45,834 nt of DNA from Oceanospirillum beijerinckii DSM 7166 (GTDB taxonomy: Bacteria; Pseudomonadota; Gammaproteobacteria; Pseudomonadales; Halomonadaceae), in NCBI RefSeq assembly GCF_000422425.1, contig NZ_KE383830.1, forward strand, positions 1 to 45,834, read 5' to 3'. The notes beneath the pieces are model-generated. The model saw only the letters and a program-made list of their open reading frames with translations. It made no database searches and was not told the DNA's origin. The translations under genes and the position numbers were made by a program. This document shows, in pieces, positions 1 through 45,834 of this stretch. How positions within the stretch are numbered: the first letter of the stretch is position 1; each line of letters begins with the position of its first letter.

Positions 1-155
1 CCTCTCCCGCGATATGCTCCCTGGATGGCTTGCAAATCCAGACTATCGACAACCTCTACAATAAAGCGAGCTAAATGATCTTCAGGCAGCCAGTCATCAA
101 TAGATGGAGGAAGTAGATAAGGCGTTTGACGATCGATGGTACGAAAGCGACTCAT
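1..155 (-). CDS. IS1182-family transposase, N-terminal 51 residues (partial at window edge)
   Basis: The frame starts at an ATG (complement of 153-155) and is open to the window edge. The product begins MSRFRTIDRQTPYLLPPSI and continues with DDWLPEDHLARFIVEVVDSLDL. This N-terminus, with a YLLPPS(I/V)xDW(L/V)PExHLARF(I/V) pattern, is characteristic of IS1182-family DDE transposases, which cut and join element ends. The DDE catalytic residues would lie further downstream, outside the window, so intactness cannot be judged. The family call rests on recognition of the N-terminal motif only. Confidence 0.75.
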   Translation of the reverse strand, partial: MSRFRTIDRQTPYLLPPSIDDWLPEDHLARFIVEVVDSLDLQAIQGAYRGR

Positions 156-233
156 GATATATCCTGCTGGAACCTGAAAAGGGCTATTATCCTAGATCTG
201 GATGAAATGGGCTAATAGTCCGACAGGCTGCTA
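1..233 (-). mobile_element. IS1182-like insertion sequence, one end (cut by the window edge)
   Basis: The left edge holds the 5' part of a transposase gene read leftwards, followed by about 75 bp of non-coding DNA ending near 233 in a CCGACAGGCTGCTA-type sequence. From memory this resembles the terminal inverted repeat of IS1182-family elements. The outer boundary is inferred, because the other terminal repeat and any target duplication lie outside the window. The element ends only about 6 bp from the stop codon of the diguanylate cyclase gene, so it sits in that gene's 3' flank without interrupting it. Confidence 0.6.
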
Positions 234-239
234 GATTTT

Positions 240-1856
240 TTAGCTGTTATTTTGCTCGCAGATAACACGGTTACGGCCACCTTCTTTCGCCTGGTAGAGC
301 AGCTCATCACCTTTTTGGTAGCAAGTTTCCAGTTCTGAGCTACCGGAGGAGAGATAAAGGCCGAAGGAAGCCGTGACTACTTTGGCCGCTTCGTTGTAAT
401 CGTGGGGGATGCCCAGTTGCTCAATCGCCTGGCGCATATCTTCAGCGCATTGGGTTGCTTGTTTCATATCTGTACAGGTGAAGAGGAGCGCAAACTCTTC
501 TCCGCCCAAACGGTAAGCAAAGGCAGCATGCTTTTTGGCGATGGTTTTCATAGCATTACCAATAGAAGTAAGCACTTCATCGCCAGCCTGATGGCCGTAG
601 TTGTCGTTATACTGCTTAAATTTATCTACATCAAAGATAAGGAAGGCCAGTTGTTGCTGGGCTTCGAATGCTTGTTGAGAACTTTGGTCAAACTGACGAT
701 TAAAGTGGCGACGGTTGTATAACCCCGTCATTGGGTCGGTAACAGAAAGCTCTTCGATATGCTTCTTACTGGTAATATCCTGGCGTACAGCGGTATAGCC
801 TGTGATATTGCCTTGTTGATCAAATTTAGGGTCAATGTTGACATCAACCCAGTAAAAGCCGCCATCTCTTTTTGAGTTTTTTATTTCACCACTCCAGGCT
901 TGCCCACTCTTGATAGTCTGCCAAAGATCATCGTAAATCTCATTTGGCATATCTGGATGACGTACAATATTGTGGTTTTTTCCGATTAATTCTTCCCTGC
1001 TGTAACCTGAAATATCACAAAATGCCTTACTTACTGAACGAATAATGCCATTCTCATCGGTGCTGGAGCTAATTACATAATTGTCGATTGTTTCAGCGTA
1101 ACGATCAATCTGTTTAAAGCGTTCCCGACTGCTGATCAGTGTGACGATACGGCTGATAAACTCTTCCCGTGAGAAGGGTTTGATCAGGAAGTCATTCACA
1201 CCTGTTTTTAAGAAGCTGGCACCCAGCACGGGGTCACGGTGGGCAGTCACTGCGATAATTGGCAATTCCAAGGCATCTCTGGTTCGACGAACTTCACGTA
1301 CCAGGTCCAGCCCATTCATCTCGGGCATTTCATAATCGGTAACAATGAAAGAGATTTCTGGATGAGCTTTCAATAGTTCTAGAGCTTCTTCGCCAGAAGC
1401 GGCTGTGTGTATGTTGAAGATGAGTGGCTGCAGTAAAGCGCCAATAGAGGAAAGGCTTGATCTTGAGTCATCCACAATCAGGACTTGCATATGGTCTGTG
1501 ATTAAGAGGAGTTCGGCCAGACGCACGGCATAGTAGAGGTCACTGATCCCGCTTTTGACGACATAGTCTACTATGGGCAGAACAGAAATCTGCTGTTGCA
1601 TCGCTTCGTTCATAGAACTCGTCAGTGGAATGGTTGGTACACCTTTACCTATCACGGTATGAACGATCTCGCCCCGGCAAGCATCAGGCAGCACTAAGTC
1701 GGTTATCGCAACAAAGAAATCGTGCTCGTTTAAGAGCCTTACAGCTTCGGCATAACAGTCTGCATGATAAACATCATATAGGTTATTTTCTGCCAGCTGG
1801 CGCTTTAACGCTTTGGCGAAGAGTTTGCTGTCTTCTACTAATAATAATTTTTTCAT
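240..1856 (-). CDS. Diguanylate cyclase response regulator, REC-REC-PAS-GGDEF
   Basis: A 538-residue cytoplasmic protein predicted to make cyclic di-GMP from two GTP. Two receiver domains come first: residues 2-118, with acceptor candidate D53, and 123-243, with D129/D130, D174 and K227. A PAS domain of the Aer type (RHPDMP, about 262-362) and a GGDEF domain (about 370-535) follow. The active-site motif GGEEF is intact at 451-455. No RxxD inhibitory site is seen five residues before it, so product feedback at the I-site is unlikely. I chose the ATG at 1856, where the receiver fold begins (MKKLLLVEDS). A TTG nine codons upstream (1883) is an alternative without a good Shine-Dalgarno. The gene stands alone, divergent from the kamA-like gene; the phosphodonor kinase is not evident. 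Confidence 0.9.
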   Translation of the reverse strand: MKKLLLVEDSKLFAKALKRQLAENNLYDVYHADCYAEAVRLLNEHDFFVAITDLVLPDACRGEIVHTVIGKGVPTIPLTSSMNEAMQQQISVLPIVDYVVKSGISDLYYAVRLAELLLITDHMQVLIVDDSRSSLSSIGALLQPLIFNIHTAASGEEALELLKAHPEISFIVTDYEMPEMNGLDLVREVRRTRDALELPIIAVTAHRDPVLGASFLKTGVNDFLIKPFSREEFISRIVTLISSRERFKQIDRYAETIDNYVISSSTDENGIIRSVSKAFCDISGYSREELIGKNHNIVRHPDMPNEIYDDLWQTIKSGQAWSGEIKNSKRDGGFYWVDVNIDPKFDQQGNITGYTAVRQDITSKKHIEELSVTDPMTGLYNRRHFNRQFDQSSQQAFEAQQQLAFLIFDVDKFKQYNDNYGHQAGDEVLTSIGNAMKTIAKKHAAFAYRLGGEEFALLFTCTDMKQATQCAEDMRQAIEQLGIPHDYNEAAKVVTASFGLYLSSGSSELETCYQKGDELLYQAKEGGRNRVICEQNNS

Positions 1857-2153
1857 AAATTGCCGTGCTAGCTGGGAGAACAAATCTGCCCATATTTTAA
1901 GATAAAGGCACTGGATTTGTTAATTGAATAGACACTTTTCTGACGAAAATCAACTACTTCTATTATGTCTGGTGAAGCTGTTGCACATCCTTACAAAGAT
2001 ATATCAGTGTCACATTTTTTTTCCAATAATTATGTGTGTTTTGCTATATGTTTCGCCATCTAATGTTTATGGTGCTATCTGATTGGGTGTTTTCTTGTAT
2101 AATAGGTCCCTAAAAGTTTTTAAAACAGACCATAATTAGCTTAAAGTGGGCCT
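1857..2153. other. Divergent intergenic region between the diguanylate cyclase and kamA-like genes
   Basis: About 297 bp of AT-rich DNA with no convincing coding frame. It must hold the start signals of both flanking genes. The only clear element is a TATAAT hexamer at 2098-2103, reading towards the kamA-like gene. I see no inverted repeat or known operator in it. Confidence 0.5.
2098..2103 (+). promoter_or_regulatory. Candidate -10 element for the kamA-like gene
   Basis: A perfect TATAAT lies 50 bp upstream of the ATG at 2154. No good TTGACA-like hexamer is found 16-18 bp upstream of it, so this is a candidate only. Confidence 0.35.
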
Positions 2154-3488
2154 ATGACAAGTCAGGAAATTATCGATACTACACAGGCTGTTAACGCCGA
2201 TCTCGCACCAAAATTCAAGGTATATACCGCTCGTCATCTATCAAAGATTGAACAGCTGAACAAGCTGCCAGAATCAATTAGAGATGAAATGGAAGTTGTT
2301 GCAGAAGTGCTGCCTTTCAGGGTAAATCAGTATGTGATCGATGAACTGATCGATTGGAACAATCCAGTTGAAGATCCTCTGTTTCAACTGACATTCCCTC
2401 AGCGGGGTATGTTGAAGCCGGAGCACTTTGACTTGGTTAAACAAGCTAAAGACACTGGGGATAAAGAGGCTCTTAAGCAAGCGATTGCTGAAGTGCGTGA
2501 GGCGTTAAACCCTCATCCAGCGGGCCAGTTGGAGCACAATATCCCTAAGGTAAACGGTGAGCCGGTTCAGGGTATTCAGCATAAGTATAATGAAACTGTA
2601 CTGTTCTTCCCGAGCTCTGGTCAGGTGTGTCACAGCTACTGTACGTTCTGTTTCCGTTGGGCACAGTTTGTCGGTGATAACTCGCTGAAGATTGCGGCGA
2701 AAGAATCTGGTCAACTGCAGGATTACCTGCGTGAACATAAGGAAGTGACGGATGTTCTGATCACAGGTGGTGATCCTATGGTTATGAAGACCAAGAACCT
2801 GCGTGCTTACCTGGAACCGCTGCTGTCACCTGAGTTTGATCATATCCGTACCATTCGTATCGGTTCCAAGGCACTGACCTTCTGGCCTTATCGTTTTGTG
2901 ACTGATGCCGATGCTGATGATCTGATGGCGCTATTTGAAGAAGTGATCGCGGCGGGTAAAACCTTGGCGTTTATGGCGCACTATAATCACTGGCGTGAGA
3001 TGGAAACGGATATTCATCGTCAGGCAGTGAAGCGTATCCGTGCGACAGGTGCTCAGATTCGTAGCCAGGGGCCTTTGCTGAACCACATCAATACTTCTGC
3101 TGATGATTGGGCGAAGATGTGGCAGACTCAGGTTGAGATGGGGATTCAGCCTTACTATATGTTTGTTGAGCGTGATACGGGTGCGCAGCACTACTTTGAA
3201 GTTCCGCTGGCGCAGGCTTGGTCAACGTACCGTGATGCGATGAAGCAGGTGAGTGGTATTGCGCGTACGGCCCGTGGTCCTTCTATGAGTGCGATGCCGG
3301 GTAAGGTTGAGATTCAGGGAGTTGCCGAGGTCAACGGCGAGAAGGTCTTTGTTCTGCGTTTTATTCAGGGCCGTAATCCTGATTGGGTTCAGCGTCCTTT
3401 CTTTGCTCAGTATGATGAAAAAGCCACTTGGCTGCACCATCTGAAGCCTGCGTTTGGTGCTGAGAAATTCTTCTTCGAAGAAGAGTGA
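2154..3488 (+). CDS. KamA-family radical SAM/PLP aminomutase (substrate unknown)
   Basis: A 444-residue member of the lysine 2,3-aminomutase family, which uses a [4Fe-4S] cluster, S-adenosylmethionine and PLP to move an amino group from C2 to C3 of an amino acid. The radical SAM motif CxxxCxxC is present as CHSYCTFC (near residues 160-167), followed by ITGGDP. A PLP lysine candidate lies in the late PGK motif (SAMPGKVEI). The protein is about 100 residues longer than EF-P-lysine-modifying EpmB (about 340), and no efp, epmA or ablB acetyltransferase lies nearby, so neither EF-P modification nor N-acetyl-beta-lysine synthesis is supported by context. The arginine-rich stretch that follows the cluster motif in clostridial lysine aminomutase reads RWAQF here. 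Substrate should be left open. A strong bidirectional terminator follows. Confidence 0.8.
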   Translation: MTSQEIIDTTQAVNADLAPKFKVYTARHLSKIEQLNKLPESIRDEMEVVAEVLPFRVNQYVIDELIDWNNPVEDPLFQLTFPQRGMLKPEHFDLVKQAKDTGDKEALKQAIAEVREALNPHPAGQLEHNIPKVNGEPVQGIQHKYNETVLFFPSSGQVCHSYCTFCFRWAQFVGDNSLKIAAKESGQLQDYLREHKEVTDVLITGGDPMVMKTKNLRAYLEPLLSPEFDHIRTIRIGSKALTFWPYRFVTDADADDLMALFEEVIAAGKTLAFMAHYNHWREMETDIHRQAVKRIRATGAQIRSQGPLLNHINTSADDWAKMWQTQVEMGIQPYYMFVERDTGAQHYFEVPLAQAWSTYRDAMKQVSGIARTARGPSMSAMPGKVEIQGVAEVNGEKVFVLRFIQGRNPDWVQRPFFAQYDEKATWLHHLKPAFGAEKFFFEEE

Positions 3489-3524
3489 GTCAGCCAGCGG
3501 CTTAAGCCGCATGAAATAAGTCAA

Positions 3525-3559
3525 TAAAAAAACCGGAGACCAATGGCTCCGGTTTTTTT
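3525..3559. terminator. Bidirectional rho-independent terminator between convergent genes
   Basis: The stem AACCGGAG (3531-3538) pairs with CTCCGGTT (3547-3554) around an 8-nt loop. A T run follows on the + side and an A run precedes it, so it can serve both the kamA-like gene and the convergent acyltransferase gene. A separate perfect 14-bp palindrome, GCGGCTTAAGCCGC, lies just upstream at 3497-3510. Confidence 0.85.
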
Positions 3560-3647
3560 ATGCCCAATATTTTTATCTTGTATCTGTGCTCAGTATTTGT
3601 AGTCAGGTTTTAGTTTTGATTTTGTGGGTTAAAGGTTTTGGAGCAAT

Positions 3648-4985
3648 TTAGAGCTGTATCAGTTGCTGCAAGATACCCTCTGCCACTTGTTGTGCGCTCT
3701 GATCATCCAGTCTGCTTCTATCGTAGGTAATATTGAGATGGAGTTTGCCTTTGTAGTGAGTCACAGCAGTAAACAGTGGTTGAAATGGCATTGGGCAGAG
3801 GGCAAAGCTAATACGTTGTACATCTGAATTGGCACTGGGTGTAACAATACCAAGATTACTGATCAGCGTTTGTGGTGCTGAGCGTAAGGTTGCTGTACTA
3901 AACTCTGCCATAACTTCATCTGTACAGGGGATCAGTTCAGGACGGATAAACTGATAAAAGAAAGCGGCATCATCACGCTGTAGTTGTTGGTGTAGTTCTT
4001 TATCCGCCTGCTGCGCCAGAGACCAGAAATCGCTCTCTGGTGTAAGCCGGTAAACAGAAGACAGTAGCGTGGTGTGCATACCTAGTGCAGGCTGTTCATC
4101 GTCAAAGTAACGACGCATATCGACCGGGCTGGTTAGACAAAGTGTTACATCTTTAGAATTGTCGTTTCCGGTATTTTGCTTGTTATTCTGATTCAGTTCG
4201 TGCTGATAAATTGCCATCAGTTGCACGGCTGTCAGGGCACTATGAATTCTCACTTGATGTTGCTTACAAGCTTGTTTTATACGAGAGCTTTGATCTGGTG
4301 TTAACTCAAAGCTAAGAATTTGCGGTGAGCTACTTTCTGATTTGGTTGACGATACGGGGTTTAATGTCGGTAGCTGTTGCGGACGTCCATAGCGGCGAAT
4401 CTCTGTTTTTTTCTGTTCAAGACGACGTGTAATTTCTTCATCCTGCCCAATAATATTTAGTTTAGCAGGCAGTTTTTTATGTAGTGCCGCAATAGGGGCT
4501 TGATCACTGCTTCCTGTGTCAAAATGAGTTGGGAGGTGGTCAGCCGAAATATCCAGCCACTGCTTTAATAGCTCGGCTCCGGTGCGGCCATCGGCGATAG
4601 CATGGTTAAATACCAGCGCCACACAGGATCTCTGTTTCGCTTGAGTACTATCCAGATGTTGGATGTAGAGGGCTCTGATCAGTGGTTGTTCAAAGTTAAA
4701 ACGCTGGGCCAACGCTTTACCGATGACTTGCTGCCAGTTATCACGGGTTGTGAACTGCTCCACTTGGATACTGTGTGGATGTGTCTGTAAAAACAGTTGA
4801 CCCTGATTATCGCGATTGATGGCTAACTGGAAGATATTCTGTTCTTTTTGCAGATAATTCAGTGCATTGTGCAGGTTATTAATATCTTGGGGTTGATCAA
4901 GCTCGGCCATTACAGCGAAGTTCATACTGGAGACTTGGTCCAGTAGCCAGAAATAGTGTTCTGCGGGGTCCAAATAGCGCAACAT
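3648..4985 (-). CDS. Condensation-domain/CAT-like acyltransferase (HxxxDG)
   Basis: A 445-residue cytoplasmic protein of the chloramphenicol-acetyltransferase-like superfamily, which includes non-ribosomal peptide condensation domains, PapA5-type acyltransferases and alcohol acetyltransferases. The catalytic motif HxxxDG is seen as NHAIADG (H128, D132). The N-terminus (LDPAEHYFWLLDQ) resembles the start of such acyltransferases, and the length fits a single two-lobed domain. It lies 76 bp downstream of, and co-directional with, a KAS III gene, suggesting that the two act in one pathway: the synthase extends or makes an acyl chain and this enzyme transfers it to an alcohol or amine. Acceptor and donor cannot be read from sequence. 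A wax-ester synthase is less likely, because the usual long C-terminal domain and HHxxxDG are missing. Confidence 0.7.
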   Translation of the reverse strand: MLRYLDPAEHYFWLLDQVSSMNFAVMAELDQPQDINNLHNALNYLQKEQNIFQLAINRDNQGQLFLQTHPHSIQVEQFTTRDNWQQVIGKALAQRFNFEQPLIRALYIQHLDSTQAKQRSCVALVFNHAIADGRTGAELLKQWLDISADHLPTHFDTGSSDQAPIAALHKKLPAKLNIIGQDEEITRRLEQKKTEIRRYGRPQQLPTLNPVSSTKSESSSPQILSFELTPDQSSRIKQACKQHQVRIHSALTAVQLMAIYQHELNQNNKQNTGNDNSKDVTLCLTSPVDMRRYFDDEQPALGMHTTLLSSVYRLTPESDFWSLAQQADKELHQQLQRDDAAFFYQFIRPELIPCTDEVMAEFSTATLRSAPQTLISNLGIVTPSANSDVQRISFALCPMPFQPLFTAVTHYKGKLHLNITYDRSRLDDQSAQQVAEGILQQLIQL

Positions 4986-5061
4986 AAAGAGAGTCTCCAG
5001 AAAATAGGCCCGTGAAGTTACTGAGCTGTAAGATAAAAGTGTTGACCTTTAATATAAAAGA

Positions 5062-6189
5062 TTAACGTTTCTGAATGACTAAACTGCCGATAGAGTAACC
5101 CGCGCCAAAGGAGCAGATCACTCCGTAATCACCGGCTTGTAGATCTTTATGATGCAGGTTAAATGCGATCAGGGAGCCTGCTGAGGCTGTATTAGCGTAC
5201 TCATCCAGCACGATTGGCGCCTCCTGCTGTGTTGGCATCCGGCCCATCAGTTTTTTACCAATCAAAACATTCATATTGATATTGGCCTGATGTAACCACC
5301 AGCGAGTGATCTGTTCATTGCTCAGGCCTGTTTCGGTCACGTGGTTGGTCAGGTGCTCTGCCGCCATTGGACACACTTCTTTAAAGACCTTGCGGCCATT
5401 TTGATGGAACAGCTTGTCCGCAGAGTAAGGATCAACATCCGTTACATGGGACAGGTAACCAAAGTTTGAACGAATATTGTTGGAGTATTGGGTCTGCGCT
5501 TTGATACCCAGAATCTCGTAGCTGTGCTCGGATTGGCAGGTTTCAGCCTGTTCGATAATCGTTGCTGTGGCCACATCGCCAAAGATAAAGTGGCTATCTC
5601 GATCCTTATAATTGACCTGGGGAGACGTCAGTTCTGGGTTGATCACCAGCACTGCTTTTGCTGTGCCTGCGGCAACCATCTCATAGGCACGGTGCAGGGC
5701 AAAAGTTGCGGCAGAACAAGCGACCAACATATCAAAGGCAAAACCTTTAATATTCAGTGCAGCTTGTACTTCAATAGCAATGGCAGGGTAGGAGCGCTGT
5801 GTATAAGCGCAAGATACAATCACCGCATCAATCTCTTCTGGAGATTTATTGGCTTCGGTCAGTGCTTTTTCTGCTGCGGCCAGAGCCATCTCTGCCTGAT
5901 GGGACAGCTCTTCGTCAGAGCGTTCGGTCAGCTGAGGACGCATACGGGTCGGGTCTAAAACCCCCTCTTTACTATACGAGTAGCGCGACTTGATGCCTGA
6001 AGCTTTTTCGATAAATTCGGCACTGGAGAAAGGCTTTGCTTCCAGTTCACCTGCTTCAATTTCTGCGGCGTGTTGCTGATTGTACAGCTCAGCAAACTGG
6101 TTGTAGCTGTCGACCAATTCTTCATTGCTGATAGTATGTTCAGGGTTCCAGAGACCGGCACCGCTAATCACCACTTTTTGTTTGCTCAT
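5062..6189 (-). CDS. Beta-ketoacyl-ACP synthase III family protein (long form, FabH-like)
   Basis: A 375-residue thiolase-fold enzyme predicted to condense an acyl-CoA primer with malonyl-ACP. The catalytic triad of KAS III is visible: C158 in VACSAATF, H300 in LHQANINM and N333 in EYANTASAG. The C-terminal FGAGYSIGS glycine loop is also present. It is about 55 residues longer than housekeeping FabH (about 317-320), with an insert near residues 25-90. The length and features match the P. aeruginosa PA3286 type, reported to use octanoyl-CoA and so shunt beta-oxidation products into fatty-acid synthesis; that assignment is by memory and is an inference. It is probably the first gene of a two-gene unit with the acyltransferase. 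An 18-bp palindrome lies 30 bp upstream of the start, suggesting repressor control. Confidence 0.82.
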   Translation of the reverse strand: MSKQKVVISGAGLWNPEHTISNEELVDSYNQFAELYNQQHAAEIEAGELEAKPFSSAEFIEKASGIKSRYSYSKEGVLDPTRMRPQLTERSDEELSHQAEMALAAAEKALTEANKSPEEIDAVIVSCAYTQRSYPAIAIEVQAALNIKGFAFDMLVACSAATFALHRAYEMVAAGTAKAVLVINPELTSPQVNYKDRDSHFIFGDVATATIIEQAETCQSEHSYEILGIKAQTQYSNNIRSNFGYLSHVTDVDPYSADKLFHQNGRKVFKEVCPMAAEHLTNHVTETGLSNEQITRWWLHQANINMNVLIGKKLMGRMPTQQEAPIVLDEYANTASAGSLIAFNLHHKDLQAGDYGVICSFGAGYSIGSLVIQKR

Positions 6190-6218
6190 TCTGTCACCCG
6201 AATATGAAAGTTTTAACT

Positions 6219-6236
6219 AAATCAAACGTTTGATTT
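6219..6236. promoter_or_regulatory. 18-bp perfect palindrome, candidate TetR-family operator
   Basis: AAATCAAACGTTTGATTT is perfectly self-complementary and lies 30-47 bp upstream of the KAS III start, where a repressor would act. Its CAAAC/GTTTG half-sites resemble those described for the fatty-acid-responsive regulator PsrA, though the PsrA consensus has a spacer between them and this site has none. The binding protein is therefore unassigned. Confidence 0.5.
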
Positions 6237-6350
6237 TGCACTAATTAGACCCTTTGGTCTAGGTGCCCCGATTATTTGCTACTCTATCTGTTCCAAATGA
6301 ATAAGTATCGGCTGTCAGGCTGTATTGTAATAAGTGTAATACTGCTGATA

Positions 6351-6380
6351 ACAAAAAACCGGCCTGAGCCGGTTTTTTGT
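6351..6380. terminator. Rho-independent terminator of the mnh operon
   Basis: A perfect 13-bp stem, ACAAAAAACCGGC (6351-6363) with GCCGGTTTTTTGT (6368-6380), surrounds a CTGA loop. It lies directly downstream of mnhG on the minus strand. The A/T arms supply a U tract in either direction. Confidence 0.88.
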
Positions 6381-6412
6381 GAGTTGGTGGTAACAGTAAA
6401 AGAAATAGAGAG

Positions 6413-6790
6413 TTACTCTTGTTCTTTTTTCTGACAGGGGGCTGCACGATGGCGTGCGGGTTCCATCAGGTCGTGACCTTTGGAGCGTTTAAGCATCTTG
6501 ATTTCATGGTGTAGTGCTGTTTTAGCGATCATATTGGCCGTAACCGGCGCAGTGATCAGTAGAAACAGAGTGATTAGCCATTCATGAACAGATAGGGTGC
6601 CATTTTTGATGCTGAACATAATGGTTGATGCCAGCAAAATACAGGCGATGCCCAGAGTAGTCGCTTTAGTTGGCGCGTGTAGTCGTGTGTATAGATCAGG
6701 CAGGCGAACCAGGCCTACCGAACCGATAAACATAAACACGCCACCTAATAGCAGAAAGCAAGCTACGATAGCTTCGATAATGTAATCCAT
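6413..6790 (-). CDS. mnhG: Mrp Na+/H+ antiporter subunit G
   Basis: A 125-residue small membrane subunit of the multisubunit Mrp (Mnh/Pha) cation/proton antiporter. Three hydrophobic segments are seen in the first 90 residues, with the family signature GLVRLPDLYTRLHAPTKATT and a later LFLLITAPVTANMIAKTA. The tail is charged. I start at the ATG at 6790 (MDYIIEAIVACF), preceded by AAGGTG; a further in-frame ATG 15 codons upstream would overlap mnhF and add an uncharacteristic basic stretch. This is the last gene of the operon, 8 bp after mnhF and followed by a strong terminator. Confidence 0.92.
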   Translation of the reverse strand: MDYIIEAIVACFLLLGGVFMFIGSVGLVRLPDLYTRLHAPTKATTLGIACILLASTIMFSIKNGTLSVHEWLITLFLLITAPVTANMIAKTALHHEIKMLKRSKGHDLMEPARHRAAPCQKKEQE

Positions 6791-6798
6791 AGTGCACC

Positions 6799-7068
6799 TT
6801 ATTCGATAATATCGCCACGTAGTATGTACTTGCACAGCGCTGAGGTACTGACAAAACCCAGCATGGCAATTAACAGGGCTGCCTCAAAGTAAAGTGATGT
6901 GCCCTCATGCAGGCCATAAAGTACGATTAGGGCGATACTGTTGATATACATAGTATCCAGCGCAAGAATCCTGTCCTGTACAGTAGGGCCAATAATCAGA
7001 CGCCACAAATTGATAAACAGAGCCGCTGAGATTAAAACGGCCACGACAGTGATCGCGAAACTTAACAT
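6799..7068 (-). CDS. mnhF: Mrp Na+/H+ antiporter subunit F
   Basis: An 89-residue protein with three predicted transmembrane helices, typical in length for MrpF. The family motif RLIIGPTVQDRILALDTM follows the first helix. It overlaps the end of mnhE by 7 bp, which points to translational coupling in the operon. MrpF is needed for assembly and activity of the complex in the inner membrane. Confidence 0.93.
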   Translation of the reverse strand: MLSFAITVVAVLISAALFINLWRLIIGPTVQDRILALDTMYINSIALIVLYGLHEGTSLYFEAALLIAMLGFVSTSALCKYILRGDIIE

Positions 7069-7568
7069 CCCAGAATCTCCTTCAGTGGTGCCTCATAACG
7101 CTGTTTCATCTCGTCGATCAGGGCTTGCTCATCGTCGATATCCAGGGCGTGTACATAAAGCCATTGCTTATCTTCTGATATTTCGGCACTCACGGTACCA
7201 GGCGTCAAAGAGATGGTGCTGGCAAACAGCGTAATGCCCAGCTCGGACTTGATATCCAATGGTACTGCGACCATGCCTGGGCTTAGCTTATTCATTGGGC
7301 TGAGTACCTTGCGCGCCACTTCAAAGTTGGCGGTGAGAATGTCCCACATCACCAGCATGAAGTAACGAAATGCCAGGCCAGGTTTTTTAATCGACGGTTG
7401 CTCTGGCGCCAGGCTTGTGACCAACATAGGTATAGTGATCGCCAAAAAAGCACCCAGCACGATATGACCAAAGGCCAGGGTATTGTTCAATAGCAGCCAT
7501 ACTACAAACAGCAGTAGGCTATGAATCGGCATAGGTAGGAATCGGGATTTTCCTTTACGTTGCGTCAT
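7062..7568 (-). CDS. mnhE: Mrp Na+/H+ antiporter subunit E
   Basis: A 168-residue membrane protein matching MrpE: hydrophobic N-terminal half (about residues 14-60), then a soluble C-terminal region with the signature GITLFASTISLTPGTVSAEI followed by LYVHALDID. It shares one base with the mnhD stop (TAATG), so the two genes are translationally coupled. The subunit belongs to the seven-part antiporter that exports Na+ in exchange for H+. Confidence 0.93.
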   Translation of the reverse strand: MTQRKGKSRFLPMPIHSLLLFVVWLLLNNTLAFGHIVLGAFLAITIPMLVTSLAPEQPSIKKPGLAFRYFMLVMWDILTANFEVARKVLSPMNKLSPGMVAVPLDIKSELGITLFASTISLTPGTVSAEISEDKQWLYVHALDIDDEQALIDEMKQRYEAPLKEILGC

Positions 7569-9082
7569 TATTGGCCTCCCATATTCTGCTGTGGTAACAA
7601 CGCATCAACGGATTGGCTGAAGTTAAACAGCTGTGCCGCGGCTTCCGAGGTGATTGCGGTCACTTCACCACCGAAGATCACCAGAATCGGGGAGCCTAGC
7701 AGTAGCAAGCCAACGCCCATCAGCTCAAACAGATGGACTCGCTCATCTGAACCTGACGGAGCGGTGGTGCGCCAGAAAATAGTAGTGCCCGCCCGGGACA
7801 GTGCTACCAGAGAGACCAGACCGCTGATCAGTATCAGAGGCCATATCCAGAACTTATCAAAGGCTTCTTCAGCAGCTTGAAGCAGCATCACCTTGCCAAC
7901 AAAGCCAGATAATGGCGGCATACCTACGATGCTCAAAGCACACAGGAAAAAGGCGATGCCGAGTAAACGTGGTTGAGCCACTGCACGGGCTTTTACAAAA
8001 CGATCCTCGGCTTTACCCCGTTGACGGGCAATCAGGTCGGCCAGCAGGAACATAGCTCCGGCAATCAATGTGCTGTGCAGGATGTAATAGAGGGCTGCGC
8101 TGGTGGCAACTTCGGACTGCAAAGCCATGGCGATCAGAAGTGTACCGGCTGAGACAACGACCATGTTGGCGGTCAGAAGTTTAAGACCAGGGCTGGCCAG
8201 AACGCCAATGGTACCAATCGCTAGAGTCAGCAGTGACAGCGGCCATAGCCATGGCAAGGCAATGTCCGCAAGCTCCCCAGATTCAGGGCCAAAGATCAGG
8301 GTATGCACACGTAAGATGCTGTACACGCCCACTTTGGTCATAATGGCAAATAATGCAGCCACCGGGGCACTGGCCGAAGAGTAGGTCTTAGGCAGCCAGA
8401 AATGCAATGGTAGTAGAGCGGCCTTCAGGCCAAATACCAGTAGCAGTAGCAGGCCGCCGGTTTTTGCCAGAATGGCTTCCGCGCCTTCCAGTTCACGTAC
8501 ACGTACGGCCATATCCGCGATATTAAGAGAGCCCAAGGTGCCATAAAGGATACCCAAGCCAAATAGGAACAGGCTGGAACCGATTAGATTCAGGATCACA
8601 TAGTGGACCGCAGATTGGGTTTTCTGCTTACCACCCCCATGAACCAGTAGCGCATAGGAAGCGATTAGCAGTACTTCGAAGAATACAAACAGGTTAAACA
8701 CATCACCGGTCAGGAAGGCGCCATTGATGCCCATCACCTGGAACATAAACAGCGGATGGAAGTACTGACCACCTTTATCCTGACCCGCACAGGCGTAAAG
8801 CAGAGCGCCGGTAAACAGAATACAGGTTAGCAGTACCATCAATGTGGAGATGCGATCCGCCACCAGCACAATGCCAAACGGCGGCTGCCAATCACCTAGG
8901 ACGTACATTTGGGTGCCCTGTTGGTCTGCAACGCTCAACAGGCCAAAGGCAACAATAATCTGAGCGAAAGCTGAGATCAGTGCCAATAGCCGTTGTCGGG
9001 CAATGGTGGTATGAAAGGGTGGCAGCAGCAGCAACGCACCCGTAATCAGAGGTATCAGTATGGGTAAAATCGGTAGATGCAT
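7568..9082 (-). CDS. mnhD: Mrp Na+/H+ antiporter subunit D
   Basis: A 504-residue, roughly 14-helix polytopic protein homologous to the proton-pumping NuoN/NuoL subunits of complex I. The central antiporter motif is seen in GLKAALLPLHFWLPKTYSSA, followed by APVAALFAIMTKVGVYSILR; the conserved lysines of the ion path lie in these helices. Length is normal for MrpD. It sits 2 bp after mnhC and overlaps mnhE. Confidence 0.94.
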   Translation of the reverse strand: MHLPILPILIPLITGALLLLPPFHTTIARQRLLALISAFAQIIVAFGLLSVADQQGTQMYVLGDWQPPFGIVLVADRISTLMVLLTCILFTGALLYACAGQDKGGQYFHPLFMFQVMGINGAFLTGDVFNLFVFFEVLLIASYALLVHGGGKQKTQSAVHYVILNLIGSSLFLFGLGILYGTLGSLNIADMAVRVRELEGAEAILAKTGGLLLLLVFGLKAALLPLHFWLPKTYSSASAPVAALFAIMTKVGVYSILRVHTLIFGPESGELADIALPWLWPLSLLTLAIGTIGVLASPGLKLLTANMVVVSAGTLLIAMALQSEVATSAALYYILHSTLIAGAMFLLADLIARQRGKAEDRFVKARAVAQPRLLGIAFFLCALSIVGMPPLSGFVGKVMLLQAAEEAFDKFWIWPLILISGLVSLVALSRAGTTIFWRTTAPSGSDERVHLFELMGVGLLLLGSPILVIFGGEVTAITSEAAAQLFNFSQSVDALLPQQNMGGQ

Positions 9083-9084
9083 GA

Positions 9085-9453
9085 TTACTTCCTTAACTTC
9101 CTGTTACGTAAGCGTGCTTGTGCTTGCACGTTAGGCAGACGACCATCCACATGGTCGTTACCCAAGTCGGCACGGCTACGCATGGCCAGAATGACCACAA
9201 AGGCTGTCATTGCAAAACCAATTACAATCGCGGTCAGTACCAATGCCTGAGGCAGAGGATCACTGTATTGCTCGGATTGTCCCAATACCGCGGCCGCATT
9301 GACTTTTAAGCGTCCGCTGGCAAACAGGAACAGGTTCACAGCGTAAGAAAGTAACGTGAGTCCGATCACTACGGGGAAGGTGCGTCCCCGTAGTGCCAGG
9401 AAAATGCCGCAGGCCGTTAGAAGGCCAACACAAAATGCGTAAATTCCTTCCAT
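9085..9453 (-). CDS. mnhC: Mrp Na+/H+ antiporter subunit C
   Basis: A 122-residue NuoK-like subunit with three transmembrane segments and the family pattern GLTLLSYAVNLFLFASG followed by DPLPQALVLTAIVIGFA. I prefer the ATG at 9453 (MEGIYAFCVG), where the first helix starts and GGAAGAGGA lies at a good distance. An ATG three codons earlier (9462) is possible and would overlap the end of mnhAB. The charged C-terminal tail beyond residue 90 is somewhat long. Confidence 0.92.
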   Translation of the reverse strand: MEGIYAFCVGLLTACGIFLALRGRTFPVVIGLTLLSYAVNLFLFASGRLKVNAAAVLGQSEQYSDPLPQALVLTAIVIGFAMTAFVVILAMRSRADLGNDHVDGRLPNVQAQARLRNRKLRK

Positions 9454-9454
9454 T

Positions 9455-12259
9455 TTAGTCATCCTCTTCCATAGCGACAGGGCGTTCACTGGTTGTCAGT
9501 TTACCCAGGTTAGCCAGAATCAACATGGTGGCACCAATTACGGTCAGGTAAACACCGAGATCAAACATCATGGCGCTGGCCAACTCAAACTCACCCACCA
9601 GAGGCAGATGGAAGTGGTCAAACCATGAGGTCAGGAACGGACGATCAAATGCCCAGCTACCGAGACCAGTCAGTGCGGCGATAAAAATACCGCTACCAAT
9701 CAATATTTGATAATCGATCTTCATACGTGGTTTAACCCAATTAACACCGTGTGCAATATATTGCTGGATAATGGCCACGGCAGTAATCAGACCGGCGATA
9801 AAGCCGCCGCCCGGCATATTGTGTCCCCGCAGGAAGATGTAAGCGGAAACCAGCAGTGCCAATGGCAGCAGACTCTGCGATACCACCGCCAGCATCATGG
9901 GGTGACTGTCCAGCGTCCATGGGCGACCGGATTCATCACTGGCTGGCATATACAAGCGCATGCGGGCGATCAGTTTAAAGATACCCAGTGCGGCAATACC
10001 CAATACGGTGATCTCACCCAGGGTATCGAAGCCACGGAAATCCACCAGAATAACGTTTACCACGTTGGTACCACCACCTCCGGTTTTACTGTTCTCCAGG
10101 AAGAAGGTGGAAATGGTATCCAATGGACGAGTCATCAGCGCGTAACAGATAGTACCGATTACACCGCCGATCATTGCCGCGATACCCAGGTCCCGTACCA
10201 CGCGACGAGGTGAGGATTCTTTTGGCGTTTGCTGAGGTAGGAAGAACAGTGCCAGCATCAGCAGGATCACTGTTACAACCTCTACCGACAGCTGAGTCAG
10301 CGCCAGATCTGGTGCTGAGAATTTGGCAAACATCAGAGAAACGATCAGGCCTACAATGGACAGTGCCAGCAGTGCCGCCATACGTTCACGGTGCCAAACC
10401 ACAGTGGCAATAGCACCAATAGTTAGCAGAACCGCGCCCGTAATGGAGATTGCATCCACCGGTAGTTCCGGTCGTAAACCCGTAGTGGCGTTCAGATCCA
10501 GTAACGGCCAGGCCATCATGGCAAAGGACATGCTGAGCATCATATAGCTGTAACGTTGCAGTGAGCCGTTTTCGACCAGAGCCATAAATGTGGTGGCCTG
10601 ACGCTGTAGTAGCTGAACAACTGCTTCAAAGACCAGTTTAGGGTCGCTATCGGGGAACTGGGCCTGGAATTGGAACAGCTCCTTACGGTTGTAATAAACG
10701 ATCAAACCACCGGCCAGAGCGAGGAAGCTCATCAGCAGAGGGAAGTTAAAACCGTGCCAAATTGCCAGGCTGTATTCAGGTGGTGTGCCGTTCAGTGCCG
10801 CACTGGAGGCTGTGTAGAGCAGATCACCAATGACCAGGCTCGGGAAAACACCCACAAGTAGGCACAGGGCAACCAGAATCTCTACCGGAACCTTCATATA
10901 GCGCGGTGGCTCATGGGGGGTTTTGGGTAGATTGATCGGTTCACCGTTAAAGAATACATCGTGGATAAAGCGAGTGGAGTAGGCTACCGAGAACACGCCG
11001 CCAAGAGTTGCTAAAACCGGAACCATCCACGATAGTGAACCCAGAGAGTCCTGGTGCAGGGTTTCGGCAAAGAACATCTCTTTTGACAAGAAACCGTTTA
11101 GTAGAGGGATGCCAGCCATCGATGAGGCAGCGACCATCGCCAGCGTGGCCGTATGGGGCATATATTTCCACAAACCGTTTAACTGACGCATATCCCGGGA
11201 GCCGGATTCATGATCAATAATACCTGCCGCCATAAACAGAGAGGCTTTAAAGGTAGCGTGGTTAATGATATGGAAAATTGCTGCAACGGCAGCCAACTCT
11301 GTGCCCATACCCAATAACAGGGTGATCAGGCCTAAGTGACTCACGGTAGAGTAGGCCAGCAGGCCCTTCAGGTCATGTTTGAATAGTGCGGTATAAGCAC
11401 CCAATAATAGCGTCGCCAGACCTGTCAGGCTCACAATCAGGAACCACAGCTCTGTACCGGACAATACCGGATACAGGCGTGCCATAAGGAAAATACCTGC
11501 CTTTACCATGGTGGCAGAGTGCAGATAGGAGCTGACAGGGGTTGGTGCCGCCATTGCATGGGGCAGCCAAAAGTGGAACGGGAATTGAGCGGATTTAGTA
11601 AACGCACCTGCCAGCACCAGTACCAGAATAACCGGGTAGAGGGTGTGTTCACGAATCAGGTCACCGCTGTTCAGTACATCGTAGAGGTTATAGCTGCCTA
11701 CGACTTCACCAATCAGCAGGATGCCGCCCAGCAGAGCTAAGCCACCTGCACCTGTGATAGTCAATGCCATCCGGGCACCTTTACGGGCTTCCGTCTTGTG
11801 CCCCCAGAAACTGATCAGCAGAAAAGAGCTGATACTGGTCAGTTCCCAGAACATCCACATCTGCAGCAGATTATCCGACATCACCACGCCGAGCATGGCA
11901 AACATAAACAGGATCAGATAACTGTAGAAACGGCCTATAGAGTCTTTCTCAGACAAATAATATCTGGCGTACAGAATCACCAGAAGGCCGATACCCAGAA
12001 TCAGGATGGCGAACAGCAGCGCCAAACCATCCAATCTGAAAGCAAGTTCCAGACCGATAATGGGTATCCATTCGTAGCTTGTGAATAGAGCCTCACCGTC
12101 AAAAACGGCTGAAGTATTCTGAAACACAAGGATTAATGCCAATGCGGGCAGGCCTGCAGTTAGAAAAGCACAAGCGCTACGGCTGAACCTAGATGCAAAT
12201 AGGGGTACCAGCGTTCCCAACAAGGGCAGCAAGGGGATCCAAATCAGGTTATTCAGCAA
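9455..12259 (-). CDS. mnhA: Mrp Na+/H+ antiporter fused subunits A and B
   Basis: A 934-residue polytopic protein and first gene of the operon. Residues about 1-500 are a NuoL-like antiporter module ([30 protein letters not shown]). Residues about 600-690 are the MrpA C-terminal DUF4040-type region ([20 protein letters not shown]). Residues about 790-925 match MrpB ([20 protein letters not shown]). The A-B fusion defines the six-gene group-2 (Pha-type) Mrp systems, commonest in proteobacteria. The start is TTG at 12259 with AGGAG six bases upstream. The complex probably supports Na+ expulsion and alkaline/salt tolerance in a marine cell. Confidence 0.94.
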
Positions 12260-12706
12260 GGGAAACTCCTGTTATATCCATGTTGCCTTATTTTTCAATC
12301 TGTTAGTCGTTCGTTATTAGGAGGGGCGTTCGACCGCAATCTATTGATTACGTTCAGCTTTACTTGTTTTTATGCTCCCATTATAGCCATGCTTTGCACT
12401 CAGCTGGAAATAAAAAATATAGAAAATTAACATCAAATTACGCTATTGCTGAATTTGACGATGTTTGGCCTCGGGTGCTCTGTGTCTGATGCAGGTGAAG
12501 GATAAGTGCTTGTGCATTGCAGTATATATAGCCTTGATCGTCGCTTGTGCAGTACAGGTGCAATCTGCTGTTATTGTTAGATTTTCCAGGTCGTCAGGAT
12601 AGTGCTATTAGTAAAATCTGTTATCACTTTTTAGATGCAGTGTATATATTTGTATTGATACTCTAGTGTCCCTGTAAGCAGAGTTTACCATTAAAGGATA
12701 CTCAAC
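12260..12706. other. 447-bp divergent intergenic region (mnh operon / large sensor kinase)
   Basis: AT-rich DNA without a convincing coding frame. On the minus strand a TATAAT (12385-12380) lies about 120 bp upstream of mnhAB and could be its -10 element, though no good -35 is seen. On the plus strand AAAGGA (about 12693-12698) serves as Shine-Dalgarno for the TTG at 12707. I see no strong inverted repeat, RNA gene or known operator. Confidence 0.5.
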
Positions 12707-15700
12707 TTGTTCAGACAACCCTTTTTACAATGGAGCAGGCATTTATTAATGCTGTTTCCGATAAGTGCATTGATTTTGATAGTTGCCATGCTCAGCTTTT
12801 ATCAACTAGAGGAGCAGTATCACACACGTTTACAGAGTGATTTCCAGGGGCGTTTAGGAGCAGTGCATCAATCTATTCTGTCCTGGAACAGGGCTAAAAA
12901 GTCAGTTATTGCTTCTTGGGTAAGTCAACCTGAACTGTTGAGGATAAGTCTACCGATTGTTCGCAATACTAATGAAACCAGCGTCAAACTAGCCCGCTAT
13001 AGCCTGGATGATTATTTAAGGCCGGTGATATCCAATCCTGGGATAAAAGCTTACTACCTATTAGGCGCAGGGAATGAGGTTTTAGCCAGTAATCAACCGT
13101 CGAGCATTGGTCAGGTTACTCCTTTGGCTGTCGATAAAGAGGCCTTGAAAGTGGCCTGGAGGGGAGGTGCGTCGGTTACTGCGCCACGTTTCATCAATAA
13201 CAAGCATAATCAACTACAGCAATTTATTGCTGCAGGTATTGGGCGAGGGCAAGAGCGATCGATTGCCGTGCTTATTCTGGAACTCAATCCAGAGCAGGGG
13301 TTTCTGGATATTCTAACAAAGGCTTCATTTGGATTGACCGGTGAGAGTTACATATTTAACAGCGATGCCTTGATGTTAAACCCTAATCGCACGGGTGATA
13401 TTAGGGTTTATATCAGACGTTCCTACAAGCACGGGGGTGAAGATATTCAGCCGTTAACTTATCTGGCTCATGAGGCCCTGGCTCACAGGTCAGGAGTTCG
13501 AGTGAAAGAAAGTTATACCGGATATCAGGGAGAAGCTGTAATAGGTGCATGGCTATGGGACTCCCAACTGAATATTGGTTTAGCTGTTGAGCAGAGTGCG
13601 GCTGAAGGCAAGCAATTTATTGATCAACTTCGTACAGTATTCATCGCTTTTACCAGCGTGGTGTTTTTTCTTATAGTCAGTTTCTTTTCATTTATTGTTT
13701 ATCAGTCATCAATTCGCAGTCGTCAGGATCGTCAGGCGCGTAAAGAATTAACGCAGCGGTTAGAGGAGTTACACCGTGATAAAACAGTTCAGATTGAAGA
13801 GCGCGAAGTACGCTACAGAGCAATTATTGATACCGCATGGGATGGCATTTTTGCTGTAGACAGCAATGGCATTATTCAGTCATTAAACCCTGCTGTAGGG
13901 AGAATCTTTGGTCGTGGAGCCCAGGATTATTTGGGAATTCCGCTGTCGGATATTCTGAAAGTGAAGAATGTTGAAGGTGAAGCAGGCGGGGTGCTATCCC
14001 GCCATTACGGTCAGTCCTTTGAAGCTATTGGTATTCGTTGTGATGGTTCTTATTTTCCGGTAGCGGTTTCCAGCAGTCGAACCAATTCAGGTAAAAACTC
14101 TTTTTATACGGTTGTTTTGCGTGATATCAGTAAACAGAAAAAGAACGAAGAAGAGATTCGTGCTATTCGTCATCGACTGGAGTTGAGTCAGGCATTTGCT
14201 CATATCGGCACGTGGGAATGGTCGCTAAAAACTGACCTGGTGTTGGCGACGGATATGGCATTGTCATTACTGGGCGTATCGGTTGATTCTGGTCAGGTAT
14301 CAATGGCGTTCTTTTTTAGTCACCTGGAGGAAGAGGATGGCGTCGCTCTGCGGCAGGAAATGGATGATGCTATTGCTGAGAATCGCTCTTTTAGTTGTGA
14401 GTGCCGTTTAAAAGAGAGCGTTAAGATTAAAGGGGTTGATAGAGAAAGCTCGGGATTAAGTGGCTCTGGGGAGGAGGGCTTTGATAAGGCTGATTGGTTG
14501 CTGATACAAGGCACGCCCATTATGGATAGTGAAGTTACAAAGCGTATCATTGGTCATATTCAGAGGATTACTGAACAGAAACATAATGCTGCAGCATTAG
14601 AGAATGCGCGTAACATGTTGTCAATGGTGCTAAATACCATTCCGTCAGGTGTGTACTGGAAAGATAGTTCGCTTAAAATTGCGGGTATTAATAGCCGTTT
14701 TGCTCAGGACATCGGTTTGCCTGAAGATCAGATTCTGGGCAAGACTGATTATGAAATTTACCAGAATAGGAAACAGGCTTCGCTAATTGATACTCTGGAC
14801 CATTGGGTACTTGAAACCCAGCAGGAGAAGCTAAGTGAGCATGGCTTATATTATATGAACGACGGCCGGGAGCGACATATCGAAATCAGCCGCTTGCCTA
14901 TTAAAAACTCAGCGAACAATCCGGTTGGTGTGCTGGGGGTCTACTCTGATGTGACTGAGCGCATTGAGGCTCAGGAAAATCTACGTAAGCATCACCGTTT
15001 GTTGGCCTCTATTTATACCACTCAGCTGCGCTACTTTGCTCATGTCGGTAAGCGGGAGATTTTTCAGAATATATTGGATGAAATTATCTCTTTAACCGAT
15101 AGCGAATACGGTTTTATTGGTGAGGTGTGTTTGACTCCTGATGGTCAAACTTATCTGCGTACCTTTGCGATTACCGATATCTCGTGGAATGAGGAAACTC
15201 AGAAACTGTTCCAAGAGCGAGCTGAAGATGGCTTTGAATTCTTTAATCTGGATACCCTGTTTGGCTACACTTTGAAAACGGCTGAGATTGTGATCAGTAA
15301 TGCGCCAGCAGTTGATGATAGAGCAGGAGGCTTGCCCCCTGGTCATCCTCCTCTCAATGCTTATTTGGGTGTGCCTCTTATGAAGGGGGATGACATGATT
15401 GGTATGATAGGTTTGGCTAATAGAGAAGGGGGGTATCGGGATGAACAGGTAGATTTTTTACGACCGATGTTGACAACTTGTTCTAATTTGATCATTGCTT
15501 TGCAGAATGATGCGGCAATTGAGTCGGCCCAGCATCAGTTATTAAGCGCCAAGACAGCAGCAGAAAAGGCCGGTCAGGCCAAGACCGAATTTCTCTCCCG
15601 CATGAGTCACGAACTCAGGACTCCTATGAATGCTATTCTGGGCTTTGCCCGATTGCTTGAGGATCAGGTGTCCTCGAATCCTGAGGCCTGTGAGTTTGTG

Positions 15701-16660
15701 CTTGAGATAGATAAGGCTGGCCAGCATCTTATGTCTCTGATTAATGAGGTGCTTGATTTGGAGCGTATTGAGTCGGGTCGGGTGGAGTTGGATATCGGGT
15801 CAGTGGACCTGGTCCAGCTGGTCAACGAGTGTTGTAAAGTGATTGAGCCCGTGGCTCAGAGGGCTGGAATAGAGCTGCAGAATAGATTAGCAGATATTCC
15901 TAATACTTATGTTAGAGCAGATGATATGCGCTTGCGTCAGGTGCTTCTGAATCTTCTCTCTAATGCTATTAAATACAATAAGAATAAAGGTCAGGTTATC
16001 ATCGATGTGCTCCTTGAAGATGGCAAGTGTCGGTTGTCTGTCAAGGATACAGGGGTTGGTATCAGTCGGCTGGAGCAGGAGCACTTGTTTGAATCATTTA
16101 ATCGCTTGCATGCGGAAGGCAGTGATATTGAAGGAACTGGTATGGGTTTGGTAATCAGTAAGCGTTTAACCGAGTTGATGCAAGGGCAGCTCTATTTTGA
16201 TAGTGAAGAAGGCGTCGGAAGCTGCTTTTATGTTTGTCTGGTGCAGGCTGATGGCTCTCAGTCTTTGATGGGGAAAACGGTAGGTTATCTGGAAGGTGAG
16301 GCAGAAAACGTAAAGAGAGTGTTGTTTGCGGCTAAAGAGTCTTCTGTCGGTGAGTGTTGTCCTGAACTTGAGCCAGAGCTGATCGCTCAGGATGTTTGTT
16401 TTGTATCCAGTGCTATGAATTTTCTGGAGCATGCTTTGCAGAGTAATTATCAGCTGTTGTTGTTGGACGAAAAAGTTAATGATATCCCGCTTGAAGAGTT
16501 GATTGCTTATTTAACCGAAGCCGGAGCTTTAGATAAAACTAAACTGGTTGTGTTATCGAAATCTGGTTGGTTAAGAGATACCCTGGTGCACGACTCGGTT
16601 AAGTTACATATTCATGGTAGTCGTATAGGCTCTTTGATCGCAGATGCGTTAAGTGAATAG
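12707..16660 (+). CDS. Membrane histidine kinase: Cache-like, 3 PAS, GAF, HisKA, HATPase, degenerate receiver
   Basis: A 1317-residue sensor kinase. One transmembrane helix at about 12-31 and another at about 311-333 enclose a periplasmic region of the Cache type. Three PAS domains follow (about 365-478, 490-622, 632-755), then GAF (about 765-930), HisKA with phosphoacceptor H968 in FLSRMSHELRTP, and HATPase with an N-box (NLLSNAIKYN), DTGVGIS and GTGMGL. The last 130 residues (about 1188-1317) look like a receiver that has lost its acidic pocket. The TTG start is supported by AAAGGA eight bases upstream; an ATG at residue 15 would cut into the first helix. The signal is unknown, and no cognate regulator is adjacent: the next gene is convergent. 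Confidence 0.85.
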   Translation: MFRQPFLQWSRHLLMLFPISALILIVAMLSFYQLEEQYHTRLQSDFQGRLGAVHQSILSWNRAKKSVIASWVSQPELLRISLPIVRNTNETSVKLARYSLDDYLRPVISNPGIKAYYLLGAGNEVLASNQPSSIGQVTPLAVDKEALKVAWRGGASVTAPRFINNKHNQLQQFIAAGIGRGQERSIAVLILELNPEQGFLDILTKASFGLTGESYIFNSDALMLNPNRTGDIRVYIRRSYKHGGEDIQPLTYLAHEALAHRSGVRVKESYTGYQGEAVIGAWLWDSQLNIGLAVEQSAAEGKQFIDQLRTVFIAFTSVVFFLIVSFFSFIVYQSSIRSRQDRQARKELTQRLEELHRDKTVQIEEREVRYRAIIDTAWDGIFAVDSNGIIQSLNPAVGRIFGRGAQDYLGIPLSDILKVKNVEGEAGGVLSRHYGQSFEAIGIRCDGSYFPVAVSSSRTNSGKNSFYTVVLRDISKQKKNEEEIRAIRHRLELSQAFAHIGTWEWSLKTDLVLATDMALSLLGVSVDSGQVSMAFFFSHLEEEDGVALRQEMDDAIAENRSFSCECRLKESVKIKGVDRESSGLSGSGEEGFDKADWLLIQGTPIMDSEVTKRIIGHIQRITEQKHNAAALENARNMLSMVLNTIPSGVYWKDSSLKIAGINSRFAQDIGLPEDQILGKTDYEIYQNRKQASLIDTLDHWVLETQQEKLSEHGLYYMNDGRERHIEISRLPIKNSANNPVGVLGVYSDVTERIEAQENLRKHHRLLASIYTTQLRYFAHVGKREIFQNILDEIISLTDSEYGFIGEVCLTPDGQTYLRTFAITDISWNEETQKLFQERAEDGFEFFNLDTLFGYTLKTAEIVISNAPAVDDRAGGLPPGHPPLNAYLGVPLMKGDDMIGMIGLANREGGYRDEQVDFLRPMLTTCSNLIIALQNDAAIESAQHQLLSAKTAAEKAGQAKTEFLSRMSHELRTPMNAILGFARLLEDQVSSNPEACEFVLEIDKAGQHLMSLINEVLDLERIESGRVELDIGSVDLVQLVNECCKVIEPVAQRAGIELQNRLADIPNTYVRADDMRLRQVLLNLLSNAIKYNKNKGQVIIDVLLEDGKCRLSVKDTGVGISRLEQEHLFESFNRLHAEGSDIEGTGMGLVISKRLTELMQGQLYFDSEEGVGSCFYVCLVQADGSQSLMGKTVGYLEGEAENVKRVLFAAKESSVGECCPELEPELIAQDVCFVSSAMNFLEHALQSNYQLLLLDEKVNDIPLEELIAYLTEAGALDKTKLVVLSKSGWLRDTLVHDSVKLHIHGSRIGSLIADALSE

Positions 16661-16697
16661 CTTTTAAGGGTTTGCTTTTCGGTTGTCTTTTTACAAT

Positions 16698-18068
16698 TTA
16701 AGGGGCAGTTGCCGGTAGCTCAATCACTACTTCTAGGCCAATAATTATCTGCTCTTGTTTTCGGTTATTGGCATAAACTTTACCGCGATTGATTTTGATA
16801 CCTTCCTTGGCAATAGCCAGCCCGACACCGTAGCTGCCCTCCCCAGGAGTGCGAGCGTTATCTAATCTGAAGAACGGGTCAAACAGCTTTTCCAGTGCGG
16901 CCTTATCTGCAACGCCTGGCCCCTGGTCAGAGACTCTTATATACCACTTTTTAGGCTGACTCTGCTGGTATTCCAAGTGAATGTTCAGCGTGCCCTTATC
17001 AGGTGAGAACCGTATACCGTTGCGTACGATATTTTCCAGCGCCCGTTCCAGAGGTTTGCGACTGCCAAGAAGAGTGGCTTTATTCATGTTGGCTTCCCTG
17101 TGATGGACGAAATTAAGCGTGATGCTTCTTTGATCTGCTTCAAAGCGAAGTCGCTCTAGCAGTTGTATGATCATCTGTTCCAGAAATATAGCTTCTTTCT
17201 GTACTGGGTTGTCAGGTCTTTGCCAGCGTTGCAGTGTGAGTAGTTCTTCAACCAAATAATCAAGGCTATCAATTTCCTGGTCGATTCGTTCTGCTAGTTT
17301 ATCCTTATTCTGGCTTTTGGGATGTTTTAATAGTGCTGTTGCCACTTTAATTCGAGCCATAGGGGAGCGAAATTCGTGAGACACATCTCTTAGCAGTTGC
17401 TTTTGTTGTTCCAGTAGCTCATACACGTTGGTGCTGAGATTATTGAGCTCCTTGCCCAGAGTACCCAGTGAGTCCTTGCGCTTGGCAATGCTTGTGTCGA
17501 TGCCGCCAACGAAACTTTTCTCGTGCCAGAGTTTAATATCCTGGTGCAAACGTTTAATCGGCTTGAGGATATAGAGTGCGACCAAGAGGCTGATCATTAT
17601 CATGGTGGCCAAAATAGGCCATATCGGTCCATCTGGTCTCGGAGGCGGGGTGTGGAATCTGGGCGGGCGCCGGGGCTCTACCCATAGGGTGATTTCACCG
17701 TGTTCTAAGGTTTTGATGACAAAATTATTTTTTATGTGAGGTTTAAAAGATAACCAGTCACGGATTTTGCTACCGATCATGCTGACTTCATTGTGTGAGT
17801 CATTATGCTCTTTATCGTTGCTGTGGGCAGGGCTGTCACGATCCAGACGTATTCTAAAAGGTGAGTGCTGGTTGCTGGCGTTTAGCCAGTCTTTTAGTCC
17901 TTGTAAGCCTTGCTCGTTATAAATTTCCTGAGCGAGAGACTGGTGTTGGGAGCTTAAGCTACGGCCTTGTTGGTTAATCTGGTTGTCTCGCCAGAGCGTG
18001 GTCATCAGGCTAATGATTACCAGTGCAGAGAGGCAGATTAAGAATATTCTGAAAAAGAGTCGTAACAT
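16698..18068 (-). CDS. CpxA-like sensor histidine kinase
   Basis: A 456-residue inner-membrane kinase. Transmembrane helices at about 5-25 and 149-168 flank a periplasmic domain of about 125 residues with a proline-rich end (PRRPPRFHTPPPRPDG). A HAMP linker, HisKA with H231 in RDVSHEFRSPMARI, and HATPase with ENIVRNGIRFS, DQGPGV and GVGLAIA follow. The SHEFRSPMARI signature is typical of CpxA/EnvZ-like kinases. It begins immediately after the regulator stop codon (TAAATG), so the pair is translationally coupled. No cpxP-like gene is nearby. Envelope stress is the likely theme, but the periplasmic sequence does not identify a ligand. Confidence 0.85.
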   Translation of the reverse strand: MLRLFFRIFLICLSALVIISLMTTLWRDNQINQQGRSLSSQHQSLAQEIYNEQGLQGLKDWLNASNQHSPFRIRLDRDSPAHSNDKEHNDSHNEVSMIGSKIRDWLSFKPHIKNNFVIKTLEHGEITLWVEPRRPPRFHTPPPRPDGPIWPILATMIMISLLVALYILKPIKRLHQDIKLWHEKSFVGGIDTSIAKRKDSLGTLGKELNNLSTNVYELLEQQKQLLRDVSHEFRSPMARIKVATALLKHPKSQNKDKLAERIDQEIDSLDYLVEELLTLQRWQRPDNPVQKEAIFLEQMIIQLLERLRFEADQRSITLNFVHHREANMNKATLLGSRKPLERALENIVRNGIRFSPDKGTLNIHLEYQQSQPKKWYIRVSDQGPGVADKAALEKLFDPFFRLDNARTPGEGSYGVGLAIAKEGIKINRGKVYANNRKQEQIIIGLEVVIELPATAP

Positions 18069-18773
18069 TTATCGAATCTCACTGGGCGTATAGCGATAGC
18101 CAATGCCGCGAATAGTATCAATTGCAGCGGCGATCGGTGGGGGAAGTTTCTTCCTGAGGTTGCTGATATGCATGTCCAGGCTACGGTCATAGCTGCTTAG
18201 GGGTTTGCCTAATACCTGGATGGATAGTTCCTGTTTGCTTAGTGTTGTATCGGGTTGGTTTATCAGGCTTTCCAGTAAGTCGAACTCTGTAGCGGTTAGT
18301 TTTATCTCTTGCCCTGCCAGTAGAACCCGGCGCGCCTGATGCTCCACGCTAAAGCAGCCTAATTCTGGTAGATCAATACTGAAAGAGGCATTTGAAGAGA
18401 TATTCAGATGACTTTTAGTTCGACGCAAAATAGCTTTCAAGCGGGCAACCAGTTCCCGTGGGTTGCAAGGCTTTGGCAGATAGTCATCGGCGCCCAGTTC
18501 TAAACCAAGAATACGATCCATATCCTCCCCACGGGCTGTTAGCATCAGTATGGGAATGTCACTGGTTTTTCGTATTTGTTGCAGTAGCTCAATGCCGCTG
18601 ATATTAGGTAGCATGATATCGAGTACCACTGCATCATAAGAGTGTTGTTGTATCTGCGGCAAAGCCTGAGCGCCGTCGTGTACACTTGAGGCTTCAAATT
18701 GTTCAATGGCCAGGAACTCAGTTAAGAGCTGGCATAAGGTTTGATCGTCATCAACAATAAGTACGTGGTTCAT
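18069..18773 (-). CDS. CpxR-like OmpR-family response regulator
   Basis: A 234-residue regulator: receiver (1-118; acidic D8-D10, acceptor D52, T/K switch MLTAR and LPKPCNPREL), then a winged-helix DNA-binding domain (about 140-232; LTATEFDLLESL and DRSLDMHISNLRKKL). The receiver sequence and the DRSLDMHISNLRKKL recognition region resemble CpxR/RstA-type regulators. It is cotranscribed with the kinase downstream. A direct repeat GTAAA-N6-GTAAA on the coding strand, about 84-99 bp upstream of the start, matches the CpxR-box pattern and suggests autoregulation. Confidence 0.88.
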   Translation of the reverse strand: MNHVLIVDDDQTLCQLLTEFLAIEQFEASSVHDGAQALPQIQQHSYDAVVLDIMLPNISGIELLQQIRKTSDIPILMLTARGEDMDRILGLELGADDYLPKPCNPRELVARLKAILRRTKSHLNISSNASFSIDLPELGCFSVEHQARRVLLAGQEIKLTATEFDLLESLINQPDTTLSKQELSIQVLGKPLSSYDRSLDMHISNLRKKLPPPIAAAIDTIRGIGYRYTPSEIR

Positions 18774-18856
18774 TTTGGATAGTCTCGCTTTTTCGGGCGC
18801 TGTTATAAGACATTTTATCCTGTAATAAGCCTATGGTTACTATTGTGGGGTGAGAA

Positions 18857-18872
18857 TTTACAATAGATTTAC
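18857..18872 (-). promoter_or_regulatory. CpxR-box-like direct repeat GTAAA-N6-GTAAA
   Basis: The plus strand reads TTTAC (18857-18861), six bases, TTTAC (18868-18872), so the minus strand has two GTAAA half-sites in tandem. The enteric CpxR box is GTAAA-N(4-8)-GTAAA, usually N5. The site lies between the divergent cpxR-like gene and the GGDEF-EAL gene, and could control both. Confidence 0.5.
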
Positions 18873-18952
18873 ACAAGTGCCGGGTATTGATCTGTAATAT
18901 CAGTTATATTGCTCGTCGTTACGCTAATGTGCTGTTGCTCAAGGTTTTTTTA

Positions 18953-21900
18953 GTGAATAGTCGAACATACTTTGTAAACTGGATGGTTATGTTTTTGGCC
19001 GTAATCGGTGTGCTTGTTGCTGCCGTTTATCTGGAGAACAACCTGGAAGCGCAAAAACAGCAGGAGCAAGCGTTAGAGATTCGGTCCCGTCTTTCAGAAA
19101 TTTCTGCACGTATAGAAAGTAATATTCACTCCAATATCGTCAGTGTCCGAGGGCTCGCGGCCTATCTATCCGCTAATCCAGCGGTTGATGACCAAGAGTT
19201 TCAACAGTTAGCACGTTTATTTTTATCCAATAACCCCATGATTAATAACCTGGGTGTATCTGACGAAAGCTACACCATGGTTCGGGTCTATCCTGCAGAG
19301 GGTAATCAAGCCGTATTAGGTTTAAACCTGCTAGACTTGCCTGCTCAGGCAGTATCTGCTCGTGAGGCCATGAACTCTGGGCAGGTCCAGTTCTCTGGCC
19401 CCGTTAAGCTTGTTCAGGGGGGGGATGCTTTTATTGTACGTATTCCCATTTTTGATCCTCATAGCGGCTATGTTTTTGGTCTGTTGTCTTTTCCTATCCT
19501 GCTGGAACGGCTGTATCAGCAGGTTGAAATCCCTCAGCTCAGTGAGCATTATCGGGTCAGTATCCGTCATTTGTATGAGTTTTCTACCGGTCAGGTTTTT
19601 TATGGTGATCCTGCATTATTTGAGCGCGATCATGTGGTCTATAGTGTCGATTTACCGGGAAGTCGTTGGCAGCTGGCGGCAGCGCCCTTTGATTACTTTG
19701 AATCAGCGCTAAGTGCTCGTGTCTGGGTCTATGTGTTGGCAGGGCTGGTAATTAGCGTGATTCTGGTCATTCAATGGCTAAGAATTCGTGAGCTACATTC
19801 GGTTAATCTGATAGAAAAACAACAAATGATGCTGGATCAGGCGCAAAGAGTTGGTCGCATCGGCAATTGGTCCTGGCATATACCGTCAAACGAGATCTTT
19901 TGGTCCGATGAGGCGCTGCGCTTATTTGGTTTGGAAAAAAATGATCAGTTATTCAAAGAGAGTGATTATCTAAACTTTGTTCATACGGATGATCTGACTA
20001 AGGTGCGTCAGGTTACCACTCACGCTATGAATGTTGGTGGTCGCTATCAGATTGATTTCAGAATTGTTCGACCTGATGGTCAGATGCGCTGGGTCCACAG
20101 TGAGGGGGAGGTTGAACTCAGTGCTGCCCGTAAGCCGTTAAGGGTATTTGGTACTTTTCAGGATGTCACCAGCAGTAAGCGTATTGAGCGTCAGCTAAAG
20201 CAGAGAGAGTCGCAACTGACGGCTGTAACGGATGCCGCTCAAAGCCTGATCATGATTGTACGTGTTTCAGACGGTGTAGTGCGTTTCTCTAATCCATCTT
20301 CCAAACACTTGTTAGGGGTGGATCCTGATCAGCTGGTCGGGCGCTCGTTTTATGATTTTTTTGCAGATGCTGCCAGTTACGAGGCTTTATGTGATCAGGT
20401 GAGTGCACAGGGTTATGTCAGAAGTTATCAATTGTCGCTGGAGCGCTGTGATAACCAGCAGACAGTTATTTTTCTTGCAGGTTTGCAGAAGATTAACTTT
20501 GAAAATGAAGCCTGCTTTGTGGTTGATCTGGTCGATATTACAGAGACATATCTGGCCAATCAGGATCTTAAGCTGGCGGCCTCGGTGTTTGATAATACAG
20601 CTGAAGCTATTGTCGTCACTGATTCTAAGAACAGTATTGTCTCGGTAAACCCGGCGTTTACGCGTATTACGGGTTATGAATTAGCTGATGTGAAGGGACA
20701 GAATCCCAGTATTCTTAGCTCTGGTCGGCAGTCAGGTGTTTTTTATCGCGAGATGTGGGTGTCCTTGCAGGAATATGGTCGCTGGCAGGGTGAGGTGTGG
20801 AACAGAAGGCGCGATGGCGAGTTATATGCCGAGTGGCTCTCCATCACCGCATTAAAAAGTGATGATGGTGAGATTGAGAACTATGTTGCAGTCTTTACCG
20901 ATATCACCGACCGTAAGGAAAAAGAGGAGCTGATTCAGTATCAGGCCAATTATGATGCCTTGACGGGTATTCCTAATAGGGTACTGTTTCATGATCGCTT
21001 AAGCAGGGCTATTTCATCCGCAAATAGGCAGAACCAACGTGGTGCGTTGATGTTTATCGATCTGGATCGTTTTAAGGAAGTGAATGATACTTTGGGGCAT
21101 GAGGCTGGTGATGAGCTGCTGAAAGAAGTGGCTGCTCGTTTGCAGAAAACAGTCAGGGAGTCGGATTCTATTGCTCGCTTGGGTGGTGATGAATTTACGG
21201 TGATGATCCCATACTTCAATCACATTAACGATGTGGGTGTGGTTGCGGAAAAGATTATTAATAATCTTTCAAAAGTATATCGTCTGGGGCGGAACAGTGC
21301 ACACATCTCTGCCAGTGTGGGTATTACTGTTTTTCCAGATGATGGCTCAGAGCTAAAGCGTATACTGCAAAATGCAGATCAGGCAATGTATGCAGCAAAA
21401 TCAGCAGGTCGGCATACCTATCGCTACTTTACTCCTGAGATGCAAATAGAAGTTGAGCAGCGTCAGGGGTTGCAAAATGATATGAGGCAGGGGTTGGTTA
21501 ATGGCGAGTTCGAGCTGTTTTTCCAGCCTATTGTTAATAGTGATTCTCTGCCTGTGAAGTTTGAAGCCTTGGTTCGTTGGATGCATCCGGAAAAAGGTAT
21601 GATCTCGCCAGACCAGTTTATTCCATTGGCAGAAGAAACAGGCTTTATTATTCCTTTGGGGAGCTGGGTGTTTCAGCAGGCTTGTCGTCAGCTGGCGTTA
21701 TGGCGTAAGTCATATCCTGAGCTATGTATGGCGATTAATTTGTCCTCAAAACAGATATCTACAGATGATAGTCACACAGAGCACTTTATTGATATTTTGC
21801 ATCAATATGATCTCCCTTCAGAGGCGGTTACTCTTGAAGTGACAGAATCCTTATTTTTGGACCCTACCGGAGACTCAGTGCAAAAACTGGAGTTGTTAAG

Positions 21901-22231
21901 GGAGCAGGGATTTAGAATAGCTATTGACGATTTTGGTACTGGGTATTCTTCTCTGAGTTATCTGAAGAAGCTGCCGTTGAGTATCATTAAAATTGATAAA
22001 GCCTTCGTTTCGGATCTTGATAAAGCTGAAGGTGATCGTGTTCTTGTCGATGCGATTTTATCTATCGCCCAAAGTATGCAGCTTGAGGTTGTGGCTGAAG
22101 GGGTTGAAACTCAATCGCAGGCCGATTATCTCAGGGAGAAAGGGACTGAGATGTATCAGGGGTGGTTGTTTAGTAAACCCTTACCGTCTTTGAGTGCTGA
22201 ACAGTGGCTGCGAGATAAAATAAAAGCCTGA
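18953..22231 (+). CDS. CHASE-PAS-GGDEF-EAL c-di-GMP turnover protein
   Basis: A membrane protein of 1092 residues from the GTG at 18953. An upstream TTG at 18887 would add 22 residues. I favour the GTG because AAGG lies eight bases before it. Transmembrane helices at about 10-27 and 258-277 enclose a CHASE sensor domain (about 50-235). Three PAS domains (about 295-410, 425-535, 545-655), GGDEF (GGDEF at 744-748, with RxxD I-site RESD at 735-738) and EAL (EAL at 871-873; VTESLF, DDFGTGYSSL, VVAEGVETQ) follow. Both catalytic signatures are intact, so it may synthesise or degrade c-di-GMP depending on signal. It diverges from the cpxR-like gene, with which it shares a candidate CpxR box. Confidence 0.88.
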   Translation: MNSRTYFVNWMVMFLAVIGVLVAAVYLENNLEAQKQQEQALEIRSRLSEISARIESNIHSNIVSVRGLAAYLSANPAVDDQEFQQLARLFLSNNPMINNLGVSDESYTMVRVYPAEGNQAVLGLNLLDLPAQAVSAREAMNSGQVQFSGPVKLVQGGDAFIVRIPIFDPHSGYVFGLLSFPILLERLYQQVEIPQLSEHYRVSIRHLYEFSTGQVFYGDPALFERDHVVYSVDLPGSRWQLAAAPFDYFESALSARVWVYVLAGLVISVILVIQWLRIRELHSVNLIEKQQMMLDQAQRVGRIGNWSWHIPSNEIFWSDEALRLFGLEKNDQLFKESDYLNFVHTDDLTKVRQVTTHAMNVGGRYQIDFRIVRPDGQMRWVHSEGEVELSAARKPLRVFGTFQDVTSSKRIERQLKQRESQLTAVTDAAQSLIMIVRVSDGVVRFSNPSSKHLLGVDPDQLVGRSFYDFFADAASYEALCDQVSAQGYVRSYQLSLERCDNQQTVIFLAGLQKINFENEACFVVDLVDITETYLANQDLKLAASVFDNTAEAIVVTDSKNSIVSVNPAFTRITGYELADVKGQNPSILSSGRQSGVFYREMWVSLQEYGRWQGEVWNRRRDGELYAEWLSITALKSDDGEIENYVAVFTDITDRKEKEELIQYQANYDALTGIPNRVLFHDRLSRAISSANRQNQRGALMFIDLDRFKEVNDTLGHEAGDELLKEVAARLQKTVRESDSIARLGGDEFTVMIPYFNHINDVGVVAEKIINNLSKVYRLGRNSAHISASVGITVFPDDGSELKRILQNADQAMYAAKSAGRHTYRYFTPEMQIEVEQRQGLQNDMRQGLVNGEFELFFQPIVNSDSLPVKFEALVRWMHPEKGMISPDQFIPLAEETGFIIPLGSWVFQQACRQLALWRKSYPELCMAINLSSKQISTDDSHTEHFIDILHQYDLPSEAVTLEVTESLFLDPTGDSVQKLELLREQGFRIAIDDFGTGYSSLSYLKKLPLSIIKIDKAFVSDLDKAEGDRVLVDAILSIAQSMQLEVVAEGVETQSQADYLREKGTEMYQGWLFSKPLPSLSAEQWLRDKIKA

Positions 22232-22581
22232 CTGGGTTGTATGCGCTCATATATTAAGCTGACCTATCCATCTTGGGTCAGGTAATCTTTAACCGTTTTG
22301 CTAAGGTGTTTATAAGTTTCTTTGCGATATGCTAATTAGGGTATATGCTTAGGGTAAAGTTATGAAAAATCCTGTAGATTCAAAGGATAAAATGACTTTC
22401 GTAACTGAATTCAGTATATTTATTGCATTATTTATGCTGGCTGAGTGCTTGAGGAAAAGCTGTTTACGAATCTAGCGTTATTCACTGGCTAGGATCAGGG
22501 ATTTCAGGATGCTTTTCCAGGGAATGTTAAACCTTATCACAGTATTGTTGTTATGAGCTTGAACGGGTACAGGAGTATTAA
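22232..22581. other. 350-bp intergenic region upstream of the chemosensory cluster
   Basis: An imperfect terminator-like hairpin (CTGACC 22259-22264 with GGTCAG 22276-22281) follows the GGDEF-EAL gene. A TAAAGTTA at 22355-22362, with GTAGATTC 11 bp further on, loosely resembles a sigma-28 promoter. A 37-codon frame is listed separately. AGGAG just before 22582 is the ribosome-binding site of the MCP-like gene. Confidence 0.45.
22362..22475 (+). CDS. Possible 37-residue small ORF, function unknown
   Basis: An ATG preceded by AGGG at seven bases opens a 37-codon frame ending in TAG. The product has one short hydrophobic stretch (FSIFIALFMLAECL) after a charged start and a basic C-terminus, so it could be a small membrane protein. 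Nothing in the sequence is recognisable, codon evidence is too short to use, and it overlaps a candidate sigma-28-like promoter. It may well not be translated. Confidence 0.2.
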   Translation: MKNPVDSKDKMTFVTEFSIFIALFMLAECLRKSCLRI

Positions 22582-23793
22582 ATGAGTCAAGTGAGGAGTC
22601 AGGGAGTTGCTACACCTCCTGCAATGGCTATCTTTGCCGGCGTGGTTGCTGCCCTGGTTATCTGGGGTGCAGGCAACTATTTTCAACTTAATCCCCATGC
22701 CTGTTTTGTCATCGCGTTGCTTGCTTTTATTGGTGCTTTATACTTTGTTAGTGGCCTTTTGCAGAACGGTGAAAGTCCCGCTGGTAATCTCAGTAGCCCT
22801 GCTGAGCAGTTAGCAAAAGACACCTCGGCAACCTTTAATGACTTTTCAATCAGTCTTGCTGTGGAGTTTAAAGAGTCTAAAGAAGAGATTGAACAAGTTA
22901 AAAACCTACTCGATGAAGCAATCAGTCAGCTGATTGTCAACTTTACCGAAGTGCATAATAAGACTCAGCAGCAGCAGGAATTGAGTAATAGGATTACTAA
23001 TCAGCTTGCGGGTGGTGAGAGTGTCGATTCTATCTTCTCCACATTTATTAATGATACCACCGAGACATTTGAGGTCTTTATGGATAATGCAGTCCAGGCC
23101 AGTAAGTTTGCGATGGGTTTGGTGGATATCATGGATGAGATGGCTGGAAAAATTGGTGGTATTGTTAAGCTATTGGATGAGATTGATGATATCGCCGATC
23201 AAACAAATTTACTGGCGCTTAATGCTGCGATTGAAGCCGCGCGAGCTGGTGAAGCTGGCAGGGGGTTTGCGGTTGTAGCCGATGAGGTAAGGGCTCTCTC
23301 CCAGAAAACGACCCATTTCAGTGATCAGATTCGGTCACTGATGTCCGATTTACATGCATCTTTTAATAGTGCTGATACGTCGATTCAGCGTATTTCTTCA
23401 GTCGATATGGGCTTTGCCAGTGAGTCGAAAAAACGTATAGAGGGCGTTATGGGGCGCCTGGAAGAGATTAATCATGAGTCCTCTCTGGCGCTTGAAAATC
23501 AAAGGGCCCTAGCAAGTGAGGTTGATGAGAATATTAATCAGGCGACCACTGGTTTGCAGTTTCAGGATATGACCTCTCAGTTACTGAATCATACTAATAC
23601 TCGACTGGAAGTGATCCATGATTTGATGGAAGAGCTGGGGCATATGACTCGAGAAGACAGTGCCAAGAGCTCTCATGAAATTCTTGAGCATATTCGTGGC
23701 CGTCTAAAAGAGACGCGTGAAAAAATTAATAGTATGAAGCATAACCCAGTGGCTCATGAAAATATGAGCTCTGGAGATATTGAACTTTTTTAA
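22582..23793 (+). CDS. MCP-like chemotaxis signalling protein with CheZ-like motif
   Basis: A 403-residue protein with two N-terminal membrane helices (about 13-31 and 40-58) joined by a very short loop, hence no periplasmic sensor domain. The receptor hairpin tip is clear: [20 protein letters not shown] followed by [18 protein letters not shown] (about 202-239). After it comes FQDMTSQ (327-333), which resembles the catalytic FQDLTGQ of the CheY phosphatase CheZ (D143/Q147 in E. coli). The protein ends SSGDIELF, about 70 residues later. It is the first gene of the che cluster, in the place occupied by CttP in the P. aeruginosa Che2 cluster. It probably docks in the same array as the Aer2-like receptor. 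The start has AGGAG upstream. Confidence 0.82.
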
Positions 23794-23828
23794 TGTGATT
23801 TTAATGTAATTTTTGGTTGGAGGAATTT

Positions 23829-24194
23829 ATGGCCAAAAAAATTCTGACGGTAGATGATGCAGCCTCAATTCGTCAGATGGTAGCTTTCACTCTGAAAGGT
23901 GCTGGCTATGAGGTGGTTGAAGCCGTAGATGGTCAAGATGGCCTGAATAAGGCAAAGACAGCACAGTTTGATCTGGTGCTGACCGATCAAAATATGCCGA
24001 AGATGGATGGTTTAACCCTGATCAAATCGCTACGTTCAATGCCTCAGTATCGCAGTACACCAATTCTGATGCTGACCACAGAGTCTGGTGATGATATGAA
24101 GGCTAAAGGGCGCGCAGCTAAGGCAACAGGATGGCTGGTTAAGCCGTTTGATCCTTCTAAACTTCTTGAAGTTGTTAAAAAAGTAGTGGGTTGA
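23829..24194 (+). CDS. cheY: Chemotaxis response regulator CheY
   Basis: A 121-residue stand-alone receiver. The acidic pocket is D9/D10, the acceptor D53 (LTDQNMPKMDG), the switch MLTTE and the lysine WLVKPFDPSK. The ATG at 23829 follows a good Shine-Dalgarno (TTGGAGGA) and begins MAKKILTVDD; an upstream GTG-type start would add four residues without need. It sits directly before cheA. The sequence is of the short CheY type paired with F7/Che2-like CheA rather than a diagnostic flagellar-motor CheY, so its output target is open. Confidence 0.92.
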   Translation: MAKKILTVDDAASIRQMVAFTLKGAGYEVVEAVDGQDGLNKAKTAQFDLVLTDQNMPKMDGLTLIKSLRSMPQYRSTPILMLTTESGDDMKAKGRAAKATGWLVKPFDPSKLLEVVKKVVG

Positions 24195-24224
24195 TCAAGG
24201 CCCCAGTAAAATGGATGGTTTGCC

Positions 24225-26783
24225 ATGTCATTTGATTTAAGCCAATTTAATCAGCTTTTCTTTGAAGAAACTGCCGAGCATCTGGCGACAATGGAAAGCT
24301 TGATGCTGAATATGGATGTTCAGCAGCCGGATATGGATGATTTGAATGCCGTATTCCGTGCTGCTCACTCCATTAAAGGGAATAGCGGTACTTTTGGCTT
24401 CCATGACATGACAGATGTCACTCATGAGTTGGAAACCTTACTTGACCTGGTACGTAAAGGTGAAGCAGATCTGACTGATGAGATGGTGGATGTCACCCTT
24501 CAGGCTGGCGATGTGCTTAACGGGTTGCTTAAAGCGCATCAGGAAGGTGGTGAACCTGACCTTGAACCTTCCAGGTTGGTCCTTGCTGAGTTAAATGTGC
24601 AGCTTGCAAAAGCTAAGGGCGAAGAAGCTGCTGTTTTGGAGCCAGCTAACCAAACAGCGTTGCGTTCTATCCCCGAGAGTGCTGATAATTCAAGCAGTGC
24701 CGGGCTGGTCTCACCAAGTGATTCTGGCCTTGAATCCAGTCAGACTGATATTAACCAGTCTTTTATTATCAGTTTTCCCAACCCTGGTGATGATACCAGT
24801 ATGTTATTTGATTCCCTGCGTGAGCTAGGTGAACTAAATATCATCGATTCTCCCGAAAATGGCGGTGATGACTGGCTGTTTTCCCTCCAGACTGAGTCTG
24901 CAAAAGACGATATAAGAGAGTTATTAGCTTTTCTTGTTTCACCGGAAGGCATCTCAATAGAAGAAGAGTTGGCTGCGGATGATGGTAGCTTTGGCTTTTT
25001 TGAAGACGTTGGCGATAATTCTGCGGCGGTAACGGAAGATGATCTGGGTTATGGGTTCTTTGATGATATTGATCTCAAAGAAGATGATCTTGGATACGGT
25101 TTTTTTGATGAACCAGACCCCAAAGAAGATGACCCTGGTTATGGCTTTTTCAATGATCTTGATCGTGTAGATGGTGATCAGTCGGGTGCTTCTGTAGAAG
25201 AGAATAAAAGTGAAGCCGCTAAAGAAGATCCAGGATTTGGCCTCTTTGATAGCGAGGATGAGGATGATACGCCATCTCATGACGAAAGCGCGCTGGAAGA
25301 TGCCGCTTCTATTAACGATGCAGTGAGTGTGGCATCCGAAGGTCCCTCGGTCCCTGATACGCAGGATAGGGGGGCAGTAGCCTCTACTCAGAAAGAAGGC
25401 AGCGAGTTCGATGGCTATGGTTTCTTTGAAGCTATCGATGACAAGAGTGATAGCACGAAACAGAAAAGTTCAACTGTAGGGGCAGGGGCAAAAACTCCAT
25501 CTCCCAAAGTGGAGCAGGTTACGGCAAAGTCTCCATCTGCAGATAAATTACCAAGAAAAGCCTCCGCTCCGGCTAAAGCAGCTAATACCGAGTCATCAAT
25601 CCGTGTCAGTGTGGAAAAGGTTGATCAGTTGATCAATCAGGTTGGTGAGTTGGTGATCACGCAGGCAATGCTGACACAGATGGCATCAGAGGTTGATCCT
25701 ATTCTACATGAGCGTATGGCAAATGGACTGGCGCAACTGGAGCGTAATACCCGGGATCTTCAGGATTCTGTGATGTCTATACGCATGATGCCTATTAGTT
25801 TGGTGTTTAGTCGTTTTCCTCGGGTTGTGCGTGATCTGGCCAGTAAATTAAACAAGAAGGTTAAGCTTGAAATGGTGGGGGAAAACACTGAGCTTGACCG
25901 GAGTATGATTGAGAAATTGACTGACCCGCTGACCCACCTGATCAGAAATAGTCTTGATCATGGCATTGAGGCACCAGATATCCGCACAGCGGCAAGTAAA
26001 GACTCTACCGGCACGATTTTGCTTCGAGCATCTCATCAGGGCGGTAATATTGTTGTTGAGGTACAGGATGATGGAGCGGGCCTGAATCGTGAACGCATCA
26101 TGTCTAAAGCGGTTGAAAAGGGAATCCCTGTATCAGATTCCATGCCCGATGGTGATGTGTGGCAGCTGATTTTTGCACCAGGTTTTTCCACTGCGGCTGA
26201 AGTAACTGATGTGTCAGGTCGCGGGGTTGGCATGGATGTTGTAAAAAGAAATATTACATCCTTGGGGGGGCGGCTTGAAATTGAGTCAATTGAAGGTATC
26301 GGCACCCGTATTAGTATTCGTTTGCCGCTGACTCTTGCCATTCTTGATGGATTGCAAGTGGCGTTAGGGGATGAGATTTATATTGTTCCACTGACCAGTA
26401 TTATAGGCTCAATGCAGCCAGAACACACAGATATTAAAAGTGTGAGTGGTGAAGGTGCGGTAATTGCTATTCGAGATGAATATCTGCCAATTATTCGCCT
26501 CAGTGACCTGATGAATATGCCTGGTCAGTTTACCGATTTTGAACAGGGAATTATGGTGATTCTTGAGTCTGACGGTCAAAGAGTCGCCCTGTTTGTAGAT
26601 GATCTGGTTGGGCAATCGCAAGTGGTAATTAAGAGTCTGGAGGCCAACTATCGCAAGGTAGATGGTGTATCAGGGGCAACCATATTAGGCACAGGTCGTG
26701 TGGCGCTTATTCTGGATGTTGCTGAAATTATTAGCATGCATAAAAAGCGGGCTAAAAAACATTTAAAGAGTGTGCTTGCGTAG
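24225..26783 (+). CDS. cheA: Chemotaxis histidine kinase CheA with repeat-bearing linker
   Basis: An 852-residue kinase. P1 Hpt (1-130) has phosphoacceptor H48 in [12 protein letters not shown]2-like domain lies at about 178-240. A long acidic linker (about 250-455) carries six GYGFF-type motifs, three of them in exact 15-residue repeats. P3 dimerisation (about 457-520, [16 protein letters not shown]), P4 ATPase (N-box [11 protein letters not shown] 572-582, [14 protein letters not shown]) and P5 CheW-like (about 700-850) follow. All catalytic boxes are intact. It should phosphorylate CheY, CheB and perhaps the receiver of the REC-PP2C protein at the end of the operon. The gene starts 30 bp after cheY. 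Confidence 0.93.
25035..25169 (+). repeat. Three 45-bp in-frame repeats in the cheA linker
   Basis: Three consecutive 15-codon units (residues 271-285, 286-300, 301-315) each read ED-D-(L/P)-GYGFF-(D/N)-acidic. Three more copies of the core motif occur singly: SFGFFED 255-261, GFGLFDS 337-343 and GYGFFEA 397-403. Confidence 0.85.
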
Positions 26784-26791
26784 GGGGAAGC

Positions 26792-27304
26792 ATGGCTGAG
26801 CAAGTTGTAGATAGCCAAGAAGGCAATGAGTTTGGTCGCCTTTTAGGCCAGGAGTACCTGACTTTTTCTCTGGGCGAAGAGCACTATGCTGTTGATATCC
26901 TGAAAGTGCAGGAGATTCGGGGGTATGGTGCAGTTACCAAAATTGCTAATGCGCCTTCCTTCATTAAAGGTGTGATCAACCTGCGTGGTGTGATCGTGCC
27001 GATTATTGATCTAAGGATTAAGTTTAACGTAGGTGACGCTCACTATGATGAGTTTACTATCGTGATTGTGCTTAATCTTGCTGATCGTGTGGTGGGTATC
27101 GTCGTTGATGGTGTGTCAGATGTGGTTAGTTTGGGTGGCGAACAGATTAAGAATCCACCGGATTTTTCCGCTAACTTTGATTCTGAGTACATTTTGGGGC
27201 TGGCAACTGTTGATGAGCAGATGCTGATTATCGTGGATATTGAAAGACTGATGTCCAGTGAAGAGATGGCTCTGGTTGATAAAAGTCGGATGCAAGCGGA
27301 ATGA
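26792..27304 (+). CDS. cheW: Chemotaxis coupling protein CheW
   Basis: A 170-residue adaptor that links receptors to CheA in the array. The CheW fold is complete: [20 protein letters not shown], then the conserved [20 protein letters not shown], and a C-terminal [20 protein letters not shown]. Length is normal. The gene begins 8 bp after cheA. A short extra C-terminal tail ([12 protein letters not shown]) has no assigned role. Confidence 0.94.
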
Positions 27305-27356
27305 GCATAAAAGAATTTTCGTATAGAACACGCGGGTTCAGTTGGAGAACGGGCAA

Positions 27357-30300
27357 ATGAGTAATAAAACTTCGATTCGCTCCAAGCTGCTAAGTGTAGC
27401 CTTTTCAGCAGGTGCACTGGTTGCTGCAGGTGCTCTTGTCACCGTTTTAGGTCAGGGCGAAAACATTATATATATCGCATTGGCTCTGGAAGCTGCAGCT
27501 TTATTGGTTTTATTTGCGGGTGCGCGCTCGGTGCTCAATCAAGTAGACCAGCCTGTACATCAGTTGATGGCAGTGGCTAAGCAGATGGCTGATGGCAAAG
27601 CTCCAACGGATACTGTGCCCGTCATTGATAATGAGATTGGTGCTGTCATTCGAATACTGAGTGACTCTCAGGATGGCCAGCAGAAAAAATACCAGCATGA
27701 CCTGGAAGAACAGCAAAAGCAGCGACAGAAAGAGGCCCGTCAGCTGGAAGTTTTGAGTCGTATCAAGCGCGGCCTTGATGTGGTCAACACAAATGTAATG
27801 ATTGCAGATGCTGAACTTAACATTATCTATGTTAATGCTTCAATCCAGCGCATGTTGAGAGAACGTGAAGCTGATATTAAGGCAAATCTTCCGCACTTTG
27901 ATGCAGGTAATTTAATTGGGAAGAATATTGACATATTTCATCGCAACCCAAATTACCAGCGCAAGCTGTTGGCTGGCCTGGGAAATGCCCACAAGGCCAA
28001 AATTAATGTTGGAGATACTACGTTTTCCCTGGTAGTTCACCCTATCGGAAGTAATGGCGAGCGTCAGGGTTACATTGTTGAGTGGGAAGATTTGACTGAC
28101 ACTCTGGTTCGTGAGGCAAGAGAAGCTCAGTTACGTGATGAGCAAGTTCGACTGTTAGAAGAAACTCAGCGTATTCGTAAAGGATTAGATGTAGTTAATA
28201 CCAATGTGATGATCTCCGACGCTGATCTGAACATTATTTATGTTAATGATTCTATTCAGGTCATGCTTAAGCGTAATGAGCCAGAGATTCAGAAAGAGCT
28301 GCCTCATTTCGATGCTAGCAACCTGATCGGTCAGAACATTGATGGTTTCCACAAAAATCCTGAAATGCAGCGCAAGATGCTTAAAGGGTTGGAGTCGACT
28401 CATAAGACAACCTTGGCGATTGGTGACAGTTCATTTGCTCTTGAAGTTAACCCCATAGGCGGTCGGGATAATCGTCAGGGGTTTGTTGTTGAATGGAAAG
28501 ATATGACTGAGACTTTGGCTATGGAGGCTAAAGAGGCTCAGTTTAAAGAAGAGCAGAAGCAGATATTGGAGGAAACGCAACGCATACGTCGCGGCTTGGA
28601 TGTTGTTAATACCAATGTGATGATATCGGATGCTGATCTGAATATTATTTATGTTAATGATTCAATTCAGGAAATGCTGAAACATAATGAGAGCGAGATT
28701 CAAAAAGAGCTGCCTCATTTTGATGCAAATAACCTAATTGGTCAGAATATTGATGGTTTTCATAAAAACCCTGAAATGCAACGTAAGATGCTTGCAGGCT
28801 TGCAAGACACTCATAACGCCACTTTGAAAATAGGTGACAGCACTTTTGCGCTTCAGGTTAATCCGATTGGTACGCCGAATAATCGCCAGGGATTTGTAGT
28901 TGAATGGCGGGATATGACAGAAGTTTTGCGCCGAGAAGCCGCAGAAAAAGAAGCTTTGAAAAAGCAGACTGAGCTTGCAGAAGCTAATCATCGTATACGC
29001 AATGCTTTAGATAATGTGTCCAGTAATGTGATGATGGCGGATAATGACGGTAAGCTTATCTATGTGAATAAGGCATTAAAAGAGATGTTCCGTGCATCTC
29101 AAAGCCAAATTCAGCAGGTTTATCCGCATTTTGATGTAGATAATCTAATTGGTCAGAACTTTGATGGTTTCCACAAAGATCCCTCTCATCAGCGTCGTAT
29201 GGTCGCTGGTATGACAGGTACTCACCATGCCAAGCTTTCCATTGCTGGCCGACACTTTGCATTTATTGCTAACCCAATTTTCAACGAGAATAATGAGCGT
29301 TTGGGTACAGTGGTGGAATGGTCTGACACGACAAGTGAAACCCAGGCTCAGGCTGAGATTGCGGATATTGTAGAAGGTGCAAGTCGTGGTGACTTTAACC
29401 GCCGCATTAATACTCAGGGTAAGGACGGCTTCTTTGAGGAGCTGGCAACCGGCATTAATAATGTAATGGAAACCACCTCTGACGGTTTATCTGAGCTTGC
29501 CCGGGTGCTGGGGGCTATGTCTCAAGGTGATTTGACTCAGAAAATCGATAAAGATTTTGATGGCATGTTTGGTCAGCTCAAGGGCGATGCCAACGCTACT
29601 ATTGATCAGCTGTCTGGTATTGTGACTCGCATTAAGGAAGCATCTGATGCGATTAACACAGCATCCAGTGAGATTGCTGCGGGTAATAGCGATCTATCCC
29701 AGCGCACGGAAGAGCAAGCTTCAAGTTTGGAAGAGACAGCGGCTTCTATGGAGCAATTGACTTCTACGGTACAGCAAAATGCTGAGAATGCTTCTCAGGC
29801 AAATAGTTTGGCTCAGGGCGCGAGTAGAATTGCTCAGAAAGGCGGTGATGTTGTTAGCCAGGTGGTCAGTACAATGCGTACCATCAGTGATAACTCAAAA
29901 CAAGTAGAAGAGATTATTAGTGTCATTGACAGTATCGCCTTCCAAACTAATATTCTGGCATTGAATGCTGCTGTTGAAGCTGCAAGGGCTGGTGAGCAGG
30001 GTCGAGGTTTTGCAGTGGTGGCTACAGAAGTCCGTAACCTGGCGAAACGCAGTGCGGGTGCTGCGAAAGAGATTAAGGAGTTGATTGTTACTTCTGTTGA
30101 TACTGTAGATGAAGGTTCCAAGTTGGTTGATGATGCAGGTACCACAATGAAAGATATTGTGGATGCGATTGGCCAGGTAACCAGTATCATGACTGAGATC
30201 TCTGCTGCTTCTGAAGAGCAGCGTTCAGGGATTGAGCAAGTGAATACCGCAATTACCCAGATTGATGAAGTGACTCAGCAGAATGCGGCCTTGGTTGAAC

Positions 30301-30545
30301 AGGCTGCTGCTGCTGCTGAGTCTACTGAAGAGCAAGCGCGCTCCTTGGTTAACTCTGTGAGCTTGTTTAAGCTGGACGCTAATGCCAGCTACTCGGCAGC
30401 AATAGAGTCTCCGGTTGTGGCAACTCAAAGCCAAATTAAATCTGAACCAGTTATTTCTCCTGTGAAGAGTGCACATCAAGGCATGTCACCTGGCTCAACT
30501 AAGCCAGCTAGTTTAAGGGATGACGATGACCGGGAAGAGTTCTAA
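27357..30545 (+). CDS. Aer2-like chemoreceptor with four tandem heme-type PAS domains
   Basis: A 1062-residue methyl-accepting protein from ATG 27357 (GGAG nine bases upstream; a TTG at 27342 is an alternative). Two N-terminal helices (about 12-55) are followed by a HAMP-like linker and four PAS domains spaced exactly 137 residues apart. Each has FH(R/K)(N/D)P and a late (V)EW: H195/W243, H332/W380, H469/W517, H606/W655. In P. aeruginosa Aer2 a PAS with this kind of His (H234) and Trp (W283) binds heme b and O2. A poly-HAMP segment (about 665-775) and the signalling hairpin ([20 protein letters not shown]) follow. The C-terminus is DREEF, a degenerate CheR-tether. Position between cheW and cheR matches aer2/mcpB of the Che2 cluster. 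Gas sensing (O2, possibly NO or CO) is inferred. Confidence 0.87.
27759..29345 (+). repeat. Four tandem PAS-encoding units of about 411 bp
   Basis: Units begin at about 27759, 28170, 28581 and 28992, each opening with codons for R-I-(K/R)-x-(G/A)-L-D. Units two and three are the closest ([20 protein letters not shown] in both), with many synonymous differences between them, as expected of an older duplication kept by selection. Unit four is the most diverged. Confidence 0.85.
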
Positions 30546-30567
30546 GTAACTACCTTGTTTAGACGTT

Positions 30568-30596
30568 AAATAGGCTGCTTATGCAGCCTATTTTTT
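30568..30596 (+). terminator. Terminator-like hairpin inside the che cluster
   Basis: AAATAGGCTGC (30568-30578) pairs with GCAGCCTATTT (30583-30593) around TTAT, and six Ts run through 30596. It sits between the receptor gene and cheR and overlaps nothing coding. It may reduce expression of cheR and later genes relative to the array genes. Confidence 0.75.
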
Positions 30597-30608
30597 AGGA
30601 AGAGTGAG

Positions 30609-31433
30609 ATGCAGGCTGATCAATTGAGTAGAGAGTTTCATTTTACAGAGGATGACTTCCTCATAATCAAGGATTTGATATATAAACGGGCGGGTATCAA
30701 TCTTGCAATTTCTAAGCGGGATATGGTTTATAGTCGACTTTCACGTCGATTGAGAGCAAACAAACTAAGAACATTCCAGCAATATCTCGCACTGCTGAAT
30801 GATCCCAAGGGTGATGAGCAACAAGAGTTTGTTAACTCCTTAACGACTAATCTAACCTCATTTTTTCGTGAGGCCCATCATTTTGATATTCTCAAAGAGT
30901 TTCTTCAGGATAGGAAAACGCCAGTAAAGATCTGGTGCTGTGCTGCTTCTACGGGAGAAGAACCTTATTCCATCGCCATGGCATGTGCAGAGCACTATCA
31001 AAGCTTTCGTCCTCCGGTTGAAATCTGGGCTTCAGATTTAGACACAAAGGTGCTGGCTAAAGCCGAAAAAGGTATCTATTCTTTTGATAGAGTAGAAAGG
31101 CTTTCAGATCAAAGGCTTAAAGCATTCTTTTTTCGTGGAAAAGGTGATAATTTAGGACTGGTTAAAGTAAAATCAGAGTTACAGGATATGATTCGTTTTT
31201 TCCAACTAAATCTGTTGGATAAACGATGGCCTTTTAATGAGCAGTTTGATGTCATTTTTTGTCGCAATGTCATGATTTACTTTGATAAACCGACGCAGCG
31301 TAATGTGCTGACAAATTTTCTGCCTCATATAAAAGATGATGGCTTGTTGTTTGCGGGACACTCGGAGAGCTTTCCTCAAGCATCAGACCTTTTTACTCTT
31401 CGTAGGCATACGGTTTATACAAAAGCCCGCTAG
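30609..31433 (+). CDS. cheR: Chemoreceptor glutamate methyltransferase CheR
   Basis: A 274-residue S-adenosylmethionine-dependent methyltransferase that methylates glutamates of chemoreceptors. The N-terminal helical domain (about 10-75) contains YSRLSRRLRA. The SAM motif is WCCAASTGEEPYSIAM, with later DVIFCRNVMIYFDKPTQ. There is no TPR extension. AGGAAGAG precedes the ATG. It follows the Aer2-like receptor gene, but the receptor's tethering pentapeptide is altered, so docking may be weak or may use other receptors. Confidence 0.94.
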   Translation: MQADQLSREFHFTEDDFLIIKDLIYKRAGINLAISKRDMVYSRLSRRLRANKLRTFQQYLALLNDPKGDEQQEFVNSLTTNLTSFFREAHHFDILKEFLQDRKTPVKIWCCAASTGEEPYSIAMACAEHYQSFRPPVEIWASDLDTKVLAKAEKGIYSFDRVERLSDQRLKAFFFRGKGDNLGLVKVKSELQDMIRFFQLNLLDKRWPFNEQFDVIFCRNVMIYFDKPTQRNVLTNFLPHIKDDGLLFAGHSESFPQASDLFTLRRHTVYTKAR

Positions 31434-31483
31434 TATAAAGCGAAATATGATATTTCGGCAGCTTGGGTGTTGAGGCGGATTTT

Positions 31484-32092
31484 ATGGAAACGTTACATGA
31501 AGCGGCACAGCCAAAAGTTTATTTTGATCGTCAGTTCAACTGCCAGGTTGCTAAAATTCTCCCGGGTGAATTTTATGTGACTTCAGCAGATATGGCCATC
31601 AGTACTGTACTGGGTTCCTGTGTCTCTGCTTGTATCCGGGATAAACGCTTGAATATTGGGGGCATGAATCACTTTATGTTGCCCGGCAATTCGGATGTGT
31701 ATAATCCTCTTAGTGCTTCAGCGCGTTATGGTAGCTATGCCATGGAGATTTTAATCAATGAAATTCTTAAACGTGGTGCCAGTAGAGAAAACCTTGAAGC
31801 TAAAGTGTTCGGCGGTGGTAATGTGATCAAGTCAATTACCACAAGTAATGTGGGGCAACGGAATGCTAAGTTTGTTGTCGATTATTTAGGCTTTGAATCG
31901 ATTCCTATCGTTGCACAAGATTTAATGGATAGCTGTCCCAGGAAAGTAGTTTTCTTTCCAAACACTGGGAGAGTTTTAATGAAGCGACTGCACAATGAGC
32001 GTATTGATCGTGAGATTGTGGCGGTCGAGAATCGCTATAGTCAAACAATTGGCGCAGAGCCTGTCTCTAATGATATTGAACTGTTTGACTGA
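31484..32092 (+). CDS. cheD: Chemoreceptor glutamine deamidase CheD
   Basis: A 202-residue protein from ATG 31484, with GAGG about 10 bases upstream; a TTG seven codons earlier (31463) also opens the frame. The catalytic Cys and His of CheD are visible in STVLGSCVSACI and IGGMNHFMLP, with FGGGNVI further on. CheD deamidates receptor glutamines and in some bacteria interacts with CheC; no CheC is here. The protein ends NDIELFD, nearly the same tail as the MCP-like first gene of the cluster (GDIELF). Confidence 0.92.
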   Translation: METLHEAAQPKVYFDRQFNCQVAKILPGEFYVTSADMAISTVLGSCVSACIRDKRLNIGGMNHFMLPGNSDVYNPLSASARYGSYAMEILINEILKRGASRENLEAKVFGGGNVIKSITTSNVGQRNAKFVVDYLGFESIPIVAQDLMDSCPRKVVFFPNTGRVLMKRLHNERIDREIVAVENRYSQTIGAEPVSNDIELFD

Positions 32093-32104
32093 TCTAAGGA
32101 CGAG

Positions 32105-33160
32105 ATGGGTTTAATTATGATTGAGGTTGTAATTGTTGATGACTCAGCCTTAATAAGAAATCTGCTACGGGAGATTATTGACTCTCAGCCAGATATGAAG
32201 GTGACAGGTCTGGCTAATGATCCCATTGAGGCAAGGGAGATTATTCGTCAGGTTGATCCTGACGTCATTACATTGGACGTAGAGATGCCGAAAATGCATG
32301 GATTGGATTTTCTGGATAAATTGATGCGCCTGAGGCCGACACCTGTTGTTATGATTTCAACATTGACAACGCTGGGGTCGGATACAACTATACGGGCATT
32401 AGAACTTGGTGCAATCGATTTTGTGGCTAAGCCTAAAGTTGGTGTGGTCGGAGAGCTTAAAGCTTATACAGAAGAGATATGCGGAAAAATCCGTGTTGCG
32501 GCTCAAGCAGGGCCTCGCTTAGCTAAGGTTAGAAAGCAAAGCGGTAGAGCGACAGCTGCCCCGAAGAAAGAGATTCATTTCAAGCCCAGAGCACTGCAGA
32601 AATATATCGCTATTGGTTCTTCAACAGGAGGAACGGAGGCGATCAAGTCGTTCCTGATGCCGCTGCCTGAAACAACGCCTCCAATCGTTATTACTCAGCA
32701 CATGCCGCCTGGTTTTACCCGAACCTTTGCGGAGCGAATGAACGATATCTGTCGTTTATCCGTTAAAGAAGCAGAAGAGGGTGATATATTGAAGCCGGGC
32801 TGTGCCTATATAGCTCCTGGTGATCGTCATATGAAAGTGGTTCGTTGTAGCCGTGGGCTAAAAATTGAACTGGACAATGGCCCCTTGGTTAACCGACACA
32901 AGCCTTCAGTCGAAGTATTGTTCGATTCGACTCTGCCTTTTGCAAAAGACTTTGTTGGTGTGATTTTGACTGGAATGGGGGCTGATGGGGCCGAAGGCCT
33001 CAAACGTATGAGAGAGGCTGGAGCTCGCACACTGGGGCAGGATGAAAGCAGTTGTGTTGTGTATGGTATGCCTAAGGCTGCAGCAAAAATTGGTGCAGTA
33101 GAGTTTGTTGAGTCTTTGCAGAATATGCCAGCAAAGATTGCAGAAATTATGAACACCTAG
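32105..33160 (+). CDS. cheB: Protein-glutamate methylesterase/deamidase CheB
   Basis: A 351-residue response regulator with an N-terminal receiver (D12/D13 pocket, acceptor D58 in TLDVEMPKMHG, lysine FVAKPK). The C-terminal methylesterase has its catalytic triad in IGSSTGGTEAI (Ser), ITQHMPPGFT (His) and LTGMGADGAEG (Asp). It removes methyl groups from receptors for adaptation. The ATG at 32105 has AAGGA just upstream; a second ATG four codons later lacks one. It closes the adaptation set cheR-cheD-cheB. Confidence 0.94.
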   Translation: MGLIMIEVVIVDDSALIRNLLREIIDSQPDMKVTGLANDPIEAREIIRQVDPDVITLDVEMPKMHGLDFLDKLMRLRPTPVVMISTLTTLGSDTTIRALELGAIDFVAKPKVGVVGELKAYTEEICGKIRVAAQAGPRLAKVRKQSGRATAAPKKEIHFKPRALQKYIAIGSSTGGTEAIKSFLMPLPETTPPIVITQHMPPGFTRTFAERMNDICRLSVKEAEEGDILKPGCAYIAPGDRHMKVVRCSRGLKIELDNGPLVNRHKPSVEVLFDSTLPFAKDFVGVILTGMGADGAEGLKRMREAGARTLGQDESSCVVYGMPKAAAKIGAVEFVESLQNMPAKIAEIMNT

Positions 33161-33183
33161 CGTTTTTTCAAGATGGAGAGTGT

Positions 33184-33489
33184 ATGAATATTCAAACCTC
33201 AATTAGTCATGATCAGAGCCTGATGCGTATGAGTGGGCGATTTGATTTTAATGCCCATAAAGTTTTTCGCGAAACCTACCAGCAACTGTTGGATAACAGT
33301 GCAGTTAAGAGTTTGACTCTGGATCTGAGCCAGGTTGAGTACTTGGACAGTTCTGCTTTGGGGATGCTGCTACAACCTAAAGAGAAAGCAGATGCTTTGA
33401 ATAAAGTGATCAGATTGCAAAATTGCTCGCAGTTGGCTAAAGATGTGCTGGCGATAGCCAACTTTGACAAGCTGTTTGATATTTCCTGA
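33184..33489 (+). CDS. STAS-domain anti-sigma-factor antagonist-like protein (HsbA-like)
   Basis: A 101-residue single STAS domain. The phosphorylatable serine motif is seen as VEYLDSSALGMLL. Such proteins switch partners with a serine kinase and are reactivated by a PP2C phosphatase. Here the next gene, 13 bp downstream, encodes both activities in one response regulator, as in the P. aeruginosa HsbR-HsbA pair. The target that this protein releases or sequesters (an anti-sigma factor, or a diguanylate cyclase as for HsbA) is not in the window. Confidence 0.88.
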   Translation: MNIQTSISHDQSLMRMSGRFDFNAHKVFRETYQQLLDNSAVKSLTLDLSQVEYLDSSALGMLLQPKEKADALNKVIRLQNCSQLAKDVLAIANFDKLFDIS

Positions 33490-33502
33490 TCAGGACTAGT
33501 AT

Positions 33503-35209
33503 ATGCGTATTTTGGCTGTAGATGACACTCGTGCAAACCTGGTCTTACTGCAAGCAATGCTGAAAAGAGCCGGGCATGAGGTGGTCACCGCGGAGAATGG
33601 AGAGCAGTCTCTTGAAGTATTCGAGATAGAGGCTCCTGATTTGGTGTTGATGGATGTGATGATGCCTGGAATGGACGGTTTTGAGGCAGCCCAGAGACTT
33701 CAGCAGATGGCTTCGCCGCGTTGGGTGCCAATCATTTTCATCTCAGCCGCTGCTACCGAAGAATATTATATCAAGGGTCATCAGTCTGGTGGCGCTGACT
33801 ACCTGTTTAAGCCAATTAATCAGGTTATTCTTAATACTAAGATAGAGGCTATTAAACGTATTGTTGACATGCAAAATACGTTAGCTAATCAAAACAAGGT
33901 ATTGCAGGAGTATGTTGAAAAAGACGAAGAGGAGCGTCGTATATCTCGTCATATCATGGAGCATATGGCGGAAAGTAAGGGGCTGGATGATCCTCTGATT
34001 AAATATATGCTCTCACCTGCAGAGCAGTTTAGTGGCGATGTCCTGTGTGCAGCGCGCTCGCCCAGTAACCGTCTTTACCTGTTGATCGGAGATGCAGTCG
34101 GTCATGGTTTAGCCGCTGCAATCAATACTATTCCAATTTCAGGGACATTCTACCCTATGGTCTATAAAGGCTTTGAGCTGCCGACCATAGGTCGCGAGCT
34201 TAATCGCCGGATCAAGGAAACCATGCCGACAGGTTGTTTTGTAGCTTGTGGTATCGTCATGGTCGATCCTATGGAGTCTTATGTTGAAGTTTGGAATGCT
34301 GGTCTGCCGACATTCTATTGTATTGACTCTTTTGGCAATGTGATGGATACCTTTGAGTCCAGTCAGTTACCTCTTGGGGTATTGTCTGGCTCACAATATG
34401 AGGTTGAGAGCCAAATTGTGCCATACATGCCTGGTAATCAGATTGTTGTTTTCTCAGATGGATTGATTGAGGCAGAGAATAGTGAGCAAGAATTTTTCGG
34501 TGTTGAGCGTTTGCTATCTTGCCTGAACCATCCCGAAAACCGTATGGATGATATTAAGCATGCTTTGGAAGAGTTTCTGGGCGATGAGAAGCCTCATGAT
34601 GATGTAACTTTGGCATTGATTGATATGCCATTCCAGGATCAAATCAGTAGCTATGCAATAGAGGCGCGATCGGAGCAAGCAACTCCTCAGGCTGGTATCG
34701 AAGAAACTGATGATATTCAGTGGCAGACCAGTTTCCATATGGGAGCCGAAGAGATTAAAAACCTTGACCTGACGCCTATGCTTCTTAGTGTAATTACTCA
34801 ATTCAAAGGTGTGGAGTCTCATAATCAAAAGCTATTCCTTATTTTGTCTGAACTATTAAACAATGCGCTGGATCACGGGTTACTCGAGCTGGATTCTTCT
34901 CTAAAAACAGGACCTGATGCGTTTGAAACCTATCTGAATGCTCGTCACGAGCGCTTGGCTGCTATGACTCAAGGGTATATTGTTATCAGTGCCCGCAAGA
35001 TACGTTTGCATGATGAGCTTATTCTGCGTCTAACTATTGAAGACAGCGGTAAAGGCTTTGATCACAAGAAAGTATTGGAGAATGCAGGCGAAAGTGTGCA
35101 GATGCATGGGCGTGGTATTAAGCTGGTTCAGCAGTTATGCCGGGGGATGAAATACAGCGAAACCGGCAGTTCCGTTACCGTTGATTACACCTTAGATCAT
35201 TTAGTTTAA
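33503..35209 (+). CDS. Response regulator REC-PP2C-HATPase, HsbR-like partner switch
   Basis: A 568-residue cytoplasmic protein. The receiver (1-120) has D7/D8, acceptor D51 and lysine FKPIN. A helical linker (about 120-150) leads to a SpoIIE/RsbU-type PP2C phosphatase (about 160-370) with metal aspartates in SGDVL (D179), GDAVGHG (D197), SDGLIEAEN and DDVTLAL. The C-terminal HATPase (about 420-565) is RsbW-like, with SELLNNALDHG, EDSGKGFD and GRGIKLVQQL. Both opposing enzymes look active, so phosphorylation of the receiver could choose between dephosphorylating and phosphorylating the STAS protein just upstream. This domain order is that of P. aeruginosa HsbR. CheA is the nearest kinase; HptB-type input is the known alternative. 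Confidence 0.87.
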   Translation: MRILAVDDTRANLVLLQAMLKRAGHEVVTAENGEQSLEVFEIEAPDLVLMDVMMPGMDGFEAAQRLQQMASPRWVPIIFISAAATEEYYIKGHQSGGADYLFKPINQVILNTKIEAIKRIVDMQNTLANQNKVLQEYVEKDEEERRISRHIMEHMAESKGLDDPLIKYMLSPAEQFSGDVLCAARSPSNRLYLLIGDAVGHGLAAAINTIPISGTFYPMVYKGFELPTIGRELNRRIKETMPTGCFVACGIVMVDPMESYVEVWNAGLPTFYCIDSFGNVMDTFESSQLPLGVLSGSQYEVESQIVPYMPGNQIVVFSDGLIEAENSEQEFFGVERLLSCLNHPENRMDDIKHALEEFLGDEKPHDDVTLALIDMPFQDQISSYAIEARSEQATPQAGIEETDDIQWQTSFHMGAEEIKNLDLTPMLLSVITQFKGVESHNQKLFLILSELLNNALDHGLLELDSSLKTGPDAFETYLNARHERLAAMTQGYIVISARKIRLHDELILRLTIEDSGKGFDHKKVLENAGESVQMHGRGIKLVQQLCRGMKYSETGSSVTVDYTLDHLV

Positions 35210-35214
35210 GAATA

Positions 35215-36093
35215 ATGAAGACAATAGGTTTTATTGGCATTGGTCTCATGGGTAGGCCAATGTCCTCGCGTTTGTTAGGCGCGGGCTTTTCACTTACAGT
35301 CTGGAACAGAAGTTTTGAAAAGTGCTTGCCTTTAGTTAATGACGGTGCCAAACAGGCTGCCTCTGTAAACGACGTTGTTTCCTCATGTGATGTTATCTGT
35401 TTATGTTTGAGCGATACCATGGCTGTCGAGCAGGTAGTTGCAAAGGTGTTGCCAGAATTTACTCAAGGGCAGGTTGTCGTCGATTTCTCCAGTATTGACC
35501 CCATTTCTACTCGTAGATTGGCTAGCCAGGTTCAACAGAAAGGTGCTTTTTGGGTTGATTGTCCTGTTTCTGGCGGTGTTGCTGGAGCTGCTGCAGGCAC
35601 CTTGGCCATGATGGCCGGTGGTGAAGAAGTGATTGTTGATCAGCTCAGGCCAGTTTTAGCTCACCTATCATCGCGAGTGACCTATATGGGGCCTAATGGT
35701 GCGGGGCAATATACTAAGATATGCAATCAGATGATAGTTGGCTGCAATGCATTGGTTATTGCCGAAGTCGTAGCGTTAGCGGAAAAAGCCGGTGTCAATA
35801 GTCAGAAATTAGCGGAAGCGTTCGCGGGAGGCTTTGCTGACTCAAAGCCCTTGCAGATTTTGGCTCCAGAGATGGCTGAGCGGCGTTTCGATCCCATCAA
35901 ATGGCATGTCAAAACTCTGAGTAAAGATCTGGATATGGCTATTGAGCATTCCAAAATTGTGGCTTCAAGCACTCCTATGTCTGCTTTAGCAGCTCAATTG
36001 ATGCGCTTGCATGCTTGTCAGGGGTTTGCGGATAAAGATCCTTCGACACTTATCAGGCTCTATACGGAGGCAGCCAACGACCATGATGGATAA
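35215..36093 (+). CDS. glxR: 2-hydroxy-3-oxopropionate reductase-like (beta-hydroxyacid dehydrogenase family)
   Basis: A 292-residue NAD(P)-dependent reductase. The Rossmann motif is GFIGIGLMGRPM, the substrate signature DCPVSGGVAGAAAGTLAMMA, and the catalytic lysine region GAGQYTKICNQMIVGCN. The family includes tartronate semialdehyde reductase and 3-hydroxyisobutyrate dehydrogenase. The overlapping downstream hydroxypyruvate isomerase gene favours tartronate semialdehyde to D-glycerate. The start lies 5 bp after the REC-PP2C gene, so it is probably cotranscribed with the signalling operon or reads from a promoter inside it. No glyoxylate carboligase (gcl) is nearby. Confidence 0.8.
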   Translation: MKTIGFIGIGLMGRPMSSRLLGAGFSLTVWNRSFEKCLPLVNDGAKQAASVNDVVSSCDVICLCLSDTMAVEQVVAKVLPEFTQGQVVVDFSSIDPISTRRLASQVQQKGAFWVDCPVSGGVAGAAAGTLAMMAGGEEVIVDQLRPVLAHLSSRVTYMGPNGAGQYTKICNQMIVGCNALVIAEVVALAEKAGVNSQKLAEAFAGGFADSKPLQILAPEMAERRFDPIKWHVKTLSKDLDMAIEHSKIVASSTPMSALAAQLMRLHACQGFADKDPSTLIRLYTEAANDHDG

Positions 36094-36865
36094 TCAGCTA
36101 ATCGCCAATTTGTCTATGCTATATACTGATAGACCTATGCTTGAACGCTTTTCTGCAGCCGCCGAATATGGTTTTTCCGGTGTCGAGATCCAGTTTCCGT
36201 ATGAGTGGTGTGCCCAAGAGTTGAAGGGTGCTGCCGATAACGCGGGTGTGCGTGTTCATCTGATTAACGTTCCTGCAGGCGATCTGTTGCAAGGTGGTAA
36301 AGGCTTAAGTTGTTATGATGAGCAGCAGGATGAGTTTCGTAAGGCTTGTGCTCTTGCATTAGAATATGGCAAAACGCTATCGGTCGAAAAAATTAATGTC
36401 CTGGCAGGTAACGTTTATGATGATTCTCATCGTGAGGCCTGCTTGAGCTGTTATATTGATAATCTGCGTTATGCTGCGGAGTTATTTTTATCTGAAGGTA
36501 TTATGCTGAGCTTTGAGGCGGTCAATAATCTAGATATGCCGGGTTATCTGTATAGTCGCTTTGATGAAATGTTAGATATCTATCATAAGGTTGCTCACCC
36601 TAATGCTGGTATGCAGTATGATATTTATCATATGGCGCGTATGGGAGAAAAAATTGCCCAGCAGATCAGGTATCATGGTGACAAAATAGCTCATATACAG
36701 TTTGCGGACTGTCCTGGTCGAGGAGCGCCTGGTAGTGGTGATTTGCCATTAGGTGAATATTTTCAGCTTATTGCTGCAAGTGACTACACCGGGGTTGTGT
36801 CTGCTGAATATAAAACGAAGGGAAACGAGCAGAGTGACTATGGCTGGTTAGTCATTTCTGAGTAG
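36083..36865 (+). CDS. hyi: Hydroxypyruvate isomerase-like TIM-barrel protein
   Basis: A 260-residue protein of the xylose-isomerase-like TIM-barrel family, close to Hyi, which interconverts hydroxypyruvate and tartronate semialdehyde. It begins ANLSMLYTDRPMLERFSAAA after MMDNQLI. Metal/active-site acids are seen in LSFEAVNN, MQYDIYHMA, HIQFADCPGRGAPGSGD and SAEYK. I use the ATG at 36083 (a second ATG follows directly); a longer in-frame start at 36011 gives an unlikely basic extension inside glxR. It overlaps the end of glxR by 11 bp. Together they would feed a C3 intermediate to D-glycerate. Confidence 0.85.
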   Translation: MMDNQLIANLSMLYTDRPMLERFSAAAEYGFSGVEIQFPYEWCAQELKGAADNAGVRVHLINVPAGDLLQGGKGLSCYDEQQDEFRKACALALEYGKTLSVEKINVLAGNVYDDSHREACLSCYIDNLRYAAELFLSEGIMLSFEAVNNLDMPGYLYSRFDEMLDIYHKVAHPNAGMQYDIYHMARMGEKIAQQIRYHGDKIAHIQFADCPGRGAPGSGDLPLGEYFQLIAASDYTGVVSAEYKTKGNEQSDYGWLVISE

Positions 36866-36896
36866 TATAACTATTATTCATCTGATGATAACGATG

Positions 36897-36925
36897 TGCT
36901 CTTAATGCGAGCATGGTGTTTTTTT
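36897..36925 (+). terminator. Probable weak terminator after hyi
   Basis: TGCTC (36897-36901) pairs with GAGCA (36909-36913), extendable by two wobble pairs, followed by a run of seven Ts (36919-36925). The stem is short. Confidence 0.45.
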
Positions 36926-37014
36926 ATGATGAGTGACTTTCTGTCATTCCTGTCTTAAGTTTATTGATGCAGCCTGATTAGACGAGAGTATCTATGATGA
37001 TACAAGGCTGGCAA

Positions 37015-37467
37015 CTACGCCTTCTGGCTTTCGTTTTTCTCTGTTAGCAGGTATACCAGCTTCGCAATAATCTTATCTTTAATTTTCTCTCTAGTTGATG
37101 TGGGAAGTTTATTCATTACCGTCTTGTCGAAGCGGAACAGAATACAGGTCTCTTCTGCAATTACATTGCTTGTTCGTGGAGCGCCTGTCATAAATGTGGC
37201 CTCTCCAAAAAAATCCCCTGGCTTTAATGTGGCCAATTTTTTGCCATTCTCTTCGAGACAAACTGTGGCTGAGCCATGAAGGAGAATATAAAATGCACAG
37301 TCCGTTTGACCTTGTTCTATAATATATTCACCACTTTCTGCGGCTACAAAGCGACTGCGTGTGTCCGCAATCATATTTTTTTCGCCGGGGTTAAAGGCGC
37401 TAAAGAAATCTAAGCGGTCCAGAATATTCAGAATTTTGACCCGGTTGATTAGTCGGATACCTTTCAT
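37015..37467 (-). CDS. Stand-alone cyclic-nucleotide-binding domain protein
   Basis: A 150-residue protein consisting almost entirely of a CRP-type cNMP-binding domain (about 15-130). The phosphate-binding cassette is seen as PGDFFGEATFMTGAPRTSNV, with the conserved Glu and Arg that hold the cyclic phosphate and ribose. No helix-turn-helix or catalytic domain follows, so it is not a transcription factor. It may act as a cAMP (or other cNMP) receptor binding a partner. The divergent neighbour is an HD-GYP-like protein, a possible partner by context only. Confidence 0.82.
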   Translation of the reverse strand: MKGIRLINRVKILNILDRLDFFSAFNPGEKNMIADTRSRFVAAESGEYIIEQGQTDCAFYILLHGSATVCLEENGKKLATLKPGDFFGEATFMTGAPRTSNVIAEETCILFRFDKTVMNKLPTSTREKIKDKIIAKLVYLLTEKNESQKA

Positions 37468-37688
37468 CTGCTCAATTCCTAGTAACTTTTGCTAGAGTTT
37501 AACGTGATAAAAGCTTTACGCACAAACCCTAAATATAAAAAGTATTATAAAGTCGGCTAATCTGCTCTGGGTCAGGATTTGTTAGTGTTAAGTTGGTAAA
37601 ATCACGGTAACATAATGACAGGTAATGTTTTTTTCTATAACTGCTTGAGATAAAACTCAACATTTGTGAACGAAGATAGGGTACAGAG

Positions 37689-38885
37689 ATGGGCGCAAGT
37701 GACAAGGAGGACCTGGTAAAGGTCACCGCAGATGAGTTAATGGTTGGCGACAGCCTGCCTTGGACCGTCTTTGATGCGACTGGTCGTTTGTTGATGGATG
37801 TGGGTAACGTTGTTTCATCCCAGTCAAGATTGAATTCTATCGTAGCTTCAGGTTATCGCATAAGGGAAGAGGCCAATTCTTCAGTGGAAGCAACGTCAGA
37901 TATAGTCATTGATTTACCTGCTCCCTATCAGTATGCAAAAGATACCAATCCCTTTAATGAATTAGAGGAGATGTGCCATGAGCTTGAGAAAGCCTTTGGC
38001 GCGATAGGAGGGGAGGGAAGTTTAAAAGAAGGCCGTTTACAGAAACGTCTCTACGATACTGCCTCCCAGGTTCAGGGCTTATGTAACCTCAATGCTGATG
38101 CTTTGCTGGGGTCTATTCACCTGTCCAACAAGTTTAACTACTCCATTAAGCACCCTCTGCATGTTGCTATTATTTCAACGATAATCGCTAATTCACTGGG
38201 ACTGCCTCAGGATAATCAATTAGCCATTGTTGGTGCTGCACTTACAGCCAATGTGGCAATGATTAGTTATCAGGATTCGTTACAAAAGCATAAAGGGCCT
38301 CTGACTCGAGATCAGGCTGAACGGGTTAAGAAGCACCCTGAAGAAGGTGTGCTTATGCTGAAAGCTGCAGGTATCACTAATCAGTTGTGGTTGGATATTG
38401 TGCTGCAACACCACGAGAAAGTAGATGGCAGCGGTTATCCTAACGGGCTTATAGATGAAGATATTCTAACTGAAGCTAAGATCGTTGGTTTGGCTGATAT
38501 ATATTCCGCGATGGTTTCAAGTCGCCCTTACCGACCAGGGTTAACACCGCAGAGAAGTCTAAAACAGCTGTTTATGCAGCGTGGAAGTTTCTTTGATGCT
38601 TCTTTGACTAATCTGGTGCTATCTGAGCTTGGTATTTATCCTCCCGGTGCGACAGTCCAGTTGGCAAATGGTGAGATAGGTGTTGTTGTGAAACGTAAGT
38701 CTCTTGATACCAGTAAGCCTGTAGTCTCTTCTATTAAAGATCGTTTTGGTGTGCGTTTTATGCACCCTGTTATGCGGGACTCAGGTGATAAGCGTTATGC
38801 TATTAAAGGGGATGTAAAGCCAGAGCAGCTGGGCAATATCAACCCATCTATTCTCTGGGGTTTGAAGTTGATGCGTGTTAGCTGA
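37689..38885 (+). CDS. HD-GYP-like protein with degenerate HD dyad
   Basis: A 398-residue soluble protein. A region of about 120 residues precedes the HD-GYP-type domain (about 130-320). The GYP signature is intact as HHEKVDGSGYP (241-251), but the HD dyad, normally in a context like ALLHDIGK, reads AALTANVAM (TA at 186-187). First-metal-site residues are therefore missing and c-di-GMP phosphodiesterase activity is doubtful; a binding or adaptor role is likelier. Other conserved stretches (IVGLADIYSAMVSSRPYR) remain. The C-terminal part (about 315-398) has a small beta-rich extension (GATVQLANGEIGVVVKR), common in these proteins. The next gene follows closely. Confidence 0.8.
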   Translation: MGASDKEDLVKVTADELMVGDSLPWTVFDATGRLLMDVGNVVSSQSRLNSIVASGYRIREEANSSVEATSDIVIDLPAPYQYAKDTNPFNELEEMCHELEKAFGAIGGEGSLKEGRLQKRLYDTASQVQGLCNLNADALLGSIHLSNKFNYSIKHPLHVAIISTIIANSLGLPQDNQLAIVGAALTANVAMISYQDSLQKHKGPLTRDQAERVKKHPEEGVLMLKAAGITNQLWLDIVLQHHEKVDGSGYPNGLIDEDILTEAKIVGLADIYSAMVSSRPYRPGLTPQRSLKQLFMQRGSFFDASLTNLVLSELGIYPPGATVQLANGEIGVVVKRKSLDTSKPVVSSIKDRFGVRFMHPVMRDSGDKRYAIKGDVKPEQLGNINPSILWGLKLMRVS

Positions 38886-38910
38886 TAGAGCGATTAAGAG
38901 GAGCTTTACC

Positions 38911-39360
38911 GTGTTAAAGTCATTTTTCCTGACGATAACATTATTGTCGGTATTCAGTGCCGCTCATGCGGTGCAAATATCGGATAGAGAGAAACAGATA
39001 CAGGCGCGCCAGGACCAGTTTGAAGAGATTAAGTCCACTTTTAAGCAGTTACGATATGAAGTCGTTATCAATCCCAACTTTGATGAGCGCAAAGCCAGGC
39101 AGTATGCGCTAAAATTGATCGAATTGAATAAGCCTTTATTAACAATGTTTGAGGAGCGTTCTGACCAAGGGAAAACCAAAGCGCGCAGTCAAGTGTGGGA
39201 TCATTGGCCGGACTTCGTTAAGCAGATGAATAGCTATCGTAACGCCTCCAACAGTGTGCTTGAGCCATTACGTTATGTCAATCGTGAAGATGCAGCCATG
39301 TATGTGAATCAGGCGGCTAAAACGTGTAAAGCGTGTCACAGATTATATAAGAAGCGTTAA
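38911..39360 (+). CDS. Cytochrome c'-like periplasmic protein
   Basis: A 149-residue exported protein. The GTG at 38911, with AGAGGAG seven bases upstream, opens a classical signal peptide (LKSFFLTITLLSVFSAAHA, cleavage after AHA). A longer GTG start at 38875 overlapping the HD-GYP gene is less likely. The mature part is helical, with one heme-binding motif CKACH near the C-terminus, the arrangement of four-helix cytochrome c' / c-556 proteins. These bind NO or CO or carry electrons. The gene's position after an HD-GYP-like protein does not define its role. Confidence 0.8.
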   Translation: MLKSFFLTITLLSVFSAAHAVQISDREKQIQARQDQFEEIKSTFKQLRYEVVINPNFDERKARQYALKLIELNKPLLTMFEERSDQGKTKARSQVWDHWPDFVKQMNSYRNASNSVLEPLRYVNREDAAMYVNQAAKTCKACHRLYKKR

Positions 39361-39454
39361 GCTATATTAGTAAATGCGCTTTTATAGCAGGTAAAAGGCG
39401 ATGGGTATTTGATGGTGGCGAGCGTTTGAGTGTTGGATTAGGTTGTATAGTAAT

Positions 39455-39480
39455 AACGGAGCATAAGCTCCGTTTCTTGT
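39455..39480 (+). terminator. Rho-independent terminator after the cytochrome gene
   Basis: AACGGAGC (39455-39462) pairs perfectly with GCTCCGTT (39467-39474) around ATAA, and a T-rich TTCTTGTTT tract follows. It lies between the convergent cytochrome and ychJ genes. Confidence 0.7.
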
Positions 39481-39504
39481 TTCTGAAAGATAACAGAGTT
39501 CTAA

Positions 39505-39996
39505 CTACTGGTTCATACAGCACTTTTTAAATTTCTTGCCGCTACCGCATAAACAAGGATCGTTTCGGCCTTGGCTTTTCTCAGCTGGAGGAGTGTACTC
39601 CTTGCCATGCACAAAATACCAGCGCCCTTCTTCAAGGATAAACTGTGAGTCTTCCGAGTGATTGATAATACCGGATTTCTGGCGGTAACGGGCCGTAAAA
39701 CAAACACGGCCTGAATCTCCTTCGTGACTTTCTTCGTATATCTTAAGGCCTAGCCATTCCGAGTCTTGTGCCCATTTTTTCAGGTCTTCAAAGTCATAGC
39801 GGCTGCGCATAGCTGGTTGCGTTGTTTGTTCCAGATAATCCATATTGGTTTGTGTGTAAGCGGTATAACGGGAACGCATTAACTGACCTGGAGTCTCAGG
39901 TAACTGTTCTCCAGAAATAAAAGGGGCGCAACATCGATCAAAATTTTGTCCTGATTGGCATGGGCAGGTTGTCTGATCATTTAACACTAGACTCAT
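39505..39996 (-). CDS. ychJ: YchJ-family protein with two SEC-C zinc motifs
   Basis: A 163-residue cytoplasmic protein. Cysteine motifs occur at both ends: CPCQSGQNFDRCC at the N-terminus and DPCLCGSGKKFKKCC at the C-terminus, both of the SEC-C zinc-binding type. The middle (LMRSRYTAYTQTNMDYLEQT, then DSEWLGLKI) is the conserved YchJ/NTF2-like core. I start at ATG 39996 (MSLVLNDQTTCPC); an upstream start at 40131 would run into the divergent msrA gene. Its biochemical role is not established. It diverges from msrA with 48 bp between the starts. Confidence 0.88.
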   Translation of the reverse strand: MSLVLNDQTTCPCQSGQNFDRCCAPFISGEQLPETPGQLMRSRYTAYTQTNMDYLEQTTQPAMRSRYDFEDLKKWAQDSEWLGLKIYEESHEGDSGRVCFTARYRQKSGIINHSEDSQFILEEGRWYFVHGKEYTPPAEKSQGRNDPCLCGSGKKFKKCCMNQ

Positions 39997-40044
39997 ATCA
40001 CTATCTCGTTTCAATTTTTTGCAAATCATACTGGAGTCTGATTC

Positions 40045-40674
40045 ATGTTTCACATAGAAAAAACAAAAATGGTGACCAGAGAGGCCGCTCTGCCGGGCCG
40101 AGGTGCTTATCCGTTTCAACTGGTTGAGCATGCCCTCTTCTCTGTACCGCTAGCCGATTTTGAGCATTACCCTCATAAGCTGCTGGTTGGAATGGGGTGC
40201 TTCTGGGGGGCAGAGCGTTTGTTCTGGCAACAAAAAGGGGTGTTGCTGACTGCTGTTGGTTACAGTGGTGGTTATACGCCTTATGCCAGCTACGATGAGG
40301 TTTGTAGCGGACAAACCGGGCATGCAGAAGTGGTTGCTATAGCTTATGATCCCAATCAGGTCACATTGGAAGCGTTGCTGGCAATGTTCTGGGAAAATCA
40401 CGATCCTACTCAAGGAATGCGCCAGGGTAACGACGTAGGGACTCAGTATCGCTCAGCTATTTACCTGTTTAATGAGGCTGATAAAGCCGTTGCTTTAAAT
40501 AGTCAACGGCAGTTTCAGGCTGGCTTGGCTGCTCAGGGTTATCCTGAGATCAGCACGGAAATTGAATTAGCAAAAGAATTCTACTTTGCAGAACCCTATC
40601 ATCAGCAGTATCTGGAAAAGAATCCAGGGGGCTATTGTGGCCTGAAAGGTACTGGTGTCAGCTGTATTTTATAA
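40045..40674 (+). CDS. msrA: Peptide methionine sulfoxide reductase MsrA
   Basis: A 209-residue enzyme that reduces the S-form of methionine sulfoxide in proteins. The catalytic motif GCFWGAE has C52. Further family signatures are VGYSGGYTPYASYDEVCSG, GHAEVV, FWENHDPTQGMRQGNDVGTQ and HQQYLEKNPGGYCG, with a resolving cysteine in the C-terminal YCGLKGTGVSCIL. The N-terminal extension of about 45 residues is typical of the long MsrA form (E. coli-like). No msrB fusion is present. Confidence 0.95.
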   Translation: MFHIEKTKMVTREAALPGRGAYPFQLVEHALFSVPLADFEHYPHKLLVGMGCFWGAERLFWQQKGVLLTAVGYSGGYTPYASYDEVCSGQTGHAEVVAIAYDPNQVTLEALLAMFWENHDPTQGMRQGNDVGTQYRSAIYLFNEADKAVALNSQRQFQAGLAAQGYPEISTEIELAKEFYFAEPYHQQYLEKNPGGYCGLKGTGVSCIL

Positions 40675-40691
40675 AATACGGTTATTCTGAG

Positions 40692-40723
40692 AAAAGGTAT
40701 ATCCACAGTGGTATGCCTTTTTT
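40692..40723 (+). terminator. Probable terminator after msrA
   Basis: AAAAGGTATA (40692-40701) pairs with TATGCCTTTT (40712-40721), with one G-U pair, around a roughly ten-base loop. The T-run ends at 40723. Confidence 0.65.
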
Positions 40724-40825
40724 GTCCTTATGATTTAGTTTTTTTGTCTGTCATTGTTTGATTAATGGGTTTTTTCTAATGTGTAATGTCTTTTAGCAAG
40801 CAAAAGATGTTTTTCTTGGTCATAG

Positions 40826-40843
40826 TGTATAAAATGATTTACA
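40826..40843. promoter_or_regulatory. TyrR box upstream of tyrR
   Basis: TGTATA-N6-TTTACA matches the strong TyrR-box consensus TGTAAA-N6-TTTACA with one mismatch, and flanking G/C extend the symmetry (GTGTA...TACAC). It ends 27 bp before the tyrR ATG, a position suited to repression of its own gene. Confidence 0.8.
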
Positions 40844-40870
40844 CAATGAGAAAAAGAGTGATCAACACCT

Positions 40871-42424
40871 ATGCGCTTAGAGATCGTTTGTCAAAATCGT
40901 GTCGGTATTATGCGGGATATTCTGGAAGTTTTTGTTGAATTCCGTATTAATGTGGTAAGGGCAGAAGCAGGTGGTGAAAAGGTTAATGCAATCTATCTGT
41001 ATACACCTGGTATGCTGAATATGCAGCTGCAAAGCGTGCGTGTCCGATTGGAAAAGATTGCTGGTGTTTATAAAGTACGTCGTATCAACCTGATTCCCAG
41101 TGAGCGGCGCCACTTTGAGTTGGATATCTTGCTTCAATCATTGGATATTCCCGTGCTTTCCGTAGACAGTGATGGCCGTGTTGTAGTGGCTAACGTGGCT
41201 TCGGGTCGAGTACTGGGTGTTAGGGTTGATGAAGCGCCCGGTATGTCTCTAAGCAAACGCATTAAAAATCTCGAGTTGGAAACATTGTTACCTAAGCTGG
41301 AATCTCGCCTTAATGGTGTGCGGGTCGAGGTGCGTGGGGATGTCTACCTTGCAGATATCAGCCCTATTTATCTGGAAGATAAGCTATTGGGGAAAGAGGC
41401 GGCAGGTGCTGTGATCTCTTTGCATCCGGTTGAATCTTTGGGAGCTAAGTTATATGCCATCCAGAAACCGGAAGATTATGGCTTTGATGCATTGCAGATT
41501 CAGGCTCCAAAGATGATGACGTTGATTCGGGAAGCTAAGCGAATGGCCCCCCTTGATGCCCCCTTGCTGATTCAAGGAGAAACGGGCACAGGTAAGGAGA
41601 TGCTGGCCAGAGCCTGTCATCTGAGTAGCCCTCGTGGCAGAGCGCCTTTTATGGTACTGAATTGTGCAGCCTTACCTGATAATTTGGCTGAGAGTGAACT
41701 GTTTGGCTATGCGCCGAAGGCATTTGAAGGGGCTCGCAATGAGGGTAAGCTGGGATTACTGGATCTTTCTAACAGCGGCACGATTTTCTTGGATGAAGTT
41801 GGGGAGATGAGCCCGCACTTACAGGTTAAGTTGTTACGTTTTCTTCAGGATGGCCGCTTTCGTCGGGTGGGAAGTGATGATGAAATTCAGGTGGATGTCC
41901 GTGTTATCTGTTCGACTCAGAAAGACCTGTCGGAGTTATGTGATCAGGGTGGTTTTAGAGAGGACTTGTTTCATCGTTTAAATGTGTTAACCCTTTCTAT
42001 TCCCGCTCTGAGAAGCTGTAAAGAAGGCATTCTTGATTTGAGTCGGCGCTTTATTGACAGAGCGTGTCAGCAGATAGGTTGTGAGCTGCCTGCAATGAGT
42101 AGTGAGGTTGAAGCTTTACTGAAAAACTACCATTGGCCTGGCAATGTACGTCAACTTGAGAATGTGCTTTATCAGGCGGTTTCCATCAGTGATGGTAAAA
42201 AAATCGCAACGTCTGATATTCGTCTACCAGCCCTGCACTCAGGTATGAGCAGTGAATTGGATATGACTGGAAGCTGGGGGGAGATTACCGGGCGTATCGA
42301 AAGGCAGATTCTGGCTACACTCTATCCAGATTACCCTAGTTCACGACTGTTAGCTAAACGTTTGGGGGTTTCTCATACCACTATCGCTAACAAACTGCGC
42401 CAGCATGGGATCGGTAATCAATAA
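40871..42424 (+). CDS. tyrR: TyrR/PhhR-type aromatic amino acid regulator
   Basis: A 517-residue regulator: ACT domain (about 1-72, MRLEIVCQNRVGIMRDILEV), PAS (about 78-190), AAA+ (about 205-435, Walker A GETGTGKEM, Walker B GTIFLDEVGEM) and a C-terminal Fis-like HTH (about 470-517, SRLLAKRLGVSHTTIANKLR). The sigma-54 contact loop GAFTGA reads KAFEGA, so it should act on sigma-70 promoters, as known for TyrR. In E. coli TyrR binds tyrosine, phenylalanine and tryptophan and controls aromatic metabolism and transport; in Pseudomonas PhhR activates phenylalanine hydroxylase. No target operon (phhA, aroF, hpd) lies in the window. A TyrR box upstream implies autoregulation. Confidence 0.93.
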   Translation: MRLEIVCQNRVGIMRDILEVFVEFRINVVRAEAGGEKVNAIYLYTPGMLNMQLQSVRVRLEKIAGVYKVRRINLIPSERRHFELDILLQSLDIPVLSVDSDGRVVVANVASGRVLGVRVDEAPGMSLSKRIKNLELETLLPKLESRLNGVRVEVRGDVYLADISPIYLEDKLLGKEAAGAVISLHPVESLGAKLYAIQKPEDYGFDALQIQAPKMMTLIREAKRMAPLDAPLLIQGETGTGKEMLARACHLSSPRGRAPFMVLNCAALPDNLAESELFGYAPKAFEGARNEGKLGLLDLSNSGTIFLDEVGEMSPHLQVKLLRFLQDGRFRRVGSDDEIQVDVRVICSTQKDLSELCDQGGFREDLFHRLNVLTLSIPALRSCKEGILDLSRRFIDRACQQIGCELPAMSSEVEALLKNYHWPGNVRQLENVLYQAVSISDGKKIATSDIRLPALHSGMSSELDMTGSWGEITGRIERQILATLYPDYPSSRLLAKRLGVSHTTIANKLRQHGIGNQ

Positions 42425-42643
42425 TATTTGGAGCTTGCCTGGCTGGTTCAAGAGAAAGTATTGTTAAGTTGAGCTTTCTTTTCGCTATGGCTTAACATAT
42501 ATTTCATTCATGCAGTGAAGTCGGGTAGTTAATTTTTATTCACGATTGTGTGCAAAAAATAAGATAACGTCATTGCAGTTCATTTATTCGGGTGTTATCT
42601 ATAAGCCTATGTTTTCAAAATATTTGTTCCAGTTGAGGTCCGC

Positions 42644-43288
42644 ATGGTTAAGCTGCTAATTGTTGATGATCATCATATTGTGCGAGCAGCAGTGTCTAAA
42701 ATGTTGGCGGATGAAGATTGGATTGATATTGTCGGAGAAGCTGCCAGTGGTGAAGATGCTGTGCAGATGGTGCGTGAAACCGAGCCTGATGTTGTTCTTA
42801 TGGATATTAAGATGCAGGGCATCGGCGGTTTGGAGGCTACCCGTAAGATTGTACGTATGCATCCGGAATGTAAGGTGATCGCGTTATCCGCTTTGATTGA
42901 AGAGACTTATGCGGTGCGTTCTCTTGAGGTGGGAGCATCAGGCTATCTGTCAAAAGGCACGGATCCTGCTGAAATGGTTCAGGCGATCCGTCAGGTGAGC
43001 CGTGGCCAGAACTATATCAGCTCAGAGGTGGCTCAGAAGGTGGCGCTTAAGCAGATGATGCCGGGTAACCAGAACCCCTTTGATATTTTGTCTGACCGCG
43101 AATTGCAGATTGCTCTGATGGTAGTTAACTGCCATAAAGTGAATGAAATATCGGACAAACTGTTTCTGAGTCCTAAGACAGTGAATACCTACCGTTACCG
43201 AATTTTCGATAAGTTAAAAATTTCCAGTGATGTTGAGTTAACCCATCTGGCGATCCGACATAATATGCTGGATACTGAATCTATCTAG
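42644..43288 (+). CDS. gacA: GacA/UvrY response regulator
   Basis: A 214-residue NarL/FixJ-family regulator with a receiver (D8/D9, acceptor D54 in LMDIKMQGIGG, lysine LSKGTD) and a LuxR-type HTH (about 148-205, LSDRELQIALMVVNCHKVNE; LFLSPKTVNTYRYRIFDKL). Identity is secured by the gene order gacA-uvrC-pgsA, conserved in gammaproteobacteria. With sensor GacS (elsewhere) it drives small RNAs that relieve CsrA/RsmA repression. The gene is 2 bp before uvrC. The upstream 219 bp hold no recognised element. Confidence 0.95.
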   Translation: MVKLLIVDDHHIVRAAVSKMLADEDWIDIVGEAASGEDAVQMVRETEPDVVLMDIKMQGIGGLEATRKIVRMHPECKVIALSALIEETYAVRSLEVGASGYLSKGTDPAEMVQAIRQVSRGQNYISSEVAQKVALKQMMPGNQNPFDILSDRELQIALMVVNCHKVNEISDKLFLSPKTVNTYRYRIFDKLKISSDVELTHLAIRHNMLDTESI

Positions 43289-43290
43289 GC

Positions 43291-45114
43291 ATGTCCAGTT
43301 TTGATGCAAAAGCCTTCCTGAAAACTCTATCAACTCATCCAGGTGTTTACAGGATGTATGATGAGCAGGATGAACTCCTGTATGTTGGTAAGGCAAAGAA
43401 TCTAAAAAATCGAGTCAGTAGCTATTTTCGTAGCAGTGGTCTGAGTATGAAAACTCAGGCTCTGGTGCAACAGATAGCCCGTATTGAATTTACAGTCACT
43501 GCCAGTGAAACTGAGGCTCTGCTGCTGGAGCAGACTCAGATTAAACAGTATCGTCCTTCATTTAATATCCTGATGAGGGATGATAAATCCTACCCTTATA
43601 TCTTTATCAGCAGTGGCGACTATCCTCTGATTGAGTATACCCGGGGGAAGAAAAAACGTTCGGGGCAGTTTTTTGGTCCTTACCCTAATTCTGGGGCTGT
43701 CAAAGAAACACTGAACCTGATTCATAAGGTATTTCGTCTCAGGCAGTGTGACGACAACTTCTTTAATAATCGCAGTCGTCCATGTTTGCAGCATCAGATT
43801 GAGCGCTGCAGTGCTCCCTGTGTTGATCTGATTAGTCTTGAGGATTATCAGCAGGATGTGGCTAAGGCCAAGCTCTTTCTGCAGGGGCGTAGCGATGATC
43901 TTCTGGAGCAGATTCAGTCACAGATGGACTCAGCGGCAGCAGGTTTAGAGTTTGAATTGGCTGCTCATCTGCGCGATCAGCTTATTCAGCTGCGAAAGGT
44001 ACAGGAACAGCAGTACGTTTACGGTGAGCAGGGAGACGCAGATGTTTTTGCTTTGGTCTCTCGTCCAGGTGGTTTGGCTGTGTCAGTGCTGTTCGTGAGG
44101 GCCGGACGGGTGTTGGGTTCCCGGCATTATTTTCCCAGTGACCAGTTGTCAGAGAGTGATTCTGAGACATTATTGGCTTTTATCAGTCAATATTATTTGG
44201 CGGGTAATCATCGTGAAGTACCCTCAGAAGTGATTTGTAATCTACAGTTGCAGGATACGGACTCTTTGGTGGATGCGATTCACAGTCTCTACTGTAAAAA
44301 AACGCAGCTCAGTAGTAATGTTCGCTCTCACAGGGCACGTTGGCTGCAGTTGGCGACCACTAATGCAGAGCAGGCTCTGATCAGTCATTTGGCCCGCAAA
44401 GGCACTTTGGAAGGGCGTTTTAAGGCACTGAGAGAAACATTGGGGCTGAATTTTACTCCAGAGAGACTGGAGTGTTTCGATATCAGTCATAGCGCTGGTG
44501 AGTCTCCAGTGGCTTCTTGTGTTGTATTAGGCAGAGATGGCCCCATTAAGAGTGAGTACCGAAAGTTTAATATCGAAGGTATTACTCCTGGGGATGATTA
44601 TGCGGCGATGAAGCAGGCGCTTACCCGCCGTTATAAGAGATTGGAAAGTGGTGAGGGTAAAAAGCCGGATATTTTGGTTTTAGATGGCGGCAAGGGGCAG
44701 CTGACTCAGGCGCAGCAGGTTTTTGCAGAATTGAAGGTGACAGGTGTTACCCTGTTGGCTGTATCAAAAGGTGCGACCCGAAAACAAGGGTTTGAAACTC
44801 TTTACTTGGAAACCAGTGATCAGGTGTTTGATCTTTCGGGAGACTCAAAAGCGCTGCATTTGATTGAGCAGGTGCGTGATGAAGCCCATAGGTTTGCGGT
44901 TACCAGTCATAGACAAAGACGTGATAATAGCCGTAAACGCTCACGTTTCGAATCGATTCCAGGTATAGGGCCGAAACGGCGTCAGGCTATTTTGAGATAC
45001 TTTGGAGGCCAGAGAGAAGCGTTGAACGCCAGTATGCAGGAATTGTCAAAAGTGCCAGGCATTAGTGCCAGTCTGGCCGAACAAATTTATTATCATTTAC
45101 ACCCGGAACAGTAG
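43291..45114 (+). CDS. uvrC: Excinuclease ABC subunit C
   Basis: A 607-residue nucleotide-excision-repair nuclease that makes both incisions around a lesion bound by UvrAB. An N-terminal GIY-YIG domain (HPGVYRMYDEQDELLYVGKA), a cysteine cluster region, a UVR domain (about 200-238), an RNase H-like C-terminal nuclease (ECFDISHSAGE, LVLDGGKGQL) and a tandem helix-hairpin-helix (SIPGIGPKRRQ, KVPGISASLAE) are all present. Length is typical. It is cotranscribed between gacA and pgsA. Confidence 0.97.
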   Translation: MSSFDAKAFLKTLSTHPGVYRMYDEQDELLYVGKAKNLKNRVSSYFRSSGLSMKTQALVQQIARIEFTVTASETEALLLEQTQIKQYRPSFNILMRDDKSYPYIFISSGDYPLIEYTRGKKKRSGQFFGPYPNSGAVKETLNLIHKVFRLRQCDDNFFNNRSRPCLQHQIERCSAPCVDLISLEDYQQDVAKAKLFLQGRSDDLLEQIQSQMDSAAAGLEFELAAHLRDQLIQLRKVQEQQYVYGEQGDADVFALVSRPGGLAVSVLFVRAGRVLGSRHYFPSDQLSESDSETLLAFISQYYLAGNHREVPSEVICNLQLQDTDSLVDAIHSLYCKKTQLSSNVRSHRARWLQLATTNAEQALISHLARKGTLEGRFKALRETLGLNFTPERLECFDISHSAGESPVASCVVLGRDGPIKSEYRKFNIEGITPGDDYAAMKQALTRRYKRLESGEGKKPDILVLDGGKGQLTQAQQVFAELKVTGVTLLAVSKGATRKQGFETLYLETSDQVFDLSGDSKALHLIEQVRDEAHRFAVTSHRQRRDNSRKRSRFESIPGIGPKRRQAILRYFGGQREALNASMQELSKVPGISASLAEQIYYHLHPEQ

Positions 45115-45121
45115 TTAGTAC

Positions 45122-45670
45122 ATGAAACTTCCCAATCTACTCACGATTCTTCGTATTTGTCTTATTCCTTTGATAGTGCTCTTTTTTTATCTTCCAGTTG
45201 AGTATAACTTCTATTATTCAGCGGCATTGTTCGCTTTGGCAGCCTGGACTGATTGGCTGGATGGTTATTTGGCCCGTAAATGGAATCAAACTACTCGTTT
45301 TGGTGCTTTTTTAGATCCCGTTGCAGATAAGTTAATGGTTGCCGTTGCCCTGGGTTTGTTGATTGAAGCTCATGGCTCCTGGCTCATGACCGTGCCCGCC
45401 CTGGTAATTATTGGGCGTGAAATTATTATTTCTGCTCTCAGGGAGTGGATGGCGCAAGTTGGCGAGAGAACAACTGTTGCAGTATCGTCTGTTGGAAAGT
45501 GGAAAACAGCGTTCCAAATGCTGGGTATTTTTGTTTTATTGGCAGTGCCCGCAGGAACGACTATAGCTTATGCGGGGGTCGCTGTGTTGTACGTCTCCGT
45601 AATTCTAACGATCTGGTCAATGGTTTTGTATCTGAACGCTGCGTGGCCGGCACTGAAAGCAGGTATGTAG
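45122..45670 (+). CDS. pgsA: CDP-diacylglycerol-glycerol-3-phosphate phosphatidyltransferase
   Basis: A 182-residue inner-membrane enzyme that commits CDP-diacylglycerol to phosphatidylglycerol synthesis. The CDP-alcohol phosphotransferase signature DG-x2-AR-x8-G-x3-D-x3-D is visible from DWLDGYLARKW to GAFLDPVADK. Four to five hydrophobic helices are seen, and it begins MKLPNLLTILRICLIPLIVL, as usual for PgsA. It starts 7 bp after uvrC and precedes tRNA-Gly. Confidence 0.96.
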   Translation: MKLPNLLTILRICLIPLIVLFFYLPVEYNFYYSAALFALAAWTDWLDGYLARKWNQTTRFGAFLDPVADKLMVAVALGLLIEAHGSWLMTVPALVIIGREIIISALREWMAQVGERTTVAVSSVGKWKTAFQMLGIFVLLAVPAGTTIAYAGVAVLYVSVILTIWSMVLYLNAAWPALKAGM

Positions 45671-45711
45671 GCTAACCTAATGATTTTTTTTGGATTTTTT
45701 GAATAAAAGTA

Positions 45712-45739
45712 TTGACGGTAATGGAGACATATATATAAT
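45712..45739 (+). promoter_or_regulatory. Sigma-70 promoter of tRNA-Gly
   Basis: TTGACG (45712-45717) and a perfect TATAAT (45734-45739) are 16 bp apart. The -10 ends 14 bp before the mature tRNA 5' end, and a GC-containing discriminator (ACGCTCC) follows, as in stable RNA promoters. Confidence 0.85.
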
Positions 45740-45753
45740 ACGCTCCAAGTTTT

Positions 45754-45829
45754 GCGGGAATAGCTCAGTTGGTAGAGCACAACCTTGCCAAGGTTGGGGT
45801 CGCGAGTTCGAATCTCGTTTCCCGCTCCA
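45754..45829 (+). tRNA. tRNA-Gly (anticodon GCC)
   Basis: A complete 76-nt cloverleaf: acceptor GCGGGAA/TTCCCGC, D arm GCTC...GAGC, anticodon arm CAACC-TTGCCAA-GGTTG with GCC at 45787-45789, T arm with TTCGAAT, and an encoded 3' TCCA. It follows pgsA, as in many gammaproteobacteria. The window ends 5 bp after it, so further tRNA genes or an integrated element beyond cannot be seen. Confidence 0.97.
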
Positions 45830-45834
45830 AACTT

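Follow-up and report, generated by a model that had tools for sequence, protein, structure and literature searches.

The window analysed here, a stretch of 45,834 nucleotides from Oceanospirillum beijerinckii DSM 7166 (within contig C11 of the genome), carries a chemosensory gene cluster in the order mcpA-cheY-cheA-cheW-aer2like-cheR-cheD-cheB-STAS-SpoIIE (Table 1). Its gene content is the F7 set given in the part of the 2020 F7-evolution analysis available to us, and its order matches neither the stage 1 nor the stage 2 arrangement published there (PMC7184735). The same source names the membrane-anchored receptor of F7 clusters McpA-like (CttP/PA0180, VCA1088) and describes its role for the F7 system as unclear (PMC7184735). 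Compared by description with PA0180/CttP, VCA1088 and SO_2117, the product of the first gene of the window cluster has the same place in the F7 gene set, a membrane anchor with an MCP signalling domain, and an unusual MCP hairpin; it is this F7 cluster's McpA-like receptor. In Pfam the MCP signalling domain is the sole model to score above cut-off in this protein, with no such match for HAMP or a sensor domain. VCA1088 of Vibrio belongs to the 24H class in the accessible text of PMC7534058, and arithmetic on that class, applied to the window protein, would place its hairpin roughly at residues 136-304. The PAS/HAMP receptor further along the cluster contains several near-repeated PAS segments ahead of its HAMP and MCP domains.

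Table 1. Features of the mcpA-like gene and of the surrounding F7 cluster, in window coordinates.
Feature	Position	Strand	Basis or remark
mcpA-like gene	22582..23793	+	403 aa; MCP signalling domain 107.6 bits (Pfam)
Two probable membrane-spanning helices, residues 14-33 and 38-63	22621..22770	+	Inferred from sequence hydrophobicity; AlphaFold2 helices
N-terminal helix of the proposed base module, residues 96-143	22867..23010	+	Alignment; model helix 73-143
Kinase-binding tip of the MCP hairpin, residues 208-239	23203..23298	+	Invariant block in alignment
FQDMTSQ, residues 327-333, with D329/Q333 of the CheZ-like DxxxQ	23560..23580	+	Translation, alignments
Tail GDIELF, residues 398-403	23773..23790	+	Translation, alignments
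cheY of the F7 cluster	23829..24194	+	35 bases past the mcpA-like stop codon
cheA	24225..26783	+	
cheW	26792..27304	+	
PAS/HAMP/MCP receptor in the position of the Aer2-like receptor of F7 clusters	27342..30545	+	Name from PMC7184735 (source available in part)
cheR	30609..31433	+	
cheD	31463..32092	+	End SNDIELFD; DIELF at 32072-32086
cheB	32105..33160	+	
STAS protein, anti-sigma-factor-antagonist type	33184..33489	+	
Response regulator with SpoIIE-type serine phosphatase and HATPase domains	33503..35209	+	

A sequence-only reading of the window had picked out the peptide FQDMTSQ in this MCP-like protein as resembling the active site of the CheY phosphatase CheZ, with about 70 residues between it and a C-terminal DIELF. 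Translation confirms the motif, with D329 encoded by GAT at 23566 and Q333 by CAG at 23578, and the GDIELF end lies 70 residues past Q333. A bare D...Q is present in 73 of 80 C-terminal regions of other MCPs and thus carries no meaning alone. The longer pattern [FY][QEHG]D...Q was found in 72/76 C-terminal regions of the family, in 0/80 of those of other MCPs and in 0.5% of shuffled family sequences, which argues against a chance occurrence.

We searched genomes of the same class with a profile of residues 250-403 (E<=1e-6) and obtained matches in 91 of 369, the window's own genome among them; across the phylum, a profile of the shorter relatives described below (E<=0.001) matched in 106 of 398 genomes when weak matches are counted. 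Many long members sit after cheB, away from cheY. An alignment was made of the window protein and 68 long homologues that share 23-71% identity with it. Its rows had been picked by profile score, tip pattern and length, without regard to the motif, and 69 of the 72 picked were used. Mean column identity in this alignment is only 28%. The 22 invariant positions within the kinase-binding tip are partly a matter of construction, because rows were selected with a tip pattern, whereas the invariance of the motif is not; outside the tip, only Q326, D329, Q333 and F403 are invariant. In the N-terminal helix of the proposed base module, A113, L117, F121 and Q131 are invariant or nearly so. An unfiltered count took all profile matches at E<=1e-5 (185 ORFs) and reduced them to 171 non-redundant complete proteins with no motif filter. 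The aspartate is present in 171/171 of these proteins, the glutamine in 170/171 (one has R), Q326 in 170/171 and a terminal F in 168/171, counts that carry a mild bias because the profiles came from motif-bearing proteins. The motif is therefore strongly conserved among orthologs, by the unfiltered count as well as by the alignment. A separate set of 158 rows had been selected with a motif pattern, so that its full count for D and Q (158/158) follows from the selection.

The orientation of the two residues was examined on a helical wheel, by a hydrophobic-moment analysis that omitted D and Q and used a period of 3.5. Relative to the centre of the hydrophobic core, D and Q lie at 128 and 180 degrees in McpA, at 126 and 177 degrees in CheZ, and at 101 and 152 degrees in the short relatives, so both face the outer side of the helix, as they do in CheZ. 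Burial of D329/Q333, which would speak against a catalytic role, was thereby addressed indirectly, with an outward placement as the result. Modelled with AlphaFold2 from the 69-row alignment, the window protein has predicted helices at residues 14-33, 38-63, 73-143, 148-358 and 364-385 (mean pLDDT 79.8, pTM 0.45). In the model of a short relative (148 aa, 39 rows, mean pLDDT 80.2), helices span residues 18-60 and 69-114, with a short helix at 137-141, and D89/Q93 lie on the second. Foldseek with this short model returned mixed helical proteins; none of the PDB matches reached E<=0.001, and CheZ was absent from the 50 of 358 rows listed; a PDB sequence search with the C-terminal profile gave a best E of 0.035 and no chemotaxis protein among 21 matches. 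We propose that the protein contains a base module, placed between the membrane anchor and a short MCP hairpin, in which an N-terminal helix (~96-143) would pair with a C-terminal helix (~304-358) that is followed by a linker and then by the GDIELF tail. In a dimer, two such helix pairs could form a four-helix bundle.

In E. coli CheZ, D143 contacts the CheY active site and Q147 positions the attacking water. The absence of a canonical cheZ, to which the sequence-only reading had pointed, holds for contig C11, where no match was found at E<=10, but not for the genome, since contig C2 carries a canonical cheZ (240 bits) behind a cheY-like ORF, its product containing GYQDLTGQ. The notion of a genome without cheZ was accordingly rejected. 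Of the 91 genomes with a family member, 80 were tested for CheZ, and 73 of them have one above cut-off; with CheZ present in these and in the window genome, a second phosphatase is not strictly needed.

Whether the resemblance reflects common ancestry was addressed with profile methods. The window protein has no CheZ match at E<=10 in Pfam or NCBIfam, and the best family member scores 23.7 bits with the Pfam CheZ model (PF04344), or 27.8 for the same place in another scan, against a cut-off of 30.7. Among eight members scanned with this model, L291 (4.9e-5), L303 (0.0066) and the short L256 (0.014) gave matches, all below cut-off, and the other five gave none; the first five short relatives likewise had no Pfam CheZ match, with one weak NCBIfam match (0.013). 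HHalign of 69 CheZ against 116 family sequences reached a probability of 76% with D/Q aligned to the CheZ catalytic pair, compared with 6-18% for the C-termini of other MCPs and 4-6% for reversed alignments. With the seven motif columns masked, the value fell to 33% in a different register. Median CheZ-profile scores were 6.0 bits for 171 family regions, 4.8 for 80 regions of other MCPs and -1.0 for shuffled sequences, a modest excess of the family over other MCPs (p = 0.013, one-sided), and 57/171 family regions reached at least 8 bits as against 9/80. In 130 of the 171 regions, the best alignment to the profile matches the family D with the catalytic D of CheZ. When the CheZ profile was run against the pooled ORFs, the 13 rows below 60 bits among the matches listed stood for 11 distinct proteins; every one of them belonged to the family, with 2e-5 as the best value.

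These results do not establish sequence homology with CheZ, as there is no family-level match and the HHalign value is driven by the motif. Convergence of the motif and remote descent from CheZ are both possible. Derivation of the module and CheZ from one ancestor, which concerns descent, is compatible with a phosphatase function and was weighed separately from the functional alternatives, appears conceivable to us at somewhat less than even chances: the placement of D on D, the HHalign value and the Pfam matches down to 4.9e-5 favour it, whereas every match lies below curated cut-offs, masking the motif loses the register, and the tails differ. The likenesses between CheZ and the window protein are a DxxxQ on the same outward face of a helix, F-Q preceding the D, a distance of 70 residues between the Q and the C-terminus (76 for the genome's own CheZ) and a gene beside cheY. 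Unlike CheZ, the window protein has an MCP tip and a membrane anchor, and the family accompanies F7-type cheY whereas CheZ accompanies the F6 type. An AXXF(Y)Q motif adjoins DXXXQ in CheZ according to the available part of PMC7750401; in the window protein F327-Q328 are present and the A is absent (G324), and most listed homologues have FE, not FQ.

The C-terminal tail did not behave as the sequence-only reading had supposed. DIELF had been taken as the counterpart of the CheY-binding tail of CheZ, but by the letters it is unlike the VDDLLxSLGF of CheZs and is common to F7 CheD; we rejected it as evidence for a CheZ-like function, and it need not bind CheY. A tail pattern ([DEGSNT][IVA][EDST][LIVF]F, followed by no more than one residue) was found in 165/190 family ORFs, 33/46 CheD ORFs and 1/7576 unassigned ORFs. 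It occurred in none of the CheA (61), CheB (81), CheR (52), CheW (43), CheY (190) or CheZ (63) ORFs, nor in those for Aer2-like (66), STAS (56), phosphatase (75) or GGDEF/EAL (34) proteins. Of 38 F7-type CheDs (E<=1e-61), the last four residues match [IV][DE]LF in 34; in one the peptide lies five residues further in, another carries a variant of it, and it is missing from two, of which L311 comes from a genome with the module described below. None of 12 more distant CheD copies has the tail. Among five F7-type CheDs in genomes without a module match, three (G446, G447, G455) carry the tail, which is thus independent of the module. In the window and in many other genomes the McpA-like and CheD tails are nearly the same peptide, for which a shared docking partner would be the simplest reading, with CheY7, CheR and CheB as candidates. 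DIELF might be a variant of the CheR-binding pentapeptide (NWETF or GWEEF), but short relatives without a methylatable hairpin keep DIELF. In the accessible text of PMC7184735, cheD and the F7 cheY are lost together in stage 5. On another contig of the window genome, a different MCP (L002:778-2457) also ends in GEDIELF. A stretch of this MCP is the genome's best non-CheZ match to the CheZ model (17.4 bits), and it is without the [FYL][QE]D...Q pattern.

The tail brings into view an alternative in which the DxxxQ face and the tail are a binding surface, the module capturing F7 CheY, CheD or CheR at the array as a sink, scaffold or localisation adaptor. The tail end is, like the motif, nearly invariant and is common to CheD, and the S. 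meliloti protein CheT, which also has a DXXXQ, complexes with CheR as reported in the part of PMC12654446 available to us. However, D and Q are near-strictly kept, in the CheZ orientation on an outward helix face, in a family of so low a column identity, and we consider a pure binding role unlikely.

Relatives that have the proposed module but not the receptor part proved informative. Eight proteins of 150-268 aa without the MCP hairpin (L069, L070, L071, L072, L073, L191, L193 and L197) retain the tail and an LQFxDxxxQ helix or a close variant of it (MQFADMVDQ in L069); the N-terminus of L191 has two hydrophobic stretches that resemble the long form's membrane helices. For L072, L073, L191, L193 and L197, cheY is the first recognised gene to follow, while L070 and L071 are placed after cheB, in genomes (G170, G283) where CheZ had no match at E<=1e-5; around L069 no che gene was recognised. 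HHalign of the C-terminal regions of short and long forms gave 99.5% (E 1.3e-22); the two are homologous. In another class of the same phylum, for which the set comprised 17 proteins and the MCP domain was judged by Pfam for five, L453, L457 and L458 (325-328 aa) keep the motif and tail and have no MCP-domain match at E<=0.01 (Pfam), and L465 and L469 retain the domain.

We followed the short form in the family of L072 by searching one genome per genus, which gave matches in 37 of 60 genomes, G261 itself (the genome of L072) included. All reach the C-terminus except that in G454, which is partial and weak. The first recognised gene after the module is a same-strand cheY in 34 of the 37 genomes (loci L169-L188 and L241-L260, 20 each; the two sets overlap in 6 genomes, and G449 and G454 fall outside them). 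The gene after that cheY is cheA in all 40 loci but L188, whose contig stretch is short. The 35th genome (L300:2594-4602) has two tandem pairs of cheY and a phosphatase-like gene, in the order cheY6-cheZ-module-cheY7-cheA. The module-adjacent cheY is 59-72% identical to the window cheY (20 loci, L241-L260), compared with 31-39% for the cheZ-adjacent cheY of the same family in 29 of 30 loci. By tally, the 37 genomes with the module have CheZ in 34 and CheD in 37, and the 23 without it have CheZ in 6 and a CheD match in 7.

Named records of the short form among the best 80 of 458 relatives come from Rhodoferax, Curvibacter, Hylemonella, Acidovorax and other Comamonadaceae; a record titled Akkermansia is probably a mis-binned contig. 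Among these best 80 of 458, a cheY more than 50% identical starts -31 to 126 bases past the module in 75, and the loci were retrieved by patterns holding the motif or the tail, so their counts of 80/80 and 79/80 are partly by construction. Loss of mcpA is placed at stage 3 in the accessible part of PMC7184735. Our observations suggest that, in at least one family of beta-proteobacteria, mcpA did not simply disappear but survives as a module of ~150 aa; none of the Pfam or NCBIfam models scored above its cut-off for this module in the proteins that were scanned. A quick tree of 131 rows, with the largest short clade thinned (L084, L129, L137, L138, L139, L158 and L160 are long proteins in its labels), needs six changes, of which well-supported branches force only one. 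Several independent losses of the MCP hairpin are likely but not proven, and the direction of change, loss as opposed to gain, rests on MCP homology.

The short relatives also bear on the possibility that the window protein is just an ordinary short McpA/CttP-type chemoreceptor, with the motif as a structural signature that has no enzymatic meaning. Such a receptor would fit the MCP domain score, the link of the P. aeruginosa homologue to trichloroethylene taxis (PMC9855816, PMC7534058) and the association of homologues with F6 kinases, as far as these sources were available to us. The retention of motif and tail where the hairpin or any MCP-domain match is gone, and the absence of the longer motif from all 80 other MCP C-termini, stand against this alternative, and we judge it improbable.

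On sequence grounds, we think it reasonably probable that the McpA-like base module is a CheZ-like phosphatase for the F7 CheY, bearing an MCP tip in most of its long versions. From the phosphatase proposed by the sequence-only reading, this keeps the almost invariant outward DxxxQ, the adjoining cheY and the retention of the module without the tip; the tail no longer contributes. Catalysis calls for just such a pair: a D and a Q four residues apart, near-strictly kept, that face outward with the orientation seen in CheZ. By analogy with CheZ, D329 would contact the active site of CheY, Q333 would position the attacking water, F7 CheY would be the substrate, and the MCP tip may place the activity in a receptor array. 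In the accessible text of PMC7184735, stage 1-2 F7 clusters have cheY and no cheZ, and only F6 systems have cheZ in stage 1-2 organisms; our data propose a missing signal-termination step for F7 and would give McpA-like receptors a job. In a literature search that mostly left subscription journals outside, and in sources partly available, we found no report of a phosphatase motif in McpA-like receptors or of receptor-less McpA forms.

The nearest precedent for such a phosphatase is CheT, which, in the portion of PMC12654446 available to us, lacks clear sequence similarity to known chemotaxis proteins, has a CheZ-like model and dephosphorylates one of two CheYs. Compared by description, CheT and the McpA-like family are both che-cluster proteins with DXXXQ; unlike the family, CheT is alphaproteobacterial and has no MCP-fused form described in that portion. 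The CheY-P phosphatases CheC, CheX and FliY would share the job of the proposed module, but differ in fold and motif from the CheZ type, and the window protein has no Pfam match to them. CheC acts together with CheD.

A fuller scheme can be built on the phosphatase proposal, although we regard it as speculative and, as a whole, rather unlikely. Homologues of the McpA-like receptor sit in the F6 array and cluster with F6 kinases (PMC7184735, PMC9855816, PMC7534058), and the S. oneidensis homologue was found in complexes with the F6 kinase CheA3 (PMC9855816), in the parts of these papers available to us. McpA-like proteins may thus be receptor-phosphatase hybrids in which the tip docks in the F6 (motility) array and the module dephosphorylates F7 CheY, so that the state of the F6 array would set F7 output; the tail shared with CheD might make phosphatase and deamidase compete for one docking site; and, where the beta-proteobacterial F7 system took over the motor, the receptor part would have been cut away and the phosphatase would have stayed with CheY. 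If true, this would be an analogue, built from unrelated parts, of the Bacillus CheC-CheD-CheY-P feedback. Within the accessible text of PMC9855816, removal of McpA from S. oneidensis left swimming unchanged, which speaks against the phosphatase proposal. The increase in swimming on its overproduction was rejected as evidence for a phosphatase, as three other MCPs had the same effect (PMC9855816).

Several further loci were noted during the searches. Eight proteins (L163-L168, L291 and L303) form a second, distant subfamily with LQFQDRxxQ or a similar sequence and tails mostly ending in FF; L163-L168 and L303 lie directly before another type of cheY, and no recognised che gene stands beside L291. 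This subfamily possibly belongs to another chemosensory class. One che cluster has two different McpA-like genes, one on each side (L144 and L149). Another locus (L151) carries two tandem F7-like gene sets, each with its own McpA-like gene, cheY, cheA, cheW and aer2-like gene, the second set extending past the stretch covered.
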